Positions 1 through 64,000 of a DNA stretch of 64,000 nucleotides are shown here, piece after piece (position 1 is the stretch's first letter; each line of letters begins with the position of its first letter). The notes beneath the pieces were generated by a model. That model had not been told where the DNA came from and did not search any database. It saw nothing but the letters and a program-made list of their open reading frames with translations. Origin of the DNA: Acidimicrobiaceae bacterium (GTDB taxonomy: Bacteria; Actinomycetota; Acidimicrobiia; Acidimicrobiales; RAAP-2); contig PKYK01000019.1 of the NCBI GenBank assembly GCA_003133665.1, positions 1 to 64,000 on the forward strand, read 5' to 3'. A program made the translations under genes and the position numbers.

Positions 1-590
1 AGGAAGTTCTGGGTGTAGCCCAGCGTGTTGTCGGGGTAGACGAATGGCATCCCGACCGAGAAGCGGTGGGCGGCGGCGGCCAACGTCGGCATCTTGGCGA
101 TGAGGCGCACCACCTGCTTGTGCAGGATTTCGGGGTCGTCGAGGATCTTCGCGTCCTTGTAGTACGTCGAAAGCGCGGCAATCGCCGACACCAACATGCC
201 CATTGGGTGGGCGTCGTAGTTGAAACCCTCCAAGAAGCGTTTCCGCACGTTCTCGTGGATGTACGTGTGATACGTGACCTCACGCTCCCACTCGTCGGAC
301 TGGGCGGCGGTGGGCAGTTCGCCGTGATTCAGGAGGTAGGCCACCTCGAGGTACGTCGAGTGTTCAGCGAGTTGCTCAATCGGATAGCCGCGGTAGCGCA
401 AGATGCCCGCGTCGCCGTCGAGGTAGGTGATGGCTGACTCGGCAGCCGCCGTCGCCATGAAGCCCGGGTCGTAGAACCACACTCCAGGGACTGCCTGCGA
501 GAACTCCTTGGCCGCAATGCCACCATTCTCGATTGGAATCTCTCGGGTTTCACCGGTGCGATTGTCGATCACGGTAATGGACTGCGTCAC
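1..590 (-). CDS. gltA: Citrate synthase, partial (C-terminus outside window)
   Basis: Condenses acetyl-CoA with oxaloacetate at the entry of the TCA cycle. The visible first 196 residues carry type II citrate synthase landmarks: a beta-rich N-terminus (TQSITVIDNRTGE), the segment ILRYRGYPIEQLAE, then HPMGMLVSAIAALSTYY, and MPTLAAAAHRFSVGMPFVYP near the window edge. The catalytic His/Asp part lies outside the window. The start is a GTG at 590 preceded by a GAGGAAC-type ribosome site; the ATG at 600 is in another frame. It is transcribed away from the gene at 655-1656, which lies upstream on the same strand. Confidence 0.92.
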   Translation of the reverse strand, partial: MTQSITVIDNRTGETREIPIENGGIAAKEFSQAVPGVWFYDPGFMATAAAESAITYLDGDAGILRYRGYPIEQLAEHSTYLEVAYLLNHGELPTAAQSDEWEREVTYHTYIHENVRKRFLEGFNYDAHPMGMLVSAIAALSTYYKDAKILDDPEILHKQVVRLIAKMPTLAAAAHRFSVGMPFVYPDNTLGYTQNF

Positions 591-654
591 AGTTCCTCAT
601 TTCAACCTAGGGGGCGCCCCTATCGTAGGCGACCAGCCAGTAGCCAGGAACTTC

Positions 655-1656
655 CTAGCCGTTTCCCGAGGGCGACAATACGACGTGATAGGTGCGGCTG
701 CGGGTCATCTGGGGGGCACTCGGCGCGCCGGTAATCGAGATGGTCAACGTGGCCTTCTCACCGGCCGACGTGACCAACAGCTTCGGGATGAACGCGTACG
801 ACTGCAGCGGACCCAGGGTCGTCGTCATCCTCTGGGTCTGTCTCGGCAACGAGACGTTGCTGGGGGAAAAGGTCACCGTCACACTGACCGGCTGATCAAC
901 GAAGGCTCCGTTCGAGACGGCGATTCCAAGGTGCACGGTGCCTACCGGGGGAAGCAGCAACTCGCCCACCGGGGCCGGCAACGGGGCGGGGGAAACCGAG
1001 ACTGCCGCGATGCCGATTCCTCTCGTGAGGGCGAGCGTCGCCGAACTCTCGAGAGGCGCCAGGCCGGTGGCGAGGTTCACGAGCGCATTCGAGGTACCGG
1101 TTGGGGCCAGTACGACGAGGCCGGGCTCTTTCACGAGCGACCAACGTGCCCGCCCCCACTGCTGATCGGTCGAGAGCAGCGACGCTATCGCTGACGACGG
1201 GGTCGGGCCGGTCGGGATCAGCGTTGTCCATGGCAAGCTCAGCGACTGCGCCACCGTATCGAGCACCACCTGGCAGTCAACGATGCGTTGCTCGGTCAGT
1301 TGAGCCAGCACGGCGTTGATGTTGTGGGCGAGCACCGGTCGTCGCAAGAGCGTGGCCTCGCTCGACAGAAGTGGAAGCTGCTGAGCAATCTGATGAAGGC
1401 GAGCCGCGAAGACTGGTCGGGTCAGTGACCGGCCATTCACCAAGAGGTAGGAGAGCCTCGAGTCAAGCGCACTCTCCTGGCCCAGCAGCATGTTTGCCAT
1501 TTGGCCAAAACTGCGGTTTTCACTTCGCCGAAGACTCGTTGACGCATGGGCCGAACGGGTAACGTCGCGAGAGAACAGCAGCACCACCAGCGTGGCTACC
1601 AACGCGAGTATCAAAATGAGATTGTGTCGGCGCCGTTGAGCGCGAGTACGGGCCAC
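655..1656 (-). CDS. Hypothetical membrane-anchored secreted protein
   Basis: I do not recognise the family. The 333-residue product starts with a basic stretch (ARTRAQRRRHN) followed by one hydrophobic segment at about residues 13-28 (LILILALVATLVVLLF), which fits a type II membrane anchor or uncleaved signal. The middle (about 50-200) is helical in character. The last ~110 residues, rich in Val, Thr, Ser and Pro with regular short strands, look like a beta-sandwich. GTG start at 1656. It lies 50 bases downstream of rmuC on the same strand and may be co-transcribed. No catalytic motif is visible. Confidence 0.75.
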   Translation of the reverse strand: MARTRAQRRRHNLILILALVATLVVLLFSRDVTRSAHASTSLRRSENRSFGQMANMLLGQESALDSRLSYLLVNGRSLTRPVFAARLHQIAQQLPLLSSEATLLRRPVLAHNINAVLAQLTEQRIVDCQVVLDTVAQSLSLPWTTLIPTGPTPSSAIASLLSTDQQWGRARWSLVKEPGLVVLAPTGTSNALVNLATGLAPLESSATLALTRGIGIAAVSVSPAPLPAPVGELLLPPVGTVHLGIAVSNGAFVDQPVSVTVTFSPSNVSLPRQTQRMTTTLGPLQSYAFIPKLLVTSAGEKATLTISITGAPSAPQMTRSRTYHVVLSPSGNG

Positions 1657-1706
1657 GCCCTAAGAACTTAACTCACTACCGCAAAATCAATGCAGGGCGT
1701 GAATTC

Positions 1707-3020
1707 CTATTCGTCGTCGTACTCATCAAGATCAATGATCTCCGAGGCCCCTTCGAGGACCGGGCTCTCCGGACCGACGCCCCACCGGTCCTCATTCAAT
1801 TTCACGGTCGTCTCATTGATTGAGGGGAGTCCCGGTATATCCTTGGCCCGTTGGACGCCGCCCAGCCGACGGATCCCCTGGGCGGAGACAATGAGTCGAG
1901 ACTCGATGGACTTGACCATCTTGTTGTACGCCTCAACACTGTCGTCGAGCGATTTGCCCATCTTCACAATCGGTTCAGCGACCAGCCGGATCCGATCGAA
2001 GATCTTCTCGGCCAGAGTGAGAATCTCCTCCGCGTTGATCTTCGCCTCGTGCTGACGAAGCACCAGCGCTACGGACCACAACAACGACAGCAGATTGGTC
2101 GGACCGACGATGAGGACCCGCTCCTTCGCTGCGTAACTGTGCAAACCGGGATCCGCGTCAAACGCTGCGGTAATGGCGAAGTCGCTCGGCACGAAACAGA
2201 CAACAAACTCGGGAGCCGGCGTTATGACCTCCCAGTAGGACTTCTCCTTCAGCGTCTTCACGTGGCCTCGCAACGCCAACGCATGAGCTTCGTAGTACAT
2301 CCGACGCTGTTCAACATCATCGGCGCCGAGCGCGGCTTCGAACGCGTCAAAGGGGAACTTCGCGTCGATGGCGATGCTGGCGCCGTTGGGCATCTTCACC
2401 ACGCAGTCCGGACGCAGGGAACGACCCGTGTCGTTCGTTCCCGTGACCTGCAGGTCGTAATCGATATTGCGGCGAAGGCCCGACGCCTCCATCACGTTCG
2501 CCAATTGCACTTCGCCCCAGTGGCCGCGTTGATCACCCCGACCCAGTAGCTGATTCAGTCGATGTGTTGCGTCCTGGGTCTTTTGCTGAGCGTCCAGCAA
2601 CTCACTGGCCTTGTTCTTGACGTCGGAAAGTGCGCCGGTGTGCTCCCTGTTGAATTCGGCGAGGTTCTTCTTGTACTCGTCCAACAACGTCTCGAGTGGC
2701 TTCAACGTGAGGTTGAGCTTGGAGTCGCGCTCCTTTAGTACCTGCTCCTGGGATTGGTTGAACTGATCCACCGTTTGGGCCAGGACACGATTGGACATGT
2801 TCTCAAAGGTGACTTCCATGTTTCGAATTGCGTTCTCGTGCTCGGCCCGCTCGCGGGCCAGCCCCTCGTGAGCGAGAGCAAGCTGTGAGTCGCGAACGGC
2901 GAGTTCCTTCTCAGCCGTCGCTGCGACATCGCGCAGAGACTGCGATCGCTTCAGTGATATGGCCCAGGCCAGCAACGCGCCGAGCGCCAGGCCCACTAGG
3001 CCCCCCAGAACTGCCACCAT
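1707..3020 (-). CDS. rmuC: RmuC family DNA recombination protein
   Basis: RmuC-type proteins limit inversions at short inverted repeats and are predicted PD-(D/E)XK-like nucleases. This 437-residue protein has an N-terminal membrane segment (about residues 2-21, VAVLGGLVGLALGALLAWAI), a long coiled coil (about 22-150, rich in Lys, Glu, Leu and Arg), then the RmuC core with RGHWGEVQLANVMEASGL, LRPDCVVKMPNG and IAIDAKFPFDAF, where the Asp and Lys fit the nuclease core. The acidic C-terminus (IIDLDEYDDE) is typical of actinobacterial members. It is divergent from phoU with about 70 bases between the starts. Confidence 0.93.
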   Translation of the reverse strand: MVAVLGGLVGLALGALLAWAISLKRSQSLRDVAATAEKELAVRDSQLALAHEGLARERAEHENAIRNMEVTFENMSNRVLAQTVDQFNQSQEQVLKERDSKLNLTLKPLETLLDEYKKNLAEFNREHTGALSDVKNKASELLDAQQKTQDATHRLNQLLGRGDQRGHWGEVQLANVMEASGLRRNIDYDLQVTGTNDTGRSLRPDCVVKMPNGASIAIDAKFPFDAFEAALGADDVEQRRMYYEAHALALRGHVKTLKEKSYWEVITPAPEFVVCFVPSDFAITAAFDADPGLHSYAAKERVLIVGPTNLLSLLWSVALVLRQHEAKINAEEILTLAEKIFDRIRLVAEPIVKMGKSLDDSVEAYNKMVKSIESRLIVSAQGIRRLGGVQRAKDIPGLPSINETTVKLNEDRWGVGPESPVLEGASEIIDLDEYDDE

Positions 3021-3089
3021 TGAGATTCCCCTTCAGTCGGACAACCCCCACCCTAGAGAACCTGTGTAAGACGGCTGTAGCCTTAGCCC

Positions 3090-4789
<1,700 letters not shown>

Positions 4790-4795
4790 CTAGAA

Positions 4796-6013
4796 CTAGG
4801 CCGCGTCGAGGCCGAAAGCCGTGTGCAGCGCACGGACCGCGTCATCGACTCGTTCCGCCCGCACCACGCACGAAATGCGGATCGAACTCGTCGAGATCAT
4901 CTCGATATTGATGCCGTTCTCCGAGAGCGTCTCGAACATCAGGGCGGTCACGCCGGGGCTCGACTTCATGCCGGCGCCGATGATGGAGACGCGACCGATA
5001 CTGTCGTCGCTCGTCACCTCGGCGGCGCCGATCTCATTCTTCACCTGATTGCAGGTTTCGCGCGCCGCGTCGAGGTCGGTCTTGGACACGGTGAACGAGA
5101 TGTCGGTCATGCCCTTGGCGCTGGTGTTCTGGACGATCATGTCAACATTGATCCCCCGGTTCGCCAACTCGCGAAACAGCTGTGCGGCCACCCCAGGTCG
5201 GTCGGGCACGCCGCCAACGGTGACCTTGGCCTCCGACTTGTCATCGGTAACGGCCGAGACGACGGCTTCTTCCATTGTGGGGTCCTCCTCCACGATCCAG
5301 GTGCCTGGTTCCCAGGTGAAACTCGAACGAACGTGCAGCGGAACACCGTGTCGACGGGCGAACTCCACTGAACGAAGCATCAACACTCGCCCGCCCGTCG
5401 CGGCGATTTCCATCATCTCGTCAAACGACACCTTGGAGAGGCGCCGAGCCGTGGAGACGACGCGCGGATCCGCTGAGAAGACGCCGGTCACGTCGGTGTA
5501 GATCTCACAGACGTCGGCCTTCAACGCCGCGGCCAGGGCTACGGCGGTGACGTCCGAACCGCCCCGGCCCAAAGTGGTGATGTCCCTTTCGGTAGAGACG
5601 CCCTGGAAACCGGCGACCACGGGAACGAGCCCCGCGTCGAGCGCCTCGCGTATGCGGTCCGGGCGCATCTCCAGGATCTTGGCGCGGGTGTGATCGGTGT
5701 CGGTAATGATGCCGGCCTGGGACCCGGTAAACGACGAGGAACCGACGCCTCGGTCCGCGAGCGCCATGCACACGAGTGCCATCGAAATACGCTCACCGGC
5801 CGTGAGCAACATGTCCAATTCGCGAGGCGGACGAGTGGGTGAAACGTCGTCGGCGAGGCGAATGAGGTCGTCGGTGAACTTACCCATGGCCGACACGACG
5901 ACGACGACGTCGTTGCCGGCTTCGCGAGTGCGCGCCACGTGGTCAGCGACCGCACGAATGCGCTCGGCGTCGCCAACCGAAGTGCCACCATACTTTTGAA
6001 CGACCAGCGCCAT
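4796..6013 (-). CDS. lysC: Aspartate kinase
   Basis: Phosphorylates aspartate, the first step of the aspartate-family amino acids. The 405-residue protein opens with VVQKYGGTSVGD, the amino-acid-kinase hallmark, followed by VVVVSAMGK, and LGRGGSDVTAVALAAAL around residue 150. The last ~150 residues form two ACT domains (VTVGGVPDRPGVAAQLF and VSIIGAGMKSSPGVTALMF), the feedback-inhibition module. I chose the ATG at 6013 because it gives the usual MALVVQKYGG start; an in-frame ATG lies two codons upstream at 6019. Its 3' end is 15 bases from asd. It is divergent from the cyclophilin gene at 6073. Confidence 0.96.
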   Translation of the reverse strand: MALVVQKYGGTSVGDAERIRAVADHVARTREAGNDVVVVVSAMGKFTDDLIRLADDVSPTRPPRELDMLLTAGERISMALVCMALADRGVGSSSFTGSQAGIITDTDHTRAKILEMRPDRIREALDAGLVPVVAGFQGVSTERDITTLGRGGSDVTAVALAAALKADVCEIYTDVTGVFSADPRVVSTARRLSKVSFDEMMEIAATGGRVLMLRSVEFARRHGVPLHVRSSFTWEPGTWIVEEDPTMEEAVVSAVTDDKSEAKVTVGGVPDRPGVAAQLFRELANRGINVDMIVQNTSAKGMTDISFTVSKTDLDAARETCNQVKNEIGAAEVTSDDSIGRVSIIGAGMKSSPGVTALMFETLSENGINIEMISTSSIRISCVVRAERVDDAVRALHTAFGLDAA

Positions 6014-6072
6014 GACCATAAAACTACTTGACCCTGTCGGAGGCCTTCCAACGGGCTACTAATGTCGCACCT

Positions 6073-6900
6073 ATGGCTACAACCAAACGTGAACGTCAAA
6101 AGGCAGCTCGCCGCGAGAAAATGGAGCAGGTGCAGCGCGAGGCCAAGCGACGTCGGAACCTTCGCCGAGCCGTCATCGTGGCCATCGTGGCGGTGCTGGT
6201 AATCGGTTCGGCGGCGTTGTTGTTCTCCGGAAAATCGACGACCACCACCACTGCTGCTACCTCGTCAACGACTACTGCGGTCACGACCACGACCATCGCA
6301 CCATCGGTCGCCCAAGCGAAGGCCAACGCCGTCGCGGTCGCGGCCGGCTGTCCGGCGTCAACGGCCGCGCGAGTCAACACCCTCACTTGGAAGTCGGCTC
6401 CGGCCATGACCATCAACAAGGCGAAGACCTACTACGCGCACTTCGTCACGACGGCCGGTTCTTTCGTCGTCAAGCTCGACGCGGCGACGGCGCCGATCAC
6501 GGTCAACAACTTCGTCTTCCTGGCGCAGCACAAGTACTACAACTGCGTCATCTTCCACCGCGTCATCCCCGGCTTTGTCGTGCAGGGTGGAGACCCCACC
6601 GGCACCGGTTCGGGCGGCCCGGGCTACACGATCGCCGACGAGTTGCCGAAGGCCGCTAGCCCCACGTATCCGCTCGACTCACTCGCGATGGCCAACACCG
6701 GCAGCGCCAACTCCGGCGGGAGCCAGTTCTTCATCGTGACCGGCACATCGGGTGAACAGCTGCCCAACACCTACTCGCTCTTCGGCCAGGTCACCAGCGG
6801 CCAGAGCGTGGTGCGGGCGATCAACAATGCGGGAAGTACCGCCGGTGTGCCGCCCACCGTTACCCACCGAATGATCTCAGTGACTATCAGCGAGGCGTAA
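6073..6900 (+). CDS. Membrane-anchored cyclophilin peptidyl-prolyl isomerase
   Basis: Catalyses cis-trans isomerisation of X-Pro bonds, probably on the outer face of the membrane. The start at 6073 gives a very basic N-terminus (about residues 1-32), one hydrophobic segment (about 33-51), a threonine-rich linker (about 55-80), then a cyclophilin domain (about 115-275). The domain has IFHRVIPGFVVQGGDPTGTG and GSANSGGSQFFI, with the catalytic Arg in FHRV and the active-site Gln and Phe in the second motif. It is followed after six bases by a second cyclophilin gene without an anchor. Confidence 0.92.
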   Translation: MATTKRERQKAARREKMEQVQREAKRRRNLRRAVIVAIVAVLVIGSAALLFSGKSTTTTTAATSSTTTAVTTTTIAPSVAQAKANAVAVAAGCPASTAARVNTLTWKSAPAMTINKAKTYYAHFVTTAGSFVVKLDAATAPITVNNFVFLAQHKYYNCVIFHRVIPGFVVQGGDPTGTGSGGPGYTIADELPKAASPTYPLDSLAMANTGSANSGGSQFFIVTGTSGEQLPNTYSLFGQVTSGQSVVRAINNAGSTAGVPPTVTHRMISVTISEA

Positions 6901-6906
6901 GCGACA

Positions 6907-7458
6907 ATGACCGACCAAATCCCCAACCCCGACGGCACCAGCGAGAAGCGTCAGCACTTCGATTCGCCGCCGCCAATGATCATCGACCCGGCCAAGACCT
7001 ACACCGCGACGATGGTGACATCGAAGGGCACGATGGAGATAGTCCTCGACGCGCTCGCCGCTCCGGTCACGGTGAACAGCTTCGTGTACCTGGCCCGCTG
7101 GCACTACTACGACGGCGTCATCTTTCACCGAATCATCCCGGGCTTCGTGCTGCAGGGTGGCGATCCCACCGGGACCGGAACCGGCGGACCGGGCTACCGC
7201 TTCAACGATGAGCTCCCCAAGGCTGGTCGGTACGAAATCGGTTCCCTGGCCATGGCCAACGCCGGCCCGAACACGAACGGCTCCCAGTTCTTCGTGATCT
7301 CCGGTCCCGACGGCGTGCGGTTGCCGCCGCTGTATGCGTTGTTCGGCAAAGTGGTCAAGGGTCTTGACGTCATCGCCTCGATCAACGACCTCGGCTCACC
7401 CTCGGGCACACCCCGCGAGCGCGTCGTCATCGAATCGGTGACGATCACCGAGGCCTAG
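6907..7458 (+). CDS. Cytoplasmic cyclophilin peptidyl-prolyl isomerase
   Basis: A 183-residue cyclophilin with no signal peptide or membrane segment, so probably cytoplasmic. It has IFHRIIPGFVLQGGDPTGTG and NTNGSQFFVI, matching the catalytic and substrate-binding parts of the fold. The domain resembles that of the anchored paralogue just upstream (6073-6900), suggesting a tandem duplication followed by gain or loss of an export segment. The stop codon TAG overlaps the stop codon of the opposite-strand gene in the palindrome CTAG at 7455-7458. Confidence 0.93.
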   Translation: MTDQIPNPDGTSEKRQHFDSPPPMIIDPAKTYTATMVTSKGTMEIVLDALAAPVTVNSFVYLARWHYYDGVIFHRIIPGFVLQGGDPTGTGTGGPGYRFNDELPKAGRYEIGSLAMANAGPNTNGSQFFVISGPDGVRLPPLYALFGKVVKGLDVIASINDLGSPSGTPRERVVIESVTITEA

Positions 7459-8081
7459 AGGGTCACCACGTCGTGGCCACGGGTCACGACGACACCTTCG
7501 GGCCGCACGACCCGCCAACGACCACTGCGGAACTGCAACGCGCCGTTGCTTCCGAGCACGACCAGCACGACGTCGCCGGCGAGCAGCGATCGGGTCCGCC
7601 GCAGCTGCTCGTCGCTCGACGGCGGGCACAACACGACGCCTGAGCGATAGTTGAGACCGGTGGTCGGAGCACCGCCACGGGGATCGATCATGACCTCACC
7701 CAACACGGAGGCCACGCCACCGACCGCCACGAGCTGCGCCGCCGAGTTGATGGCGTCACCGACCGGTGAGTTTCGCCACACAGTTCGGGCGTGCAGCGGT
7801 GACCCGTCGCAGAGAACCACGAGATCGCACTGTGCGAGGCGATCGACGAAGTAGCCCTCGGCGTTCGAAGCCCGATCGGTCACCATGAGGGCCTCGACCC
7901 GAACGTCACGTCCACCAAACACGTCGGCGACCGCGACCGACGCTTCAGCCGCGCCGATGAAGGCGGCGGCGGTTGGAACGACGACGACGTCGGCGTCGAC
8001 CGGCAGATCGATGAGGGCGAAGTCCGCCAGTGCGTCCTTCAGCGCCTCGAGCGATCCGACGGCCAACGTTGAGGTCTGCAC
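7455..8081 (-). CDS. Peptidase S51 (PepE/cyanophycinase)-like protein, probably inactive
   Basis: The 208-residue product looks like a class-I-glutamine-amidotransferase/peptidase S51 fold. Alternating strands and helices include DVVVVPTAAAF, a central LAQCDLVVLCDGSPLHART, and AAQLVAVGGVASVLGE where active members have a nucleophile elbow of the GTSAGA type. Here that segment reads GGVAS, so the usual Ser nucleophile context is not preserved. Family assignment rests on this pattern and is moderate. GTG start at 8081. It is divergent from the hydroxybutyryl-CoA dehydrogenase at 8135 and shares its stop region with the upstream cyclophilin. Confidence 0.6.
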   Translation of the reverse strand: MQTSTLAVGSLEALKDALADFALIDLPVDADVVVVPTAAAFIGAAEASVAVADVFGGRDVRVEALMVTDRASNAEGYFVDRLAQCDLVVLCDGSPLHARTVWRNSPVGDAINSAAQLVAVGGVASVLGEVMIDPRGGAPTTGLNYRSGVVLCPPSSDEQLRRTRSLLAGDVVLVVLGSNGALQFRSGRWRVVRPEGVVVTRGHDVVTL

Positions 8082-8134
8082 CCGACGAGTCTGGCACTCG
8101 GGCTGCGCATTTACCGGACGGTAGTGTTCGCTGG

Positions 8135-8989
8135 ATGAGCTTTCAGAAAGTTGGCGTACTCGGTTCGGGAATCATGGGCAGCGGCATCGCCGAGGTCGCC
8201 GCAGCCGCTGGTTCTCTCGTCATCGTGCGAAGTCGCTCCCAGGCGACCGCGGACGCCATGTTGGCGGGTCTGGAGAAATCGCTCGCCAAGCAGGTCGAGA
8301 AGGAGCAGCGGACGGCGGCCGAGGCCGAGGCGATCCGTTCACGCGTTTCGGCTACCACCAGCCTCGCCGACCTCGCGGACTGCGACCTCGTCATCGAATC
8401 GGTCGTCGAGGAGATCTCCGTGAAAAAGGCCATCTTCAACGAGCTCGACCGCGTGGTCCAGCATCACGCCATCCTCGCCACCAACACCTCGACGCTCTCG
8501 GTGATCGAACTCGCGATGGAGACGTCGCGCCCCGAACTGGTCTGCGGGGTGCATTTCTTCAACCCCGCCCCCGCCATGTCGCTCGTGGAGATCGTGCGAC
8601 CGCTGTGCGCGAGCGACGAGACGATCGAGACCGTTACCGCCTTCGCGCGGGCCTGCGGCAAGGAGCCCGTCGTGGTGAAGGACCAGGCTGGATTCGTTGT
8701 CAACGCCCTCCTCTTTCCGTACCTCAACAACGCCATTCGACTCCTCGAGCAGGGCGTCGCCTCGAAGGAAGGGATCGACGTGGCGATGAAGGGCGGCTGC
8801 GGATTCCCGATGGGTCCGTTCGCGCTGCTCGACCTCGTCGGGCTCGACACGTCACTCGCGATTCTCGACGCTCTCTACGCCGAGTTCGCCGACCCCAACT
8901 TCGCTCCGGTACCCCTGCTGCGTCGAATGGTCAGTGCGGGTCTGCTCGGCCGCAAATCGGGCAGCGGCTTCTACGACTACCGTCGATAA
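8135..8989 (+). CDS. hbd: 3-hydroxybutyryl-CoA dehydrogenase
   Basis: NAD(P)-dependent 3-hydroxyacyl-CoA dehydrogenase of 284 residues. The Rossmann motif KVGVLGSGIMGSGIAEVAA is at the N-terminus, and the catalytic region CDLVIESVVEE, GVHFFNPAPAMSLVEIV (with the catalytic His) and DQAGFVVNALLFPYLNNAI follow. The ATG at 8135 gives the standard start; the longer reading frame upstream crosses the divergent promoter and is rejected. It precedes ethylmalonyl-CoA mutase by 23 bases. In the ethylmalonyl-CoA pathway the reductive direction supplies 3-hydroxybutyryl-CoA from acetoacetyl-CoA. A beta-oxidation role is also possible. Confidence 0.93.
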   Translation: MSFQKVGVLGSGIMGSGIAEVAAAAGSLVIVRSRSQATADAMLAGLEKSLAKQVEKEQRTAAEAEAIRSRVSATTSLADLADCDLVIESVVEEISVKKAIFNELDRVVQHHAILATNTSTLSVIELAMETSRPELVCGVHFFNPAPAMSLVEIVRPLCASDETIETVTAFARACGKEPVVVKDQAGFVVNALLFPYLNNAIRLLEQGVASKEGIDVAMKGGCGFPMGPFALLDLVGLDTSLAILDALYAEFADPNFAPVPLLRRMVSAGLLGRKSGSGFYDYRR

Positions 8990-9012
8990 GGAGACCAACG
9001 ACAGGGAGGGCA

Positions 9013-11004
9013 ATGACTGAACGCTCAAAGCCGTGGGTGATGCGGACCTATTCGGGCCACTCCACCGCCGTGAAGTCCAACGAGCTCTACCGGAACAATC
9101 TGGCGAAGGGCCAGACCGGTCTCTCCATCGCCTTCGACCTGCCGACCCAGACCGGTTACGACCCCGACGACCCCGTTGCCGCGGGTGAGGTCGGCAAGGT
9201 CGGCGTGCCCGTCGCCCACCTCGGTCACCTTCGCCAACTCTTCGACGGGATTCCCCTCGCCGAGATGAACACCTCGATGACCATCAACGCCACGGCCGCG
9301 TGGCTCTGGGGGCTCTACCTCGCGTTGGCGGAGGAACAGGGTGCGGACCTGCGCCAGTTGCAGGGCACGACCCAGAACGACATCGTGAAGGAGTACCTGA
9401 GCCGCGGTACGTACGTCTTTGCGCCTGAACCGTCGAAGCGACTCATCGTCGACATGGTCGCCTTCGGCATCACCCACGCGCCGAAGTGGAACCCCATCAA
9501 CGTGTGCAGCTACCACCTCCAAGAGGCGGGCGCAACTCCGGTCCAGGAGATTGCCTACGCCCTGGCCACCGCCATCGACATTCTTGACGCCGTGCGCGAC
9601 TCGGGCAAGATCGAACCCCAGCAGATGTCCCAGGTCGTCGGCCGCATTTCGTTCTTCGTCAACGCCGGCGTGCGATTCGTCGAAGAGATCGCCAAGATGC
9701 GGACGTTCACCGCGATGTGGGATGAGATCTGCCGCACACGCTACGGCGTCGACGACCCGTCACTTCGTCGGTTTCGCTACGGCGTGCAGGTGAACTCGCT
9801 CGGGCTGACCGAGCAACAGCCCGAGAACAACGTCCAACGCATCGTTCTCGAGATGCTGGGTGTCACGCTTTCGGCTGATGCGCGAGCGCGGGCCCTCCAA
9901 CTCCCCGCGTGGAACGAAGCACTGGGGCTCCCGCGCCCCTGGGACCAGCAGTGGAGCCTGCGCATGCAGCAGGTGCTCGCCTACGAGAGCGATCTGCTGG
10001 AGTATCCCGACATCTTCGCCGGGTCCCAGGTGATGGACGCCAAGGTCCACGAACTCACCGTTGCGGCCGAGATCGAACTCGATGACGTCCTGAAACTGGG
10101 CGGCGCATTCGCCGCCATTGACGAGCTGAAGAGCCGCCTCGTCGCCAGTCAGGCCGAGCGCGTGGCCCGGATCGAGTCGGGTGCGCAGATCGTCGTCGGG
10201 GTCAATCGCTTCGTCGAGACGACCGAGTCGCCGCTGACGAGGGGGACGTCGCTCGAGTCCATAATGACGGTGGACCCCGCGGTAGAACGAGAGATGGTGG
10301 TCGACGTGACCTCGTGGCGTGCCCAGCGAAACGAAACGGCCGTCCGTGACGCGCTCCAGGAACTGACCCGAGTCGCCAAGAGCACGCAGCCGGGCGACAA
10401 CATCATGGTGCCCACCATCGCCCTCGCCAAGGCGGGGGGTACGACGGGCGAATGGACCAATGCCCTGCGTGAGGTCTTTGGCGAGTACCGCGCCCCGACC
10501 GGCGTGCGAGCTGGCGTCAGCAGCCGGGGCGACCAGTTCGCCGCTCTCGTAGAGCGCTCCCGGGCCATTCGCGCTCGCCGCGGCACGCCGCCAAAGCTTC
10601 TGGTCGCCAAGCCGGGACTGGACGGACACTCCAACGGCGCCGAGCAGATCGCCGTTGCGGCCCGTGACGCCGGATTCGAGGTGGTCTACCAGGGGATTCG
10701 TCTCTCCCCCGAGGAGATCGTCGCCGCGGCGCGTGACGAGGACGTCGACATCGTTGGCATTTCGATTCTCTCCGGCTCTCATCTGACCCTGGTGCCGCGT
10801 GTCCTGAAGGGACTTCGCGACGCGGGAGTCGACGCCAAGGTCGTGGTCGGCGGCATCGTCCCCGACGAGGATGCGGCGGCGCTGCGTGGAGCCGGGGTGG
10901 CCGCGATCTACACCCCGAAGGACTTTTCGCTCGGGGCGATCATGAGCGATCTCCTCGGGCTCGTGGAGTCGGTCACACCGGACGGTGCGGGCGCCGGTTC
11001 GTAA
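9013..11004 (+). CDS. ecm: Ethylmalonyl-CoA mutase (MeaA type), adenosylcobalamin-dependent
   Basis: Rearranges ethylmalonyl-CoA to methylsuccinyl-CoA in acetyl-CoA assimilation. The 663-residue single-chain protein has the mutase barrel (TYSGHSTAVKSNELYRNNL, TGLSIAFDLPTQTGYDPDDP, NTSMTINATAAWL, LQGTTQNDIVKEYLSRGTY) and a C-terminal cobalamin-binding domain from about residue 525 with DGHSNG, the DxHxxG motif that supplies the lower axial His, then VVGISILSGSH. These are the MeaA/Ecm signatures as I remember them, rather than those of methylmalonyl-CoA mutase. Start ATG 9013 follows an AGGGAGG site. The last 32 bases overlap the epsilon-like gene on the opposite strand. Confidence 0.93.
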   Translation: MTERSKPWVMRTYSGHSTAVKSNELYRNNLAKGQTGLSIAFDLPTQTGYDPDDPVAAGEVGKVGVPVAHLGHLRQLFDGIPLAEMNTSMTINATAAWLWGLYLALAEEQGADLRQLQGTTQNDIVKEYLSRGTYVFAPEPSKRLIVDMVAFGITHAPKWNPINVCSYHLQEAGATPVQEIAYALATAIDILDAVRDSGKIEPQQMSQVVGRISFFVNAGVRFVEEIAKMRTFTAMWDEICRTRYGVDDPSLRRFRYGVQVNSLGLTEQQPENNVQRIVLEMLGVTLSADARARALQLPAWNEALGLPRPWDQQWSLRMQQVLAYESDLLEYPDIFAGSQVMDAKVHELTVAAEIELDDVLKLGGAFAAIDELKSRLVASQAERVARIESGAQIVVGVNRFVETTESPLTRGTSLESIMTVDPAVEREMVVDVTSWRAQRNETAVRDALQELTRVAKSTQPGDNIMVPTIALAKAGGTTGEWTNALREVFGEYRAPTGVRAGVSSRGDQFAALVERSRAIRARRGTPPKLLVAKPGLDGHSNGAEQIAVAARDAGFEVVYQGIRLSPEEIVAAARDEDVDIVGISILSGSHLTLVPRVLKGLRDAGVDAKVVVGGIVPDEDAAALRGAGVAAIYTPKDFSLGAIMSDLLGLVESVTPDGAGAGS

Positions 11005-11161
11005 AGGGGCCGCTGTTGAACCAGCGCCCGGAGAAACGCCAGACGGGCACCAGGTCCGGAACCAGAGGCACCTCGGCCCTGAGGATCTCCTCGGCGGCGG
11101 CGATGAGGGCCGCCATCTCTTCGGGCGGCAGCTCTGGACGAGGCGGCAGCCCGCAGCTCAC
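10973..11161 (-). CDS. Small acyl-CoA carboxylase epsilon-like subunit
   Basis: A 62-residue protein whose C-terminus (VWRFSGRWFNSGPFTNRRP) and preceding helix (ELPPEEMAALIAAAEEILR) resemble the small epsilon subunits that bind and activate actinobacterial acyl-CoA carboxylase complexes. The GTG start at 11161 overlaps the TGA of the carboxyltransferase gene in the four bases GTGA (11158-11161), which argues strongly that it is a real, translationally coupled gene. Its 3' end runs 32 bases into the opposite-strand ethylmalonyl-CoA mutase gene. Function by context; sequence similarity is short. Confidence 0.75.
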   Translation of the reverse strand: MSCGLPPRPELPPEEMAALIAAAEEILRAEVPLVPDLVPVWRFSGRWFNSGPFTNRRPHRPV

Positions 11162-12702
11162 AGGGGTACGTTCCCGTGCTTGCGCTTCGGCAGCTCCTCG
11201 CGCTTGCCGCGCAGAACATCGAGCGAGCGGCTCAGAATGCTGCGCGTCTCGGCCGGGTCGATGACGTCGTCGATGAAGCCCCGTTCGGCCGCGATGTAGG
11301 GGGTGGCGTAGCGCTCCTCGTACTCTTCGATCAGCGTCGCGCGAAGCGAATCAGGGTCATCGGAGTTGACCAGGTCACGACGATGAACGATCTCGACCGC
11401 ACCCGACGCGCCCATGACGGCCAGCTCGGCGGTGGGCCAGGCGTAGGCCAGGTCCGCGCCGATCGACTTGGAGTTCATGACCACGTACGCCCCGCCGTAC
11501 GCCTTTCGCGTAATGATCGAAATCCGCGGCACGGTCGCCTCGCAGAATGCGTACAGCAACTTCGCGCCGTGGCGAATGATGCCGCCGTACTCCTGATCCA
11601 CCCCGGGCATGAAGCCGGGCACGTCGACGAACGTCACGATGGGGATGTTGAAGGCGTCGCACGTGCGCACGAAGCGTGCGGCCTTCTCGCTCGAATCGAT
11701 GTCGAGCACTCCGGCCAGGATCTGCGGCTGGTTCGACACGAGCCCCACGGTGTAACCGTCGATGCGGGCGAAGCCGCAGGTGATCTGCTGGGCGTACGTC
11801 GCGTGGACTTCCATGTAGTCGCCGCCGTCCACGACCGACGTGATGACCTTCTTCATATCGTAGGGCTGGTTCGATGATGCCGGCAGGAGGTCGCGGAGGT
11901 TCTCGCAGCGTCGATCGGCGTCGTCACCGGAGAAGATGCGCGGCGGCTCTTCCATGTTGTTCGAGGGCAGGAACGACAAGAGGTACCGCACCTCGTCGAG
12001 CACGCTCTTCTCGTCCGGCAACACGAAGTTCGCCACACCCGATTTCGTGGCGTGGGTCTGGGCGCCACCAAGTTCTTCGAGGGTGACGTCTTCGCCAGTG
12101 ACGGTCTTCACGACATCGGGACCGGTGATGAACATGTGACTGGTGTCCTTGACCATGAAGATGAAGTCGGTCAACGCGGGCGAGTAGACGGCCCCTCCCG
12201 CGCACGGACCCAGAATGACCGAGATTTGGGGCACGACCCCCGAGGCTTTCGCGTTGCGGTGAAAGATCCCGCCGTAGGCGTTGAGGGCGGCGACACCTTC
12301 TTGGATCCGCGCCCCCGCGCCGTCGTTCAGGCCGATGATGGGCAGACCCATCGTCGTGGCGAGGTCCATGATCTTGTGGATCTTCGCGCCGTGAGTCTCA
12401 CCGAGTGCGCCGCCGAAGACGGTGAAGTCCTGGGAGTACACGGTGACCTTGCGGCCGTCGATCTTGCCGAAGCCGGTGATCACGCCGTCGGTGTAGGGGC
12501 GAGTGTCCTCGAGCCCCATGCCCGAGGCGCCGTGGCGGTTCAACATGTCGAGTTCCTGGAAGGAGTCCTCGTCGAGCAGATACTCAATGCGCTCGCGCGC
12601 GGTCATCTTGCCCTTGGCCTGATGCCGTTCAATCGCCTTCGCGCCACCCGCACTGCGGGCTTCCGCCTTACGAGCCTCGAGCTCGGCCAAACGGTCCGCC
12701 AT
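11158..12702 (-). CDS. pccB: Propionyl-CoA carboxylase, beta (carboxyltransferase) subunit
   Basis: Transfers CO2 from carboxybiotin to propionyl-CoA (or another acyl-CoA) giving methylmalonyl-CoA. The 514-residue protein has the carboxyltransferase halves: GKMTARERIEYLLDEDSFQE, VYSQDFTVFGGALGETHG and GDGAGARIQEG-type oxyanion region in the first, then VDVPGFMPGVDQEYGGIIRHGAKLLYAFCEA and MNSKSIGADLAYAWP in the second. I prefer the ATG at 12702 (MADRLAELEARK), which has a GGAGC site; ATG 12714 is possible. It sits downstream of ccr and the epimerase on the same strand. The biotin-carrying alpha subunit is not in the window. Confidence 0.94.
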   Translation of the reverse strand: MADRLAELEARKAEARSAGGAKAIERHQAKGKMTARERIEYLLDEDSFQELDMLNRHGASGMGLEDTRPYTDGVITGFGKIDGRKVTVYSQDFTVFGGALGETHGAKIHKIMDLATTMGLPIIGLNDGAGARIQEGVAALNAYGGIFHRNAKASGVVPQISVILGPCAGGAVYSPALTDFIFMVKDTSHMFITGPDVVKTVTGEDVTLEELGGAQTHATKSGVANFVLPDEKSVLDEVRYLLSFLPSNNMEEPPRIFSGDDADRRCENLRDLLPASSNQPYDMKKVITSVVDGGDYMEVHATYAQQITCGFARIDGYTVGLVSNQPQILAGVLDIDSSEKAARFVRTCDAFNIPIVTFVDVPGFMPGVDQEYGGIIRHGAKLLYAFCEATVPRISIITRKAYGGAYVVMNSKSIGADLAYAWPTAELAVMGASGAVEIVHRRDLVNSDDPDSLRATLIEEYEERYATPYIAAERGFIDDVIDPAETRSILSRSLDVLRGKREELPKRKHGNVPL

Positions 12703-12826
12703 TGAATGCTCCATGAAGAGCAAGGCTACCCAAGTCGCACACGACCTGTCTTGGTCGCACGCGTCGTGAAGGCTCGCAACCGTCATTCGACCGACGATCG
12801 CTGGCGTTACCCGTAAGTAGGCACCG

Positions 12827-13276
12827 TCAGCTTCCCCGCGAAGCCGGAACGTTGTTGTTCTCCCACTCGGGGACCTCGACGAGTTCGATCAACGTGCCAA
12901 ACGACGTCTTGGGATGCACGAACGCCACCGTGGTGCCACGCGAACCCGGTCGCGGGGCTTCATCGATGACCCGACCCCCCGACGCCTTCACCGCAGCGAG
13001 CGCTTCGGCGCAGTTCGCCACTCGGTAGCCGACGTGATGGAGGCCCTCGCCGCGCTTCTCGAGGTACTTGGCAATCGGTGAATCTTCCCTCGTGGGCGTC
13101 AGTAATTGGATGTAGGAATCGGCCACGCGCAAGAGGGCCTCGGCCACGCCGTCGGACTCCACGACTTCACGGTGCTCGACCGTGGCGCCGAAGACGTCCC
13201 GGTACCACGCGATTGCGGCGTCGAGGTCGTTCACGGCGATGGCCACGTGGTCAATCTCGCTCAGCAACGACTCCAT
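12827..13276 (-). CDS. mce: Methylmalonyl-CoA/ethylmalonyl-CoA epimerase
   Basis: Vicinal-oxygen-chelate (glyoxalase-fold) enzyme of 149 residues that interconverts the 2-epimers of methylmalonyl-CoA and ethylmalonyl-CoA. Typical segments are IDHVAIAVNDLDAAIAWYRD with the first metal His, GEGLHHVGYRVANCAEAL with the central His pair, and FGTLIELVE with the metal Glu. ATG start at 13276 is two bases behind the ccr stop, with the GGAG ribosome site inside the ccr end, so the two genes are coupled. In this cluster it bridges the Ccr product and the Ecm substrate. Confidence 0.94.
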   Translation of the reverse strand: MESLLSEIDHVAIAVNDLDAAIAWYRDVFGATVEHREVVESDGVAEALLRVADSYIQLLTPTREDSPIAKYLEKRGEGLHHVGYRVANCAEALAAVKASGGRVIDEAPRPGSRGTTVAFVHPKTSFGTLIELVEVPEWENNNVPASRGS

Positions 13277-13278
13277 GA

Positions 13279-14622
13279 CTACTCCTTGTCGTGGCGACGG
13301 AAGATGGAGAGGCGATTCTCCCCCACCCGGGCCCGCAGTTCGGTGTTGGCAACCCCGAGCCCCTCGGCGGGGGCCGCACACAAGACGCCGATCTTCCCTT
13401 CGTGGCGGTTGTGGTGGACTTCGTACGTCGCTTCACCAACCTGTTCGAGGGGGAAGACGGCCGACAGGGGCGGTACGACCTTGCCGTCGATAATCGCCTG
13501 ATTCGCGGACCAGGCCTCGCGGTAGTTCGAGAAGTGCGAGCCCTTGATGGTCTTCAGCTTCATCCACAGGTGGCGGTTGTCGTACTCGATCATGTAGCCA
13601 CTCGTTGCCGCACAGGTCACAATCGTGCCGCCCCGCTTCGCAACGAAGACGCTCGCGCCCATGGTGGAACGACCCGGGTGCTCGAAGACGATGTCGGGAT
13701 CGTCGCCAACCAGCGCGCGGATATCCTTGCCGAGTCGCCGCCACTCGGACTCGTCCTGGGTGTGCTCGTCCTTCCAGAACTGGTAGTTCTTCTCACGACG
13801 GTCAATCACGTATTCGCAGCCGAGTTCGCGCAGAGTCTCCACTTTGTTCGCACTTGACACGACGCCGATGGGCGTGCCGCCCGAGTTCAGGACGTGCTGC
13901 ACCGCGAACGATCCAATGCCACCGGACGCCCCCCAGATCAGCACCTTGTCCCCCTGGGTAACCGGAGCACCATTGCGCGAGACCAACATGCGGTAGGCCG
14001 TCGAGTTGCACAGCGCGTTCACCGCCGCCTCCTCCCACGTCAGGTGCGTGGGCTTGGGCATCAGCTGATTGGCCTTGACGACCGAGATGTCGGCGAGCCC
14101 GCCGAAGTTCGTCTCGAAGCCCCAAATCCGCTGATTGTTCGCGAGCATTGAATCGTCGTGACTCGTAGGGTCCTGATCATCGACGTAGTTGCAGTGAACC
14201 GTAACCTCGTCACCGATCTTCCAGCTGCGCACCGCCGAACCCGCACGAAGGATTACGCCCGCGGCATCCGAGCCCACGATGTGGTGGTCGAGCGCGTGTC
14301 GTCGTCCCCAGTAGGACTCTTTGCCAAGTCGGTCCAAGAAACCGAACGTCGGCAGTGGTTCGAAGATGCTCGTCCACACGGTGTTGAAATTGATCGACGA
14401 CGCCATCACCGCGATGAAGACTTCGTCCGGTGCGAGTTCAGGGAGCGGCACTTCGCCAACGTGCAGGCTGCGCCGGGGGTCCTTGTCACGACTGGCCATT
14501 CCGTCGAACATGTTCTGTTCGTCACGTCGAATGAACGCTGCCCGAGTCGTCGTCGGCATGGTCATTCCCGCCAGCGCTCCACCCGAAGCACCGGCGCGCA
14601 CCGCGTCAAGAATCTCGCTCAT
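13279..14622 (-). CDS. ccr: Crotonyl-CoA carboxylase/reductase
   Basis: NADPH-dependent reductive carboxylation of crotonyl-CoA to ethylmalonyl-CoA, the signature reaction of the ethylmalonyl-CoA pathway. The 447-residue medium-chain reductase-type protein has SINFNTVWTSIFEPLPTF, HHIVGSDAAGVILRAG, NFGGLADISVVKANQLMPKP, WGASGGIGSFAVQ and EHPGRSTMGASVFV. These match the Ccr family and distinguish it from ordinary enoyl reductases. Start ATG at 14622 (MSEILDAVRAGAS). It is first in an apparent operon with the epimerase and then the carboxylase genes. It is divergent from the thiolase, with a short palindrome between them. Confidence 0.95.
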   Translation of the reverse strand: MSEILDAVRAGASGGALAGMTMPTTTRAAFIRRDEQNMFDGMASRDKDPRRSLHVGEVPLPELAPDEVFIAVMASSINFNTVWTSIFEPLPTFGFLDRLGKESYWGRRHALDHHIVGSDAAGVILRAGSAVRSWKIGDEVTVHCNYVDDQDPTSHDDSMLANNQRIWGFETNFGGLADISVVKANQLMPKPTHLTWEEAAVNALCNSTAYRMLVSRNGAPVTQGDKVLIWGASGGIGSFAVQHVLNSGGTPIGVVSSANKVETLRELGCEYVIDRREKNYQFWKDEHTQDESEWRRLGKDIRALVGDDPDIVFEHPGRSTMGASVFVAKRGGTIVTCAATSGYMIEYDNRHLWMKLKTIKGSHFSNYREAWSANQAIIDGKVVPPLSAVFPLEQVGEATYEVHHNRHEGKIGVLCAAPAEGLGVANTELRARVGENRLSIFRRHDKE

Positions 14623-14698
14623 CTGGGCGAGGTTAGTGGGCGGCGAGCCCGCCGGCACCCCCCGCGCGTCGATCCTCACTTCACCTCGTTGAGCGATT

Positions 14699-14710
14699 GA
14701 CGCAAGCGTC
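14699..14710. promoter_or_regulatory. Candidate operator palindrome between ccr and thiolase
   Basis: GACGC and GCGTC arms separated by AA lie in the 133-base gap between the divergent ccr and thiolase starts and overlap a TTGACG hexamer (14697-14702) that could be a -35 box for the thiolase. No clear -10 at ideal spacing is seen. A role as a shared operator is inference from position and symmetry only. Confidence 0.35.
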
Positions 14711-14755
14711 TATTGTGACTTTAAGTTCTGAAGAGAGTCAGACGGAGGAGTCATC

Positions 14756-15934
14756 ATGTCGCGCAGTGTCATCGTTGCTGGAACCCGGACCGCAATCGGC
14801 AAGCTCTCGGGCATCTTTGCGTCACTCAGCGCACAAGATCTCGGAGGCGCCGCGATCAGGGGCGTGCTGGAGAGGACCGGCGTTGACCCCGCCAGCGTGG
14901 ACCTGGTGCTGATGGGTCAGGTGATCCAAGCCGGTCAAGGTCAGATCACCGCGCGCCAGGCCGCCGTGAAGGGCGGCATCCCCCTGAGCGTGCACGCCAC
15001 CACCATCAACAAGGTCTGTCTCTCGGGGCTCCAGACGATCTACTTGGCGGACCTCATGATTCGAGGCGGTGAAGCCGACATCGTCATCGCCGGCGGCATG
15101 GAGTCGATGACCAACGCGCCCTATCTCCTGCCCGGCGCCCGCGCGGGCTACCGCATCGGTGACCAGAAGGTCGTCGACTCCATGATGTTCGACGGACTCA
15201 CCTGCGCCTTTGACCAGTGCGCCATGGGGCTGGCCACCGAGCGCCACAACGCCGGGCGAATCTCACGGTCGCGCCAGGACGAGTTCTCCGCACGCAGCCA
15301 CCAGCTCGCGGCGGCGGCCATCGCCTCGGGCAGGTTCGCCGAAGAGATTGTCGGCGTCGCGGTTCCCCAGCGCAGGGGTGACCCCGTCGACGTCAGCACC
15401 GATGAGGGTGTGCGTGCTGAAACGACGGCCGAGTCCCTCGGCACCCTGCGCGGCGCCTTCGAAAAGGACGGCACGATTACCGCCGGCAACGCGTCGCAGA
15501 TCTCCGACGGCGGCGCCGCGGTGCTCGTGATGTCGGCCGAACGCGCCGCCCAACTCGGACTCACGCCGATGGGCGAACTCGTGAGTTACGGCCAGGTCGC
15601 CGGGCCGGACACTTCGCTGCTGAGCCAACCGTCGCGCGCCATAGCTCGGGCCGCCGCCAAGGCCGGTCTGGACGTGAAGGGTTTCGACCTCTACGAGATC
15701 AACGAGGCGTTCGCCGCGGTTGGTCTGGCCTCGGCCGACGACCTCGGAATCGACGAGGAGAAACTCAACGTGAACGGTGGCGCCATCGCGCTCGGCCACC
15801 CCGTTGGCATGTCGGGCACCCGACTGGCGATCACCGCATTGACCGAACTGCACCGCCGTGGTGGCGGTGTCGCGGCGGTGGCCCTGTGCGGGGGCGGGGG
15901 CCAAGGCGACGCCGCCATTCTGCGAACGATCTAG
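14756..15934 (+). CDS. Acetyl-CoA C-acetyltransferase (thiolase)
   Basis: Condenses two acetyl-CoA to acetoacetyl-CoA (or runs in reverse). The 392-residue thiolase has the acylation cysteine in NKVCLSGLQTIY near residue 88, the NGGAIALGHPVGMSGTR segment with the catalytic His, and the second catalytic cysteine in VALCGGGGQGDA at the end. The ATG at 14756 is preceded by GGAGG. It is divergent from ccr and supplies the first step of the ethylmalonyl-CoA pathway. It converges on the SixA-like gene, sharing the stop palindrome CTAG at 15931-15934. Confidence 0.95.
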   Translation: MSRSVIVAGTRTAIGKLSGIFASLSAQDLGGAAIRGVLERTGVDPASVDLVLMGQVIQAGQGQITARQAAVKGGIPLSVHATTINKVCLSGLQTIYLADLMIRGGEADIVIAGGMESMTNAPYLLPGARAGYRIGDQKVVDSMMFDGLTCAFDQCAMGLATERHNAGRISRSRQDEFSARSHQLAAAAIASGRFAEEIVGVAVPQRRGDPVDVSTDEGVRAETTAESLGTLRGAFEKDGTITAGNASQISDGGAAVLVMSAERAAQLGLTPMGELVSYGQVAGPDTSLLSQPSRAIARAAAKAGLDVKGFDLYEINEAFAAVGLASADDLGIDEEKLNVNGGAIALGHPVGMSGTRLAITALTELHRRGGGVAAVALCGGGGQGDAAILRTI

Positions 15935-16446
15935 GACGGCAGAAAGCTCGCCACGACCTCGTAGCGAAGAAGGCCCACGGGCTGATCATCGGGCAGTGCC
16001 AGCACGTACGCCCCACCGAGCGGGTAGTGCGCTTTTCGCAGCGAGTGCGGCAGCTCCATGGCGATCGTCAACATCAGTTCCATCACCGTGGGATTGTGCG
16101 CCACGACCAGCAGCGAGGTGGTGACCGGATCAATCGCCGCCAATTCGAGCAGAAGGTCCTCGGGCGAGACCTCCCGGCGGCCGTTGTAGATCAACTCACT
16201 GAACTCGCAAGCTGTGACGAAAGTTGTCTCGTCGAACGCGCAACGGAAGGTCTCCTTCGTGCGGGCAGCCGCACTGACGAGAGCCGTCGTCGGACCGTAC
16301 TGACCGAGCGCCTGGTCATCACTCGCCCACGCTCGCAGCTCTTTGCATTGGCCCCGACCTCGGTGGCTCAGCCCGCGGTCGAAATCAGACCCACCGGGAG
16401 GTGCCGACGTCGATTCGGCGTGTCGCACAACGGTGAGGTATCGCAC
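15931..16446 (-). CDS. Histidine phosphatase family protein (SixA-like)
   Basis: A 171-residue single-domain phosphatase of the RHG superfamily. It begins YLTVVRHAESTSAPP with the catalytic His in VVRHAES, continues with SHRGRGQ and SAAARTKETF, and has the second active-site His in LLVVAHNPTVMEL. Spacing and length match the short SixA-type phosphohistidine phosphatases, but substrate cannot be told from sequence. Start ATG 16446. It is divergent from uppP by about 60 bases and convergent with the thiolase. Confidence 0.88.
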   Translation of the reverse strand: MRYLTVVRHAESTSAPPGGSDFDRGLSHRGRGQCKELRAWASDDQALGQYGPTTALVSAAARTKETFRCAFDETTFVTACEFSELIYNGRREVSPEDLLLELAAIDPVTTSLLVVAHNPTVMELMLTIAMELPHSLRKAHYPLGGAYVLALPDDQPVGLLRYEVVASFLPS

Positions 16447-16507
16447 GTTCCCAGTCTGGCCGATGACGGTGGCCCCGCGGATAGACGGCGTCGTTTAGCG
16501 TTGGAGC

Positions 16508-17407
16508 ATGCTCGCAACCCTGACCTACCTCCAAGCGATCGTCATGGGGCTCCTGCAAGGGGTCACCGAATTGTTCCCGGTCTCGAGCCTCGGCCACAGC
16601 GTCCTGGTGCCGGCCCTGCTCGGTTGGCACAACCTGGTGAGCAGCCAGTCGCAGACCGAGTCGTTCTTCCTCGCGTTCATCGTTGGCCTGCACGTGGGGA
16701 CCGCGATCGGGCTCATCGTGTACTACCGCACAACGTGGCTGACGCTCTTTCGCGGGCTGGGCAAGCAGATGCGTGGGGTGACCGCCAACGGCACGCGTTC
16801 ACTGTGGCAGCTGTCCAACCCCTCGATGGACCCCAACTACCGCCTGCTCTTCATTCTGGCGATCGGCACCGTGCCGGTGGGTATCGCGGGGGTTCTCCTC
16901 GAACACAAACTCCGGACCCTCTTTGCCAAGCCCCTCGCCGCCGCCATATTCCTCACTATCAACGGCGTCATCCTGCTGCTCGGTGAGCGGCTGCGGCGGT
17001 CCCGCGGACGCCACGTCGCCAAACAAGGTCTCGAGACGGTGAGCGCGAAGAAGGCGCTCGCCATTGGTTCCTCGCAGATCCTGGCGCTCTTCGCCGGGAT
17101 CTCGCGCAGCGGTGCCGCGATGGTGGCCGGGCTGCTCGGCGGACTCGACCACGAAGAGGCCGCCAACTTCTCGTTCTTGTTGGCCACGCCGGTGATCCTG
17201 CTCGCCGGGGTCTACAAGCTTCCCGATCTGATGGGCACGCTCGGAAACGGCGTGCGGATGCAGACCGTGGTCGGTGCCCTCTTTGCGATGGTGGCCGCGT
17301 ACGTCGCCGTGCGCTTCCTGACCAAGTGGTTCACCACCAAGACGCTGATCCCCTTCGGGGTCTACAGCCTCGTGGTGGGGCTGCTCTGCGTCGTGCGTTT
17401 CGCCTAG
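16508..17407 (+). CDS. uppP: Undecaprenyl-diphosphatase (UppP/BacA)
   Basis: Integral membrane phosphatase that regenerates undecaprenyl phosphate for cell-wall synthesis. The 299-residue protein has both family signatures, GLLQGVTELFPVSSLGHSVL near the N-terminus (catalytic Glu and Ser) and ALFAGISRSGAAMVAGLLGG in the second half. About eight hydrophobic segments are visible. Start ATG 16508. Its TAG stop overlaps the recR stop in CTAG at 17404-17407. Confidence 0.95.
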   Translation: MLATLTYLQAIVMGLLQGVTELFPVSSLGHSVLVPALLGWHNLVSSQSQTESFFLAFIVGLHVGTAIGLIVYYRTTWLTLFRGLGKQMRGVTANGTRSLWQLSNPSMDPNYRLLFILAIGTVPVGIAGVLLEHKLRTLFAKPLAAAIFLTINGVILLLGERLRRSRGRHVAKQGLETVSAKKALAIGSSQILALFAGISRSGAAMVAGLLGGLDHEEAANFSFLLATPVILLAGVYKLPDLMGTLGNGVRMQTVVGALFAMVAAYVAVRFLTKWFTTKTLIPFGVYSLVVGLLCVVRFA

Positions 17408-18006
17408 TCGCTCAGTACGCGACGGCCGTCGATCGCCCTTCCGAGCGTGAGGTCGTCGGCGAATTCCAAGTCGCCTCCGACGGGCAGTCCGCTCGCGGGC
17501 TGCGAAACCACCAGACCGGGCACCTGCAGCAATCTACTGAGGTACATGGCGGTCGCGTCGCCTTCGACGTTGGAGTTGAAGCAGAGGATGACTTCCTTGA
17601 CCGGACCGTTCAAACGGCGCACGAGTTCTTGGATCCGCAGGCGATCCGGCGTCACCCCTTCGAGTGGATTCAAGACACCGTGCAGCACGTGATAGGTCCC
17701 GTGAAACGCCCCGGACCGCTCCACGGCCACGACGTCGGGCGGATTCTCTACGACGCAGATGACGGTCTGATCACGACGATCGTCGGCGCAGATCGGACAG
17801 AGGCCGCCCGTCTCGGCGATATTGCAGCACCGCTCGCAAAACGAGAGTCTCGTCTTCATCTCGCCAAGCGCCTGGGCGAGCCGGGCGACATCCTCACTGG
17901 GTTGGCGCATCAGCCAGAAAGCGATCCGCTGAGCCGACTTCGGCCCGACACCGGGGAAACGTCCCAGTTCATCGACGACCGCCTGGAGCGGTGGCGGGTA
18001 ACTCAC
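17404..18006 (-). CDS. recR: Recombination protein RecR
   Basis: Ring-forming DNA clamp of RecFOR gap repair. The 200-residue protein has the helix-hairpin-helix PGVGPKSAQRIAFWL, the four-cysteine zinc motif CERCCNIAETGGLCPIC and the Toprim domain starting VICVVENPPDVVAVERSG. The GTG start at 18006 overlaps the dnaX TGA in GTGA (18003-18006), so it is translated behind dnaX. The dnaX-recR pairing is widely conserved in bacteria, although many genomes place a YbaB/EbfC gene between them and none is present here. Confidence 0.96.
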   Translation of the reverse strand: MSYPPPLQAVVDELGRFPGVGPKSAQRIAFWLMRQPSEDVARLAQALGEMKTRLSFCERCCNIAETGGLCPICADDRRDQTVICVVENPPDVVAVERSGAFHGTYHVLHGVLNPLEGVTPDRLRIQELVRRLNGPVKEVILCFNSNVEGDATAMYLSRLLQVPGLVVSQPASGLPVGGDLEFADDLTLGRAIDGRRVLSD

Positions 18007-19694
18007 GAGATCTCCTCCGCCCCCGGGAACATCTCGGTGATCAGGTGATCGGCGACGGACTCGACCACCAGGACCGACTCGTCGCCGGCACTGCTCTCGT
18101 CAACCCCACTCTCGACGGGAACGCTCGGTCGAGTCGGGCGGGGCCTGGGCGCAGGGCTCGGCGTGCTCAAGGTCGCATCGACGGTCCACTCAACCTGCAG
18201 GGGCGTCTTGAACTCGTGGTCCAAGGCGCTGCGCAGTCCCTGCAGAATGGTCTCGGTGCTCCGGCGCATCTCTTCGCTGGGCACGGCGATGAGTAGCCGG
18301 TTCCCCTCGAGGGATCGCACCCGCGCGCTCTTCAGCAGCATCTGCGCCGAGCGAGACATCCGCGGGACCACCCTTTGTTCGAATCGTTCACGAACGTCGT
18401 CGTACGTGAGCGACGCTTCACCATCCGGGGTCGGGGTGGGAGGAGGCGGCTCGGGCAAGGGCGCCGCCGGCTTCTGGACCGGCGCGGCCGGCGCGGGCGC
18501 CGGCGCACCAATCGGTCGCAGCGCCGGTGCGGGGGGCGGCGTCGGCGTTGGCGCGCCCGCTCGGACACCGCCCCGCTCGAGCTTGGTCACCCGTTCGTCA
18601 AGGGCCTCGATCGAACTGTCGAGCTCGGGCTTGGTCAGTCGAACCAGCGCCACCTCCAGGGTGACGACCTTCTCGGGGGCGCTCTTCATCTCTCGCATCG
18701 CCCGCCCAACGGTCTCGAGAATGCGAACCGTGCGCGGCAGACCCAACTGCGAACCCCACGCGACCAGTCGTTCCCGGTCGGCGTCCACCGCGTCGGCGAC
18801 CTCGGGGGCCACCTGCAGCAAGAAGACCTGGCGCACCTCGGCGGCGAAACTCTCGGCCAACTGCTCCGGGTCCCATCCCTCTCGGGTGAGAATCGCGAGC
18901 GAACGCAAGGCCCCCACCGCGTCAACGTGCACGAGCGCGTGAAAGAGGCCGTCGAACTCGGGCTGGGCTTCGCTCAACGATCCCGTCGCGAGCAACTGAT
19001 CGAGCGCACTCAGCGCGTCGCGAGCCGATCCGCGACCCAGGCGAACGGCGGCGTCAATGGTCGCGTCGTCGGCGGCAAGACCGGCCGCCCCCTGGACGTC
19101 GTGCAGCAGAGAGCTCAGCGTCTCGCCGCCGATGAGGCGAAACTCGAGGTGCTGCGTGCGCGAGCGAATGGTGGGCAGCACCTTGTGGGGGTCGGTCGTG
19201 GCGAGCACGAAGATGACGTGCGGTGGCGGCTCCTCGAGGGTCTTGAGCAGTGCGACCGACGCGGCCTTCGAGAGCTGATGGACTTCGTCGAAGATGTAGA
19301 CCTTCCAACGCCCGGGCGTGCCGTGCCAGGCGCCCGCGGTGATTTCGCGAATATCGTCGACGCCGTTGTTCGACGCCGCGTCGAGTTCGATGACGTCCAG
19401 GGACGATCCCCTCGTGATCGCGACACAGCTCGCGCACTTGTTGCAGGCGTCTCCGTCGACGGGGTGCTCGCAGTTGAGGGCCTTAGCGAGGATGCGGGCT
19501 GTCGTCGTCTTGCCCGTGCCGCGCGGTCCCGAGAACAGGTAGGCGTGGACGACGCGGTCGTTCTTCACCGCGCCCTGCAGAGCTCGAACAACGTGGTCCT
19601 GACCCCGCAGTTCGGCGAAACGGCCGGGTCGGAAACGACGATAGAGCGACGTCACGCCATCCAGCGAAGTTGGGGTCGGAATCGCATCAGCCAT
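18003..19694 (-). CDS. dnaX: DNA polymerase III subunit gamma/tau
   Basis: Clamp-loader ATPase of the replicative polymerase. The 563-residue protein has Walker A in FSGPRGTGKTTTARILAKAL, the zinc cysteines CEHPVDGDACNKCASC, the Walker B/DExH segment YIFDEVHQLSK and sensor ALLKTLEEPP. After about residue 360 comes a Pro/Ala-rich linker (TPTPPPAPAL and following) and then the tau-type domain (LTYDDVRERFEQRVVPRMSRS). ATG start 19694. It lies about 60 bases downstream of the SRP RNA gene and is coupled to recR. I did not find evidence for a separate gamma product. Confidence 0.95.
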   Translation of the reverse strand: MADAIPTPTSLDGVTSLYRRFRPGRFAELRGQDHVVRALQGAVKNDRVVHAYLFSGPRGTGKTTTARILAKALNCEHPVDGDACNKCASCVAITRGSSLDVIELDAASNNGVDDIREITAGAWHGTPGRWKVYIFDEVHQLSKAASVALLKTLEEPPPHVIFVLATTDPHKVLPTIRSRTQHLEFRLIGGETLSSLLHDVQGAAGLAADDATIDAAVRLGRGSARDALSALDQLLATGSLSEAQPEFDGLFHALVHVDAVGALRSLAILTREGWDPEQLAESFAAEVRQVFLLQVAPEVADAVDADRERLVAWGSQLGLPRTVRILETVGRAMREMKSAPEKVVTLEVALVRLTKPELDSSIEALDERVTKLERGGVRAGAPTPTPPPAPALRPIGAPAPAPAAPVQKPAAPLPEPPPPTPTPDGEASLTYDDVRERFEQRVVPRMSRSAQMLLKSARVRSLEGNRLLIAVPSEEMRRSTETILQGLRSALDHEFKTPLQVEWTVDATLSTPSPAPRPRPTRPSVPVESGVDESSAGDESVLVVESVADHLITEMFPGAEEIS

Positions 19695-19752
19695 GCACGC
19701 ATGCTAACGGTGGGGTGCAAGGTGCCGAGGTCCAAAGCGGCGGTCAGGCGAT

Positions 19753-19828
19753 CCGTGGCACCCAACACAATCCGCTGAGAGCTGCTGGCTTCCACCCCTG
19801 ACTCGGTTCACGAACGGTCGTCGCACGG
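19753..19828 (-). ncRNA. ffs: Signal recognition particle 4.5S RNA (small bacterial type)
   Basis: On the minus strand the sequence GTCAGG (19797-19802), a GGAA tetraloop (19790-19793) closed by a GGU/GCC stem, and AGCAGC (19781-19786) reproduce the Ffh-binding helix 8 of SRP RNA. Outer arms CCGTG and CACGG (19824-19828 and 19753-19757) close the hairpin. The location just upstream of dnaX and next to a tRNA-Ser gene is a common arrangement in bacteria. Exact ends are estimated from the outer helix; the transcript may extend a few bases further each way. Confidence 0.87.
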
Positions 19829-19942
19829 GACCCGACCGTCGCTCTGAACCTCGGCGTAGAAAGGTTACCGTGCGGACCCCTCGTGCGGCTCGGGTAGCCT
19901 TGCGAGCCGGTATTCATTTCACTTAGTGAGTGCCGGAATTCG

Positions 19943-20030
19943 GGAGGAGTGCGAGAGCGGCCGAATCGCCACGATTGGAAATCGTGTGTAGGGCAACCTA
20001 CCGTGGGTTCAAATCCCACCTCCTCCGCCA
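19943..20030 (+). tRNA. tRNA-Ser (anticodon GGA), CCA encoded
   Basis: A class II tRNA with acceptor GGAGGAG pairing CTCCTCC, a GGTTCAAATCC T-arm, a long variable arm and an anticodon stem CACGA/TCGTG around loop TTGGAAA, giving anticodon GGA (reads UCC/UCU). Discriminator G at 20027, then encoded CCA at 20028-20030. It lies divergent from ffs. Peptide frames over this gene reading EEVGFEPT are antisense artefacts. Confidence 0.97.
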
Positions 20031-20229
20031 GGGGTCTCCACGAAAGTGGGGCCATCGTGTGGCGAAACTCCAAGGCGGGCGCCCATCGCAATCACCGAGC
20101 TGACGGCGCCAGTCAGCCGCTCGCGTGACTTGATCGCCCAACTTCGGGCTCTCAGATCGATGCCCGGTCACAGAGCCACCGGTCCTCGGACGCGACCTGG
20201 TCATGAAGGAACCCCATCTCCGCCAATCG

Positions 20230-21282
20230 CTACTGCGGCGGCCCGCTCCCCAGTGTCACCGTCGCACTGTGCGGATCGCCGATCTGATCGACCCATTTGA
20301 GAGTCACCTTGGCTCCAGGCGACATGGCCAGCAGCGCGTTCGTCAGCGCGGTCGCCGATGCCAGCGACTTTCCGTTGAGCTGCGTGACGACGTCGCCGTA
20401 GCCCAGCCCCTTCTTCTGGGCCGGGGATCCGGGCACGACGCCGACCACGAGCACGCCGGCGTGGAAGTTGCCATTCTGGACGTAGCCCGAATCCATCACG
20501 TGCAGCCCGAGGAAAGCGGTGGCCCCACGATGGACGTTGCCGGAGAAGTGGCCGGCATCGATCTGGCGGACGATCGCCATCGCCGCGCCCATCGGAATGG
20601 CGAAGCCCTTGTTCTCGCCGCTCATGAACTCGAATCCACTGGATGCGGCGGTGTTCAGGCCGACGACCTTGCCGGCGCTGCTGGCCAGTGGCCCTCCCGA
20701 CATGCCGGCAACGAGCGCACAGTCCGTCTCGATGAGACCGTTCAACTGCTCGCTCCATCCGCCGCTCTCGTCGCTGGCGGTGATCGACGTGTTGAGCGCC
20801 GTCACCCGGCAACCGACTGATCTCGGGGTTCCACCGGCTCCACCGGCGTTGCCGATCGCGGTGACTTTCGCGCCGACCTTGACTGAAGTGGAGTTGCCGA
20901 CGGGCGCGGTCCTCAACCCGGTGGCGCCCCTGAGACGCAGAACGGCAATGTCGTCAGCGACGTCGTAGCCGACCACGGTCGCGGTGTACGTGTGGCCGTT
21001 GTTGACGTCCTGCACCTTGATGGTCGTTGCCCCCCGAATGACATGGTTGTTCGTGAGCACTTCGCCGACGGGGGTGAGCACGACTCCCGTCCCCGCCGCA
21101 GCGGCATTCTGATATCCGAGGTTCGTGGTGACGTAAGCCAAGCCTGCACTTACTTTCGACATGGCGTTCGGCTCGGCGCTCGCCGACGGCGCGACGGCGC
21201 TCACGGCACTCACCATGACCACCGCGGCCGCCAGAGGGGCCGAGAGCCAAGCTCGGTCGCGGCTGCCGCTGCGATGGTTCAT
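20230..21282 (-). CDS. Secreted HtrA-like trypsin-family protease with PDZ domain
   Basis: A 350-residue exported serine protease. The signal segment is at about residues 11-35 (WLSAPLAAAVVMVSAVSAV then a SASA-type end). The chymotrypsin-fold domain has the catalytic His in LTNNHVIRG, Asp in DVADDIAVLRL and Ser in VAGMSGGPLAS. The usual GNSGGP is GMSGGP here. A C-terminal PDZ domain starts near residue 260 (GVLVVGVVPGSPAQKKGLGYGDVVTQLNG). Likely envelope protein quality control. A structured 340-base leader region precedes it. Confidence 0.9.
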   Translation of the reverse strand: MNHRSGSRDRAWLSAPLAAAVVMVSAVSAVAPSASAEPNAMSKVSAGLAYVTTNLGYQNAAAAGTGVVLTPVGEVLTNNHVIRGATTIKVQDVNNGHTYTATVVGYDVADDIAVLRLRGATGLRTAPVGNSTSVKVGAKVTAIGNAGGAGGTPRSVGCRVTALNTSITASDESGGWSEQLNGLIETDCALVAGMSGGPLASSAGKVVGLNTAASSGFEFMSGENKGFAIPMGAAMAIVRQIDAGHFSGNVHRGATAFLGLHVMDSGYVQNGNFHAGVLVVGVVPGSPAQKKGLGYGDVVTQLNGKSLASATALTNALLAMSPGAKVTLKWVDQIGDPHSATVTLGSGPPQ

Positions 21283-21624
21283 GTGGCACCCCCAGGCTTG
21301 GACCCACGGAGACCTCCTTGCGCTGCCCCGGTGGCTCGGCGGTCACCGGTCGAAGCCAGAGCAGACTGAGGAACTCACGGCTGAGTCTGTTTCACCGTGC
21401 GCGACGGTGGATAGGGCCTTACGTCCCAAAGGTGGATGGAACGTTGCGTCCACCGTTCTGACATGCCGCACCGCCCCCTCCACCCGCAATTGGCGAAGTC
21501 GGCGAGGCGATCACCGGCAACGGCGTACTCGAAATCCCAGTTTCTGGACCACGTAGGGCACTACGACTTCGCGGGGAGATTCGAACGTGGAGGTGGCCTC
21601 CATCAGCGCCGAATCGCCGGACGA
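21283..21624. other. Gene-free leader/intergenic region with four hairpins
   Basis: No credible gene on either strand. Four inverted repeats are visible: TGGAGG/CCTCCA (21588-21602, just past the crotonase stop), GGTGGA/TCCACC (21431-21454), CACCGT/ACGGTG (21393-21409) and CAGACT/AGTCTG (21362-21389). None has a U-tract on the minus strand, so a standard terminator is not shown. The region could be a 5' leader of the HtrA-like gene or decayed sequence. Confidence 0.45.
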
Positions 21625-22485
21625 TCAGTCGAAGTCGTTCTTTCGCCCCTGGCGTACGTAATCGGTCGTGGACGCAATGTGCTCCTGGCTGTGGACGGCT
21701 TTCCCCTTGGACAGGTGGCCGAACATCTGGATGCCAAAGCCCCCGTCGAGATCATCCGTGATCCGCTTCTTCCACGGCCTGCGCACGATCTGGGTGGTAA
21801 GCCTGCGGATTGTTCGGGGCTGGGACATGATGTGGTCGGCGATCGTGTACGCGCGAGCGATCAGATCCGCTCGCGGCAGTACCTCGTTCACCATTCCGTA
21901 CTCCAATGCGGTCTTCGCATCGATGGATTCACCCGTGAGCAGTGCGTACGCGGCGCGCTTGACCCCGAGCAGTTCCTGGAAGCAACTGTGGATGCCGTCG
22001 CCGGGCACCGAGCTGATGCCGTAGTGGAGGTCGAAGATCCTGGCGTCTTCGCTGCAGATGGTCAGGTCGCACATCAGCAGTACCTCTGAATGGAACCCGG
22101 AGCCGTTGAACACGCCGATGGTGGGAATCTCCAGATCGTTGATCAACGAACTGACGTTGATCCGCCCGTCCTTGAACGCGTGCTCGTACGCCCAGTATTC
22201 GAGATTCTCCTCCTCGATCTGGAATCCGTGGGGGTCCGAATCCATCATGAACTCATCGCCAGAGCCAGTCAGGATCAGCAGCTCATTCTGCGGATCGGCG
22301 CCGATTGTCTTGAGCAGTTGGCCCAGGGCGCGATGGTTCTGGACGTTCAGCTGGACGGGTCCGTTCAGCGTGTGAGCCTGCGCGAGCAGGACACCGTCCT
22401 CGCGGCGCTCGAGTTTGAAGAAGTCCTTGAAGACCTCTCGATAGTCTTCGAATTTCGGGGTCGGTATGAACTCTTGTAACGACAT
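21625..22485 (-). CDS. Crotonase-superfamily protein (enoyl-CoA hydratase/isomerase family)
   Basis: The 286-residue protein has the crotonase layout: NELLILTGSGDEFMMDSD (first oxyanion strand), IPTIGVFNGSGFHSEVLLMCDLTICSEDARIFD (second oxyanion loop region) and GVKRAAYALLTGESIDAKTALEYGMVNEVLP. The usual central AAVNGxxxGGG pattern is altered to GVFNGSGFHSE and the acid pair of standard hydratases is not obvious, so it may be a hydrolase or C-C lyase of the 6-oxocamphor-hydrolase kind. Substrate unknown. Start ATG 22485 with a GGAG site. It is divergent from the dehydrogenase at 22909. Confidence 0.82.
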   Translation of the reverse strand: MSLQEFIPTPKFEDYREVFKDFFKLERREDGVLLAQAHTLNGPVQLNVQNHRALGQLLKTIGADPQNELLILTGSGDEFMMDSDPHGFQIEEENLEYWAYEHAFKDGRINVSSLINDLEIPTIGVFNGSGFHSEVLLMCDLTICSEDARIFDLHYGISSVPGDGIHSCFQELLGVKRAAYALLTGESIDAKTALEYGMVNEVLPRADLIARAYTIADHIMSQPRTIRRLTTQIVRRPWKKRITDDLDGGFGIQMFGHLSKGKAVHSQEHIASTTDYVRQGRKNDFD

Positions 22486-22908
22486 AGTTGTCGTCTCCTT
22501 TCGAGGGATCCTTCAAAATCCAAAACTAGCGTTGAAAGCCGCCGATCGAATTGAGTGATCGTGCCACGCAGGCGTGAACCACACGGCTTCTTGCGCGTCA
22601 CACGATGAACGCGCAACCGTCGCGTCTCCGCCGACCGGCGTCGCGGCGAGAATGAGCCCATCGTCACAGTTGGTTCCGTTCAGCGCAGGTTGGGTGACTC
22701 GCCGGCGCGAGAATTGGACGAATTCGTTCCCGGCGAATTCAATGGAGACATATGCTCGTTGCGTTGGCCGCGTCGCTCGCAGCGCTGCGCCGACCCAGCC
22801 AGCGAACAGTCCACTCGGAGGAAACGTCATCAAGTCGATTCGACAGAAGAGATCGACCGGACAACGTCGGATCGACGGATCGCGGCCGTCTAGAGGAGAG
22901 AGTTCATA
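22486..22908. other. 423-base divergent intergenic region
   Basis: Lies between the starts of the crotonase-like gene (minus) and the hydroxyacid dehydrogenase gene (plus). I see ribosome sites at both edges (GAGGAGAG before 22909) and a direct repeat CGAATTC at 22719-22725 and 22734-22740, 15 bases apart. No RNA gene, no convincing small gene and no recognised riboswitch. Confidence 0.5.
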
Positions 22909-23790
22909 ATGGCTGAACGAATTGGATTTCTGGGCCTTGGGACCATGGGCTCGGCGATGGCGGCGCGTTTGGTCCACGCTGGCTACGAAGTGGTCGTCTG
23001 GAACCGCTCTCGGGGTCACGTCGACGATCTCGTCGCGCTCGGAGCCGTGCGCGCAGAGTCCCCGGCTGACGTTCTCGCGACCGGCCGCGTCTTCTCGATG
23101 CTCGCCAACGAAGAAGTCGTTCGCCAGATCTTCACGCCCGAGTTGTTGGAGGCGGCGCCGGCGGCACTCGTCCACTTCAACATGGCAACGATCAGCGACC
23201 GGGCGGCCGTGGAGTTCGAATCGCTGCACCGTCAGCACGGCCGTGCCTACGTGAGTTCGCCCGTGATCGGTCGCCCGAACGTCGCAGCACGGGGCGAACT
23301 GACGATCCTGGTGGCCGGTGATCCGGCGTTGATCGACGCGTCAATGCCGATGCTGGAGGTGATGGGGCGGCGCGTCTGGAACTACGGCCCGTCACCGTCG
23401 GCCGCCAACGTGGTGAAGATCGCGGTGAATTACCTGATCATCCACGCACTCCAGGCCCTCGCCGAGTCAATCACGCTGCTGGAGCATCGCGATCTCGACA
23501 CGCATCGGTTCGTCGAGATGATCAACGACAGCGTCTTTCCGGGAGCCGTCTACGGCGGCTACGGTCACGCGATCGCGGATCAGAAGTACACGCCGCCAGG
23601 GTTCAGCGCCACCCTCGGGCTGAAGGACCTCCTTCTTGCCATCAACGCGGCCAAGGACGCCGGCGTCGAGTTGCCCACCAGCGCAGTGCTGCGCGAGATC
23701 TTCGAGATCACCGCCCGCGAGGACGGCGACAACCTCGATTGGGCGGCCGTCGCAGAGGTCACGCGACGTCGGTCGTCACCAACCAATTAA
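22909..23790 (+). CDS. NAD(P)-dependent beta-hydroxyacid dehydrogenase (3-hydroxyisobutyrate dehydrogenase family)
   Basis: A 293-residue oxidoreductase with the N-terminal Rossmann motif IGFLGLGTMGSAMAARLVHAGYEVVVWNRS, the substrate-binding segment YVSSPVIGRPNVAARGELTILVAGD and the catalytic lysine in ANVVKIAVNYLI. The C-terminal all-helical domain includes LGLKDLLLAINAAKDAGVELP. Members act on 3-hydroxyisobutyrate, tartronate semialdehyde or related acids; the exact substrate is not determined. GAGGAGAG ribosome site before ATG 22909. It is divergent from a crotonase-like gene, which may act on a related substrate. Confidence 0.9.
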   Translation: MAERIGFLGLGTMGSAMAARLVHAGYEVVVWNRSRGHVDDLVALGAVRAESPADVLATGRVFSMLANEEVVRQIFTPELLEAAPAALVHFNMATISDRAAVEFESLHRQHGRAYVSSPVIGRPNVAARGELTILVAGDPALIDASMPMLEVMGRRVWNYGPSPSAANVVKIAVNYLIIHALQALAESITLLEHRDLDTHRFVEMINDSVFPGAVYGGYGHAIADQKYTPPGFSATLGLKDLLLAINAAKDAGVELPTSAVLREIFEITAREDGDNLDWAAVAEVTRRRSSPTN

Positions 23791-24022
23791 GCGGGCAGGA
23801 AGTGGCCCCGCGCGACCGTGCGGTCCGCGACAGTTGCGGTCGGCAACCGTCCAGCCCTGACCCTGATCAAGATGGCCTCCATGGAGAACGGACGGACGCT
23901 GCTCCGAGGGCCGTATCGGCCAGACGTGAGAGCTTCTTCGCAACCAGACGCGAGCTTGAGGCCGCTCCCCAGGCCGATCGCGTCGTTCTGCCGCTGAGCG
24001 GCGAATCGGAAGGGCGACCCGC

Positions 24023-24583
24023 GTGAACACCCCGACCACCGTCCAGGACCTCTTCGCACTCTACGATGCCAAAGGCCAAGAACACTACGGCGAATTCGTC
24101 ACCCAGACCGAACACGCCCTGCAGTGCGCGGCGCTCGCGAGGGCCTCGGGTGCGAGCGACGCGCTGATCGCCGCGGCGCTCCTTCACGACGTGGGTCACT
24201 TGGTGTCTGACGTGCAGGGGACCGATCGCTACAGGTTCGACGAGGACGACGACGGCCACGACGCGCTGGGCGCGCGCGTGCTTTCGCCGATCCTGGGAGC
24301 CGCCGTCGCCCAGCCCGTGGCCCTGCACGTCACCGCGAAGCGCTGGCGCTGCACTCGCGAGCCTTCGTACCACGAACAGCTCTCGCCGGCGTCCCGGGCA
24401 ACCTTGAAGGCCCAGGGCGGGCTGCTGAGCGAAGAGGAGTGCCGACGATTTGAAGCGCACCCCGGCTTCGCCAATGCGCTGGCGCTGCGATCGTGGGACG
24501 ACACCGCAAAAGTTGCCGGCCTGCTCGTCGGGGACCTCCGTGACTACGAAGAACTGGTCACCGGCCTGGCCGACGCTCGGTAA
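24023..24583 (+). CDS. phnZ: PhnZ-like HD-domain mixed-valent diiron oxygenase (phosphonate degradation)
   Basis: A 186-residue HD-domain protein. The segment HYGEFVTQTEHALQCAALA followed by LIAAALLHDVGHLV matches PhnZ-type proteins, which oxidatively cleave (R)-1-hydroxy-2-aminoethylphosphonate to glycine and phosphate. The Tyr and Glu of YGE, the first His of EHALQ and the HD pair are all present, as is LHVTAKRWRC further on. GTG start at 24023. It overlaps tail-to-tail by 26 bases with the transporter ATPase. The hydroxylase PhnY that normally makes the substrate is not in the window, so the physiological reaction is open. Confidence 0.78.
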   Translation: MNTPTTVQDLFALYDAKGQEHYGEFVTQTEHALQCAALARASGASDALIAAALLHDVGHLVSDVQGTDRYRFDEDDDGHDALGARVLSPILGAAVAQPVALHVTAKRWRCTREPSYHEQLSPASRATLKAQGGLLSEEECRRFEAHPGFANALALRSWDDTAKVAGLLVGDLRDYEELVTGLADAR

Positions 24584-25658
24584 CGAGCACGTCGCGCGCG
24601 CTGACTGACACGACGACCCGAGTGCCCAGCTCGAAGGCGTCGGCATCGCTGCTCCTGACGTCGGCCTTCACGGTGGCGCCGCCGATGCCAATTTCGAGAC
24701 GCGTCGTCGCTCCGAGGAAGCTGATGTGCGTGACGAATCCGGGGCCGTCCGGGGCATTGCGCACCTCGACGTCTTCGGGACGCAGCAGGGCGTCAAGTGC
24801 ACCACCGGGAATCGACGCGACGTCACCACGGATCCTCACCGTGCGACCGAACAACTCCACGCCGTCTCGAGCTCGCGTGACCTGAACCCGACTGGACACC
24901 CCGACGAACTCGGCGACGAAGGCCGTGCTCGGCTGGGCGTAGAGCGCCGAGGGCGTCGCGACTTGCTCAGCTCGACCGTGCGACATCACACACACCCGGT
25001 CGGCCATGGAAAGCGCCTCCTCCTGGTCGTGGGTGACGAACACCGTCGTGATTGCCAGGCGCTGCTGCAGCGAACGAATCTGATCGCGAAGTTCGGCGCG
25101 GACTTTGGCGTCGAGTGCGGACAGCGGCTCGTCGAGCAGCAAGACGCGCGGCTCGATCGCGAGGGCGCGGGCGAGGGCGACGCGCTGCTGCTGGCCGCCC
25201 GAGAGTTGATGGGGGTACTTGCCCGCGTGGACGCTCAATCCGACCAGCTCCAGGAGTTCGCCCGCCCGCGCACGACGTTGCGATGCTCGCTGGTGGCGAA
25301 GCTGCAGGCCGAACGCCACGTTGTCGCGGGCGGACATATTGGGGAACAGCGAGTAACTCTGGAAGACCATCCCCATGTCGCGACGCTGCGCCGCGACTGA
25401 GGAGACCTCGGCACCGTCAACGATGACCCGACCGGCGTCGACGTGCTCAAAACCCGCCAGCACCCGCAGCGCGGTCGTCTTGCCACAACCCGATGGTCCG
25501 AGGAGCGCCACGAACTCGCCCGGCGCGATGTCCAGCGAGAACCCGTCGAGGGCCTTGGTCGAGCCGAAGTGACGGACGAGCCCGTCGAGAACGACGGGAG
25601 CTCCACTACTCGGCGGCGCCAGCGGCGACGGCGTGGTTTGGTGGGTTTCGAGCATCAT
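24558..25658 (-). CDS. phnT: Aminoethylphosphonate-type ABC transporter, ATP-binding subunit
   Basis: A 366-residue ATPase that would energise the two permeases upstream. Walker A GPSGCGKTTALRVLAG, Q-loop VFQSYSLFPNMSARDNVAFGL, signature LSGGQQQRVALARAL, Walker B VLLLDEPLSALDAK and H-loop TVFVTHDQEEALSMADR are all intact. A C-terminal TOBE-type domain (from about residue 270) contains RPEDVEVRN. The start overlaps the permease stop by four bases (ATGA, 25655-25658). The phosphonate assignment comes from the linked PhnZ, phosphonatase-like and FAD-oxidase genes; by sequence alone it is a CUT/spermidine-type ATPase. Confidence 0.85.
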   Translation of the reverse strand: MMLETHQTTPSPLAPPSSGAPVVLDGLVRHFGSTKALDGFSLDIAPGEFVALLGPSGCGKTTALRVLAGFEHVDAGRVIVDGAEVSSVAAQRRDMGMVFQSYSLFPNMSARDNVAFGLQLRHQRASQRRARAGELLELVGLSVHAGKYPHQLSGGQQQRVALARALAIEPRVLLLDEPLSALDAKVRAELRDQIRSLQQRLAITTVFVTHDQEEALSMADRVCVMSHGRAEQVATPSALYAQPSTAFVAEFVGVSSRVQVTRARDGVELFGRTVRIRGDVASIPGGALDALLRPEDVEVRNAPDGPGFVTHISFLGATTRLEIGIGGATVKADVRSSDADAFELGTRVVVSVSARDVLVTERRPGR

Positions 25659-26500
25659 GTCAGGCGACTCCTTCGTCGTGACCTACGGGACTGGGATCGA
25701 TCCAGAGAGACAATGAGCGTCAGCAGCAGCCACGTCGCAATCAGCGACAACATGGCCACCGCGGTCGAGACGTGCGCATTGGTCTGGGAGAAGTTGACGA
25801 TCCACACCGGCATCGTCTCCCAGAGATCCAGACTCGCCATGGTGAACTCCCCGAGCACCAGCGCCACCGTGAGAACCGTCGCCGAGAGTATGGCGCTACG
25901 CAGATTCGGCACCAGAACCCGCCAGAGGGTGGACAGCCAGCCCGCCCCCAACGAGCGAGACGCTTCGACCAGGGTCTTCAAATCGAGGGCGTTGAGTCCG
26001 GCGTCGAGCGAACGGTAGACGAACGGCATGGCAAGGATCACGTACACCAGCGACAGCATGTACGGCGACGACTTCAGCCAGAGCGGCGACGCGTGCAGCA
26101 CGCCGAGAATCAGCACGATGGGCGGGATGACGATCGGCAGGATCGTGATGACCTCCATCGCGCGCTTCAATCGGGGCAGCTTCAGATGCACGTAGATCAC
26201 CGTCGGGACCATGAGGGCCATCGTAAGGACGGTCGTCACGATGGCCAGGCGCGCCGAGAGCCAGAAGGCGGCGCCGAGTCCGGGTTGGCTGGGGATGGCC
26301 CGGATCGGGGCGAGTGAGAAGTTGCCGTTGTTGTCCTGGAGAGAGAAGTGCAGGGCGGCGTAGATCGGAATCAGGAAATACGCGCCCGCCAACAACATGA
26401 TGAGCCCGCGCCCCCAGCGGATCCGCCGCCGCGGGCCCGTGCTGAAGGGGGCCATGGGCGTCTCGGAACCCAAGAAGTTGTCGGCGACTACTGAAGCCAT
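25655..26500 (-). CDS. phnV: ABC transporter permease (aminoethylphosphonate-type)
   Basis: A 281-residue binding-protein-dependent permease with about six membrane segments, beginning GLIMLLAGAYFLIPIYAAL. The EAA loop, which contacts the ATPase, is LVEASRSLGAGWLSTLWRVLVPNL. The ATG at 26500 (MASVVADNFLG) overlaps the end of the other permease gene by 13 bases, which argues for translational coupling; the longer frame upstream is just a shadow of that gene. Basic C-terminus (RSQSRRSRRRSRLT). Confidence 0.87.
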   Translation of the reverse strand: MASVVADNFLGSETPMAPFSTGPRRRIRWGRGLIMLLAGAYFLIPIYAALHFSLQDNNGNFSLAPIRAIPSQPGLGAAFWLSARLAIVTTVLTMALMVPTVIYVHLKLPRLKRAMEVITILPIVIPPIVLILGVLHASPLWLKSSPYMLSLVYVILAMPFVYRSLDAGLNALDLKTLVEASRSLGAGWLSTLWRVLVPNLRSAILSATVLTVALVLGEFTMASLDLWETMPVWIVNFSQTNAHVSTAVAMLSLIATWLLLTLIVSLDRSQSRRSRRRSRLT

Positions 26501-27429
26501 CGCGAGGATCTCCGCTGGAGCAGCGCGTACGCGAGTACGGACAGCAGCAGGATGACGATCATCCCGAAGCCCAGGGCGTAGCCGATGTTCTCCTGACCCG
26601 AGAGCACGTTGCCCTGAAGAAACGCACCGATTTGAATCGGCGTCAACGCAATGGTCCCCCCGGTGAGCGCCTCGGTGGTGGCGTACGCCGAGAACCCGCT
26701 GCCGAAGAGGAGGAACATGCTGCCGAGCACGGACGGCATCAGCACCGGCAGTCCGACGTGACGCCAGTAGCGCCACGAGGACGCGCCGAGATTCTCGGCG
26801 GCTTCGCGCCACGCCGGGCGAAGGCCGCCGAGCGCGGGCGTGATCACCAGCACCATGAGGGGCACCTGAAAGTACATGTACACCAGCGCCACGCCGGAGA
26901 GCTTGTAAAGGCTGAATCCGTGGTCCCAGGGGTTGAGGCCGATTCGCGCGAGCCACGACGTGACGAGACCTACCGCGCCGATCGTCGCGACGAACATGAA
27001 GGCCAGGTTGACGCCACCGAAATTCGCCAGGACGCCCGAAGCGCTCGCGACGCCGCGCCTCAACGACTCGAACTTGGAGGTCGCAATCGCGTAGGCCAGC
27101 GCGGTGCCGACGATGCCGGGAACGATCGACGTCACGAGGGCCAGTTTGAAGCTGGTCTCGAAGCCGAGCAGGTACTGGCCACCACTCGCGATCGTGCGGA
27201 TGTTCTGAAAGGTGAGATGACCGGACTTCGTGCGAAAGGCGAGATTGACGATCACAATCGTCGGAATGCCGAGTCCCAGGAACACGTAGAGCAAGAAGGG
27301 AAGAACCGGTGCACCGGTTCGCAGGGATCGCGCCAGTGAAGGCGCCGACCAGCGCCCGCCTCCGACCGCACCACTGACGTCAGAAGGGGGAGGTCTGACG
27401 TCAGTGGTGAGCGTGTCGGAGCGTTGCAC
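26488..27429 (-). CDS. phnU: ABC transporter permease (aminoethylphosphonate-type)
   Basis: A 313-residue permease with a cytoplasmic N-terminus of about 40 residues, then membrane segments starting VLPFLLYVFLGLGIPTIVIVNLAF, and the EAA loop WREAAENLGASSWRYWRHVGLPVLMPSVLGS. The last segments include IGYALGFGMIVILLLSVLAYALLQ. GTG start at 27429. It is 18 bases from the binding-protein gene upstream and overlaps the second permease, giving transcription order binding protein, PhnU, PhnV, PhnT. Confidence 0.87.
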   Translation of the reverse strand: MQRSDTLTTDVRPPPSDVSGAVGGGRWSAPSLARSLRTGAPVLPFLLYVFLGLGIPTIVIVNLAFRTKSGHLTFQNIRTIASGGQYLLGFETSFKLALVTSIVPGIVGTALAYAIATSKFESLRRGVASASGVLANFGGVNLAFMFVATIGAVGLVTSWLARIGLNPWDHGFSLYKLSGVALVYMYFQVPLMVLVITPALGGLRPAWREAAENLGASSWRYWRHVGLPVLMPSVLGSMFLLFGSGFSAYATTEALTGGTIALTPIQIGAFLQGNVLSGQENIGYALGFGMIVILLLSVLAYALLQRRSSRWLQ

Positions 27430-27447
27430 AGCGAACTATCTACGTCG

Positions 27448-28578
27448 CTAGCCCGCGCTGCCCGTGATCGCTGACGACCAGTTGGCCGCGACGACGGCCT
27501 TGGCTGCGGCGAGCTGAGCCAGCGTTGGGTAGTTGGTAGTGCCCTTGGGCGCTGGGGGAAGCGCGGCGAGGTACGTCTTGTCCACCGTGCCGTTCGCGGT
27601 CATCGTCGCCAACTCAACTGGTCGAGCCGAGCCCTTCAGCCACAAGTCCTGGCCGGCGACCGAGTACAGGTACTCCTCCCAGAGGCGAGCGGCTGCGGGG
27701 TGCGGAGCCGTCTTGCTGATGGCCTGGGTGTAGTAGGCCGCGTAGCTCGCGTCGGTCGGGATGTTCACCTTCCAGGTTGACACCGTTGACTGGATCGAGT
27801 TCTGCAGGTAGTCCCACCAGATCAAGATCGGCGTGGCCCCTGACGCAGCCGTGGCGGCACTGCCGCCCGGTACGTAGTTGCCGGCCTTGTTCAACTGCGA
27901 GAAGAAGTCAATACCCGGCTGAATGTTGCCGAATGAGCCACCGTCGGACAACGCCGCGGCGAAGACGGCCGAGAACGCGGCGGAGGCCTGCGTGGGGTCA
28001 CCGTTGATGCCGACCTGGTTCTTGTACATTGGATTCAGCAGGGCCTTGAACGACGTCGGGCATGTCGCGACAATCTTGGTGTTGCAGCCAATGGCGACGT
28101 AGCCGCCATAGTCGTCAAACCAACGACCGTTCGGGTCCTTCAACGCCGACGGGATGGCACTCCACGTGGCGACCTTGTAGGGAGCCAGCAGGCCGAGGTT
28201 GGTGGTGGCGTAGCTGGTGCCGACGTCCAGCACGTCGGGAGCCTGCGGGCGACCCTTCTGCTGGAGCACCGCGTTGATCTCATCCTGGCTCGAACCGTCG
28301 GGATTGTACGAGTTGACCTTGATGTGGTACTTCTTGGAGAAGCTCGAGATGATCTCGCCGTAGTTCGCCCAGTTCGCGGGGAGCGTGATGACGTTCAGCG
28401 TGCCCTCCTTCTGGGCCGCCTTGATCAACGCGCTCATTCCGCCGCACGCCTGCGCCGACGTGGCCTTGGCACAGCTTCTCGTCGCCGCCATCGCCGAACC
28501 ACCCGAAACCGCAACACCGAGTAGAACAGTGCTGGCGAGACCGGCGGCCAGTGACAACTTGAGTTTGTTTACAAACAC
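27448..28578 (-). CDS. phnS: ABC transporter substrate-binding protein (aminoethylphosphonate-type)
   Basis: A 376-residue exported binding protein. N-terminal signal segment LSLAAGLASTVLLGVAVSGGSAMA, then a periplasmic-binding-protein type II fold of the iron/thiamine/phosphonate (extracellular solute-binding 1/6) group: EGTLNVITLPANWANYGEIISSF, PDVLDVGTSYAT, PILIWWDYLQNS and HPAAARLWEEYLYSVAGQDLWLKGSARPVE. The GTG start at 28578 lies inside two overlapping palindromes. First gene of the transporter operon. Ligand specificity is inferred from the surrounding phosphonate enzymes. Confidence 0.86.
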   Translation of the reverse strand: MFVNKLKLSLAAGLASTVLLGVAVSGGSAMAATRSCAKATSAQACGGMSALIKAAQKEGTLNVITLPANWANYGEIISSFSKKYHIKVNSYNPDGSSQDEINAVLQQKGRPQAPDVLDVGTSYATTNLGLLAPYKVATWSAIPSALKDPNGRWFDDYGGYVAIGCNTKIVATCPTSFKALLNPMYKNQVGINGDPTQASAAFSAVFAAALSDGGSFGNIQPGIDFFSQLNKAGNYVPGGSAATAASGATPILIWWDYLQNSIQSTVSTWKVNIPTDASYAAYYTQAISKTAPHPAAARLWEEYLYSVAGQDLWLKGSARPVELATMTANGTVDKTYLAALPPAPKGTTNYPTLAQLAAAKAVVAANWSSAITGSAG

Positions 28579-28583
28579 GTGTT
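28563..28583. promoter_or_regulatory. Overlapping palindromes across the phnS start codon
   Basis: GTTTGT-TT-ACAAAC (28563-28576) and the perfect 10-mer AACACGTGTT (28574-28583) overlap and contain the GTG start (28576-28578). They could be an operator or an RNA structure controlling initiation; the codons involved also encode protein, so chance is possible. Confidence 0.35.
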
Positions 28584-28653
28584 CTGCCTCCTAAATGTGA
28601 ACTCACCACGATGGTGACCCGAGACGAAGGTACGAGGTCTTGGTAAGCGCTCT

Positions 28654-28682
28654 GTGACATCAGCACGCTGTTTTCGTGACAG
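28654..28682 (-). promoter_or_regulatory. Candidate Pho-box-like direct repeat upstream of phnS
   Basis: On the minus strand CTGTCAC (28682-28676) and ATGTCAC (28660-28654) are repeated 22 bases apart, twice the 11-base repeat spacing of PhoB/PhoP sites. The middle 11-mer does not match. Lies in the 139-base gap before the transporter operon. Suggestive only. Confidence 0.3.
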
Positions 28683-28717
28683 TTGGATGGATTCTTGATG
28701 TACGCCTTCGACCACCG

Positions 28718-29389
28718 TCAACCGGCGGTGAGCGTCTCGAAGCTGAGCAGGTCGACCACCGAATCAATGACCACGTCGGCCCCGTGCTCGAGGAGCCGAC
28801 GTTCGTCGTCAGTGCCGGTCAAGACGCCGACCCGCGAGCCGGCGCCGGCCCGTTGCCCCGCAACCATGTCCGAAGCGGTGTCGCCCACCGCCATGACCGA
28901 AGTGATCGCCGTCGCCCCTAGTCGAAGCGCGCACCACCACAGCATGTCCGGAGCCGGGCGGCCACGACCGGCGTCGGCTGGTGAAACGCGCGCGTCGAAC
29001 AGATCCGACCAGCCGAGGATCTCGATCAACGATTCACGGGTGGCCGGCGAAAAACCCGTGGTCAACGCCACCTTGAATCCGAACGAACGCAAGGCCTCGA
29101 CCGTGGCACGGGCACCGGGCACTTCGCCCACGCCGAGCTCCTGGGCGGCTTCAACGAAGTGCCCTTCGAAGGCGTCGTTCGCCGCTGCGGACTGGGCCGG
29201 AAAGAGTGCGGAGAACACGTCGATCTTCGACTGGCCCATCGTTTCTATGACGTAAGCCTCGGCCTGGGCGGCCCGTTCGCCCTCGACGCCGAGTCCGTCG
29301 ATGGTGCGGCGAAACGCCTCCAACACGAGCCCGCTGTCGGTCATCGTGGTTCCGGCAAAGTCAAAACAGATCAGCTCGAATGGACTCAC
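28718..29389 (-). CDS. Phosphonatase-like HAD hydrolase
   Basis: A 223-residue HAD enzyme related to phosphonoacetaldehyde hydrolase (PhnX), which cleaves phosphonoacetaldehyde to acetaldehyde and phosphate. Motif I is FDFAGTTM (DxAGT as in PhnX), the cap has IETMGQSKIDVFSALF with a Lys where PhnX forms its Schiff base, motif II is ALTTGFS, and the C-terminal motifs are RGRPAPDM and AVGDTASDMVAGQRAG. The GTG at 29389 overlaps the TGA of the FAD oxidase in GTGA (29386-29389), so the two enzymes are translated together. This fits aldehyde made by the oxidase being passed to the hydrolase. Confidence 0.85.
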   Translation of the reverse strand: MSPFELICFDFAGTTMTDSGLVLEAFRRTIDGLGVEGERAAQAEAYVIETMGQSKIDVFSALFPAQSAAANDAFEGHFVEAAQELGVGEVPGARATVEALRSFGFKVALTTGFSPATRESLIEILGWSDLFDARVSPADAGRGRPAPDMLWWCALRLGATAITSVMAVGDTASDMVAGQRAGAGSRVGVLTGTDDERRLLEHGADVVIDSVVDLLSFETLTAG

Positions 29390-30525
29390 TGAAAACTCTC
29401 CTCGGCTATCGCGGGTGCCAACGTCATACCTCGTCCGCCCGCCCCCGTGACGGCGATGACGCCGGCGGCGATGTTCTTGCGGTAGTAGACGTCGTGCGGA
29501 CCCGGATCGACCAGCTGATGGTAGACGCCGCTCCATCGGCGTTCGATCCGGGGGAAAGTCCATCCGATCAGGGATCGAGCGACGTCGACGATTCTGTCAA
29601 TGGGTGCATCGGCGGTGTCGAAGTGACCGGCCTGATCGGGCTCGTGGGTGTCGCCGATGGTGAGTCCACCGTGAAGTCGTTGTTGGCAGAGCAACTGCAT
29701 GGCGTACTGCGACGCCAGCGGATCCTGTGGCGCCAGGAGTTCGAGGGCGTCGCTTTGGAACGCCGGGTAGTAACGAAACGAGTCTCCGTTGGCCACCGAG
29801 GTCGTCAGCTCGCGCCCCAGGGGCTCGGTCTCGGCCATGAGCAGACGAACCTTGCGCAATGGCTCGCTCTCGAAGAGCTCCGCGGCGAAGCCGGTGAGCG
29901 TGGCCCCCAGGCACAGCACCACTCGATCACCGCCGTGATGGGTGCCGCGGTGATCGATTGCCACGTGGTCCTTCAGTCCCACCAACTCTCGCGCGGGCAA
30001 GTACTCGTAACGTCGAGTTCCCTCCATCCATAATCGGAGCGCCCCGAGAGCGGCCCGCGACTCCACTGCGGCGTCGCGCTCGCACAGCAAGCCCGCGAGG
30101 AACTCCCCCTCGAGCCCGGGGTTGCGACGGCGCACTTCCTCGGGCTGGAGCAACTCGAAGCCTCGAATCTGCGCGTCCGGACGGTTCATAGCCCGCGCGA
30201 CTACCGCCAACTCTGGCTCGTTGGCGACGAGGGTCAGCGATCCGTTCGCGCGGAAACTCACGCCCGGAACCGCCGTGGCGACCTCTTCCCAAAGGTTCCG
30301 TGCCCGTAGCGCCAGTTCGAGCTCGCGGCCAGCGGCGCGTCCGCTCACCCACACCAATCCGAAGTTGCGGACCGACGCACCGTTGGGCGTCTGGTCTCGT
30401 TCCAGGTGCACGACGTCCGCGCCGCACTGGAGGGCGAAGAGCGCGTGCATCGTACCGAAGATGCCGCCGCCCACGATGACAACTCGCTGTCCCTGCAGGT
30501 CTTGCGCGGCATCGTCGAACACCAC
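29386..30525 (-). CDS. Phosphonate-associated FAD-dependent oxidoreductase (TIGR03364/HpnW-like)
   Basis: A 379-residue D-amino-acid-oxidase-fold flavoenzyme. It opens with the FAD motif VVIVGGGIFGTMHALFALQCGA, then ERDQTPNGASVRNFGLVWVSG, and ends with the flavin loop GVIAVTGAGGRGMTLAPA. These match the phosphonate-linked HpnW type, members of which are thought to oxidise aminoethylphosphonate or its N-methyl form to phosphonoacetaldehyde (family knowledge, from memory). The GTG pair at 30525/30522 is the likely start; no Met fits and the upstream frame lacks family sequence. It is coupled to the phosphonatase-like gene. Confidence 0.83.
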   Translation of the reverse strand: MVFDDAAQDLQGQRVVIVGGGIFGTMHALFALQCGADVVHLERDQTPNGASVRNFGLVWVSGRAAGRELELALRARNLWEEVATAVPGVSFRANGSLTLVANEPELAVVARAMNRPDAQIRGFELLQPEEVRRRNPGLEGEFLAGLLCERDAAVESRAALGALRLWMEGTRRYEYLPARELVGLKDHVAIDHRGTHHGGDRVVLCLGATLTGFAAELFESEPLRKVRLLMAETEPLGRELTTSVANGDSFRYYPAFQSDALELLAPQDPLASQYAMQLLCQQRLHGGLTIGDTHEPDQAGHFDTADAPIDRIVDVARSLIGWTFPRIERRWSGVYHQLVDPGPHDVYYRKNIAAGVIAVTGAGGRGMTLAPAIAEESFQ

Positions 30526-30623
30526 ACCGAGAGTAGGGCGGCGACGTTGCCACTCAGTGACGAACGAGTGTCGGTCCCCCGAACTCTCCCCGACGCCAGG
30601 TCCCGGCCGAGCCCTGCCGATGG

Positions 30624-31085
30624 TCAGTCGCGTCGGCTGGCGAAGAAGTCCCGCAAGAGTTGCGCCGATGATTCGGCCAACACGTCGTACGTGATCGCGA
30701 CTTCGTGCAGCAGGCGAGGATCGCGCAAGAGGTTGTACCGCGATCCCGCTGCCCCCGCCTTGTCGTCCATCGCCCCGATCACCAAGCGCGTCACGCGCGC
30801 GTTCAGCAACGCCCCCGCGCACATCACGCAAGGTTCCAGGGTGACGTAGGCGGTCACCTCGTCCATTCGCCACCCGGAACGTCGCGAAGCGGCGGCTCGC
30901 AACGCCACCACTTCGGCGTGGGCCATCGGGTCCTGATCGACTTCCCGGCGGTTCTCGCCGACGCCAATGACCACGCCGTTCTCGACGAGCACGCAGCCCA
31001 CCGGGACATCGTCATGTCCGCTCGCCTGTAGGGCCGCGTCGAGGGCCAGGCGCATGAACACGACGTCGGACGTTCGATCGACCAC
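30624..31085 (-). CDS. tadA: tRNA-specific adenosine deaminase
   Basis: Deaminates A34 of tRNA-Arg(ACG) to inosine so that it reads CGU, CGC and CGA. The 153-residue protein has MRLALDAALQASGHDDVPVGCV, the zinc and proton-shuttle motif HAEVVAL, the second zinc motif LEPCVMCAGALLNARV, and DDKAGAAGSRYNLLRDPRLLHEV, which is typical of TadA rather than cytidine or guanine deaminases. The GTG at 31085 is chosen because AGAGGAG lies just upstream and it gives the usual short N-terminus. Its substrate tRNA-Arg(ACG) lies at 57395-57468 in this window. Confidence 0.93.
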   Translation of the reverse strand: MVDRTSDVVFMRLALDAALQASGHDDVPVGCVLVENGVVIGVGENRREVDQDPMAHAEVVALRAAASRRSGWRMDEVTAYVTLEPCVMCAGALLNARVTRLVIGAMDDKAGAAGSRYNLLRDPRLLHEVAITYDVLAESSAQLLRDFFASRRD

Positions 31086-31203
31086 GTTGCTCCTCTTTCG
31101 CTCACTCGAACTGTAAAGGATGTCGTGCCGGCCACCAACACGAGGAGCGCCAAGAACGCAGACCCAAAGGAACGCCATACTGCTGCGCTGTAGACTCGTC
31201 AAC

Positions 31204-31291
31204 GGAGGGGTGCGAGAGCGGCCGAATCGGGCAGTCTCGAAAACTGCTGTGTCTACGGGCACCGTGGGTTCAAATCCCACCTCCTCCGCCA
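31204..31291 (+). tRNA. tRNA-Ser (anticodon CGA), CCA encoded
   Basis: Class II tRNA with acceptor GGAGGGG/CTCCTCC, the same D and T arms as the GGA gene, and anticodon stem GCAGT/ACTGC around CTCGAAA, giving anticodon CGA (reads UCG). Discriminator G at 31288 and encoded CCA at 31289-31291. Immediately followed by a strong terminator. Confidence 0.97.
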
Positions 31292-31292
31292 G

Positions 31293-31326
31293 GAAGAAAC
31301 GGGCGACTTCGGTCGCCCGTTTCTTC
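31293..31326 (+). terminator. Rho-independent-type terminator of tRNA-Ser(CGA)
   Basis: Perfect 15-bp stem (31293-31307 with 31312-31326, GAAGAAACGGGCGAC and its complement) closed by a TTCG tetraloop, directly after the encoded CCA. The 3' arm is T-rich (TTTCTTCGTC), as expected for a terminator. Confidence 0.85.
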
Positions 31327-31404
31327 GTCCCCGTGACATGTCCGCGCGCCGGAACTACGATGGTTTCGTCTGGCGACAGTCGGGCAACGTTCCAGAGGAG
31401 CATC

Positions 31405-32742
31405 ATGGTTTCGTCACTCCAATCGTCAGTCGGTACCGAGCGCAAGGTGGTCACTGAGCTGCCCGGACCCAAGTCGCGCGAACTCCACGCGCGGCGCCAG
31501 GCCGTGGTGAGCGCGGGGCTCACCAACGGCTTCCCGATCTACATCGACCGGGCCGAAGGTGCCATTCTCCTGGACGTCGACGGCAACCAGATTCTCGACT
31601 TGGGCTCGGGCATCGCCGTCACCTCGATCGGTCATGCGGTCCCCGAACTCATCGACGCCGTCAGTGCACAGGTGGCTGCGTTCACCCACACGTGCTTCAT
31701 GGTCACCCCCTACGAGAGTTACGTCCAGGTCTGCGAGGAGCTCGCCGCGCTCACCCCGGGTAACCACGCGAAGACCTCGGCGCTCTTCAACTCGGGATCG
31801 GAGGCCGTGGAGAACGCCGTCAAGATCGCACGCCTCGCGACCGGGCGTCAGGCCATCGTGGTCTTCGACCACGCGTACCACGGACGAACGAACCTGACCC
31901 TCGCGTTGACCGCGAAGAACATGCCCTACAAGGACCGCTTCGGTCCCTTCGCACCGGAGATCTACCGGGTCGCGATGAGCTACCCGTACCGTGACGGCCT
32001 GAGCGGTGCCGATGCGGCGGCGCGAGCAATCCAAGAGATCGAGTCCCAGGTCGGCGCCCACAACGTGGCCGCTCTGCTGATCGAGCCGATTCAGGGCGAA
32101 GGCGGATTCGTCGTCCCCGCCGAAGGGTTCCTGCCCGCCCTGTCGGAATGGACCACCAAGCATGGCGTGGTCTTCATCGCCGACGAGATTCAGAGTGGCT
32201 TCTGTCGAACCGGTGATTGGTTCGCCGTAGACCACGAAGGGGTCGTCCCCGACATGGTGACGACCGCGAAGGGCCTCGCCGGGGGGATGCCGCTCGCCGC
32301 CGTCACCGGACGCGCCGAGTTGATGAACGCGGTGCACGAAGGTGGTCTCGGCGGGACCTACGGCGGCAACCCCGTCGCCGCGGTCGCGGCGCTCGCCACG
32401 ATCAAGACCCTCCGCGATCGCAATCTGGTCGCGCGCGCCCGCGAGCTGGGCGAGACCATCCTGGCGACGCTGCACTCGCTGCAACAAGACGTCGCCATCA
32501 TCGGCGACGTTCGTGGTCGTGGTGCGATGATCGCCATGGAGCTCGTGCAGCCGGGAACGAAGGATCCCAATGCGGCTGCGGCCAAAGCCATCGTGACCTA
32601 CTGCAACCAGCAGGGGGTGATCGCCCTGTCGTGTGGAACCTTCGGCAACGTCATCCGGCTCCTGCCGCCGCTGGCCATTACCGATGAGCAGTTGGCGGAC
32701 GGACTGGCCGTCCTCGCCGCTGCCGTGCGCGCCGCCGGCTGA
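31405..32742 (+). CDS. gabT: 4-aminobutyrate-type class III aminotransferase
   Basis: PLP enzyme that moves the amino group of gamma-aminobutyrate (or a related omega-amino acid) to 2-oxoglutarate. The 445-residue protein has GIAVTSIGHAVPELIDAV, FNSGSEAVENAVKIAR, the DHAYHGRTNLTLALTAKN loop, IADEIQSGFCRTG with the PLP-contacting Asp, and the Schiff-base lysine in TTAKGLAGGMPLAAVTGR. The ATG at 31405 follows an AGAGGAG site; the frame extends upstream through the tRNA and terminator but that cannot be coding. An aminoethylphosphonate transaminase is an alternative worth testing given the phosphonate locus nearby. Confidence 0.9.
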   Translation: MVSSLQSSVGTERKVVTELPGPKSRELHARRQAVVSAGLTNGFPIYIDRAEGAILLDVDGNQILDLGSGIAVTSIGHAVPELIDAVSAQVAAFTHTCFMVTPYESYVQVCEELAALTPGNHAKTSALFNSGSEAVENAVKIARLATGRQAIVVFDHAYHGRTNLTLALTAKNMPYKDRFGPFAPEIYRVAMSYPYRDGLSGADAAARAIQEIESQVGAHNVAALLIEPIQGEGGFVVPAEGFLPALSEWTTKHGVVFIADEIQSGFCRTGDWFAVDHEGVVPDMVTTAKGLAGGMPLAAVTGRAELMNAVHEGGLGGTYGGNPVAAVAALATIKTLRDRNLVARARELGETILATLHSLQQDVAIIGDVRGRGAMIAMELVQPGTKDPNAAAAKAIVTYCNQQGVIALSCGTFGNVIRLLPPLAITDEQLADGLAVLAAAVRAAG

Positions 32743-32890
32743 TTCACCTCGTCACCGGGTAACCAACCAGGATCATCTCGACAACGGGTCGCCGCGGCGC
32801 CGACCTCGACGACGCCGTCACATCGGTCAATCCACGCGGAAAGTAACATCGTCAGAGCGGCGGATGTCGTGACGCAAGACCAAGGACACC

Positions 32891-33928
32891 ATGAGCCGAG
32901 CACCGACGAGCCTGCGTAGACCGTGGCGGGCCGTCACGGGAGTCTTGGTGGCGGGACTGACCTTGGCCGGCTGTGGTACGGCCATTTCGGGAACGCACGT
33001 TCTCGGGTCCCCGTCGCGCAGCATTTCGGTGCCGTTGCGAGTCGTCGCGTGCACGGCGGCGAATTCCTGCGTCGCCGTGGGCACCTCGGGCTCGGACGTT
33101 GGACCTTCGTCCGTCGGCGAGTTCCGTCGGCCCAACGGCACGTGGGTCCCACTCAACGTTCCCGCGGCATTGTCGTCAGTGCTCGGCTCGGCGGCATGCT
33201 GGGCCAACGCGTGTCTCGTCGGCGGCACCCAGCCCGCAGGGGACCTGCTCTGGACCTACGACGCGTCGACGAAATCGATATCGCCGGCACCGACACCCCG
33301 GGGAGGCCTCGGAATCAGCGCACTGAGCTGCTATTCGGACCAGTCGTGCGCCGCGGTCGACTCCACGGGGATCGTCGGAGACTCCCGCCTTTCGTTCACC
33401 AGCGATGGAGGCGCCACGTGGACCTCCCCGCTCCCGATGAAGTGGTCCGCCAACGATTCCATCACGTCGCTGTCCTGCAGCGACGCCCTCGACTGCCTCG
33501 CGGCAGCGACCGGGCTTGACGGTCGCGCGCTCGTCGAGGTGACCCACGACGGCGGTGGCTCGTGGGCCGCCCGGACTCTCAGTGCTGACTGGAACTCCCT
33601 CTCGTCACTGACGTGTGTGGGGCTTCGCTGTGTGGGGCTCGCGTCGAGCGCCAACGGATCGTCGGTGGAGCGCACGCAGTCCTTCGGACGCGGGTGGAGC
33701 GCCATACCTCTGAACGCGAGGACGAACGCTCTCGCCTGCACGTCATTCACACTCTGCGTGCTGGTCGGTCAGACCAATGCACAGGCACCGTGGCTCGCGA
33801 CGCTGCATCACCGGGCGGTGACGGTCGCTTCGCTCCGCTACGTCCCGTCACCACTCACGAGCGTGGCCTGCGGGACAAAAGTCTGCGCCGCCATCGCGGT
33901 GAGCACCGTGCTCGCCCTTCGTCCTTAA
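32891..33928 (+). CDS. Putative lipoprotein with seven cysteine-pair propeller repeats
   Basis: A 345-residue exported protein with a lipobox (VLVAGLTLAGCG, Cys about residue 28), so probably anchored outside the membrane. Seven short repeats each carry two cysteines about 4-7 residues apart: CTAANSC, CWANAC, CYSDQSC, CSDALDC, CVGLRC, CTSFTLC, CGTKVC. Asp-box-like motifs (TSDGGATW, THDGGGSW) fall between them. The pattern fits a seven-bladed beta-propeller with one disulfide per blade. Function unknown. It converges on the aldehyde dehydrogenase, sharing TTAA at the stops (33925-33928). Confidence 0.82.
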   Translation: MSRAPTSLRRPWRAVTGVLVAGLTLAGCGTAISGTHVLGSPSRSISVPLRVVACTAANSCVAVGTSGSDVGPSSVGEFRRPNGTWVPLNVPAALSSVLGSAACWANACLVGGTQPAGDLLWTYDASTKSISPAPTPRGGLGISALSCYSDQSCAAVDSTGIVGDSRLSFTSDGGATWTSPLPMKWSANDSITSLSCSDALDCLAAATGLDGRALVEVTHDGGGSWAARTLSADWNSLSSLTCVGLRCVGLASSANGSSVERTQSFGRGWSAIPLNARTNALACTSFTLCVLVGQTNAQAPWLATLHHRAVTVASLRYVPSPLTSVACGTKVCAAIAVSTVLALRP

Positions 33929-35667
33929 CTCTTGAGCGCCGCCGCCAACAGGCCAGGCAGCTTCGCCCACGATGGCTTGGCCTCAAAGGCGAGGAGCTTG
34001 CGCATCACGACCCCCGCGTTGGCGTTCGTCGCGAACCACGCCGGAGCGGGTGAGGCGACGAAGGGACCGCGAACCACGGACTTTTGCGGACGGGCGAACA
34101 GGTACGCATTGCCGACGAAGCCGCAGCCGGACTGAATATCGGTGATGGCGTGTCCCGGGTAAGCCCCCCAGACGGTGCTCGAGAAGGCGAAACTCATGGC
34201 GTGCCACAGGTTCACGCCAATTGACCCGTAGCGAAGGTCCGCAACGGCCTGCTCTATCGCCGGCCCGGTCTCGGGGTCCTTCATCGTGCGTGGGTCGGCC
34301 AGCAACGTCATGGACAGGGTGCCCCACACCACGTCGTTGCAGAACGTCGTGGCCTTGCGCACAAAGTCCGCCGGCGAATCGGCATCCAACGCGGTCTCGC
34401 TCGTGAGCGCACAGAACGCTTCGACGTTCAGGCAGATGTCGTCGGGCTTCGTCGCATCAACGTTACGGATGATCGTCCACGGCATCTTGTCCCCGCTGCC
34501 GTCGCCGATCTCGTGCGCATCGGGGTGCGCCGCCAGGAATGACGCTCGGCGCTCATGGGCGCCCGGGTAGTAGGCCCGGCGCGTCGGGATCGTCGCGAAG
34601 ACCGCCTCGAGCGCACTCAGGAACTCGTCGCGCTGCGCCCAGCCCGCATGGGTGACGATGACGCGCGGCGTGAGACAGTTGAAGCCCGCATTGTTCGCGA
34701 TCATCGTCGCGACGTGCTTCGCCTGGTACTCGATCTCCTTCTTCGACCACTCGCCGGGCACTATCACGACGGGTGACACGTTGCCCAACTCACAGCTGAC
34801 CGGCTTCGTCACGAGTGGCTCGTTCGCAGCCTTGCGGCGCTGGCCCTCGGGACCCGCGCCAAAGACAATGGCGTCGTGGGTCTTGTCCGATCCCGTGACG
34901 TGAATGTCGGTCACGCCCGGGTGGCTGGTGAGATAGGAACCGACCCGCGCCCCGCCACTCACAATGCGCAAGAACCCTTCGTCAATCAGCGCCCCCATCG
35001 CGCGGCTCCAGTACGGCACGAGATAGTCATTGACCGGGTTGGCCTTCAAAACCACGACCTTGCCCTCGGCGAACAGTTTCGTCAAGACATCGCGTGGCCC
35101 CAGTGAGGCGACGTTGCCCGCGCCGAGCACCAGCGAGACTCCCGCGTGCGCGTCGGGCGACTGGTAGGCCTGCGCCTGCGTGGCGTTCACCTCGGCTTCG
35201 GTGACTCCCGGCTCCATCCAGACTTCGCCCGTCATGCCGGCGTAGAGGATCTTGTCGAAGATCGTCGCGGGCAGAACTTGAATCGCGATCCGCTGCCCGG
35301 GCTTGTGGCGCACCGGGCCGGGGTACTGCGGGCGGCCCTTGGTGGCAAGGTCGAGCGTCGACTGGCGGAAGGCCTGCGCCATGCGCAGGAAGGTGCCGAC
35401 CCCGCTGAAGAGCTCTTCGCCGCCCTCGGGGCTCCGGGGATCGTAACCCTTGGCAAGGCAGGCGGCGGCGTTCCACTCTTCGGCCACGGCGTACGTGTCA
35501 CGGATGACCTGCGCGAGCAGTTCCGCGCGCTGTTGAGGCGTGGTCGCCGCCCAGACGTGCGTTCGGGCGGCCACGTCGGCAATGGCGTGGTCGAGCACCG
35601 ACTGGTCGACCGCGATGTGGTCTTGCGACCCGGACGTGGGAGCGGCAGCTCCGCGTGACTGACTCAT
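33925..35667 (-). CDS. Aldehyde dehydrogenase family protein
   Basis: NAD(P)-dependent oxidation of an aldehyde. The 580-residue protein is longer than the usual ~490, but keeps the core: SLVLGAGNVASLGPRDVLTKLF, DIHVTGSDKTHDAI, the general base in VSCELGNVSPVVI and the nucleophile in NNAGFNCLTPRVIV. The C-terminus ends with an FARPQKSVVRGPF segment. ATG start 35667 (MSQSRGAAAPT); the longer upstream frame runs over the divergent DUF2510 gene and is rejected. The two divergent starts are only 39 bases apart. Substrate unknown. Confidence 0.88.
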   Translation of the reverse strand: MSQSRGAAAPTSGSQDHIAVDQSVLDHAIADVAARTHVWAATTPQQRAELLAQVIRDTYAVAEEWNAAACLAKGYDPRSPEGGEELFSGVGTFLRMAQAFRQSTLDLATKGRPQYPGPVRHKPGQRIAIQVLPATIFDKILYAGMTGEVWMEPGVTEAEVNATQAQAYQSPDAHAGVSLVLGAGNVASLGPRDVLTKLFAEGKVVVLKANPVNDYLVPYWSRAMGALIDEGFLRIVSGGARVGSYLTSHPGVTDIHVTGSDKTHDAIVFGAGPEGQRRKAANEPLVTKPVSCELGNVSPVVIVPGEWSKKEIEYQAKHVATMIANNAGFNCLTPRVIVTHAGWAQRDEFLSALEAVFATIPTRRAYYPGAHERRASFLAAHPDAHEIGDGSGDKMPWTIIRNVDATKPDDICLNVEAFCALTSETALDADSPADFVRKATTFCNDVVWGTLSMTLLADPRTMKDPETGPAIEQAVADLRYGSIGVNLWHAMSFAFSSTVWGAYPGHAITDIQSGCGFVGNAYLFARPQKSVVRGPFVASPAPAWFATNANAGVVMRKLLAFEAKPSWAKLPGLLAAALKS

Positions 35668-35706
35668 CAGTGTTCCTTCCCGCTGTTTGTATGGGAGGAT
35701 AGTGCG

Positions 35707-36330
35707 GTGAGTCTCACGTCGCCCGGCTCCGCGCCACCCGGCTGGTACCCCGATCCGGGCGGACAACGTCAATGGCGGGTTTGGACCGGCACGCTCTGGT
35801 CTGAAATGACCCGTCCCTACGGCGAACCGATCGAGCCGACATCGCTGGTGGGCTCCCTGCCCCTCATCAACGCTCTCCATCGCCTGGTGCGCTACGGCAT
35901 CGTGGCCACCTTCGGCGGGCTGGGGCTGGTCGTCAGCGTGCTTGCCCACTGGCCGGGAACGTCCCAGCCCACCGCAGCACTGGTGGCGGCCACACTGTGC
36001 GACACCGGTGCGGCTCTCGTGATCATTGGATCGGTCTGTTACGCATTTGCCGTTCGAGCCTTGGAAGGCCGGTGGACCGCCGTCGCCTTCGTGCCCGGGC
36101 TCAACATGTTGGCCGCCAGTGGTCTCGTGACGAGCCGCATCGGCGGTCGCTCGGCGCTTCGGCGAGTTGTTGCCGAGGCGGTTCTGCTCGGCCTGTTCAT
36201 TGCGCAAAGTCATGCTCACCCCTGGTTGGGTGTCGCCCCCGCCCTCGTCGCCCTGGACCACGCGCGATGGACCCAGGCCCTCGTCGAACGACTCACCGGA
36301 CGGGCGATCCCCCAGCCAGCCGCCCCTTAG
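35707..36330 (+). CDS. DUF2510 membrane protein
   Basis: A 207-residue protein with an N-terminal DUF2510 domain (APPGWYPDPGGQRQWRVWTG, about residues 9-35), a short actinobacterial module of unknown role often fused to membrane segments. About four hydrophobic segments follow (for example YGIVATFGGLGLVVSVLAHW, LVIIGSVCYAFAV, VAEAVLLGLFIAQ). GTG start at 35707. It is followed after 47 bases by the haem-binding barrel gene on the same strand. Confidence 0.85.
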   Translation: MSLTSPGSAPPGWYPDPGGQRQWRVWTGTLWSEMTRPYGEPIEPTSLVGSLPLINALHRLVRYGIVATFGGLGLVVSVLAHWPGTSQPTAALVAATLCDTGAALVIIGSVCYAFAVRALEGRWTAVAFVPGLNMLAASGLVTSRIGGRSALRRVVAEAVLLGLFIAQSHAHPWLGVAPALVALDHARWTQALVERLTGRAIPQPAAP

Positions 36331-36377
36331 GATGTCTGCGACGCGGGCGACCAGGCCCCCGTGCAGAGGAGAACACG

Positions 36378-36944
36378 ATGGCGAATGAAGAGTGGGGGCC
36401 GCTCGCGGGTCTCATTGGAACGTGGGAGTCGGGCTACGACGGCCTCGACGTCTCGTACCACAACGACCTGGGCAAGATCGCCGAAACGCCGTTTCGTGAG
36501 AAGACAACGTTCAAGCCATTCGGGCCCGTCGACAACGGTGAGCAGTGTCTGTACGGTCTGGACTACCGAACCGCGGCCTATCGCGAAGGTGAGGACAGCC
36601 CCTTCCACACCGAGGTTGGATACTGGATGTGGGACGCGAACGCCAAACAGGTGATGCGCTGTTTCATGGTCCCGCGAGCCTCGACGCTCATTGCGGGCGG
36701 CTCCGTCGAGCCCGACGACACGACGTTCAAGTTGGAGGCGGTGCTCGGTTCGAACACGTACGGCATCTTGTCGAACAAGTTCCTGGACGAAGTCGCGAAG
36801 ACCACGCGATTTGACGTGACCGTCACCGTCGAGGGCGACACGTTCTCCTACGACGAGACGACGGTCGTGGAGCACGTGAAGTTCCCGACCGTCATCATGC
36901 ACACGGACCGCAATTCGCTCAGGCGAATCAGCTGGGACGCGTAA
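36378..36944 (+). CDS. Nitrobindin/FABP-like haem-binding beta-barrel protein
   Basis: A 188-residue, nearly all-beta protein beginning PLAGLIGTWESGYDG, the GxW strand of nitrobindin-like barrels, then DSPFHTEVGYWMWDA and MVPRASTLIAGGSVE. Such barrels bind ferric haem or hydrophobic ligands in the cytoplasm; the proximal His cannot be assigned with certainty here. ATG 36378 follows GAGGAGAA. It ends five bases before the acyl-CoA dehydrogenase start, so the pair is probably one transcription unit. Confidence 0.8.
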   Translation: MANEEWGPLAGLIGTWESGYDGLDVSYHNDLGKIAETPFREKTTFKPFGPVDNGEQCLYGLDYRTAAYREGEDSPFHTEVGYWMWDANAKQVMRCFMVPRASTLIAGGSVEPDDTTFKLEAVLGSNTYGILSNKFLDEVAKTTRFDVTVTVEGDTFSYDETTVVEHVKFPTVIMHTDRNSLRRISWDA

Positions 36945-36949
36945 GCGCG

Positions 36950-38167
36950 ATGTACGAATGGTCCGAGGAGCAACAGGCGATCACCGCGGTGGTTCGGCGA
37001 TTCGTCGACGAGGAGATTCGCCCCCATATCGACGACCTCGAACACAACGGCGTTCCCCCGTATGGCATCTTGCGAAAGATGTTCGACGTCTTCGGACTCA
37101 AGGAGATGGCCAAGGAGAACTTCCAGCGCCAACTCGAGCGAAAGATCGCCGGTGATGAGCCGTCTCGCGAACGACGCGGTGGTTCGGATCAGGCAGCCCA
37201 GTTGATCTCGACGATTGAGCTCTGTCGGGTCAGTCCGGGACTCGTCACGTCACTGGGTGTCTCCACGGGACTCGCGGCCGGCACCATCAACAAGCTAGGC
37301 ACCCCCGCGCAGATGCAGCGGTGGGGACTGGACCTCATGACGCTCGACAAGGTGGGTGCTTGGGCCATCACCGAGCCCGACTCGGGCTCGGACGCCCTCG
37401 GTGGAATGCGCACGAGCGCGAGGCGCGACGGTGACGAATACGTGCTGAACGGACAGAAGACCTGGATAACCAACGGTCCCTACGCCGACACCATCGTGCT
37501 CTACGCCAAGTTGGACGACGGCAGCGGCGATGAGATTCGCAATCGCAAGGTGCTGACCTTCGTGCTCGACAGGGGCATGCCTGGTCTCGAGCAAGCCAAG
37601 CCCATGCGAAAGATGGGCCAGCACGGTTCGCCAACGGGCGACGTCTTCCTCAGTGACGTGCGCGTGGGCCGCGACCGGCTCCTGGGCGAGACCGAAGAGC
37701 CCAAGGGGGGCGGCCGTCAGAGCGCCAAGGACAACTTCGTGGCCGAACGCGCCGGAGTGGCCGCGATGTCGCTCGGCATCATCGAAGAGTGCGTCAGACT
37801 CTCGATTGACTACGCCAAGCACCGCAAGCTCTGGGGCACCCCGATCGGCGACTTCCAGCTGATCCAACTCAAGCTCGCCCAGATGGAAGTCGCGCGCATC
37901 AACGTTCGCAACACGGTCTTCGCCCACGTTGAGCGTTCTGGCGCCGGCGCCGTGCCCACGTTGGCCGAAGCGTCGGCGATGAAGCTCTACGCCGCCCAGG
38001 CGGCGTGCCAGGTGGCTGACGACGCCATTCAGATCTTCGGTGGCAACGGCTACATCGCCGAGTACCGCGTCGAGCAGCTGAGCCGTGATGCCCGGGTCCT
38101 GCGGATCTACGCCGGCACGGACGAAATGCAGGTCGTCGCCATCGCGAAAGACCTCATGCGGTCCTAG
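36950..38167 (+). CDS. Acyl-CoA dehydrogenase family protein
   Basis: FAD-dependent alpha-beta desaturation of an acyl-CoA. The 405-residue protein has AWAITEPDSGSDALGGMRTSA (flavin loop), KTWITNGPYADTIVLYA, HRKLWGTPIGDFQLIQLKLA and the C-terminal IFGGNGYIAEYRVEQLSRDARVLRIYAGTDEM. At the site of the medium-chain catalytic Glu this protein has Ala (IYAGT), so the base is more likely the Glu in FVAERAGVAAMS, as in long-chain and isovaleryl-CoA dehydrogenases. It could serve as methylsuccinyl-CoA dehydrogenase or in fatty-acid breakdown; sequence does not decide. Converges on the next gene through CTAG. Confidence 0.9.
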   Translation: MYEWSEEQQAITAVVRRFVDEEIRPHIDDLEHNGVPPYGILRKMFDVFGLKEMAKENFQRQLERKIAGDEPSRERRGGSDQAAQLISTIELCRVSPGLVTSLGVSTGLAAGTINKLGTPAQMQRWGLDLMTLDKVGAWAITEPDSGSDALGGMRTSARRDGDEYVLNGQKTWITNGPYADTIVLYAKLDDGSGDEIRNRKVLTFVLDRGMPGLEQAKPMRKMGQHGSPTGDVFLSDVRVGRDRLLGETEEPKGGGRQSAKDNFVAERAGVAAMSLGIIEECVRLSIDYAKHRKLWGTPIGDFQLIQLKLAQMEVARINVRNTVFAHVERSGAGAVPTLAEASAMKLYAAQAACQVADDAIQIFGGNGYIAEYRVEQLSRDARVLRIYAGTDEMQVVAIAKDLMRS

Positions 38168-38664
38168 TTGCCGACGTAGCGCTTATAGCCAGCGATCCAA
38201 CTGGTCGCGAAGATCCGTTGGGCGGCCGCGAGCGAGACCGCGCCGGAGCAGACCAGCCGGTGCATCGCGTTCTCGAGCGCGTCCTTCCTTCCCGCGTTCC
38301 AAGTCGTCTTCCGGGGTTCGGGCCAGAGATTCTTCACCGACGTCGGACTCCCACCGACCTCGAGGGGTATCAGATGGTCCTCTTCGTAGTGTGACGCCAT
38401 GGTGTCGCCACGCAGGTTGTAGCCAGTATCGAGTTGATGGAACTTCAGTTTTTCGGTGTAGGACTCGGGAGGGCGAATCGTGGCGGTGTAGCCCGAGACG
38501 CAGATTGTCGAGTGGATCGTCGCGAGGGTCACTCGAGGGTTGGTCGCCCCGGGCGTACTTATCGGATTCGGCAGACCCGGGTCCCGACCCGCGGCACCGA
38601 CCGACGTCACCGAGCAGAAGCTGACCACGGCTGCCACCGCGAGGAATCGGACGAAATCCTTCAC
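38164..38664 (-). CDS. Secreted HNH-like protein
   Basis: A 166-residue exported protein. The signal segment FVRFLAVAAVVSFCSVTSVGAA is at the N-terminus with a GTG start at 38664. The C-terminal part reads YEEDHLIPLEVGG, then KNLWPEP and RKDALENAMHRLVCSGAVSLAAAQ, a pattern of actinobacterial exported proteins with an HNH-endonuclease-like DH/N core. Two cysteines (about residues 56 and 140) could form a disulfide. Possibly an extracellular nuclease, but this is untested. Stop shared with the acyl-CoA dehydrogenase in CTAG (38164-38167). Confidence 0.75.
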   Translation of the reverse strand: MKDFVRFLAVAAVVSFCSVTSVGAAGRDPGLPNPISTPGATNPRVTLATIHSTICVSGYTATIRPPESYTEKLKFHQLDTGYNLRGDTMASHYEEDHLIPLEVGGSPTSVKNLWPEPRKTTWNAGRKDALENAMHRLVCSGAVSLAAAQRIFATSWIAGYKRYVGN

Positions 38665-38692
38665 GCCAGCATTCTGCCAGTGATGGGTGACG

Positions 38693-39514
38693 TCATCGCG
38701 GCCGCTGCAGTTCATCGCGAAGCTCGTCGGCGACTCCTCGCCAACCCTTGTAGTCCTGCATCGACCCGGGAGCCTCGTCGAGCGCCCGCAGGAGATTGGC
38801 CGGAAAGTCGGCGTTGCGGTCGCACATCTCACGAAGCGAAGAAACGTAGGTGCGGATGGTGAAGACGATGGCGTTGGTCGTGCTCAGTTGTCGCAGGGTC
38901 TGGCGTTCAACCCGAAAGAACCACTGGCCCCGACTCCCTCGAGGGCCGGGTCGGGCAACGGCGGGTTGGTGGAGATCAGGACTGTCGAGCAAGGTCCAAT
39001 TGAGACGCCAGAAGGAACGCTGTGGCCCGAGACGGTCGAAGAACGAGTTCGTCGGCTCAGCGAGGTGCTCATCGTAGAGCGGCACCGGTCGGTGAATGTC
39101 ATCGAGGGAGGTGCCGATCTTGGTGGCCAGATTCCAACGCGAGGGGAAACAGACGCAGGCGGCCTGCAGGCGCCAGACGTCGTCGCGGACCAGTATGCAG
39201 AGATCCTCCTGCACGAGCCGACTGGCGGCCACGATCGGGTGCTCGTCGCGGTTGACGGCGTTGGGCAGCTCCGGGTGGTACGTGCGCAGCCAGCGCCGCA
39301 CCTCCTCGAGCAATTCGAGGCTCGCGCGGTCGCCTTCGCCGCGTGTGGCAACGACCACTTCTGGCTGTCGGGCGAGCAGGGTCGTCTTCAAGGCGATCTC
39401 GTCGTCGCGACAACCGTCCACCTCCAGCCACTTCGCCTCTTGCAGCGGACGAAGACCCATCGCGAGGCGCCATCCGCGCTCATCGAGCGGAACGTAGGGC
39501 ATCGGCTTGGCCAT
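38693..39514 (-). CDS. DUF3445 protein (haem-dependent oxidative N-demethylase family)
   Basis: The 273-residue protein has the DUF3445 pattern: IVAASRLVQEDLCILVRDDV, CFPSRWNLATKIGTSLDDIHRPVP and SFWRLNWTLLDSPDL. Characterised members are the haem subunit of an enzyme that oxidatively demethylates dimethylamine-type substrates, with a PAS-like fold. The ATG at 39514 directly follows the stop codon of a 57-residue membrane-protein gene, indicating coupling. Partner flavoprotein subunits known for this family are not next to it. Function inferred from family only. Confidence 0.82.
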   Translation of the reverse strand: MAKPMPYVPLDERGWRLAMGLRPLQEAKWLEVDGCRDDEIALKTTLLARQPEVVVATRGEGDRASLELLEEVRRWLRTYHPELPNAVNRDEHPIVAASRLVQEDLCILVRDDVWRLQAACVCFPSRWNLATKIGTSLDDIHRPVPLYDEHLAEPTNSFFDRLGPQRSFWRLNWTLLDSPDLHQPAVARPGPRGSRGQWFFRVERQTLRQLSTTNAIVFTIRTYVSSLREMCDRNADFPANLLRALDEAPGSMQDYKGWRGVADELRDELQRPR

Positions 39515-39688
39515 CTACCTCTCACCCCGACGCCGGCTCGTCAGCCACCAGAAGGCCAAGAGCGCCGTTGCCGGGACGGCCACAATCACCACCCGCGCCG
39601 CGGGCAGCGCCGAGCCTCGGTGCAGATTGACCACCGAGGTCGTCGTATCGAGCGACCAGAGCCCCGCCATGACCATATGGATACTCAT
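39515..39688 (-). CDS. Small single-pass membrane protein coupled to the DUF3445 gene
   Basis: A 57-residue protein starting MSIHMVMAGLWSLDTTTSV, with one hydrophobic segment (ARVVIVAVPATALLAFWWL) and a basic end (TSRRRGER). Its TAG stop (39517-39515) is directly abutted by the ATG of the DUF3445 gene, and its last codons contain the GAGAGG site for it. That arrangement makes it credible despite its size. It looks like an anchor or accessory peptide; I know no homologue. Confidence 0.65.
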   Translation of the reverse strand: MSIHMVMAGLWSLDTTTSVVNLHRGSALPAARVVIVAVPATALLAFWWLTSRRRGER

Positions 39689-39715
39689 ACTTTCCCACCA
39701 CCAACGATCGGTCGG

Positions 39716-40192
39716 CTACGAACCCTTCGACTCTTCTTGCGCCATCATCTTCTCCAGGCGGTCGACGATATCCGATATGGCCTGGTCCTGGGCAAGGAGA
39801 TGCTTTTGAATCTCCTCCGCTTCCTTCAACACGGCCTCGGCATCTTTGTAGGTGTCCTCGGCGCGCTTGTCCGCGGCGGCAGCCTGGATGTTCTGCCCGA
39901 CGATGATGATGGGCAGCAACACCAGTTGCAGGAAGCTGCTCGACATCCACACGACGACGAAGTACGTACCTTGCTTGATTGCCGAGGGCAGCGCGAAGAG
40001 GGCCAGAATCGTGAAGAGGTACGCGCACCACATGGTGCCCACGACCAGCGTGATCTTCAACCCGAATCGTGCGTTGAATCGCACGAAGAAGTTCCGGTGA
40101 TTGATGCGGCGCAGGTCAGCGGTCTTGACCGGCGTGGTTGCTCTGAGCTCAGCCGCGCGAGGGTGGCGGACGTATTCGTAGATCTTGGCCAT
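39716..40192 (-). CDS. DUF1003-like membrane protein with C-terminal coiled coil
   Basis: A 158-residue protein. A basic N-terminal region (about 1-45) is followed by two membrane segments (ITLVVGTMWCAYLFTILALF and VVVWMSSSFLQLVLLPIIIV) with the VGTMWCAY and LLPIIIVGQN patterns of DUF1003-type proteins. The C-terminal third (about residues 105-155) is a charged coiled coil (RAEDTYKDAEAVLKEAEEI). It lies 27 bases upstream of the small membrane-protein gene on the same strand, so the three may be co-transcribed. Role unknown. Confidence 0.82.
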   Translation of the reverse strand: MAKIYEYVRHPRAAELRATTPVKTADLRRINHRNFFVRFNARFGLKITLVVGTMWCAYLFTILALFALPSAIKQGTYFVVVWMSSSFLQLVLLPIIIVGQNIQAAAADKRAEDTYKDAEAVLKEAEEIQKHLLAQDQAISDIVDRLEKMMAQEESKGS

Positions 40193-40280
40193 GACCGGAT
40201 TCTCACACGCCCAAGCGCGCCACGCGCGGAACTAACCAATGACGCCAAAACCGCGTATGGCAATTCCTTGTGGAGTCTGG

Positions 40281-41477
40281 CTAGCCCTCCATGAGGTCTG
40301 GCGACGTCTCCATGCCCTTGCGCCAGACTGAGCGGGCCATGATCTTCGTGGTGTCGGCGCGGTCTCGGTACTTCACGGCAACGTCACGAATCTCCTCGAG
40401 CAGGCCCTCGGTCAGATAGGTCGGGTCGAGACCCAACGCCATGAACCGATCGCGGCTGACGTTGAGATCGTTCTCGACCGCTTCGCGGCGCGGGTTGGGA
40501 AGGTTGGCAATTGAAACGCCGGTCAACTTGGAGATCAATTCAGCGAGGTCGCGAACCCGGTACGTCTCGGTCACCTGGTTGAAGACCATGACCTTGTCAC
40601 CGCGCTCTGGCGGATTCTCCAGGGCGATCTGAACGCAGCGCACCGTGTCACGGATGTGGATGAAGGCGCGCGTCTGGCCGCCGGTGCCGTGCACCGTGAG
40701 CGGGTGGCCGATCGCCGCCTGCATCAAGAAGCGATTCAGCACGGTGCCGTAGTCACCGTCGTAGTCGAAGCGGTTCACGAGTCGTTCGTCCAGCGCGGTC
40801 TGGGGCGTCTGGGTTCCCCAGACGATTCCCTGGTGGAGATCGGTGATACGCAGCTGGTCGTTCGCTGCGTAGAAGGCAAACAGCAGCTGGTCCAGCGTCT
40901 TGGTCAGGTGGTACACCGAACCGGGGTTCGCCGGGTGGAGGATCTCGCGGTCGATCTCACCGTCGGGTGTGTCAACCCTCACCGTGAGGTAACCCTCGGG
41001 AATCGGGGCCGAACCCGACCATCCATAACCGTAGACGCCCATGGTGCCCAGGTGCACCAAGGCGATATCGAGTCCGGTCGCGACAATGGCGGCGAGGACG
41101 TTGTGGGTTCCGCGCACGTTGTTGTCCACCGTGTAGCGCTTCGCGATGGTGTTGCGCATCGAATACGGGGCGGCACGCTGTTCTCCGAAGTGCACGAGGG
41201 CATCGGGGCGCTCGGCGCGAAGCAGCGCTTCGAAGCGGTCGTACTCCTCGGCGAGGTCCAGATGGACGAAGCCGATCTCCTTGCCCGTCAATTCCTTCCA
41301 GACGCGGATTCGCTCACCAATCGGGCGGATCGGGGTGAGGGAGTCGACTTCCAGCTCCAGGTCGATCTCGCGGCGGCTGAGGTTGTCGACAATCGTGACG
41401 TCGTGACCGGCGTCGGAGAGCTGCAGTGAAGTCGGCCAGCCACAGAATCCGTCGCCGCCTAGAACGAGTACTTTCAC
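40281..41477 (-). CDS. sqdB: UDP-sulfoquinovose synthase
   Basis: Extended short-chain dehydrogenase that converts UDP-glucose and sulfite to UDP-sulfoquinovose, precursor of sulfolipid or other sulfoquinovosyl glycans. The 398-residue protein has the SQD1/SqdB hallmarks: VLGGDGFCGWPTSLQLSDAG, IVDNLSRREIDLELEVDSL, HFGEQRAAPYSM, the catalytic Thr in LGTMGVYGYG and the YHLTK catalytic Tyr/Lys. HQGIVWGTQT follows. GTG start at 41477 after AAAGGAGC. No sulfolipid glycosyltransferase is adjacent. Confidence 0.92.
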   Translation of the reverse strand: MKVLVLGGDGFCGWPTSLQLSDAGHDVTIVDNLSRREIDLELEVDSLTPIRPIGERIRVWKELTGKEIGFVHLDLAEEYDRFEALLRAERPDALVHFGEQRAAPYSMRNTIAKRYTVDNNVRGTHNVLAAIVATGLDIALVHLGTMGVYGYGWSGSAPIPEGYLTVRVDTPDGEIDREILHPANPGSVYHLTKTLDQLLFAFYAANDQLRITDLHQGIVWGTQTPQTALDERLVNRFDYDGDYGTVLNRFLMQAAIGHPLTVHGTGGQTRAFIHIRDTVRCVQIALENPPERGDKVMVFNQVTETYRVRDLAELISKLTGVSIANLPNPRREAVENDLNVSRDRFMALGLDPTYLTEGLLEEIRDVAVKYRDRADTTKIMARSVWRKGMETSPDLMEG

Positions 41478-41671
41478 CGCATGCTCCTTTTACCCATGGG
41501 CCGCCAACATCCCGACACAAGGCAAAGTGACGTGAACGGGCAGCAACTAATCGCATAAGACCTTAGCATTGGGGCCAGAAATGGCCGGAATGAAGGCCTG
41601 GACGGCGTTGGGCACTCGGCCATGACCGGCAGCCCGCGACGAGGCGGAGCGAGCCCTCGCGTGCAGCCCCC

Positions 41672-44600
41672 CTAGTCGCCAAGCCCCGGCACCGACGGCT
41701 TCGGTCCGGCGTTGACGTTCCCGTAGCGATGATTCGTGACCGTCACGCTCTGCTCCATCAGCCAGCGAGGACCTTCAACGGCGCCCGACTGGGCCAACGG
41801 CCTCCGGTCGGTGGTGAGGCCACGGTCAAGGATCGCCACCACCGGAGGTACTTCGTCGCTCAGCCACCGCACTCTGGAGAATTGACCGCAGCGCTGCACG
41901 AGTTCGTCGACCGACTCAATGGCGACCCCTTCGACGCCATCGACCTCCTCGAGCGCGCTGAACGCGACCGTGGCCCCCGTGAGTGCGACGATTTCCCTCA
42001 GGTACCCGGCCTGCGCCGAGGTGAGCGTGGCGTCGATGCGAACGGCGACCGCTCGCAAGGTGTGACGATAGCGCTGAACGTTTCGCTCAACGGTGAGACC
42101 GGCTTGGTCTCGAGCGCGCGAACCGACGTCGGGCCACCATGACCGCAGTTCCATCACGGCCTGGGCAACGTCGCGCACCGACGACCACTGGCGCAGGCAG
42201 TTCACGTAGTTCGGGCCCCCCGCCTTGGCGGTCGGACCAACGTTGCTGCGCTTCCAACCGCCAAACGGCTGACGGTTCACCACCGCTCCCGTGATCCCGC
42301 GATTCACGTAGAGGTTCCCCGCCTCGGCCTGATCGATCCACCGCTGACACTCGGACTCGTCCAGCGAGTGAAGGCCGGCGGTGAGACCGTACCCGATCTG
42401 GTTTTGGCACAAGAGTGCGGCCTCGAGATCCGCCACCGGCATCAGGGCGAGCACCGGTCCAAACCATTCGTTCAGATGGCTCCACGATCCCGGTCGAACG
42501 CCGATTCTCACGCCGGGTCGCCACATGTAACCCGCGTCATCCAGAGGTTCCGGCTTCACGAGCCACGATTCGCCGGTGTCGAGTTGCGTCAACGCTCGTT
42601 GCAACGCGCCCTCGGCCGGACGGATGATGGGGCCGACCATCGTGGCGAAGTCGTGCGCCGGACCGACCCGCAGACTCTCCACCGCGTCGGTGAGTTGACG
42701 GACGAAGACGGGATCGTCGTAGATCGACTGGTCGACGATCGCCAGACTGGCGGCGCTGCACTTTTGACCGGCGTGACCGAACGCGGACTGCACGAGATCC
42801 TTCACCGCGAGGTCAATGTCGGCACAGGCGGTGATCACGAGCGCATTCTTGCCACTGGTCTCAGCCATCAGGTTGAGTTCAGGCTTCCACGACGTGAACA
42901 GTTCGGCCGTTTCGAACGAGCCGGTCAGGATGACGCCATCGACACCCTCGTGCGTCACGAGGTGGCGTCCGCAGTCGTCGTCGCGGGTGGGCACGAACTG
43001 GAGAACGTCTCGGGGGACGCCGCCGTCCCAGAAGTGTTGCGCCAACTCCCAGGCCGTGGCCACTGACTCGGGCGCCGGCTTCAGAATCACCGCATTGCCC
43101 GCCGCCAGCGCCGCGGCCACGCCGCCCGCCGGTATGGCGTAAGGGAAGTTCCACGGCGGCACCACCGTCACCACCCCGACCGGTGCCGAACCCTCGAAAT
43201 CCGATCCGAGCGACGCGTAGAACCGGACAAAGTCGACCGCCTCACTGACTTCCGAGTCGGCTTCAGTAACGGTCTTGCCTGCGTCACGAGCCATGACGGC
43301 AATGGTCTTCGCGCGCCGCTTCTCCATTATCGCGGCCGACCGCTGCATTACTGCGCTTCGCTCGCCCGGTGGCAGCGCATTCCATGCGGGCCACGCGCAC
43401 TGGGCGGTCGCCACCGCACGATCGATCACCTCGATGGTCGCGACCCCGTAGCGGTACCACGCCACTCCGTTGGAACTGGGGTCGCGACCCACTTCAAGGT
43501 CGGCGACCGCAACACCTGGCTGATCGATGAGATCACCGACGTGGAGATCGGTCCGTGCGCGGACGTTGGCGAGCTCTCGGGTGACGTCACGTACGTACGC
43601 CGGATCGGTCGGGTCGCCGTCACTGGCGTTGGCGAATGCCGCCGTTGATGGGCGCAGGGCCGGGTGACGTCGGGAGTCGCCGGCGATCCGGTGACGCTGC
43701 TCGACCGAGGCGAGGAAGCGCTCCTTCTGCTCGTCGAAGACCTCCGGGCTCCGCGAAATGGAGAACGCCGCTCTGAGGTAGTTCTCCTCGGAGGTGTTTT
43801 CGTCGAGGCGACGGACCAGATACGCAACCGCGGCCGCGAAGTCATCGCGGCGGGTCACCGGCGCGTAGAGCAGCACGGGCTGACCGCTCTTCACGATCGC
43901 CAGCGCTTCGGCGTTGGCCATTCCCTCGAGCATCTCGACGTCGAGTTGATCGGCGACGCCGCGCACCCGGGCGACGTCCAGTGCCCACGCGAGGTGAAAG
44001 AGATTGTGACTCGCGACGCCAATTCGGACTGCGTCGGCCCATTCGCCTCGCAAGCAGACGTCCAGGAGCCGGGCGTAGCTGGCGTCAACGTCGGCCTTGG
44101 TCTCGTAGGGTGCCGCGGTCCAACCGTGGAGTTCCGCTTCGGCGTGCTCCATCGCGAGATTGGCGCCCTTGACGAGTCGAATCTTGATGCGGCCACCGCT
44201 TCGCCGGAACCGATCGCGCGCCCACGCCAGCAACTCGTCGAGGGCCGCGTGCGAATCCGGTAGGTACGCCTGCAGTACGATGCCGGCCGACACCGACGCG
44301 AACTCGGACTCCGACAAGACCATTTGGAATGCCGCAACGGTGAGACGTAAGTCGCGGTACTCCTCCATGTCGAGATTGACAAACGTTCCGTGCCGCTCCG
44401 CCTCGCGAAAGAGGATACGAAGTCTCTCTGCGACGCGGCGGAGGGATCCCTCAAAATCGATGGTGATCATCTGGCTGACCACTGAGGAGAGCTTGACCGA
44501 GACGTAGTTCACCTCGGGCCGCTTCATCATCTCGACAACCCGCTCGAGTCGGTCCAGCGCCTCACGCTCGCCCAGCACCGCCTCGCCCAAGACATTGATG

Positions 44601-45076
44601 TTGAGCGCCAGCCCTAGTTGCCGACGGTGTTCGACATGACGGCGAAGTCCGCCCGGATCGGCATCCAGGATCAAGTCCCCGGACAGTCCGCGAATCCGCG
44701 CGTGGACCACGGCGACGACCAATGACGGTGCCAATCGCGACGCCGCGGCGATAGCGCGCAGTCCAACGGCATTGAACACGCCGAAGCCGGCGACGGACGC
44801 TCGCCTCGCCACACGGCGCAGCGTGACCACGGCACTGCGGACCGAGGTGAAGCGCATGACCTCATCGGTCAAGGTGATGGTCACCTCAAGCGCGTGTGGA
44901 TCGCGAAACAGTCGTACGAAGCGTTGACGAGTGGCTCGCTCATGACGAGTGCGGAGCGAATCAGCGTCGCGCATGAGTTGACCGGCCCGCAGACTCGACT
45001 CGGGCGCCAGGGAATCAAGGGAGCTGTCAGTTGGCTGCATTGGTCCCTTGGGCGTCTCCGACCGGTCTGGCATCAC
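41672..45076 (-). CDS. putA: Bifunctional proline dehydrogenase / L-glutamate gamma-semialdehyde dehydrogenase
   Basis: Oxidises proline to glutamate in one chain. Residues about 60-440 form the FAD proline dehydrogenase barrel (VSVKLSSVVSQM, IKIRLVKGANLAMEHAEAEL, GVASHNLFHLAWAL). Residues about 500-1010 form the aldehyde dehydrogenase (VVPPWNFPYAIPAGGVAAAL, GSFETAELF, catalytic Cys in GHAGQKCSAASLAI, QPFGGWKRSNVGPTAKAGG). About 120 further residues follow without a recognised domain. There is no N-terminal DNA-binding domain, so it is not a self-repressing PutA. Start GTG 45076; ATG 45040 with AAGGGA upstream is an alternative. Confidence 0.93.
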   Translation of the reverse strand: MMPDRSETPKGPMQPTDSSLDSLAPESSLRAGQLMRDADSLRTRHERATRQRFVRLFRDPHALEVTITLTDEVMRFTSVRSAVVTLRRVARRASVAGFGVFNAVGLRAIAAASRLAPSLVVAVVHARIRGLSGDLILDADPGGLRRHVEHRRQLGLALNINVLGEAVLGEREALDRLERVVEMMKRPEVNYVSVKLSSVVSQMITIDFEGSLRRVAERLRILFREAERHGTFVNLDMEEYRDLRLTVAAFQMVLSESEFASVSAGIVLQAYLPDSHAALDELLAWARDRFRRSGGRIKIRLVKGANLAMEHAEAELHGWTAAPYETKADVDASYARLLDVCLRGEWADAVRIGVASHNLFHLAWALDVARVRGVADQLDVEMLEGMANAEALAIVKSGQPVLLYAPVTRRDDFAAAVAYLVRRLDENTSEENYLRAAFSISRSPEVFDEQKERFLASVEQRHRIAGDSRRHPALRPSTAAFANASDGDPTDPAYVRDVTRELANVRARTDLHVGDLIDQPGVAVADLEVGRDPSSNGVAWYRYGVATIEVIDRAVATAQCAWPAWNALPPGERSAVMQRSAAIMEKRRAKTIAVMARDAGKTVTEADSEVSEAVDFVRFYASLGSDFEGSAPVGVVTVVPPWNFPYAIPAGGVAAALAAGNAVILKPAPESVATAWELAQHFWDGGVPRDVLQFVPTRDDDCGRHLVTHEGVDGVILTGSFETAELFTSWKPELNLMAETSGKNALVITACADIDLAVKDLVQSAFGHAGQKCSAASLAIVDQSIYDDPVFVRQLTDAVESLRVGPAHDFATMVGPIIRPAEGALQRALTQLDTGESWLVKPEPLDDAGYMWRPGVRIGVRPGSWSHLNEWFGPVLALMPVADLEAALLCQNQIGYGLTAGLHSLDESECQRWIDQAEAGNLYVNRGITGAVVNRQPFGGWKRSNVGPTAKAGGPNYVNCLRQWSSVRDVAQAVMELRSWWPDVGSRARDQAGLTVERNVQRYRHTLRAVAVRIDATLTSAQAGYLREIVALTGATVAFSALEEVDGVEGVAIESVDELVQRCGQFSRVRWLSDEVPPVVAILDRGLTTDRRPLAQSGAVEGPRWLMEQSVTVTNHRYGNVNAGPKPSVPGLGD

Positions 45077-45179
45077 TGGCGCAACGGGGCCGTCCGCAAG
45101 GGGTCCCCGGGGCTCGGTCGTCTCTGCGGAGGACTTCCCCCGCCGACCGACGAAATGCTGACTGCGCTTCTGCGCTGCA

Positions 45180-46226
45180 CTACCGGGGCACCGTCACAAT
45201 GCTTACGTGTTCTGAGGCGTCGAGTAGAGCGACCCAGGTCTGACCGGGTTTGAGCGCGATGACCCGACCGTTCGCAACTCGATAGAGAATCGGCCGACGG
45301 AGATTCGATCGCGACCACGTTCCGCGCTGGACCGTCCCGCCGGAAAAGACGTCCACCTGACCCGAGCCGGTCAGCTGCGCCTCGGCCCCGATGACGCCCA
45401 GACCGCCCAGGTAGTGCACCGTCATGACGATCACGTTCTTGGGCGACAGTCGGGTGCCGCTGGCGGTGACGTCCGGGTAGCCGAAAATCGATCGATCCCA
45501 CGAAGCGGTCTTGGGGTCCCACGCGTACGACGTCGCGTAACCGGCGGCGAAGCCCACCACGAACGACCTCACTCTTTCCCCCGGCATCGGACCTGATCCC
45601 GTGACGTATCGAAAGAGAGCCGGGGGCGGTGTCGGCCTGCCGCCCTTCTTCATCAAGAGTGCCGCGTTGGCGTACAGGTTGTGCGGGGCGTATCTCTTGA
45701 GATCGCGGAACATGGCACCACCGCTGTTGGACTGGTCAAAGGTCTTGACCGGTGCGGTGGCGATGCTGTTGAGGGCATACTGGGCACCCCCGGAGAAGGC
45801 GAAGATTCCCCCGATGGGGTAGACGATCTCACGGTCCGTTCGACGCACGGAGCGGACCGGTCCCACCTTGGTCGGAGCGTTCGAATTGAATATTGCGGCC
45901 AGCCGCGTAATGCCACCCTCGCAGATCTCCTCGTAGACGACGTCCGCCTTTTCTATTCCGTACTGGGGCCTCGCCGCGGGGGTGTTCTCGATCTTGATGG
46001 TGAGTGCGGAGCGACGTCGCGTCACTCTCGTCGGATCTGGCAGTCCCGTCAAGGGGGCCACCCGCACCTTCCGGACGGTCGTCGTCGTCACGACGCTGCT
46101 CGTCGTCGTGGACGTTGACGCTTCCGTTGTCGTCGTGGTCGTGGTCGTGTCAGCGACGGCGACCGTTGCCAATGGGATACCCGCTCCCATGCCGAAGAAC
46201 AGCATGACCGCCAGTAATCGCCGCAT
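45180..46226 (-). CDS. DUF3048 lipoprotein/exported protein with Thr-rich linker
   Basis: A 348-residue exported protein of the YerB/DUF3048 type. N-terminal signal segment LLAVMLFFGMGAGIPLATVAVA, then a threonine/serine linker (about residues 25-50), then the DUF3048 core: PLTGLPDPTR, ALTIKIENTPAARPQYGIEKADVVYEE, GGITRLAAIFNSNAPTKVGPVRSVRRTD and IVMTVHYL. The core is thought to be an extracytoplasmic binding domain, function unknown. It lies about 100 bases downstream of putA and is divergent from the Liv-type transporter operon. Confidence 0.88.
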   Translation of the reverse strand: MRRLLAVMLFFGMGAGIPLATVAVADTTTTTTTTEASTSTTTSSVVTTTTVRKVRVAPLTGLPDPTRVTRRRSALTIKIENTPAARPQYGIEKADVVYEEICEGGITRLAAIFNSNAPTKVGPVRSVRRTDREIVYPIGGIFAFSGGAQYALNSIATAPVKTFDQSNSGGAMFRDLKRYAPHNLYANAALLMKKGGRPTPPPALFRYVTGSGPMPGERVRSFVVGFAAGYATSYAWDPKTASWDRSIFGYPDVTASGTRLSPKNVIVMTVHYLGGLGVIGAEAQLTGSGQVDVFSGGTVQRGTWSRSNLRRPILYRVANGRVIALKPGQTWVALLDASEHVSIVTVPR

Positions 46227-46297
46227 AGAGGCAACCTACTGCGTGGGCAACCAACGAGCCTCCCAACAATGCGATCGCAGAGTAGTTTGGGGCAACG

Positions 46298-47077
46298 ATG
46301 ACCGAGACAACCCAGCCAATTCTGACCCTCGACGTTGAGGGTGTTTCAGTTCGCTTTGGTGGCCTCTTGGCACTCAGTGACGTCTCCTTTTCGGTCGCTG
46401 CCAACGAGATCGTCGGATTGATCGGCCCCAATGGGGCCGGCAAGACAACGGCCTTCAATGTGGTCTGCGGATTCCTGGCGCCGTCCTCGGGCAGTGTCCG
46501 CTTTCCCGCACTGAACGCCGAGAATCTCGGACCCTCGCAGTTGGCCAAAGCGGGGATCGCGCGCACGTTGCAGGGCGTCGGACTCTTCGATCACCTGACT
46601 GTCGTCGAAAACGTCATGGCCGGTGCCCAGAGTCGGCCCGGCGGAGGCTTTCTGGCCGGTCTCTTCGGCCTTCCCGTGTCATCGCGGCGAGAGCGTGCCT
46701 TACTCGGCGAAGCAATGACCGAACTCGATCGACTCGGCATCTCTTCATTCGCGAAAGCGCTCCCGGGCGGGATCCCCTACGGCATCGCGAAGAAGGTCGC
46801 GGTCGCGCGAGCCCTCATGGGTCGGCCCAGGTTGTTGATGCTCGACGAACCCGCGTCGGGACTCGACGAGAGTGAATTGAGTGAGTTCGCCCAACTCATC
46901 ACGCAACTGAGAGAGACCATGAGTGTGCTGTTGGTGGAGCACAACATGGACTTCGTGATGCCCCTGGTCGACCGATTGGTGGTCTTGGACTTCGGCCAGG
47001 TCATCGCTTCGGGAACGCCCGACGAAATCGGTACGAATGAGGCAGTGCTCGCCGCATACCTCGGGGTCGACCAGTGA
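46298..47077 (+). CDS. livG: Branched-chain amino acid-type ABC transporter ATPase (LivG)
   Basis: A 259-residue ATPase of the LivG kind. Walker A GLIGPNGAGKTTAFNVVCG, the LivG-type TLQGVGLFDHLTVVENVMAGA region, signature-like ALPGGIPYGIAKKVAVARALM (the LSGGQ is degraded to LPGGI), Walker B LLMLDEPASGLDE and H-loop LVEHNMDFVM. Start ATG 46298. It is coupled to the second ATPase by a GTGA overlap at 47074-47077. Substrates of the family are branched-chain amino acids, amides or other polar compounds. Confidence 0.9.
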   Translation: MTETTQPILTLDVEGVSVRFGGLLALSDVSFSVAANEIVGLIGPNGAGKTTAFNVVCGFLAPSSGSVRFPALNAENLGPSQLAKAGIARTLQGVGLFDHLTVVENVMAGAQSRPGGGFLAGLFGLPVSSRRERALLGEAMTELDRLGISSFAKALPGGIPYGIAKKVAVARALMGRPRLLMLDEPASGLDESELSEFAQLITQLRETMSVLLVEHNMDFVMPLVDRLVVLDFGQVIASGTPDEIGTNEAVLAAYLGVDQ

Positions 47078-47781
47078 TACACGTCGAAGAACTCTCGGTT
47101 TCGTATGGCGCGGTAAAGGCGCTGCGCAACGTGACGTTCAGCGCTCCCACCGGGCGGATCACCGCGGTCCTCGGATCGAACGGCGCCGGCAAGACAACGC
47201 TGCTGCGCACCATTTCGGGTCTCGTGAAGCCGTCGAGCGGAACAATTCACTGCGACAAGACGGCGCTGGTCGGCATGGCCACCGAGGACATTGCACGATT
47301 CGGCCTGGGCCACGTTCCCGAAGGGCGAGGGGTGATCGCCGAATTCACGATCGAGGAGAATCTCCGCCTCGGGGTGCTCGCGAGCCAGGTAAGCGCCGCC
47401 GAGGGCCTGGAGCGTCAGTTCGAACTCTTCCCCGTGCTCGGCGAGCGCCGCAAGCAGTACGCATCCACGTTGTCGGGTGGCGAACGTCAAATGCTGGCCA
47501 TGGCCCGAGCGCTCATCGGTCGTCCCAGTTTTCTTCTACTGGATGAACCCTCGCTGGGTCTCGCCCCGCTGGTCACCGCCGAGATGATGCGCACGATTTC
47601 CTCGCTCTGCCTTTCGGAGAATCTGACGGTGATCCTGGTCGAGCAGAACGCGAAGAGTGCCCTTCGGATTGCCCACGACGCGGTGGTGCTCCACCTCGGT
47701 TCGGTCATCGCCAGCGGTACGGCAGAATCGGTCGCCAGCGACAGCGATCTCCGTCGCTACTACCTCGGTCTGGTGCAGTGA
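47074..47781 (+). CDS. livF: Branched-chain amino acid-type ABC transporter ATPase (LivF)
   Basis: A 235-residue ATPase with Walker A VLGSNGAGKTTLLRTISG, the LivF-type FGLGHVPEGRGVIAEFTIEENL Q-loop, signature TLSGGERQMLAMARALIG, Walker B FLLLDEPSLGLAP and H-loop ILVEQNAKSALRI. GTG start inside the livG stop (GTGA). Its own stop overlaps the LivH ATG (TGATG). Forms the ATPase heterodimer with LivG on the inner face of the membrane. Confidence 0.93.
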   Translation: MIHVEELSVSYGAVKALRNVTFSAPTGRITAVLGSNGAGKTTLLRTISGLVKPSSGTIHCDKTALVGMATEDIARFGLGHVPEGRGVIAEFTIEENLRLGVLASQVSAAEGLERQFELFPVLGERRKQYASTLSGGERQMLAMARALIGRPSFLLLDEPSLGLAPLVTAEMMRTISSLCLSENLTVILVEQNAKSALRIAHDAVVLHLGSVIASGTAESVASDSDLRRYYLGLVQ

Positions 47782-48674
47782 TGGGTTCGTTTCTCTCATC
47801 TCGGATCATCACCGTCCTGCTCGGAGGGATCTCCTCCGGGGTCGTCATCGCGCTCGTCGCTCTCAGTCTCGTGATCATCTGGAAGTCGACCCACGTGCTG
47901 AACTTCGCCCAGGGCGCGATGGGGATGCTGGCGGCGTTCGTCGGGATGAACCTCGTCTTCAAGGGCGTCAACTACTGGCTCTGCCTCGTGATCTCACTGG
48001 CGATGGGGCTGGTCGTGGGTGGCATTACCGAGCGGGTACTCATCCGGCCCCTCTACGGCAAGCCCGAGATCAATCCCATCGTCGTCATGGTTGGTTTTCT
48101 CGGCGTCATCGAAGCCGCCATACCCTCGATCTGGAAGAGCAACTTCAACGCGGTGCCGGCTCCGTTCTCGCAGATCTACTACCAGAGCCACGGTCACACG
48201 ATCTTGGTCTCGCCTTTTGTGATCTACCAGGTGGCATTGGCCCTGGGCGTCATGGGAGCTGTTGCCCTCCTCTTCCAATACACCGACCTCGGACTGCAAA
48301 TGAGGGCCGCCGCGTTGGCCCCGGAGGTCTCGCGACTCCTCGGTGTGCGGGTGAACCGCCTGCTCACCCTCGGTTGGATACTCTCGAGCGGCGTCGGCGC
48401 ACTCGCCGCGGTCATCGTCTCGTCAGGCCAGAGCCTGGCTCCGACCAACATGGACGGGATCTTCGTCAGTGCGTTCATCGCCGCCGCCGTGGGTGGTCTC
48501 GAGTCGCCACTCGGGGCAATCACCGGCGGCCTGCTGATTGGCATCACCGAATCGTTCATTCTCAACTACTGGTCAACGAACATGGCGCCGCTCGCCGGCG
48601 TCATCGTGCTCGTCATCAGCCTCGCCATCCGGCCCCAGGGGATCTTCACCAGAAACGTGACGAGACGGGTGTGA
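47781..48674 (+). CDS. livH: Branched-chain amino acid-type ABC transporter permease (LivH)
   Basis: A 297-residue integral membrane permease with about eight segments. Family signs are GGISSGVVIALVALSLVIIW, HVLNFAQGAMGMLAAFVGM, RAAALAPEVSRLLGVRVNRL (the cytoplasmic EAA-like loop) and AAAVGGLESPLGAITGGLLIGITESF. Start ATG 47781 in the TGATG junction with livF; a GTG one codon earlier is also in frame. Translationally coupled to livM by TGATG at its own end. Confidence 0.91.
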   Translation: MGSFLSSRIITVLLGGISSGVVIALVALSLVIIWKSTHVLNFAQGAMGMLAAFVGMNLVFKGVNYWLCLVISLAMGLVVGGITERVLIRPLYGKPEINPIVVMVGFLGVIEAAIPSIWKSNFNAVPAPFSQIYYQSHGHTILVSPFVIYQVALALGVMGAVALLFQYTDLGLQMRAAALAPEVSRLLGVRVNRLLTLGWILSSGVGALAAVIVSSGQSLAPTNMDGIFVSAFIAAAVGGLESPLGAITGGLLIGITESFILNYWSTNMAPLAGVIVLVISLAIRPQGIFTRNVTRRV

Positions 48675-49729
48675 TGAAGAAGCTCGCGACTCTGCGCTCG
48701 TCAATGCCAACCTCCGCGCGACTGCTCTTCACCTTGCTCCTGACGATTGTCGCTCTGGGAATCACGTTCTCGTTGACGGCACTCGACGATTCCAAATTGG
48801 CCGGAGGGGCGGCAATCGCCATCGTCATCGTCGGACTGAGTTGGCTGATCGGGTGGAGCGGCCAGGTCTCACTCGGCAACTCGGGATTCATGGCGATAGG
48901 CGCCTACGCGACCGCCATCTGGGCGAACCACCACGCCACCACGCCGGTCGTCTTCACGCTCCTTCTGGCCACGATCTGTGGAGCGGCCGGTGGGCTCGTG
49001 CTGGCCCTGCCGTCCACCCGACTGCGCGGTCCTTACCTCGCCGGAATGACGTTGGCGTTCTCCTTTGCGATAACGCCCCTGGCCCTGAACTTTCCTTCCG
49101 TCACGGGTGGATCCGGAGGGCTCTTTCTCAACTTTCTGAGCGCTCCGAAGTGGTTCGCGAACCTGTTCAGCGGCTCGCAAGCGCTCATACGGGCCAACGC
49201 TCAGTGGTCGGCCGACGTGGCGATCGTCGTCGCGGCGGTGGCGTTCTTCTTCATGGCCAACCTGTTTCACTCACGCACCGGCAGGGCCATGCGCCTCATT
49301 CGCGACAATGACGTCGCAGCCGAATTGACCGGCGTCAATCTGCAGCGTACGAGGACGTTGGCCTTCGTGATTTCGGCGGCCTACGCCGGACTGGGCGGTT
49401 CGTTGCTGACACTGCTCACGGGCAGCGTCTCGCCCCAGACGTACTCGTTGCCACTATCGATTCTCTTGCTCACCCTGATGGTTCTCGGAGGGATCGGCAC
49501 GCTGAGCGGTGCCGTCCTCGGCGGACTCATCTACTCGTACTCCGACAATCTCGTGTCACTCATCAACAAGGTCACCGGGATTAGCTCGGCGTCCACTTTC
49601 GGGGCCAACCTGAAGGGCATCGTCTTTGGCGTCTTGCTTATTCTCACGATGCTCCTGGCGCCGCGCGGCCTCGTCGGCATGGGCGGACGCCTTCTTTCAC
49701 TGGTGAAACGTCGATCTGCAGAATCCTGA
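48674..49729 (+). CDS. livM: Branched-chain amino acid-type ABC transporter permease (LivM)
   Basis: A 351-residue permease partner of LivH. Segments include AAIAIVIVGLSWLIGWSGQVSLGNSGFMAIGAYATA, the LivM signature region, RAMRLIRDNDVAAELTGVNLQRTR (EAA-like loop) and LTLMVLGGIGTLSGAVLGGLIYS. The ATG at 48674 overlaps the livH stop by one base. About 70 bases separate it from the binding-protein gene, which has its own likely promoter. Confidence 0.91.
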   Translation: MKKLATLRSSMPTSARLLFTLLLTIVALGITFSLTALDDSKLAGGAAIAIVIVGLSWLIGWSGQVSLGNSGFMAIGAYATAIWANHHATTPVVFTLLLATICGAAGGLVLALPSTRLRGPYLAGMTLAFSFAITPLALNFPSVTGGSGGLFLNFLSAPKWFANLFSGSQALIRANAQWSADVAIVVAAVAFFFMANLFHSRTGRAMRLIRDNDVAAELTGVNLQRTRTLAFVISAAYAGLGGSLLTLLTGSVSPQTYSLPLSILLLTLMVLGGIGTLSGAVLGGLIYSYSDNLVSLINKVTGISSASTFGANLKGIVFGVLLILTMLLAPRGLVGMGGRLLSLVKRRSAES

Positions 49730-49754
49730 CCCTGCACTTACCCTCGGGTAACTC

Positions 49755-49769
49755 ATCACATATAGTGAT
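49755..49769 (+). promoter_or_regulatory. Promoter/operator candidate upstream of the Liv-type binding protein
   Basis: ATCAC-ATATA-GTGAT inverted repeat overlapping a TATAGT -10-like hexamer (49761-49766), about 30 bases before the ATG at 49798; the ribosome site GGGAGG follows. Would let the binding protein be made in excess of the permease. Confidence 0.45.
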
Positions 49770-49797
49770 TCTAAGAATTGCCTAAGGGAGGATCTTC

Positions 49798-51186
49798 ATG
49801 TGGTTTAACCGTCTACGCCGAACGACCGTAGTGCTGACAGTGTCGGCACTATCGCTCGGTTCCATCAGTGCCGGTGTCATCATGGGCTCATCGGGTGCCG
49901 GGGCTTCCAGTTCCACGCCCGGGGTGACCGCCAGGAGCATCACCATCGGCGCCACCGTTCCGTTGAGTGGCATCGCCGTCAGCTACGCCGAGGTTTCGGC
50001 CGCAGCGGCCGCGGTTTTCAGTTACGTCAACAAACACGGCGGCATCAACGGACGCAAGATCAACTACATCCGTAAGGACGACTGCTACAACATCAACGCC
50101 GTCGGCTGCACCGCCAACGTCGGCGCGACACCGACGTTGACCCAGACCCAGACGCTCGTCACCCAGAACAACGTCTTCGCCGAAGTTGGCTCCTTGGGTA
50201 CCGCGGCGCAGGACTCCGTGCTCGCCTACCTCAATCAGAATGGCGTGCCGGACCTCTTCGTGAACTCCGGGTCCTCGGACTGGAACCAGCCGAAGAAGTA
50301 CCCCAAGCTCTTCGGTTTCCAGCCCAGCTACCGGGCCGAGTCGAAGATCTTCGCCCAGTGGATCAAGACGAACAAGCCGGGTGCCGTAGTGGGCACCATC
50401 GGCCAGGGCGATGACTTCGGGGCCAACGGGCTCGCGGGTCTCCTCGCGGGTGGACTCACCATTGCGTCCGCGAACCAGTTGACCTACAACCCGGCCAATC
50501 TCCTTAACCCGACGGCACTTCAGGCCGAGCTGGTTCAGGACCTGACCACGCTGAAGACCAACGGCGCCACGGTGGTCGTCCTGGACTCGATCCCGGCCAT
50601 TACCCAAGCCATCCTCTTGATCTCCCACCAGTTGAGCTTCACCCCCCAGTGGGTGATCTCCTCGGTGGGATCCGACCCGCTCTCCGTCGCCACGCCGCTG
50701 GAAGTCGGGGCGATCTCAATGAGCTACTTCCCCTCGACAGCCACGACGTCCAACCCTTGGAACAAGTGGCTGAAGAAGGTCATCACGGCTTCTCCGAACG
50801 CCCAGACCAACTTCCCCAACTACTTCACCGGTGCCAATGCCGGCGTATTGGACGGGAACATGCAGTACGGCGCCGGATTCGCGGTGGCGTTCTGCGAAGC
50901 CCTGAAGTCACTCGGCAAGAACGTCACGCGAGCCGGATTCTTGAAGGCCATGATAAAAGTGAAGTTCGCGACTCCGGCCCTGACCCCGCTGTCGTACACC
51001 AGGGGCCAGCACCAGGGACTCCAGGGTGGTTCGATCGCGACCGTTGTGCCGAACGCCAACCCGACGGCTGCCCCCCAGTACGCACAACTGGTTGGCAACG
51101 CGGAGTACACGACGGGCGACTACTCGAACACCCGGATTGTCACGAACAGGCAGAAGATCACTCCGATTCCGGGGTGGCTCAAGTAG
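49798..51186 (+). CDS. Branched-chain amino acid-type ABC transporter substrate-binding protein
   Basis: A 462-residue exported type I periplasmic-binding-fold protein. The signal segment is TVVLTVSALSLGSISAGVIMGSSGAGA. The mature part starts ITIGATVPLSGIAVSYAEVSA and contains VNKHGGINGRKINYI, VFAEVGSLGTAAQDSVLAYLNQNGVPDLFVNSGSS and WIKTNKPGAVVGTIGQGDDFGANG, all typical of the LivJ/amide-binding group. A Cys pair (DDCYNINAVGCT) is probably a disulfide. It is longer than E. coli LivJ but usual for actinobacterial members. Followed by a strong terminator. Ligand not predictable. Confidence 0.92.
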   Translation: MWFNRLRRTTVVLTVSALSLGSISAGVIMGSSGAGASSSTPGVTARSITIGATVPLSGIAVSYAEVSAAAAAVFSYVNKHGGINGRKINYIRKDDCYNINAVGCTANVGATPTLTQTQTLVTQNNVFAEVGSLGTAAQDSVLAYLNQNGVPDLFVNSGSSDWNQPKKYPKLFGFQPSYRAESKIFAQWIKTNKPGAVVGTIGQGDDFGANGLAGLLAGGLTIASANQLTYNPANLLNPTALQAELVQDLTTLKTNGATVVVLDSIPAITQAILLISHQLSFTPQWVISSVGSDPLSVATPLEVGAISMSYFPSTATTSNPWNKWLKKVITASPNAQTNFPNYFTGANAGVLDGNMQYGAGFAVAFCEALKSLGKNVTRAGFLKAMIKVKFATPALTPLSYTRGQHQGLQGGSIATVVPNANPTAAPQYAQLVGNAEYTTGDYSNTRIVTNRQKITPIPGWLK

Positions 51187-51203
51187 TTCCATCTGCTTCA
51201 CAG

Positions 51204-51240
51204 CCAAAAAACCCCGCCGGGAAACCGGCGGGGGTTTTGG
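51204..51240 (+). terminator. Rho-independent terminator after the Liv-type operon
   Basis: A 16-17-bp stem (CCAAAAAACCCCGCCGG against CCGGCGGGGGTTTTGG) closed by a GAAA tetraloop, with TTTTGGTTT on the 3' side. Lies 18 bases after the stop codon. The A-rich 5' arm could make it work in both directions, though no gene converges here. Confidence 0.9.
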
Positions 51241-51344
51241 TTTAGTTGGGGGCATCCATCTCGGTGCAGTAGACAACCGCCAACACCCGGCACCGGAGTT
51301 GATCGAGGGTACGGTCAGCGGGGCAGACAACCAGGAATCAGACA

Positions 51345-51602
51345 ATGACCGCAGCAGCCTTTCTCCCCACCATCGTCACGGTGCTGCTTGGGCTGGTACT
51401 CGTCGTCGTATTCGCATTCGTGGCCTTTCTTCCGCTCTACTGCATCCTCGACGCGGCATCAAGGCCCTCCGCCACGTTCCGAGCAGCCGGCAGCAACAAA
51501 GCGCTGTGGGTGGTCCTGCTCATCTGGCTCAACCTCTTCGCTGCAGTCGTCTACCTCTCCTCGGTGCGTCCCAGGCTTGAGGCGACGGAGATTCTTCCGT
51601 AG
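51345..51602 (+). CDS. Small membrane protein with PLDc_N-like segment pair
   Basis: An 85-residue protein with two membrane segments (TIVTVLLGLVLVVVFAFVAFLPLYCIL and ALWVVLLIWLNLFAAVVYLSSV) joined by DAASRPSATFRAAGSNKALW. The pattern of two segments with an NKALW-type turn and an RPRL end matches the phospholipase D N-terminal-type (PLDc_N) small actinobacterial membrane proteins, which lack any PLD catalytic domain. Role unknown. ATG 51345. Confidence 0.75.
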   Translation: MTAAAFLPTIVTVLLGLVLVVVFAFVAFLPLYCILDAASRPSATFRAAGSNKALWVVLLIWLNLFAAVVYLSSVRPRLEATEILP

Positions 51603-51753
51603 TGCCACGTGTTTCGAAGTCGGATCCTCATTAGTTGAGCGGGCTGGGCCGGCATTGATACCGGTGCCAGCCCGACAGAAAGTCGGAACCGGTACGGGAC
51701 ATGATGTGAGAGAGCCCGCGAGCGACTTGACCGGAACCAGAGGGAGGCAGCGA

Positions 51754-52617
51754 ATGTTCACAGTGCGGCCAACGTCGCATCGCCCTGTTTCCTGCAGACG
51801 AGGTCTCGGAACCTTCGGGATTGCCCTAGTTCTCAGCGCCGTCGCCGTCGCCGTCGCTGCCGGCGTCGACGCGTCCGCGTCGACAATCGAACGTGGCGCT
51901 GCGGCCAGTGGGAGCGCGCCGTTGTGTTCATCCTTGGCAGCCCGCGAGCTGATTTCGACAGACCGGACGAACTACGGCCCAGGGGCCGTGGTGCGGATGA
52001 CCTCATCGATCCGCAACACGGCGCAGACTGTCTGCGCCCTGTGGCTCGGTCCGACCTCTCCTTCATTCACCGTCGGCAACTCTCGAGGGATTGAGGTGTG
52101 GAACAACTGCTACGCCAACGACCAGCCCGGAGCCTGCGCCCAGTACCTCATTCGCCGTAACCTCCCGCCGGGGGCCACCTACTCCAAGACCGTGACGTGG
52201 GATCAGCGAACGGGTGCCGTTCCGACTCGCGTGCCAGTGGGCATCTACCAGATCTCGACAAGATTCGCTGGCGTGGTTGGCAACCGCGCTGTCCGGATCA
52301 AGATCACCGCGACCCCCACCCCTCGCACGACGATCGTCACCGAGGCGGACAGTGGTCGTAGCTACACACTTCACAGGAGTGATCGCCTGATCGTCAGACT
52401 CTCGGGACCGTCGATCTACTCCTGGACCAAGGCAATGTCGTCCAACCAAGCGGTGCTCCAACGCATGGGGGGCTCAACTGGCAGAACGACGACGACCACC
52501 TTTGTCGCGAGGGGGAAGGGAAGGGCCAAGGTAACGGCGACCGCCAATCCCAACTGCTATCCAGAATGTTTGGCGCCCAGTCGGCTCTTCGTGGTCTCGA
52601 TTTCGGTAGTGAGGTGA
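51754..52617 (+). CDS. Exported protein with BsuPI-like and possible chagasin-like domains
   Basis: A 287-residue exported protein. Signal segment about residues 19-42 (TFGIALVLSAVAVAVAAGVDASA). Residues about 60-175 read YGPGAVVRMTSSIRNTAQTV, RGIEVWNN and LPPGATYSKTVTWDQ, then VPVGIYQIST, the pattern of the BsuPI proteinase-inhibitor fold. The last ~100 residues (LHRSDRLIVRLSG, SIYSWTKAMSSNQAVLQRM, FVARGKGRAKVTATA) resemble a chagasin-like inhibitor sandwich, less surely. ATG 51754 follows AGGGAGG. The combination suggests an extracellular protease inhibitor. Confidence 0.65.
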   Translation: MFTVRPTSHRPVSCRRGLGTFGIALVLSAVAVAVAAGVDASASTIERGAAASGSAPLCSSLAARELISTDRTNYGPGAVVRMTSSIRNTAQTVCALWLGPTSPSFTVGNSRGIEVWNNCYANDQPGACAQYLIRRNLPPGATYSKTVTWDQRTGAVPTRVPVGIYQISTRFAGVVGNRAVRIKITATPTPRTTIVTEADSGRSYTLHRSDRLIVRLSGPSIYSWTKAMSSNQAVLQRMGGSTGRTTTTTFVARGKGRAKVTATANPNCYPECLAPSRLFVVSISVVR

Positions 52618-52747
52618 TCGCGTCCAGCCGAATCGTCAACAAGGTGATCAACAAAACCTGAGAATCACTCGAGAGTTCATTCTCGCGCTGACCGGCGTGC
52701 GACGTGGCGACGGTGACCTGGTGCCCGGAACCTCGCCCAGAAGTGAT

Positions 52748-52824
52748 TGGTGCGGCTGGAGGGATTCGAACCCCCGACCCTCGGTTCCGAAGACCGATGC
52801 TCTATTCCGCTGAGCTACAGCCGC
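52748..52824 (-). tRNA. tRNA-Arg (anticodon UCG), CCA encoded
   Basis: On the minus strand GCGGCTG/CAGCCGC acceptor, TCGGT/ACCGA anticodon stem around CTTCGGA (anticodon TCG, reads CGA/CGG), GGTTCGAATCC T-arm and discriminator A at 52751; CCA is encoded at 52750-52748. Differs at only two positions from the tRNA-Arg(ACG) at 57395-57468: the anticodon wobble base and one D-loop base. A UCG anticodon is uncommon in bacteria that use TadA-modified ACG. Confidence 0.95.
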
Positions 52825-53112
52825 AGTAGTGAAGCCTTGTCCCTTGTTGTCTCGGGTTCCCTCTGAAAAGAGCCCGAAGGCAAATGGTAGTACCGGTACG
52901 GCAGGCTGTGATTACGCAGACGGCGTTCACCTCTATCCAATGGCGGCGAAGGGAGGGGCCGCAACGACCCGATCCGTGATCGTCCTGTGTTCGTGTGGCA
53001 TCGCCCGGCCTCCTCTCCCAGTCGGGATAATCATTCGTTGCCGGCAGTCCGGACTACACGAACGGCCAAAGCGTCAGTAGTCTCTTGCTATCTCAACGGA
53101 GGAGGACCCCCA

Positions 53113-53592
53113 ATGGCGGAGTTGATTGGTGCGAGCACTTGGGAAGCGGAGCTGTACGAACACCTCACGTCGCATGAAGCGACCGAAGGCGAGATGCTGG
53201 TCGAGTACAGGGACGTCGCCGCAACCTCGTCGTCGAGGGCATTTCGCTATTTGAGCGACCTCATCATCGAAGACGAGATCCGCCACCACCGGGTCTTCAG
53301 GGATCTGGCGTCGGCTCTGAAGAACGACGCGGAACTCGATCCCGAGGAACCAGCAATACCCCACATCGGCAAGTGGGGAGACGACGCCGCCACGGTCGTC
53401 CGTCTCACTGAGACGCTCCTCGAGCGCGAGCGCGCCGACGCCAAGGAGCTTCGCCACCTGGCATCTGAGCTGAAGAGCCTCAAGCAGGAGACCCTGTGGC
53501 AGTTGTTGGTCAAGCTGATGGAGATGGACACGGCCAAACACATCGAGATCCTGGAGTTCGTGAAACGCAGCGCAAAGAAGTCGCTGGAATAG
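53113..53592 (+). CDS. Ferritin-like/rubrerythrin-fold protein
   Basis: A 159-residue, all-helical protein with ferritin-like metal ligands: EATEGEMLVEYRDVAATSSS in the first helix region, LSDLIIEDEIRHHRVFRDLA in the second and MEMDTAKHIEILEFVK in the last. The E, ExxH spacing suggests a four-helix-bundle diiron or iron-storage type. ATG 53113 follows GGAGGA; an upstream extension has no ribosome site. It is first in the segment between the two tRNA-Arg genes. Confidence 0.8.
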   Translation: MAELIGASTWEAELYEHLTSHEATEGEMLVEYRDVAATSSSRAFRYLSDLIIEDEIRHHRVFRDLASALKNDAELDPEEPAIPHIGKWGDDAATVVRLTETLLERERADAKELRHLASELKSLKQETLWQLLVKLMEMDTAKHIEILEFVKRSAKKSLE

Positions 53593-53799
53593 GAACCGTC
53601 GCGCGGAGTTCAGGCTCCGGACCACCCCACCGGCCCCGGTGAATGGTGAGGTATTTACATAAGTCACAGCCCTTACGGCACTTGGCCTGTAGAGGGCCGA
53701 TCTCGGGACTTTCAACTCGATAAATCGAGAGATCCAACTCGTTCGAGGCGAAACCCCCCTGAAGAACCTGTGTTTCAGACAGCTCCTTGGAGGCGTGAC
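53593..53799. other. A/T-richer intergenic region, nothing recognised
   Basis: 207 bases between the ferritin-like gene and the small lipoprotein. Visibly richer in A/T than neighbours (for example around 53641-53670). It contains one short inverted repeat CTCGAT-AA-ATCGAG near 53717-53730. No tRNA remnant or gene seen. It may be a junction of inserted DNA. Confidence 0.35.
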
Positions 53800-54150
53800 T
53801 TACGCTCCTGTTTTCAGTCCCAGAGCGTGGCACACTTTCACCCCGTTATTGAGCGCACGTATCATCGCGGCGGTGTCTTGCGTACGAGCAGCTTTGTCGT
53901 AGGCGCGAACTACGGCCTTGAAAGACGCATCGTCCGTCTTTTGTAGAGCGAGCAAGGTTGATGTTTTTACTGAAATCACCTCGAAACTGCTCGAGCTCGG
54001 TGTCGGTATCGACGAGGCACTGATGAGTTTGCACGCGGTCGCTTCGAGGTGTCGTTGGTTGCTTGGAGGGTTCTGCGTCTCCGCCGTAGAGCCGCACCCG
54101 CCGAGGACTATCGCCGCGACTATGGCTGTAAAAGAAACTCGTAGCCGCAT
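53800..54150 (-). CDS. Small putative lipoprotein
   Basis: A 116-residue protein with a short basic N-terminus, hydrophobic segment FTAIVAAIVLGGCG with a lipobox (Cys about residue 19), then a Ser/Thr-rich stretch and a helical C-terminus (TLLALQKTDDASFKAVVRAYDKAA). ATG 54150 preceded by AAAGGGTG. I recognise no family. It is located in the accessory segment between tRNA-Arg genes. Confidence 0.65.
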   Translation of the reverse strand: MRLRVSFTAIVAAIVLGGCGSTAETQNPPSNQRHLEATACKLISASSIPTPSSSSFEVISVKTSTLLALQKTDDASFKAVVRAYDKAARTQDTAAMIRALNNGVKVCHALGLKTGA

Positions 54151-54221
54151 CGGTCACCCTTTCGGTCAATAGCCACACGAGCACAGTTCTTCACGACTGT
54201 CAAATGCCGGGCACCAGTGGT

Positions 54222-54572
54222 TTATTCAACCTTGGGCAGCAAGTCCGTCCGGTCCTGAACAAGCGGCAAGATGTTCACTCCCAGTCGTAGCGCCCACTCG
54301 AACATCTCGCCCAAGTCGGCCGGCGCCTGGCCACGGAGCTTGCGCTCGAGCCACGCCTCATCTTCATTGACGCCGGCGGCGAGAACGCCCAGCTGTATCC
54401 GGCGAGCCTTCAGCTCTGCTCTCACTGCGAGTGCGACTCGATGCTGATACCAGGCCCAGGCCATCTCACCCTCGCCCCAGCCTTCGACCCGTACCGCCAC
54501 CGCGTCGCTGGAGCGACCGAAGTCCCGGGGATTCTGGACGACCTGAGCGGGGCGAAAACGGGGTTTTCCCAT
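54222..54572 (-). CDS. Small helix-turn-helix (XRE-like) protein, candidate repressor
   Basis: A 116-residue protein. After a basic N-terminus (GKPRFRPAQVVQNPRDFG), residues about 50-105 read VRAELKARRIQLGVLAAGV, EAWLERKLRGQAP and LGEMFEWALRLGVNIL, a layout like XRE-type HTH proteins in which the second part contacts DNA. ATG 54572; the longer frame upstream would run across the palindrome. Divergent from the recombinase-like gene, with a perfect palindrome between them, so autoregulation is a natural guess. HTH assignment is by eye. Confidence 0.6.
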   Translation of the reverse strand: MGKPRFRPAQVVQNPRDFGRSSDAVAVRVEGWGEGEMAWAWYQHRVALAVRAELKARRIQLGVLAAGVNEDEAWLERKLRGQAPADLGEMFEWALRLGVNILPLVQDRTDLLPKVE

Positions 54573-54588
54573 GGCTTTGAGCCTATCA

Positions 54589-54613
54589 GAACTAACGTAT
54601 TTTACGTTAGTTC
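54589..54613. promoter_or_regulatory. Perfect 11-bp-arm palindrome between HTH gene and recombinase-like gene
   Basis: Arms GAACTAACGTA and TACGTTAGTTC separated by TTT, with no mismatch. It lies 17 bases before the HTH start (54572) and 28 bases before the recombinase-like start (54641). Symmetry and position fit an operator for a dimeric repressor; it could alternatively be a recombinase or transposase binding site. Confidence 0.7.
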
Positions 54614-54640
54614 GTTTGAGCTTTTGCGCACGATGTAGGG

Positions 54641-55618
54641 GTGCCAACCAAGCGATCAACAGAGAAAATACCAACGGCGAGTGCGTCAGCGCTTCGCGCC
54701 TGGCACGGTCGTCGTGTCGTGACCAAGCCCCGAGCCCAGTCAGTTGCTCTCATTGAGAGCTACCTCCCTGTGAAGGGAGTCCACGCTCTCGTAAAGCCGC
54801 CGCAGTGGAAGCGTGTCCGTGAACTCGTGAAGTCCGGAGTGATGCCACTCGCGGGTTATCACGAGTCGTCACTTCGTCCGTACTTGAAAGCGATGCTGCT
54901 GCTCGCGATGTGGGCCGATGACCACGGCTACCCGCTCGAACTGAATGTCGTGCTCTCCGAGAACCTCGTCTGGGCGTTCATCAAGCAGCAGCCTTTCGGC
55001 GCGTTCGACTACGAAGCTCATCTCTGGCGACTCGCGGCGGCGCACCACACCGTGTCGGACATCGCGACGACCCGTGGTCAAGTGACGCGGCCGAAGTACC
55101 TCGCGCCGTACTCCGACGACGAACTCACCAAACTCATTAGTTTTGCCCACGACTTGACGAACCAGCACCGCCGCGAAACGCTGCTCACCATCATCGCGCT
55201 TGGTGCCGGTGGTGGCATCTCACGGCACCGCTTGCGCGGCGTCACGGCCAAGTCCGTCCATCGTCACGGGGGCGAGACGTTCATTTCGAGTTTCGATCTC
55301 TGCGCGAAAGTCTCACCGAAGTTCGTCTCACTCCTGCGTGAGGTGGTGATGTTCCAACCCGTCGGGCCGCTGGTCCAAGCGCGCGGCACCAACCTCACGG
55401 CGTACGCCGCCGAGTGGACGGTGCGGCGTCGCGGCGTACCAGCCCTCTCGGGCGACCGCCTGCGCGCCACCTACATCGTGGCGTTGCTCGAGTCCGAAGC
55501 GACGGCGGACGTTCTGCGATGGTCCGGCCTGCGAAAGCTCGAAGGACTTCAGGGTTATCTACCGTTCGTCACCACTCGAACCTTCACGTGTAGCCACCTA
55601 CGAAAGGAACACCGGTGA
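54641..55618 (+). CDS. Tyrosine-recombinase-fold protein lacking key catalytic residues
   Basis: A 325-residue protein. The first half resembles a core-binding domain (SSLRPYLKAMLLLAMWADDHG and FDYEAHLWRLAAAHH). The second half follows the catalytic fold: YSDDELTKLISFAHDLT, RRETLLTIIALGAGGGISRHRLRGV, LSGDRLRATYIVALLESEATADVLRWSGL and a final LQGYLPFV. Where integrases have G-R at the first catalytic Arg this protein has GGGIS, and the HxxR box reads DRLR; the last Arg and a C-terminal Tyr remain. GTG start at 54641. It overlaps the transposase gene (GTGA), so they are made together. Confidence 0.7.
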   Translation: MPTKRSTEKIPTASASALRAWHGRRVVTKPRAQSVALIESYLPVKGVHALVKPPQWKRVRELVKSGVMPLAGYHESSLRPYLKAMLLLAMWADDHGYPLELNVVLSENLVWAFIKQQPFGAFDYEAHLWRLAAAHHTVSDIATTRGQVTRPKYLAPYSDDELTKLISFAHDLTNQHRRETLLTIIALGAGGGISRHRLRGVTAKSVHRHGGETFISSFDLCAKVSPKFVSLLREVVMFQPVGPLVQARGTNLTAYAAEWTVRRRGVPALSGDRLRATYIVALLESEATADVLRWSGLRKLEGLQGYLPFVTTRTFTCSHLRKEHR

Positions 55619-57183
55619 TAGTCAGCCAAAGGGAACTGAAGGAACTCATCAGCGAGGCCGAGCGACTCCTCGATGAGAACGGCACCATTGCGTTCATCGA
55701 ACAGTGCATCAGCGCAGCGGCGGTGAAGAGCGGCCGACCCCGCGAACTGTCGGTGCGCGCTCTGATGGTCGCGCTCCAGGTGCAGGTCTTCGACGGTCGC
55801 TTTCTGCTCACGACCGTGCCGAGATTCCTCAACAACCTTGACCCCGCCACCAGGCGTCGTCTCGGCATCACGCGTAAGAACGGCGTGACTCTCCGCCAGG
55901 TGCAGCACCTTTTCGAGCGCATCGAGAAGACCAACTACGACCGCACCCGCACTGACGACGCGCGTTTTGACAACCTCGACGTACTACTCAACAAGGTGGG
56001 GACGGCGGGCGGGCACGCCGACGCCAACCTCACGACTTCAATAGCCATCGACAGCTCGGACATACCGAGTTGGGGGAAGGACTGCTACCGGATGGTCTTC
56101 GACGCCGAGGGGAAATACGTCGGCAACGAGAAACGCGCGAGTGACCCTGACGCGCACTGGCGCACCAAAGGAAAGAAGGGCGAAAAGAAGTCGTTCTTCG
56201 GCTACGACCTCACCGCCGCGGTCACCGTGCAAGAAGAAGGAGGGCCGGAGGTGCCGCGAGCCATCAAGTCCATTCGGTTTCGACCCGCCACCTACAAAAC
56301 GACGGCGATGGCCTTAGCCTGCGCCACCGACGTGGCCGCGTCACAGGGGACATTGGGCGATGTCTTGGTGGACCGCGAGTACACGCAGTCGAACCACGGG
56401 CGCGACTTCATTCTCGAAGTTCGCAAACTCCACGGCGAGCCTGTCTTCGGTCTGAAGCTGAACCAGGTCGGTGTCTCGGGACACGTGCGCGGCGCGGTCA
56501 TCATCGACGGTCAGCCGTTCTCACCATCGCTGCCACAGAGCCTGCGGATTATTCATCGTCCGCTGCCCGCGCAAACTTACGCACTCAACCCCGACGCAGT
56601 GAAGAAGTACGAAGACCAGATAGCGGCGCGCTCCATCTACGCACTGGTTCTTCATGGTTCACGCCGGTTGTCGGACGGTTCGCTCGTGCACACCTACCAG
56701 TGTCCCGCCGCCGCCGGCAAGCTCACCTGTCCACTCGTCGCCTCATCGCAGTCGTTGGCACTCGGCACAATGCCAGCCGCCAACCCTCCGCAGGTGGCGC
56801 CGAAGAACTCGGTGTGCGACGCCCAGTTCCGCACGTTCACCGCGGCCGAGCTCCCACTCGCGCAGCGTCATCTTCACGGCTCGACGGCATGGCGCAAGTC
56901 CTACGCACGACGCAACGAGGTCGAGCGCCTGTTCTCAAACACGAAGGACCAGGCGTCGGAAAACCTTCGACGTGGTTCCATTCGCGTACGCGGCATCGTG
57001 AAGATGGGTCTCCTTGTCGCCCTCTCGCTCGCCAGCACGAACCGGCGACTGGCCAAGAGCTACGAACGGCGTCAGCCCAAGCCGCCTAAGCGTGGCCGGG
57101 GTCGTCCGCGTAAGCACCCAGTCATCGTGATGGCTGAAGCCATCGTCGCTACCGACACGACGCGCACGCCCCTTCGCATCTGA
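55615..57183 (+). CDS. DDE-type transposase (IS1182/IS4-like)
   Basis: A 522-residue transposase. N-terminal helical region with VQHLFERIEK, then the first Asp in TSIAIDSSDIPSW, the middle FFGYDLTAAVTVQEEGG, the second Asp in LGDVLVDREYTQSN, and the Glu region WRKSYARRNEVERLFSNTKDQASENLRRG. The C-terminus is very basic with an AT-hook-like KRGRGRPRKHP. GTG start at 55615 inside the stop of the preceding gene. The reading frame looks intact. No flanking terminal inverted repeats or target duplications were found by eye, so element ends are unknown. Confidence 0.88.
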   Translation: MIVSQRELKELISEAERLLDENGTIAFIEQCISAAAVKSGRPRELSVRALMVALQVQVFDGRFLLTTVPRFLNNLDPATRRRLGITRKNGVTLRQVQHLFERIEKTNYDRTRTDDARFDNLDVLLNKVGTAGGHADANLTTSIAIDSSDIPSWGKDCYRMVFDAEGKYVGNEKRASDPDAHWRTKGKKGEKKSFFGYDLTAAVTVQEEGGPEVPRAIKSIRFRPATYKTTAMALACATDVAASQGTLGDVLVDREYTQSNHGRDFILEVRKLHGEPVFGLKLNQVGVSGHVRGAVIIDGQPFSPSLPQSLRIIHRPLPAQTYALNPDAVKKYEDQIAARSIYALVLHGSRRLSDGSLVHTYQCPAAAGKLTCPLVASSQSLALGTMPAANPPQVAPKNSVCDAQFRTFTAAELPLAQRHLHGSTAWRKSYARRNEVERLFSNTKDQASENLRRGSIRVRGIVKMGLLVALSLASTNRRLAKSYERRQPKPPKRGRGRPRKHPVIVMAEAIVATDTTRTPLRI

Positions 57184-57188
57184 CTGTC

Positions 57189-57238
57189 GAAGTGAGCAAG
57201 CACTTCACCTGAACCGGGACTCGTCACGTCTCGGTTCA
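57189..57238 (+). terminator. Two hairpins after the transposase gene
   Basis: GAAGTG/CACTTC with a six-base loop (57189-57206), then TGAACCG, GAC / GTC, CGGTTCA with a seven-base loop (57210-57238). They start six bases after the stop codon. The second is followed by TTCTGCATTT rather than a U-run, so termination is plausible but not proven; one could be an element end. Confidence 0.5.
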
Positions 57239-57394
57239 TTCTGCATTTCCGATGCCGCCCTCACGGGTTGCTGTTTTTATTCCAAGGCACATTTCGGGGC
57301 CGATCGATGGCGCATTTCCAGCATCGTCAGTTGAGACCCGCGTTTTCCGGTACTTACGTAGATCCAAACGCCCACTTATGGATAATCCTCTGGG
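57239..57394. other. Intergenic segment next to tRNA-Arg(ACG), nothing recognised
   Basis: About 155 bases between the transposase hairpins and the 3' end of the tRNA. Mixed composition with A/T-rich stretches. It could hold the element's end or an old attachment site, but no repeat of the tRNA 3' end is present in it. Confidence 0.3.
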
Positions 57395-57468
57395 TGCGGC
57401 TGGAGGGATTCGAACCCCCGACCCTCGGTTCCGTAGACCGATGCTCTAATCCGCTGAGCTACAGCCGC
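57395..57468 (-). tRNA. tRNA-Arg (anticodon ACG)
   Basis: On the minus strand, acceptor GCGGCTG/CAGCCGC, anticodon stem TCGGT/ACCGA around CTACGGA (anticodon ACG, to be modified to ICG by TadA), T-arm GGTTCGAATCC, discriminator A at 57395. The following bases are CCC, so CCA is not encoded, unlike its near-twin at 52748-52824. Confidence 0.97.
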
Positions 57469-57538
57469 ATTGTTGCTGGCCTACCATCCTAGCCGACCCC
57501 TCTTCGACGGTGCTCCGCTCAGTTACTACCATGCGTTG

Positions 57539-58726
57539 ATGACCCGAACTTTCATTGACGACCTCCCCTCGTTGCTTGATCGCGCCGAGGACGCGATGGT
57601 CGATATCCGCCACGATCTCCACGCCCATCCCGAGCTTTCCTTCGAAGAGCGTCGCACGACGCAAGTGGTGCGAGAGCGCCTCGTGGCACTGGGTTGGGAG
57701 CTCGCCGCGTGTCCGACCGAGACCGGCGCCATCGCGGTGCTGCGTGGCGCCAATCCGGGGCGACGCGTCATGGTACGAGCTGACATCGACGCGCTTCCGG
57801 TGACCGAGGAGCGTCCTCTCGCCTACCGCTCGGTGAACAACGGCGTGATGCACGCCTGCGGCCACGACGTGCACACGGCCGGGCTCTTGGGAGTGGCCGA
57901 CCTGCTCGCCCAGCGCCGCGACGAGCTCGCCGGCGAGTACACCCTGGTGTTCCAGCCCGCCGAAGAGGGGCTCGGCGGGGCTCGGGCGATGATCGCCGGC
58001 GGCGTCCTCGAGAATCACCCCGTCGACGTCTTCATCGGCGCCCACGTCACATCCCTCGCTCCAGTCGGCCTTGTCGGCACTCGACCAGGCATCTTGATGA
58101 GCGAAGCGAACGCCATCACTGTCCACATGCAGGGGAAAGGCGGCCACGGGGCGATGGCGAGTGCCGACGGCAACGTCATTCTCGCCGTCAGCGCCCTCGC
58201 CCCACGACTCGGCGAGATCGTCGCCGGTCTCAGTCTCGAGGGAACGAACTGCGCATGCTCCGCGGGGGTCATTCTCGCCGGCACCGCGAATAACGTCGTG
58301 CCACGCCACGCACTCATGCGCGGCACGCTACGCACGTTCACCCCTGACCAGAAGGTTGCGGCGCTCGAGCGACTCGCCGCACTGTTGGCCGAGATCGAAC
58401 GGGCCTTCAGCGTCACCTGCACACTTGAGATCAACGAAGGGACGCCCGCCGTGGTCAACGACATCGGCGTTGCGCAGCGGGTGATGGCGAGTGCCGGCAC
58501 CGTCGTCGGAGCATCGAATGTTCTCGCAATTCCTCCGGTCTCACCCAGCGACGACGTCTCGGAATTCCTCAATCGAATTCCCGGTTGCTACATGATTGTC
58601 GGTGGCGGACTCGCTGACGGATCAAGCGGCATGCACCACAGTCCGGACTTCGCGGTTGACGACGCCGCCTGTCGAGCCATCGCCGGCGTCCTCGCCGCCT
58701 GCGCCGTCGACCTCGCTCAATTGTAG
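57539..58726 (+). CDS. M20 family amidohydrolase (aminoacylase/hippurate hydrolase type)
   Basis: Dinuclear-metal hydrolase of N-acyl amino acids or similar amides. The 395-residue protein has DIRHDLHAHPELSFEE, the metal-site DIDALPV, HACGHDVHTAGLLGVADLL, FQPAEEGLGGARAM, a small dimerisation domain starting KGGHGAMAS, and the last metal His in MHHSPDFAVDD. All catalytic ligands are present. ATG 57539 gives the normal start. Its last ten bases overlap the end of the ROK kinase gene on the other strand. Confidence 0.92.
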   Translation: MTRTFIDDLPSLLDRAEDAMVDIRHDLHAHPELSFEERRTTQVVRERLVALGWELAACPTETGAIAVLRGANPGRRVMVRADIDALPVTEERPLAYRSVNNGVMHACGHDVHTAGLLGVADLLAQRRDELAGEYTLVFQPAEEGLGGARAMIAGGVLENHPVDVFIGAHVTSLAPVGLVGTRPGILMSEANAITVHMQGKGGHGAMASADGNVILAVSALAPRLGEIVAGLSLEGTNCACSAGVILAGTANNVVPRHALMRGTLRTFTPDQKVAALERLAALLAEIERAFSVTCTLEINEGTPAVVNDIGVAQRVMASAGTVVGASNVLAIPPVSPSDDVSEFLNRIPGCYMIVGGGLADGSSGMHHSPDFAVDDAACRAIAGVLAACAVDLAQL

Positions 58727-59478
58727 AAAAGTCTCGCCGCTCCGTGGAGCGCGGCCTCATTGCCCTCGATGACGACACGGCACGACAACGCGGTGAACGA
58801 GTCCGGCGCCACTCGACGGGCGTTTCCACCCGCGAGGTGAACGATCGTGGCGCCGAATTCCTTCACGAACCGCCCGACTGCCAGTTCGAGCATTGACTGC
58901 CACACCGCTTGATCCTCCGACCGCGATCGTTCGCCGAGTACCTGGTCGTACGTGCGTCCATCGAGGAACACCTCCGCGCCGACATCGCGCACCTTACGCA
59001 GCGAACCGTCGACGCAGAGTGCCAGGCCCAGTCCCGTGCCGAGCGACAGCACCAGTTCGGCGCCCACGCCCTCGCAACACCCCAGCGCCGCCAACGTGGC
59101 GTCGTTCACGACGCGGACGTTGCGACCGGTCGCCTGGCGCAGGGCCTCTTCGAACGCGAAGTTCCTCCACTGGCGGTCCAGAACTGGATCCGTCTCGGTC
59201 GTTACGCCACCTGGTCGTGAGAGATTCCCCGGACGAACCACGTGGCCTTCCGCGAACTCACCGGGAAAGCCGACGCCGACGCGGGGGCACTTGCTTCGGC
59301 GAATTCGTTCACTCAGTAGGTCGATCAGGCGCTCGGGTGTGCAGGGATAGGGCGTGGGCCGGCGTCGCGGCACCTCGAGCAACGCTCCCCTGTCGTCGGT
59401 GCGACAGAACTTGATTGCGGTCGCGCCGATATCGATGGCGAGAACCTGATCGTGCCTCGAGTCTTGCGGCTGCGCCAT
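58717..59478 (-). CDS. ROK-family kinase, polyphosphate glucokinase-like
   Basis: A 253-residue sugar kinase. It opens VLAIDIGATAIKFCRTDDRG (phosphate-1 motif), then VGVGFPGEFAEG, NVRVVNDATLAALGCCEGVGA with the catalytic Asp, and LVLSLGTGLGLALCVDG. Short length and lack of the ROK zinc-cysteine motif match polyphosphate/ATP glucokinases of actinobacteria. It would phosphorylate glucose in the cytosol. ATG 59478. It lies 13 bases past the last secretion-like gene (upstream on the minus strand). Confidence 0.82.
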   Translation of the reverse strand: MAQPQDSRHDQVLAIDIGATAIKFCRTDDRGALLEVPRRRPTPYPCTPERLIDLLSERIRRSKCPRVGVGFPGEFAEGHVVRPGNLSRPGGVTTETDPVLDRQWRNFAFEEALRQATGRNVRVVNDATLAALGCCEGVGAELVLSLGTGLGLALCVDGSLRKVRDVGAEVFLDGRTYDQVLGERSRSEDQAVWQSMLELAVGRFVKEFGATIVHLAGGNARRVAPDSFTALSCRVVIEGNEAALHGAARLFYN

Positions 59479-59491
59479 CAGGGCATCGTAG

Positions 59492-60646
59492 TTAGGACCG
59501 ACGCACTCCGCGGCGTCGCAGCCGCCGGTCGCGCCACCAAGGGTGCAGTCGCACGGTCATCACGGGGCGCGAACCGGTGACCACGAGCGCGGTGCCGGCC
59601 GCTCGCTGGCGGAGGGGCACCATCCGAGCATCACCCTTGCCCTGGACGAGTTCGGGCAGGTAGGTTCCGACGGTCGGATCGGCCAGACCCCCCATCACCA
59701 CCCGCGTCGTGTGGTTATTGACAATCGTGGCCGCCCGTGGACCCCACCGAGCCACCAGCTGTGCGAAATCCTGAATGACGGTGACCAGGGTCACGTCCAG
59801 ACCACTGACCGTGGCCGCCAGTTGGTCGAGTTCATCGAGCGGCGCCACCGTGGCCGCCTCATCGAGAACGAGGAGCAATCGGCGTTGACGTCCTTGGTCA
59901 ACCAGGCGCTGCTGCTCCTCGAGCACCATCCGCAGGGCCCCACGGAAGAGGGGCTCGTAGTGCTGCTGTTCACCGCGCGGACTGCACAGGTAGAGCGTGT
60001 TGGCCCCCTCGACGACCGAGCGAACGCGCGCGAGGGGCTGGCGGAACCGCCACGGCAGAAGCATCGTCTCCGCCGTGGTGACAACGCCGTCCAGTGTCTT
60101 GGGCTCGTGCTCGAGGAACGTCCCCAAGAGTTCGCGCGCGTCACCCCTCGTCGACAACGCCAACCACGATGAGAAGTCCCGCCCTTCGACCACTGCGGCG
60201 ACGTCGAAGATGGAAAGTGAACGCTCACGAGCGGTCACGAGAAGTGAGGCCACGAGTTTGGCCGCGAGGGAGTTCCAGAAATGCGTGTCGCCGTGTCCCG
60301 GGGTCGCGCTCGTGAGATCGCGCGCCACACGAAGAGCGTGACGCAGGGTGCGCACCCCCTCGAGCGGGTCCCACGTCAAGCCGTCATCATTGCCGGGCTC
60401 GAGAATCTGCACATCACCGAGCGACGCCCGCCACCGACGGGTCGTCTCCACCACGTCGCGCTTGACACTCGTCACCACGATCGCATCAGTCCAGTTCAGG
60501 AGTGACGGAACGACGAGCGACGCGGTCTTGCCCACCTGCGTCGGTCCGACGATCAGCAGTGAACTTCGGGGCGCGAGTACGACGCGAGCCCCGCATGGAA
60601 CACCGCTCCACGTACGTCGACCCAGCAGCGGGCGGTCACTGCGCAC
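59492..60646 (-). CDS. VirD4/TraG-like coupling ATPase
   Basis: A 384-residue soluble P-loop ATPase. Walker A SLLIVGPTQVGKTASLVVPSLL, Walker B LLLVLDEAATVAPL, and VTVIQDFAQLVARWG and HTTRVVMGGLADPTVG are typical of the VirD4/TraG family, which brings substrates to a type IV secretion channel. The N-terminal membrane segments of classical VirD4 are missing. GTG start at 60646, two bases after the VirB4-like stop. Last gene of the apparent four-gene operon. Confidence 0.85.
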   Translation of the reverse strand: MRSDRPLLGRRTWSGVPCGARVVLAPRSSLLIVGPTQVGKTASLVVPSLLNWTDAIVVTSVKRDVVETTRRWRASLGDVQILEPGNDDGLTWDPLEGVRTLRHALRVARDLTSATPGHGDTHFWNSLAAKLVASLLVTARERSLSIFDVAAVVEGRDFSSWLALSTRGDARELLGTFLEHEPKTLDGVVTTAETMLLPWRFRQPLARVRSVVEGANTLYLCSPRGEQQHYEPLFRGALRMVLEEQQRLVDQGRQRRLLLVLDEAATVAPLDELDQLAATVSGLDVTLVTVIQDFAQLVARWGPRAATIVNNHTTRVVMGGLADPTVGTYLPELVQGKGDARMVPLRQRAAGTALVVTGSRPVMTVRLHPWWRDRRLRRRGVRRS

Positions 60647-60648
60647 GA

Positions 60649-61824
60649 CTATGAGCTGGGGATGCGCATCGCCGCATCGGTGTCGATGAACTGGACATCA
60701 CGTTCGTCGGGCGTGATCCGCACCACCGAGCGATGGGCGCCGTAGCGCACCAGCGCACTGCCCTTTGGCAACGCGGTCAAGTAGCGCTCTTCACGGGGAT
60801 GCAGGGCCAGTGCGAGCGCCATCTCCCGGGCTTCGTCCGGTGGCTGGCGGAAGAGCCAGGAAGTCTCGCATTCACGCAAGAGCCCCTGCGCCCGCTCCCG
60901 CTGGACGCTGCCGGCGTTGCCGGCCGCCGCAACGTCGGTCCAGCGGTGCAGCACCAGCACGTGACTCAGGCCTCGCGAGCGGGCGAGTTTCCACGAACCC
61001 TGCAACCAGCGAAGGGCGTGCGGGTCCGAGAGCAGCGCCCACGCCTCGTCGAGGACCAGGTACCCCAACTCCCTTCCCTGGGCGACCACCTGCTGCGCCG
61101 CAGCGACCGCACTCAGCGCCGCGACCGAAAGCGAGCTCGCCGACCACTGCGCGGACAGGTCCAAGACGATCAATGATCCTTCAAAGACGAGCGGTTCGCC
61201 TTCGCCGTCGAAGAGCCCGGCGAGGTCACCATGGACGAATCGGTACAGCGTCAGGGCCAGGCTGCGCTGCGTCGAGGGCTGCTCCAGCGCGAGATGACGG
61301 CTCAACAGCCCGAGGAGCGAGTACAGCACCCGTGACGGTCGCGGCGAGGGGAGCTGTTGCCACACCTCGTCAATCGCGAAGTGCTGCTCGTTCGAGAGAG
61401 TTGAACCCTGGGCACTCGCCACCAATGCTCGCAATAGCTCTCGGCTTTCGCGATCCCCTTGGGGGAAGGGGTTGCACCACCCATCACGTCCCAGCGTGAT
61501 GGCCGCCACTCCGTACGACCGCGCCAGTTCGCCGTACTCCCCCTTGGGATCGATCACCACTGCTCGTCGGCCCCGCACCAAGGCCCGATCGAGCAGCATC
61601 TTGACAATCGTGCTCTTGCCGGCCCCGATCGATCCCGCCACGATCATGTTCGGGTTTGAGACCAGTCCCGCGGCGTAGGCGTCGAATGGATCGAGGACAA
61701 AGGGGCCGCCCCGAAGCGCCGAGCCGAGCGGACGGCCTTCGAGCCCCGTTCCCGCGTCGTGGCTGGGAAGGCGCAGACTGAAGAGGTCGCTTGAGGTTGC
61801 CCAGTGGGTCCACGGTCGAGTCAC
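60649..61824 (-). CDS. VirB4/TraC-like ATPase (reduced)
   Basis: A 391-residue ATPase. Walker A MIVAGSIGAGKSTIVKMLLDRAL, VVIDPKGEYGELA, Walker B LGYLVLDEAWALLSD and LHRWTDVAAAG match the C-terminal motor domain of VirB4-type proteins; the usual large N-terminal domain is absent, and may be supplied by the SCO6880-like protein. I chose the GTG at 61824 since it overlaps the previous TGA as GTGA; a GTG at 61860 is possible. Confidence 0.85.
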   Translation of the reverse strand: MTRPWTHWATSSDLFSLRLPSHDAGTGLEGRPLGSALRGGPFVLDPFDAYAAGLVSNPNMIVAGSIGAGKSTIVKMLLDRALVRGRRAVVIDPKGEYGELARSYGVAAITLGRDGWCNPFPQGDRESRELLRALVASAQGSTLSNEQHFAIDEVWQQLPSPRPSRVLYSLLGLLSRHLALEQPSTQRSLALTLYRFVHGDLAGLFDGEGEPLVFEGSLIVLDLSAQWSASSLSVAALSAVAAAQQVVAQGRELGYLVLDEAWALLSDPHALRWLQGSWKLARSRGLSHVLVLHRWTDVAAAGNAGSVQRERAQGLLRECETSWLFRQPPDEAREMALALALHPREERYLTALPKGSALVRYGAHRSVVRITPDERDVQFIDTDAAMRIPSS

Positions 61825-62888
61825 CAGCCCGGTCCGCCGGGCATCTGGTGGCAGTACCACGCGGATTGACGACCGACCCCCCGCTCACAACGCAGACCCG
61901 ACTCGTGCGCGGCGCGCAGCACTTCATCCACTCGTGGCTGCAGCTCGGCGCGCGACGGTGCCCGCACCGTGGCGAACACCGCCACTCGCAGCAGCGATCG
62001 GCCGCTGGCGACCAACGCCTCACGTTGGCCCAGACGCTCCAGGGAACGATTCACCAGCGCGGTCCGACGAAACCCAGCGGCGAGCGAAGTGGCGCCATCG
62101 CTTCGATGACGGTGCACGGCTCGCTCCGTGACGCGCCGGGCCCGTGATCCGGCGATGACGTCGAGATGCAGGGAGACGGTGATTTCGCTGGTGGCGTGTT
62201 GCAGTTTCTCCAGCATCGCCTGGCCACTCGACACGGCCGTGAAGTCCCGGATCCGAAGAACGCGAACGGGCCCGCTGGGGGTTCGCACGTAGTTCCAACG
62301 TTCGAGCAGCCACTTCGGCCGACCGGCGGCCGTGCCGACGACGTCGAAGACGAGCCCGTTGTTAGCCAGCCACCCGTCGGGAGGCACGATGGCGTCGGGC
62401 AGCGACAGCAGGGTCCGGGCGCCGCCACCCGACGACCGGACATGAAGCGACACGTGGCGCGACGACTCGCTCGTGGCCAGGCCATCGGCGAACGACGCCA
62501 ATCCGTGGGCAATCTGAACGTCACCACCGGAAAGGTCGAGTCGCCCCCGATGGAGAAGTTCGAATCCCTGGACTACCGCCCGAGCGCGCGCGGAGAGAAT
62601 CAGTGACTCGCCCTGGCGATCGATGGCGACAGTGGTCCACCGTGATCGAGAGCAGAACTGAAGTCCGACCATCAGAAACGCACCGAGCGTCAGGCCGTCG
62701 TAGAACGGCGCAGCGCACGCCAACAGCGCTCCGCCGACGATCACTTCGAGAAGCGAACCGTGGACGCGAAACAACCAGTCGCCGACCAGGCCGATGCCGA
62801 CGATCACCAACACGATTTGATGACGGCGCACTCCAATCCAGCGAGAGTCGGCGTCGGTATCGCCCAGTCCCAGCATTTCATTCATCAA
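61821..62888 (-). CDS. SCO6880/PrgI-like membrane protein of the secretion locus
   Basis: A 355-residue protein with two membrane segments near the N-terminus (VLVIVGIGLVGDWLF and VIVGGALLACAAPFY) and a soluble remainder. The layout, short segments then a VirB4-N-like domain (LTLGAFLMVGLQF, then GLASFADGLATSESSRHVSLHV), resembles the actinobacterial SCO6880 family found next to VirB4. Overlaps the VirB6-like gene by 11 bases and the VirB4-like gene by four. Confidence 0.7.
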   Translation of the reverse strand: MMNEMLGLGDTDADSRWIGVRRHQIVLVIVGIGLVGDWLFRVHGSLLEVIVGGALLACAAPFYDGLTLGAFLMVGLQFCSRSRWTTVAIDRQGESLILSARARAVVQGFELLHRGRLDLSGGDVQIAHGLASFADGLATSESSRHVSLHVRSSGGGARTLLSLPDAIVPPDGWLANNGLVFDVVGTAAGRPKWLLERWNYVRTPSGPVRVLRIRDFTAVSSGQAMLEKLQHATSEITVSLHLDVIAGSRARRVTERAVHRHRSDGATSLAAGFRRTALVNRSLERLGQREALVASGRSLLRVAVFATVRAPSRAELQPRVDEVLRAAHESGLRCERGVGRQSAWYCHQMPGGPGW

Positions 62889-63990
62889 AGTGCCAACCCA
62901 CGACGGGACCGTCGTCGTCTTTGAAGTAGGCGACGTGGCCGCCTCGCAGTTGCGGCTCGCCTATCGGCGGTGGACCGGGCACTCCCCCGGTGGGCGCGAG
63001 TTCGAGGTCGGAGTCGGCCTCCCACATCCCAAACCCCAGGTCCTCGGGACGACCAGTCGGACCGGGCATCGGGACCTCGGGCATGAGCGAACGCACGGCG
63101 GAGCCGAGCGGGGAGGTCGGGGCCTGCTGAACCGTTCGGGTGAAACGCTGACGAATCCCCTCGAGGTTGTGAAGTGCCGACTGCTCGACAAAAGGAATCA
63201 CCCGCAAGAGGAGAAACGGCGAGCACGTCGCCAGCAGCAACGTCACCGCACCGGTGATGATCTGGGTTGCCGACGAGCCCTGCAATTCATCCAGACCCAG
63301 CGAGAGGGCGATGACGATCAGGAATTTGCTCGACGCCACGGCCAGAAAGGTTTCGGCGAGTCGCCAGCCGAGGCGTCGAAAGGACGGGAACGTCGCGAGT
63401 GGCACAACGATGGGCACCAGAACGAGTAGCAGCGTGAGTATCACCGTGCGAACGATGAGTTCGCACCACAGCAACCAGCAGCCCACGACCACGCCCAGTG
63501 CGAGCAGGAACAGTCCGAAGCCCGGTGTTGACGGCGTGAGAGTGGTGAACGCAGCGGCCAACTGGGTCTCGTGTTGCACCACGGTGCTGGCCGCAGTGCC
63601 GGAGAGTTGGTTCAGCGCATCCAACACCAACGCGGCGAAGGGCCGCGCCACGAAGATTGCCAGCACGCACGCGGGCGCCACTCCGAAGTAGGCCCGCCAC
63701 AACGACGAGGCATCACTGTGGTGCAGCGCCTGCAGAGTGGTGACCAAGAGCCCGAGCACCATGAGTGGCGGCGCGAGCACCAGGAGGACATTGAACTCTT
63801 GCGTGGCCGAGCGCACGACCGTTGAGGACTCACTCGCCGAAGTCAAGACTTGACCGGCGGCGTCGAGCAGCCACTGCACACTGGCGAGAACCCAACTGGT
63901 GAGAGCGCCAAACAAATCTCCCAGCGTCGCTTTGGCGATGGAAGTGGTCGCGCAACTCACCGGCGAAAAGAGGCAGAACAAATGCCCCAT
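62878..63990 (-). CDS. VirB6/TrbL-like polytopic membrane protein
   Basis: A 370-residue protein with about six to seven membrane segments (for example VLLVLAPPLMVLGLLVTTL, ACVLAIFVARPFAALVL, LFLLALGVVVGCWLLWCELI, TLLLVLVPIVVPLA, ITGAVTLLLATCSPFLLL) and a Pro-rich, acidic soluble tail. This fits the VirB6/TrbL channel subunit of actinobacterial conjugation-like loci. ATG 63990 is followed directly upstream by the window edge, so an earlier start cannot be excluded. Confidence 0.75.
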   Translation of the reverse strand: MGHLFCLFSPVSCATTSIAKATLGDLFGALTSWVLASVQWLLDAAGQVLTSASESSTVVRSATQEFNVLLVLAPPLMVLGLLVTTLQALHHSDASSLWRAYFGVAPACVLAIFVARPFAALVLDALNQLSGTAASTVVQHETQLAAAFTTLTPSTPGFGLFLLALGVVVGCWLLWCELIVRTVILTLLLVLVPIVVPLATFPSFRRLGWRLAETFLAVASSKFLIVIALSLGLDELQGSSATQIITGAVTLLLATCSPFLLLRVIPFVEQSALHNLEGIRQRFTRTVQQAPTSPLGSAVRSLMPEVPMPGPTGRPEDLGFGMWEADSDLELAPTGGVPGPPPIGEPQLRGGHVAYFKDDDGPVVGWHFDE

Positions 63991-64000
63991 CAGTGGACAC

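Follow-up and report, generated by a model that had tools for sequence, protein, structure and literature searches.

The window, a 64,000-nucleotide stretch of an Acidimicrobiaceae contig, contains a transposon at about 53648–57390 whose right end adjoins the 3′ end of a tRNA-Arg gene. From sequence comparison, we think it probable that it belongs to a family of DDE transposons homing to the 3′ ends of tRNA and tmRNA genes, in which a degenerate tyrosine recombinase-like protein (REC) is the target reader for the transposase (TNP). The original prediction described a narrower locus (54222–57183) with genes for an HTH protein, a recombinase-like protein and a DDE transposase. Re-reading the ORF coordinates confirmed that this trio is real, and that the REC and TNP genes overlap by 4 bp (GTGA at 55615–55618). 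A greedy pick of ORFs of at least 70 aa gave four ORFs in the element, which is laid out as follows.

53644..53647, no strand: left target-duplication-like TGGT(G), read from the sequence; not a perfect match to the TGGGTG of the right junction and weaker than in other copies
53648..53664, plus strand: left terminal inverted repeat GAGGTATTTACATAAGT, from its match to the right end and comparison with G040
53800..54150, minus strand: small cargo ORF, 116 aa, with a lipoprotein-like start by eye
54222..54572, minus strand: divergent HTH-like protein, 116 aa, probable repressor, from a weak PHROG match and homologues
54590..54612, no strand: likely operator, a palindrome AACTAACGTATTTTACGTTAGTT lying between the two divergent genes, from comparison with G040
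54641..55618, plus strand: REC, degenerate tyrosine recombinase-like protein, 325 aa, proposed target reader, from profile and alignment
55615..57183, plus strand: TNP, DDE transposase, 522 aa, D146/D253/E437
57352..57360, plus strand: right-end box 1 ACTTACGTA, from the two-box pattern at right ends
57374..57390, minus strand: right terminal inverted repeat, including box 2 ACTTATGGA, from right-end comparison
57391..57469, minus strand: target tRNA-Arg(acg), 3′ end towards the element, from ARAGORN (Rfam tRNA 57395–57468)

The position next to a tRNA gene recurs across the family. A tRNA or tmRNA gene lies 79–331 bp from the transposase 3′ end in 61 of 97 cases, counting related copies that are not all independent insertions, and all 61 are antiparallel. 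These targets comprise 17 tRNA kinds and tmRNA. Most of the transposase 3′ ends (83) were drawn from 198 relatives, and 52 of them have a tRNA or tmRNA gene within 350 bp downstream, always antiparallel and in 32 of the 52 at a distance of 195–216 bp. Where at least 350 bp of contig follows, the count for the relatives is 47 of 70. The other 14 ends come from a phylum sample, in which nine adjoin such a gene, again all antiparallel. The junctions coincide with the tRNA CCA or lie a few bases from it. As a control, IS256 had a tRNA neighbor in 1 of 30 cases, 19 of which include both the gene 3′ end and 350 bp downstream.

Among the 36 misses, 4 adjoin a tRNA 3′ fragment of 40–58 nt, 11 pass a short TGG-type stretch and then reach the apparent left end of another copy (5 by eye only), 7 have less than 250 bp of contig and 14 are left without explanation. 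Scores of 13–15 in the tandem scan were also found at unrelated places (e.g., L139, L140, L145, L174 and L100), and the tandem calls therefore draw on position as well. The four tRNA fragments suggest that the 3′ part of the tRNA suffices as target. tRNA-targeting tyrosine integrases act at this part of the gene. Neither of two plasmid copies is at a tRNA. Near-identical elements sit at different tRNAs (L065 at Met, L066 and L067 at Ile); therefore REC, if it is the tRNA reader, reads a shared feature. On a tree made by a quick method from 52 of the 66 labeled rows (those of at least 150 aa, labels by amino acid), whose long branches leave single placements unsure, the targets changed 23 times compared with 31–40 in 200 shuffles. 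Inheritance thus accounts for part of the target choice, with frequent switches. At L068, the tRNA-Ile site seems to be shared with an element of another type.

The ends of the element were compared across copies. A two-box right end, matching at 8/10 or more, is present in 49 of 61 copies versus 3% of shuffles. Inverted repeats that match at 15–17 out of 18 positions and exceed the best of eight shuffles occur in 8 of the 28 copies tested (L045, L069, L071, L074, L078, L086, L095 and L150). The other 20, including the window, lack a significant left repeat, and some of their left ends may lie outside the DNA covered. Target duplications are about 5 bp and overlap the tRNA CCA, for example GTGGT (L069), ATGGC (L086) and TTGGTG (L095). 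The window copy has an imperfect duplication and a repeat of 13/18, which equals the shuffled maximum and is not significant alone; elsewhere in the family, significant repeats (8/28 copies) and short duplications are both found. Its left end is backed by G040, where similar sequence starts at the same motif (GTGAGG..TACATAAGTCACA). At the tRNA-Arg, relatives' matches start at query position 9–10, so the window appears to carry an additional G at its tRNA end.

A tRNA-Arg(tcg) at 52748 was considered as the left end and rejected, since both the repeat and the comparison with G040 put that end at about 53648. This gene was the only hit when 20 loci, several of which stop before the left end, were each queried with a whole tRNA for a tRNA-sized direct repeat; two further queries in this search used a non-tRNA stretch (L068) and a cut tRNA (L066). 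No second tRNA copy lies left of the element in any of the seven copies with a located left end (L045, L069, L071, L074, L078, L086 and L095). Searches for empty sites with the left flanks of L095 and L071 gave only short or partial matches, and no empty site was found. Matches of 46–56 bases to the L071 flank, in G019, G039, G016 and G054, were rejected as empty sites because each is about 130 bp distant from a tRNA-Ser gene and beside the same two-box right end. They are instead right-end relics of the family, and the sequence immediately left of L071 belongs to the right end of a further copy. A search with the tRNA-Arg/M20-peptidase region showed that the right flank of the window element is conserved in 29 relatives; of the sequence on its left side, only tRNA was matched.

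TNP and REC are nearly always found together, and the pair occurs throughout the phylum. The original prediction held that the pairing would be in doubt if the transposase usually occurred without its partner. It does not: of 40 full-length transposases for which sufficient upstream sequence is available, 39 have REC directly upstream or fused. In L264, one open frame spans both proteins, and the 4-bp overlap is possible in 32 of 37 pairs. At L256 (G179), a full-length transposase lies 227 bp from a tRNA-Leu(cag), with no detectable REC within the 20 kb searched. REC is therefore dispensable for staying at a tRNA, and perhaps for reaching it. Both proteins are annotated as hypothetical in the two plasmid records examined. 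TNP residues D146, D253 and E437, which we take by motif to be the DDE triad, are invariant in 28 aligned sequences. Similarity of TNP to DDE_Tnp_1_6, DDE_Tnp_1 and IS1182 falls below all cut-offs; against IS1182 (NCBIfam NF033551) the window protein scores 26.5 bits, missing the curated threshold of 270. The likeness to IS1182 is local, in the C-terminal DDE region of the window TNP, and 21 of 28 TNP members match at E≤0.01.

No Pfam, NCBIfam or PHROG entry matches the window REC, and Phage_integrase matches 2 of 30 members of the REC family. By profile only, the window REC is related to tyrosine recombinases and integrases. A profile search matched PDB 4a8e (E=1.2e-5), and hhalign against four tyrosine recombinases encoded in this genome gave E=7.5e-8 and Prob 94.5 in the local comparison, and E=5.7e-10 and Prob 96.6 in the global one. 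In an alignment to Xer-type recombinases, the five catalytic positions covered are, in the window REC, S194 (R1), D272 (His), R275 (R2), L297 (His/Trp) and Y306 (Tyr). The first catalytic Arg is thus replaced by S194, and D272-R-L-R275 stands in place of HxxR, both as first read. The description of REC as disabled needs amending, since the later His/Trp is lost as well and the Tyr is still present. We call it disabled because R1 and the His positions are lost; the Tyr is not part of the argument. Among the 30 aligned members, R1 is kept in three (L074, L095 and L096), the His of HxxR in none, R2 in all, His/Trp in none and the Tyr in 11, window REC included. A complete RKHRHY set, checked by alignment, occurs in 0 of 30. 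A structure prediction from two sequences reached a pLDDT of 38 and was set aside, and no further relatives for its input were found in viral contigs.

The HTH-like gene is a looser associate. Its longest ORF spans 54222–54674 on the minus strand, and an ATG at 54572 gives 116 aa. The protein weakly matches a PHROG transcriptional repressor (E=0.0092). Homologues were found in 5 of 64 loci (L061, L063, L070, L072 and L172), some loci possibly stopping short upstream. The HTH gene is part of the trio in the window but not a constant partner; it is a lineage-specific optional part that probably encodes a repressor. In G040 the palindrome reads AACTGACGTATTTTACGTCAGTT, with both arms changed in matching fashion relative to the window, so AACTAACGTATTTTACGTTAGTT is likely its operator. 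The cargo ORF has no Pfam or PADLOC match. Some family copies carry phage-defence cargo. No match to TnsA, TnsB, TnsC or TniQ was found for REC, TNP and the HTH protein (Pfam and NCBIfam) or the cargo ORF (Pfam and PADLOC).

We propose that the transposase does the cutting and joining and probably binds the paired end boxes. REC would be a former tyrosine recombinase that has lost its chemistry and kept its fold and R2. It would bind the 3′ part of tRNA genes in the manner of tyrosine integrases and hold the transposase there, and the right end would then be joined at the CCA. Insertion would leave a duplication of about 5 bp and an intact tRNA gene. Coupled translation (GTGA/ATGA) would keep REC and transposase in step and, where present, the divergent HTH protein would repress the operon via the palindrome. 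The idea that an inactive recombinase is kept as a DNA-binding or targeting partner gains support from the 39/40 pairing and the tRNA 3′ address in 61/97, with reading by REC itself the inferred step and L256 a copy without it.

L256 fits a different division of labor, in which recognition of the tRNA gene end falls to the transposase and REC serves the transposition complex as an architectural or end-binding subunit. The two right-end boxes could seat a second DNA-binding protein, and the 39/40 pairing fits any essential subunit. However, reading tRNA genes is usually the task of tyrosine recombinases. TnsF, the closest precedent, is described as a target selector (PMC10293859). We regard recognition by the transposase as possible but unlikely.

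Two other explanations fare worse. REC could still be a working recombinase that integrates or resolves the element, with the DDE protein as an accessory, as the Tyr in 11/30 members and R1 in 3/30 might suggest. The loss of the HxxR His and of His/Trp in all 30, the invariant DDE triad and the lack of an integrase-type second tRNA copy at the left in seven copies make this very improbable. Gathering at tRNA genes could also reflect only tolerated insertion there; tRNA genes are general insertion hot spots, and the tRNA-Ile site seems to be shared. Tolerance would hardly give one orientation in 61/61, junctions at the CCA and 32/52 distances within 195–216 bp, and IS256 shows 1/30; we give this explanation almost no credence. 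Homing with REC as the reader thus remains our preferred explanation.

We lean, by a modest degree, towards a wider claim: that the elements form a hitherto undescribed family of compact DDE transposons, present throughout the phylum, whose only target selector is a catalytically dead tyrosine recombinase, which works without the Tn7 ATPase and reads a feature shared by many tRNA 3′ parts and tmRNA, with close relatives switching targets, tandem stacking at a single site and phage-defence cargo. No description of the pairing or family was found in an open-access library, going by titles and the opening lines of abstracts. If true, two proteins are enough to direct a DDE transposon to a conserved and safe location, a targeted insertion simpler than Tn7 or CAST. 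It would show a recombinase turned from enzyme into address reader, and partly explain the build-up of islands, defence genes included, at the tRNA genes of these bacteria.

Several known systems share traits with the family. Dada transposons of fish are DNA transposons that insert in tRNA or snRNA genes; compared by description only, they differ in being eukaryotic and inserting into the genes (PMC8869645). CAST I-D homing via TnsD also makes a tRNA gene the target of DDE transposition, but uses TnsAB, TnsC and TnsD and inserts about 30–33 nt past the tRNA-Leu end (PMC10293859), whereas the junction here is at the CCA. Tsy has a tyrosine recombinase-type target selector and an HTH gene. Its genes are YRec, HTH, TnsF and a GIY-YIG nuclease, with no DDE transposase, and the catalytic activity of both its recombinases is essential (PMC10293859). 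The nearest precedent for REC is TnsF of the Tn7-like Tn6022, a transposon-borne protein with an inactivated tyrosine recombinase domain that selects the target of a DDE transposon (PMC10293859). TnsF contacts TniQ in Tn7-type machinery, has a zinc-finger N-terminal region and targets comM, whereas in the family described here, compared by description only, REC is translationally coupled to one downstream DDE transposase gene and the elements sit at the 3′ ends of tRNA or tmRNA genes.

The element is built around a degenerate tyrosine-recombinase-like protein (REC) and a DDE transposase (TNP) encoded directly downstream. Re-reading of the ORFs bore out the positions originally predicted for both and for a small HTH gene. 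The predicted GTGA overlap is also present.

54641–55618, REC, ORF whose stop overlaps the transposase start
55615–57183, transposase TNP, ORF overlapping REC by GTGA

The HTH gene is divergent to REC, with a probable ATG start at 54572, and the cargo of this copy is one small ORF without a match. REC has no match in Pfam, NCBIfam or PHROG, and matches of TNP to DDE families all fall below the Pfam and NCBIfam family cut-offs. The genome carries a single copy of each gene; another of its contigs holds a possible small transposase fragment (E=3.7e-4, transposase profile). At 59492–61860, two minus-strand ORFs resemble, by eye, conjugation-type ATPases (TraG/VirD4-like and VirB4-like).

A profile of 30 REC members matched the XerC-like recombinase PDB 4a8e (E=1.2e-5) and XerD weakly (0.095). 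When REC was aligned profile to profile against four tyrosine recombinases encoded in the window's genome, the local alignment scored Prob 94.5 (E=7.5e-8) and the global one Prob 96.6 (E=5.7e-10). Five catalytic positions were mapped: R1, the His of HxxR, R2, His/Trp and Tyr. R2 is kept in 30/30 members, Tyr in 11/30 and R1 in 3/30, while the HxxR His and the His/Trp are kept in 0/30. The window REC has S, D, R, L and Y at these positions. It had been predicted to be disabled; R1 (S) and the HxxR His (D) are indeed lost, but Tyr is still present. Decay in the family is graded, with R1, R2 and Tyr persisting together in L074, L095 and L096. TNP had been called an intact DDE enzyme, and D146, D253 and E437 are invariant in 28 aligned sequences.

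With the window's own genome counted in, REC matches occur in 24 of 198 related genomes and transposase matches in 56. Across the phylum, 27/396 genomes matched the transposase profile, three candidates per genome being scored. Among named records, an Actinomycetes MAG (L003) comes nearest, and a copy in a genome of the window's genus (G040) is 81% identical to the window copy. In that closest relative, an IS256-type transposase gene directly follows a truncated transposase (L061, 9569–10777).

Transposase homologues do not mostly go without the recombinase-like partner. REC is upstream or fused in 39/40 full-length transposases (those reaching into both the first and the final 15% of the profile, with at least 900 bp of upstream DNA), near-identical copies included. 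The REC stop overlaps a start codon in the transposase frame by four bases in 32/37 pairs. One open frame of 797 residues contains both proteins (L264), in a draft genome where a sequencing indel is possible. In some members there are two REC genes, or a protein of ~600 residues that starts with a further copy of the REC N-terminal region. The pair is annotated as hypothetical proteins on Streptomyces clavuligerus pSCL3 and on a Rhodococcus opacus plasmid. On pSCL3 a divergent 'transcriptional regulator' adjoins it, placed as HTH is in the window; a profile search gave no match between the two. The compact copy L074 has a small divergent HTH protein at the position of the window HTH gene (reverse complement 273–560), IS630-like by eye.

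The element almost certainly homes to tRNA genes. In the window, tRNA-Arg(acg) faces the transposase with its 3′ end, 207 bp from where the transposase gene stops. Among relatives, whose copies are not all independent insertion events, a tRNA or tmRNA gene lies within 350 bp downstream of 52/83 transposase 3′ ends (47/70 where at least 350 bp of contig remain), antiparallel in 52/52 and at 195–216 bp in 32/52. The phylum sample gave 9/14, all antiparallel, and the plasmid copies 0/2. In an IS256-type control (30 loci from 100 relatives), a single locus had an antiparallel tRNA no more than 350 bp away (L204, 317 bp); 19/30 loci include the gene 3′ end and 350 bp beyond. The targets are tmRNA and 17 tRNA kinds:

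Ser-gga, Ser-tga, Ile-gat, Met-cat, Leu-cag, Leu-gag, Leu-taa, Val-tac, Val-gac
Arg-acg, Arg-tct, Glu-ctc, Ala-cgc, Ala-tgc, Tyr-gta, Pro-ggg, Gly-ccc

On a quick tree (52 rows) the target amino acid switches at least 23 times, against 31–40 for shuffled labels. Beside tRNA-Leu(taa), at L098 (4910–6316), the C-terminal part of the transposase appears by eye to run into a HEPN-like segment, as if by recombination.

Thirty-six ends have no tRNA or tmRNA gene within 350 bp. Seven have less than 250 bp of contig, among them L066 (a cut tRNA-Ile by eye). Four abut a 40–58 nt tRNA 3′ fragment, also antiparallel (L072, L075, L143, L144), which suggests that the 3′ part of the gene is enough as a target, unless the tRNA broke after insertion. 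Eleven run into the apparent left end of another copy, six with a junction score of at least 13 (L081, L082, L088, L136, L146, L177) and five by eye (L058, L068, L133, L150, L161); in some loci the scan also gave 13–15 at unrelated sites, and these calls therefore lean on position as well. For the remaining 14, no tRNA gene, fragment, further copy or short contig accounts for the end.

Two direct boxes of type ACTTTCGTnA mark the right ends, the second stopping a few bases short of the tRNA CCA. The pair (10-base boxes, 18–26 apart, at least 8 matches) occurs in 49/61 right ends versus 3% of shuffles. Left inverted repeats exceeded the maximum of 8 shuffles in 8/28 copies tested. The window's left repeat at 53648 (13/18) is not significant alone; in the G040 copy, sequence similar to the window left end starts at the same motif. 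The copies with located ends measure ~2.3 to 9.6 kb. The insertions are flanked by ~5 bp duplications that share bases with the tRNA end, namely GTGGT (L069), ATGGC (L086) and TTGGTG (L095). The window duplication is imperfect (TGGTG/TGGGTG), and for TTGGT at L066 the underlying repeat did not exceed controls. Directly outside L071, L078 and L086 lies the right end of another copy, as is also the case at the inner left end of L066; elements therefore stack at one tRNA. Right-end relics lie at tRNA-Ser genes (tga, cga, gga; L238, L239, L240, L243).

Another element type, known here from its ends, occurs at L068 (8715–10773) and L133. Its left end resembles GGGGGATT..GACAAAG, and at L068 its right end has TTTGTCCGAA boxes. 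It apparently inserts at tRNA sites of the same kind. The window has two tRNA-Arg genes by ARAGORN anticodon, 52748–52824 (tcg) and 57391–57469 (acg), on the same strand, 4.6 kb apart and 97% identical. Several genomes of the genus carry extra tRNA-Arg copies, full or partial (43–45 nt), on the same contig, as if this gene were a busy integration site.

Ten cargo ORFs from a larger listed set were scanned. They include AbiD, an EcoRI-type methylase and a GmrSD/HNH restriction enzyme (L071); a cation efflux protein and an ArsR-type regulator (L086); a SLFN_AlbA/RecG-like protein (L078); and a PDC-M32A candidate defence protein with a treble-clef protein (L069).

The DDE protein would mobilise the element. 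Placement at tRNA ends would require a reader, a role proposed here for REC. Tyrosine recombinases, its protein class, commonly read tRNA genes. This class, the loss of chemistry with R2 kept, the coupling, the near-constant pairing and the one fused frame make REC the probable reader, judged from sequence and by analogy with Tn6022. L256 speaks against this role: its transposase is full-length and sits at tRNA-Leu, yet no REC is detectable.

Membership of TNP in IS1182 was rejected by the curated cut-off, and none of the window copy's four ORFs matched a Tn7 gene. In Tn6022, a dead tyrosine recombinase has been demonstrated as target selector (PMC10293859). Tn6022-TnsF is like the window element in a single respect, the pairing of a DDE transposon with a dead tyrosine recombinase; the target is not the same, and the window REC is coupled directly to its transposase. 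We found no account of the REC–transposase pairing or of a tRNA-homing element of this kind in the open-access papers searched. Together with the differences from Tn6022-TnsF and the score below the IS1182 cut-off, this argues that the REC–transposase elements are possibly a new family.
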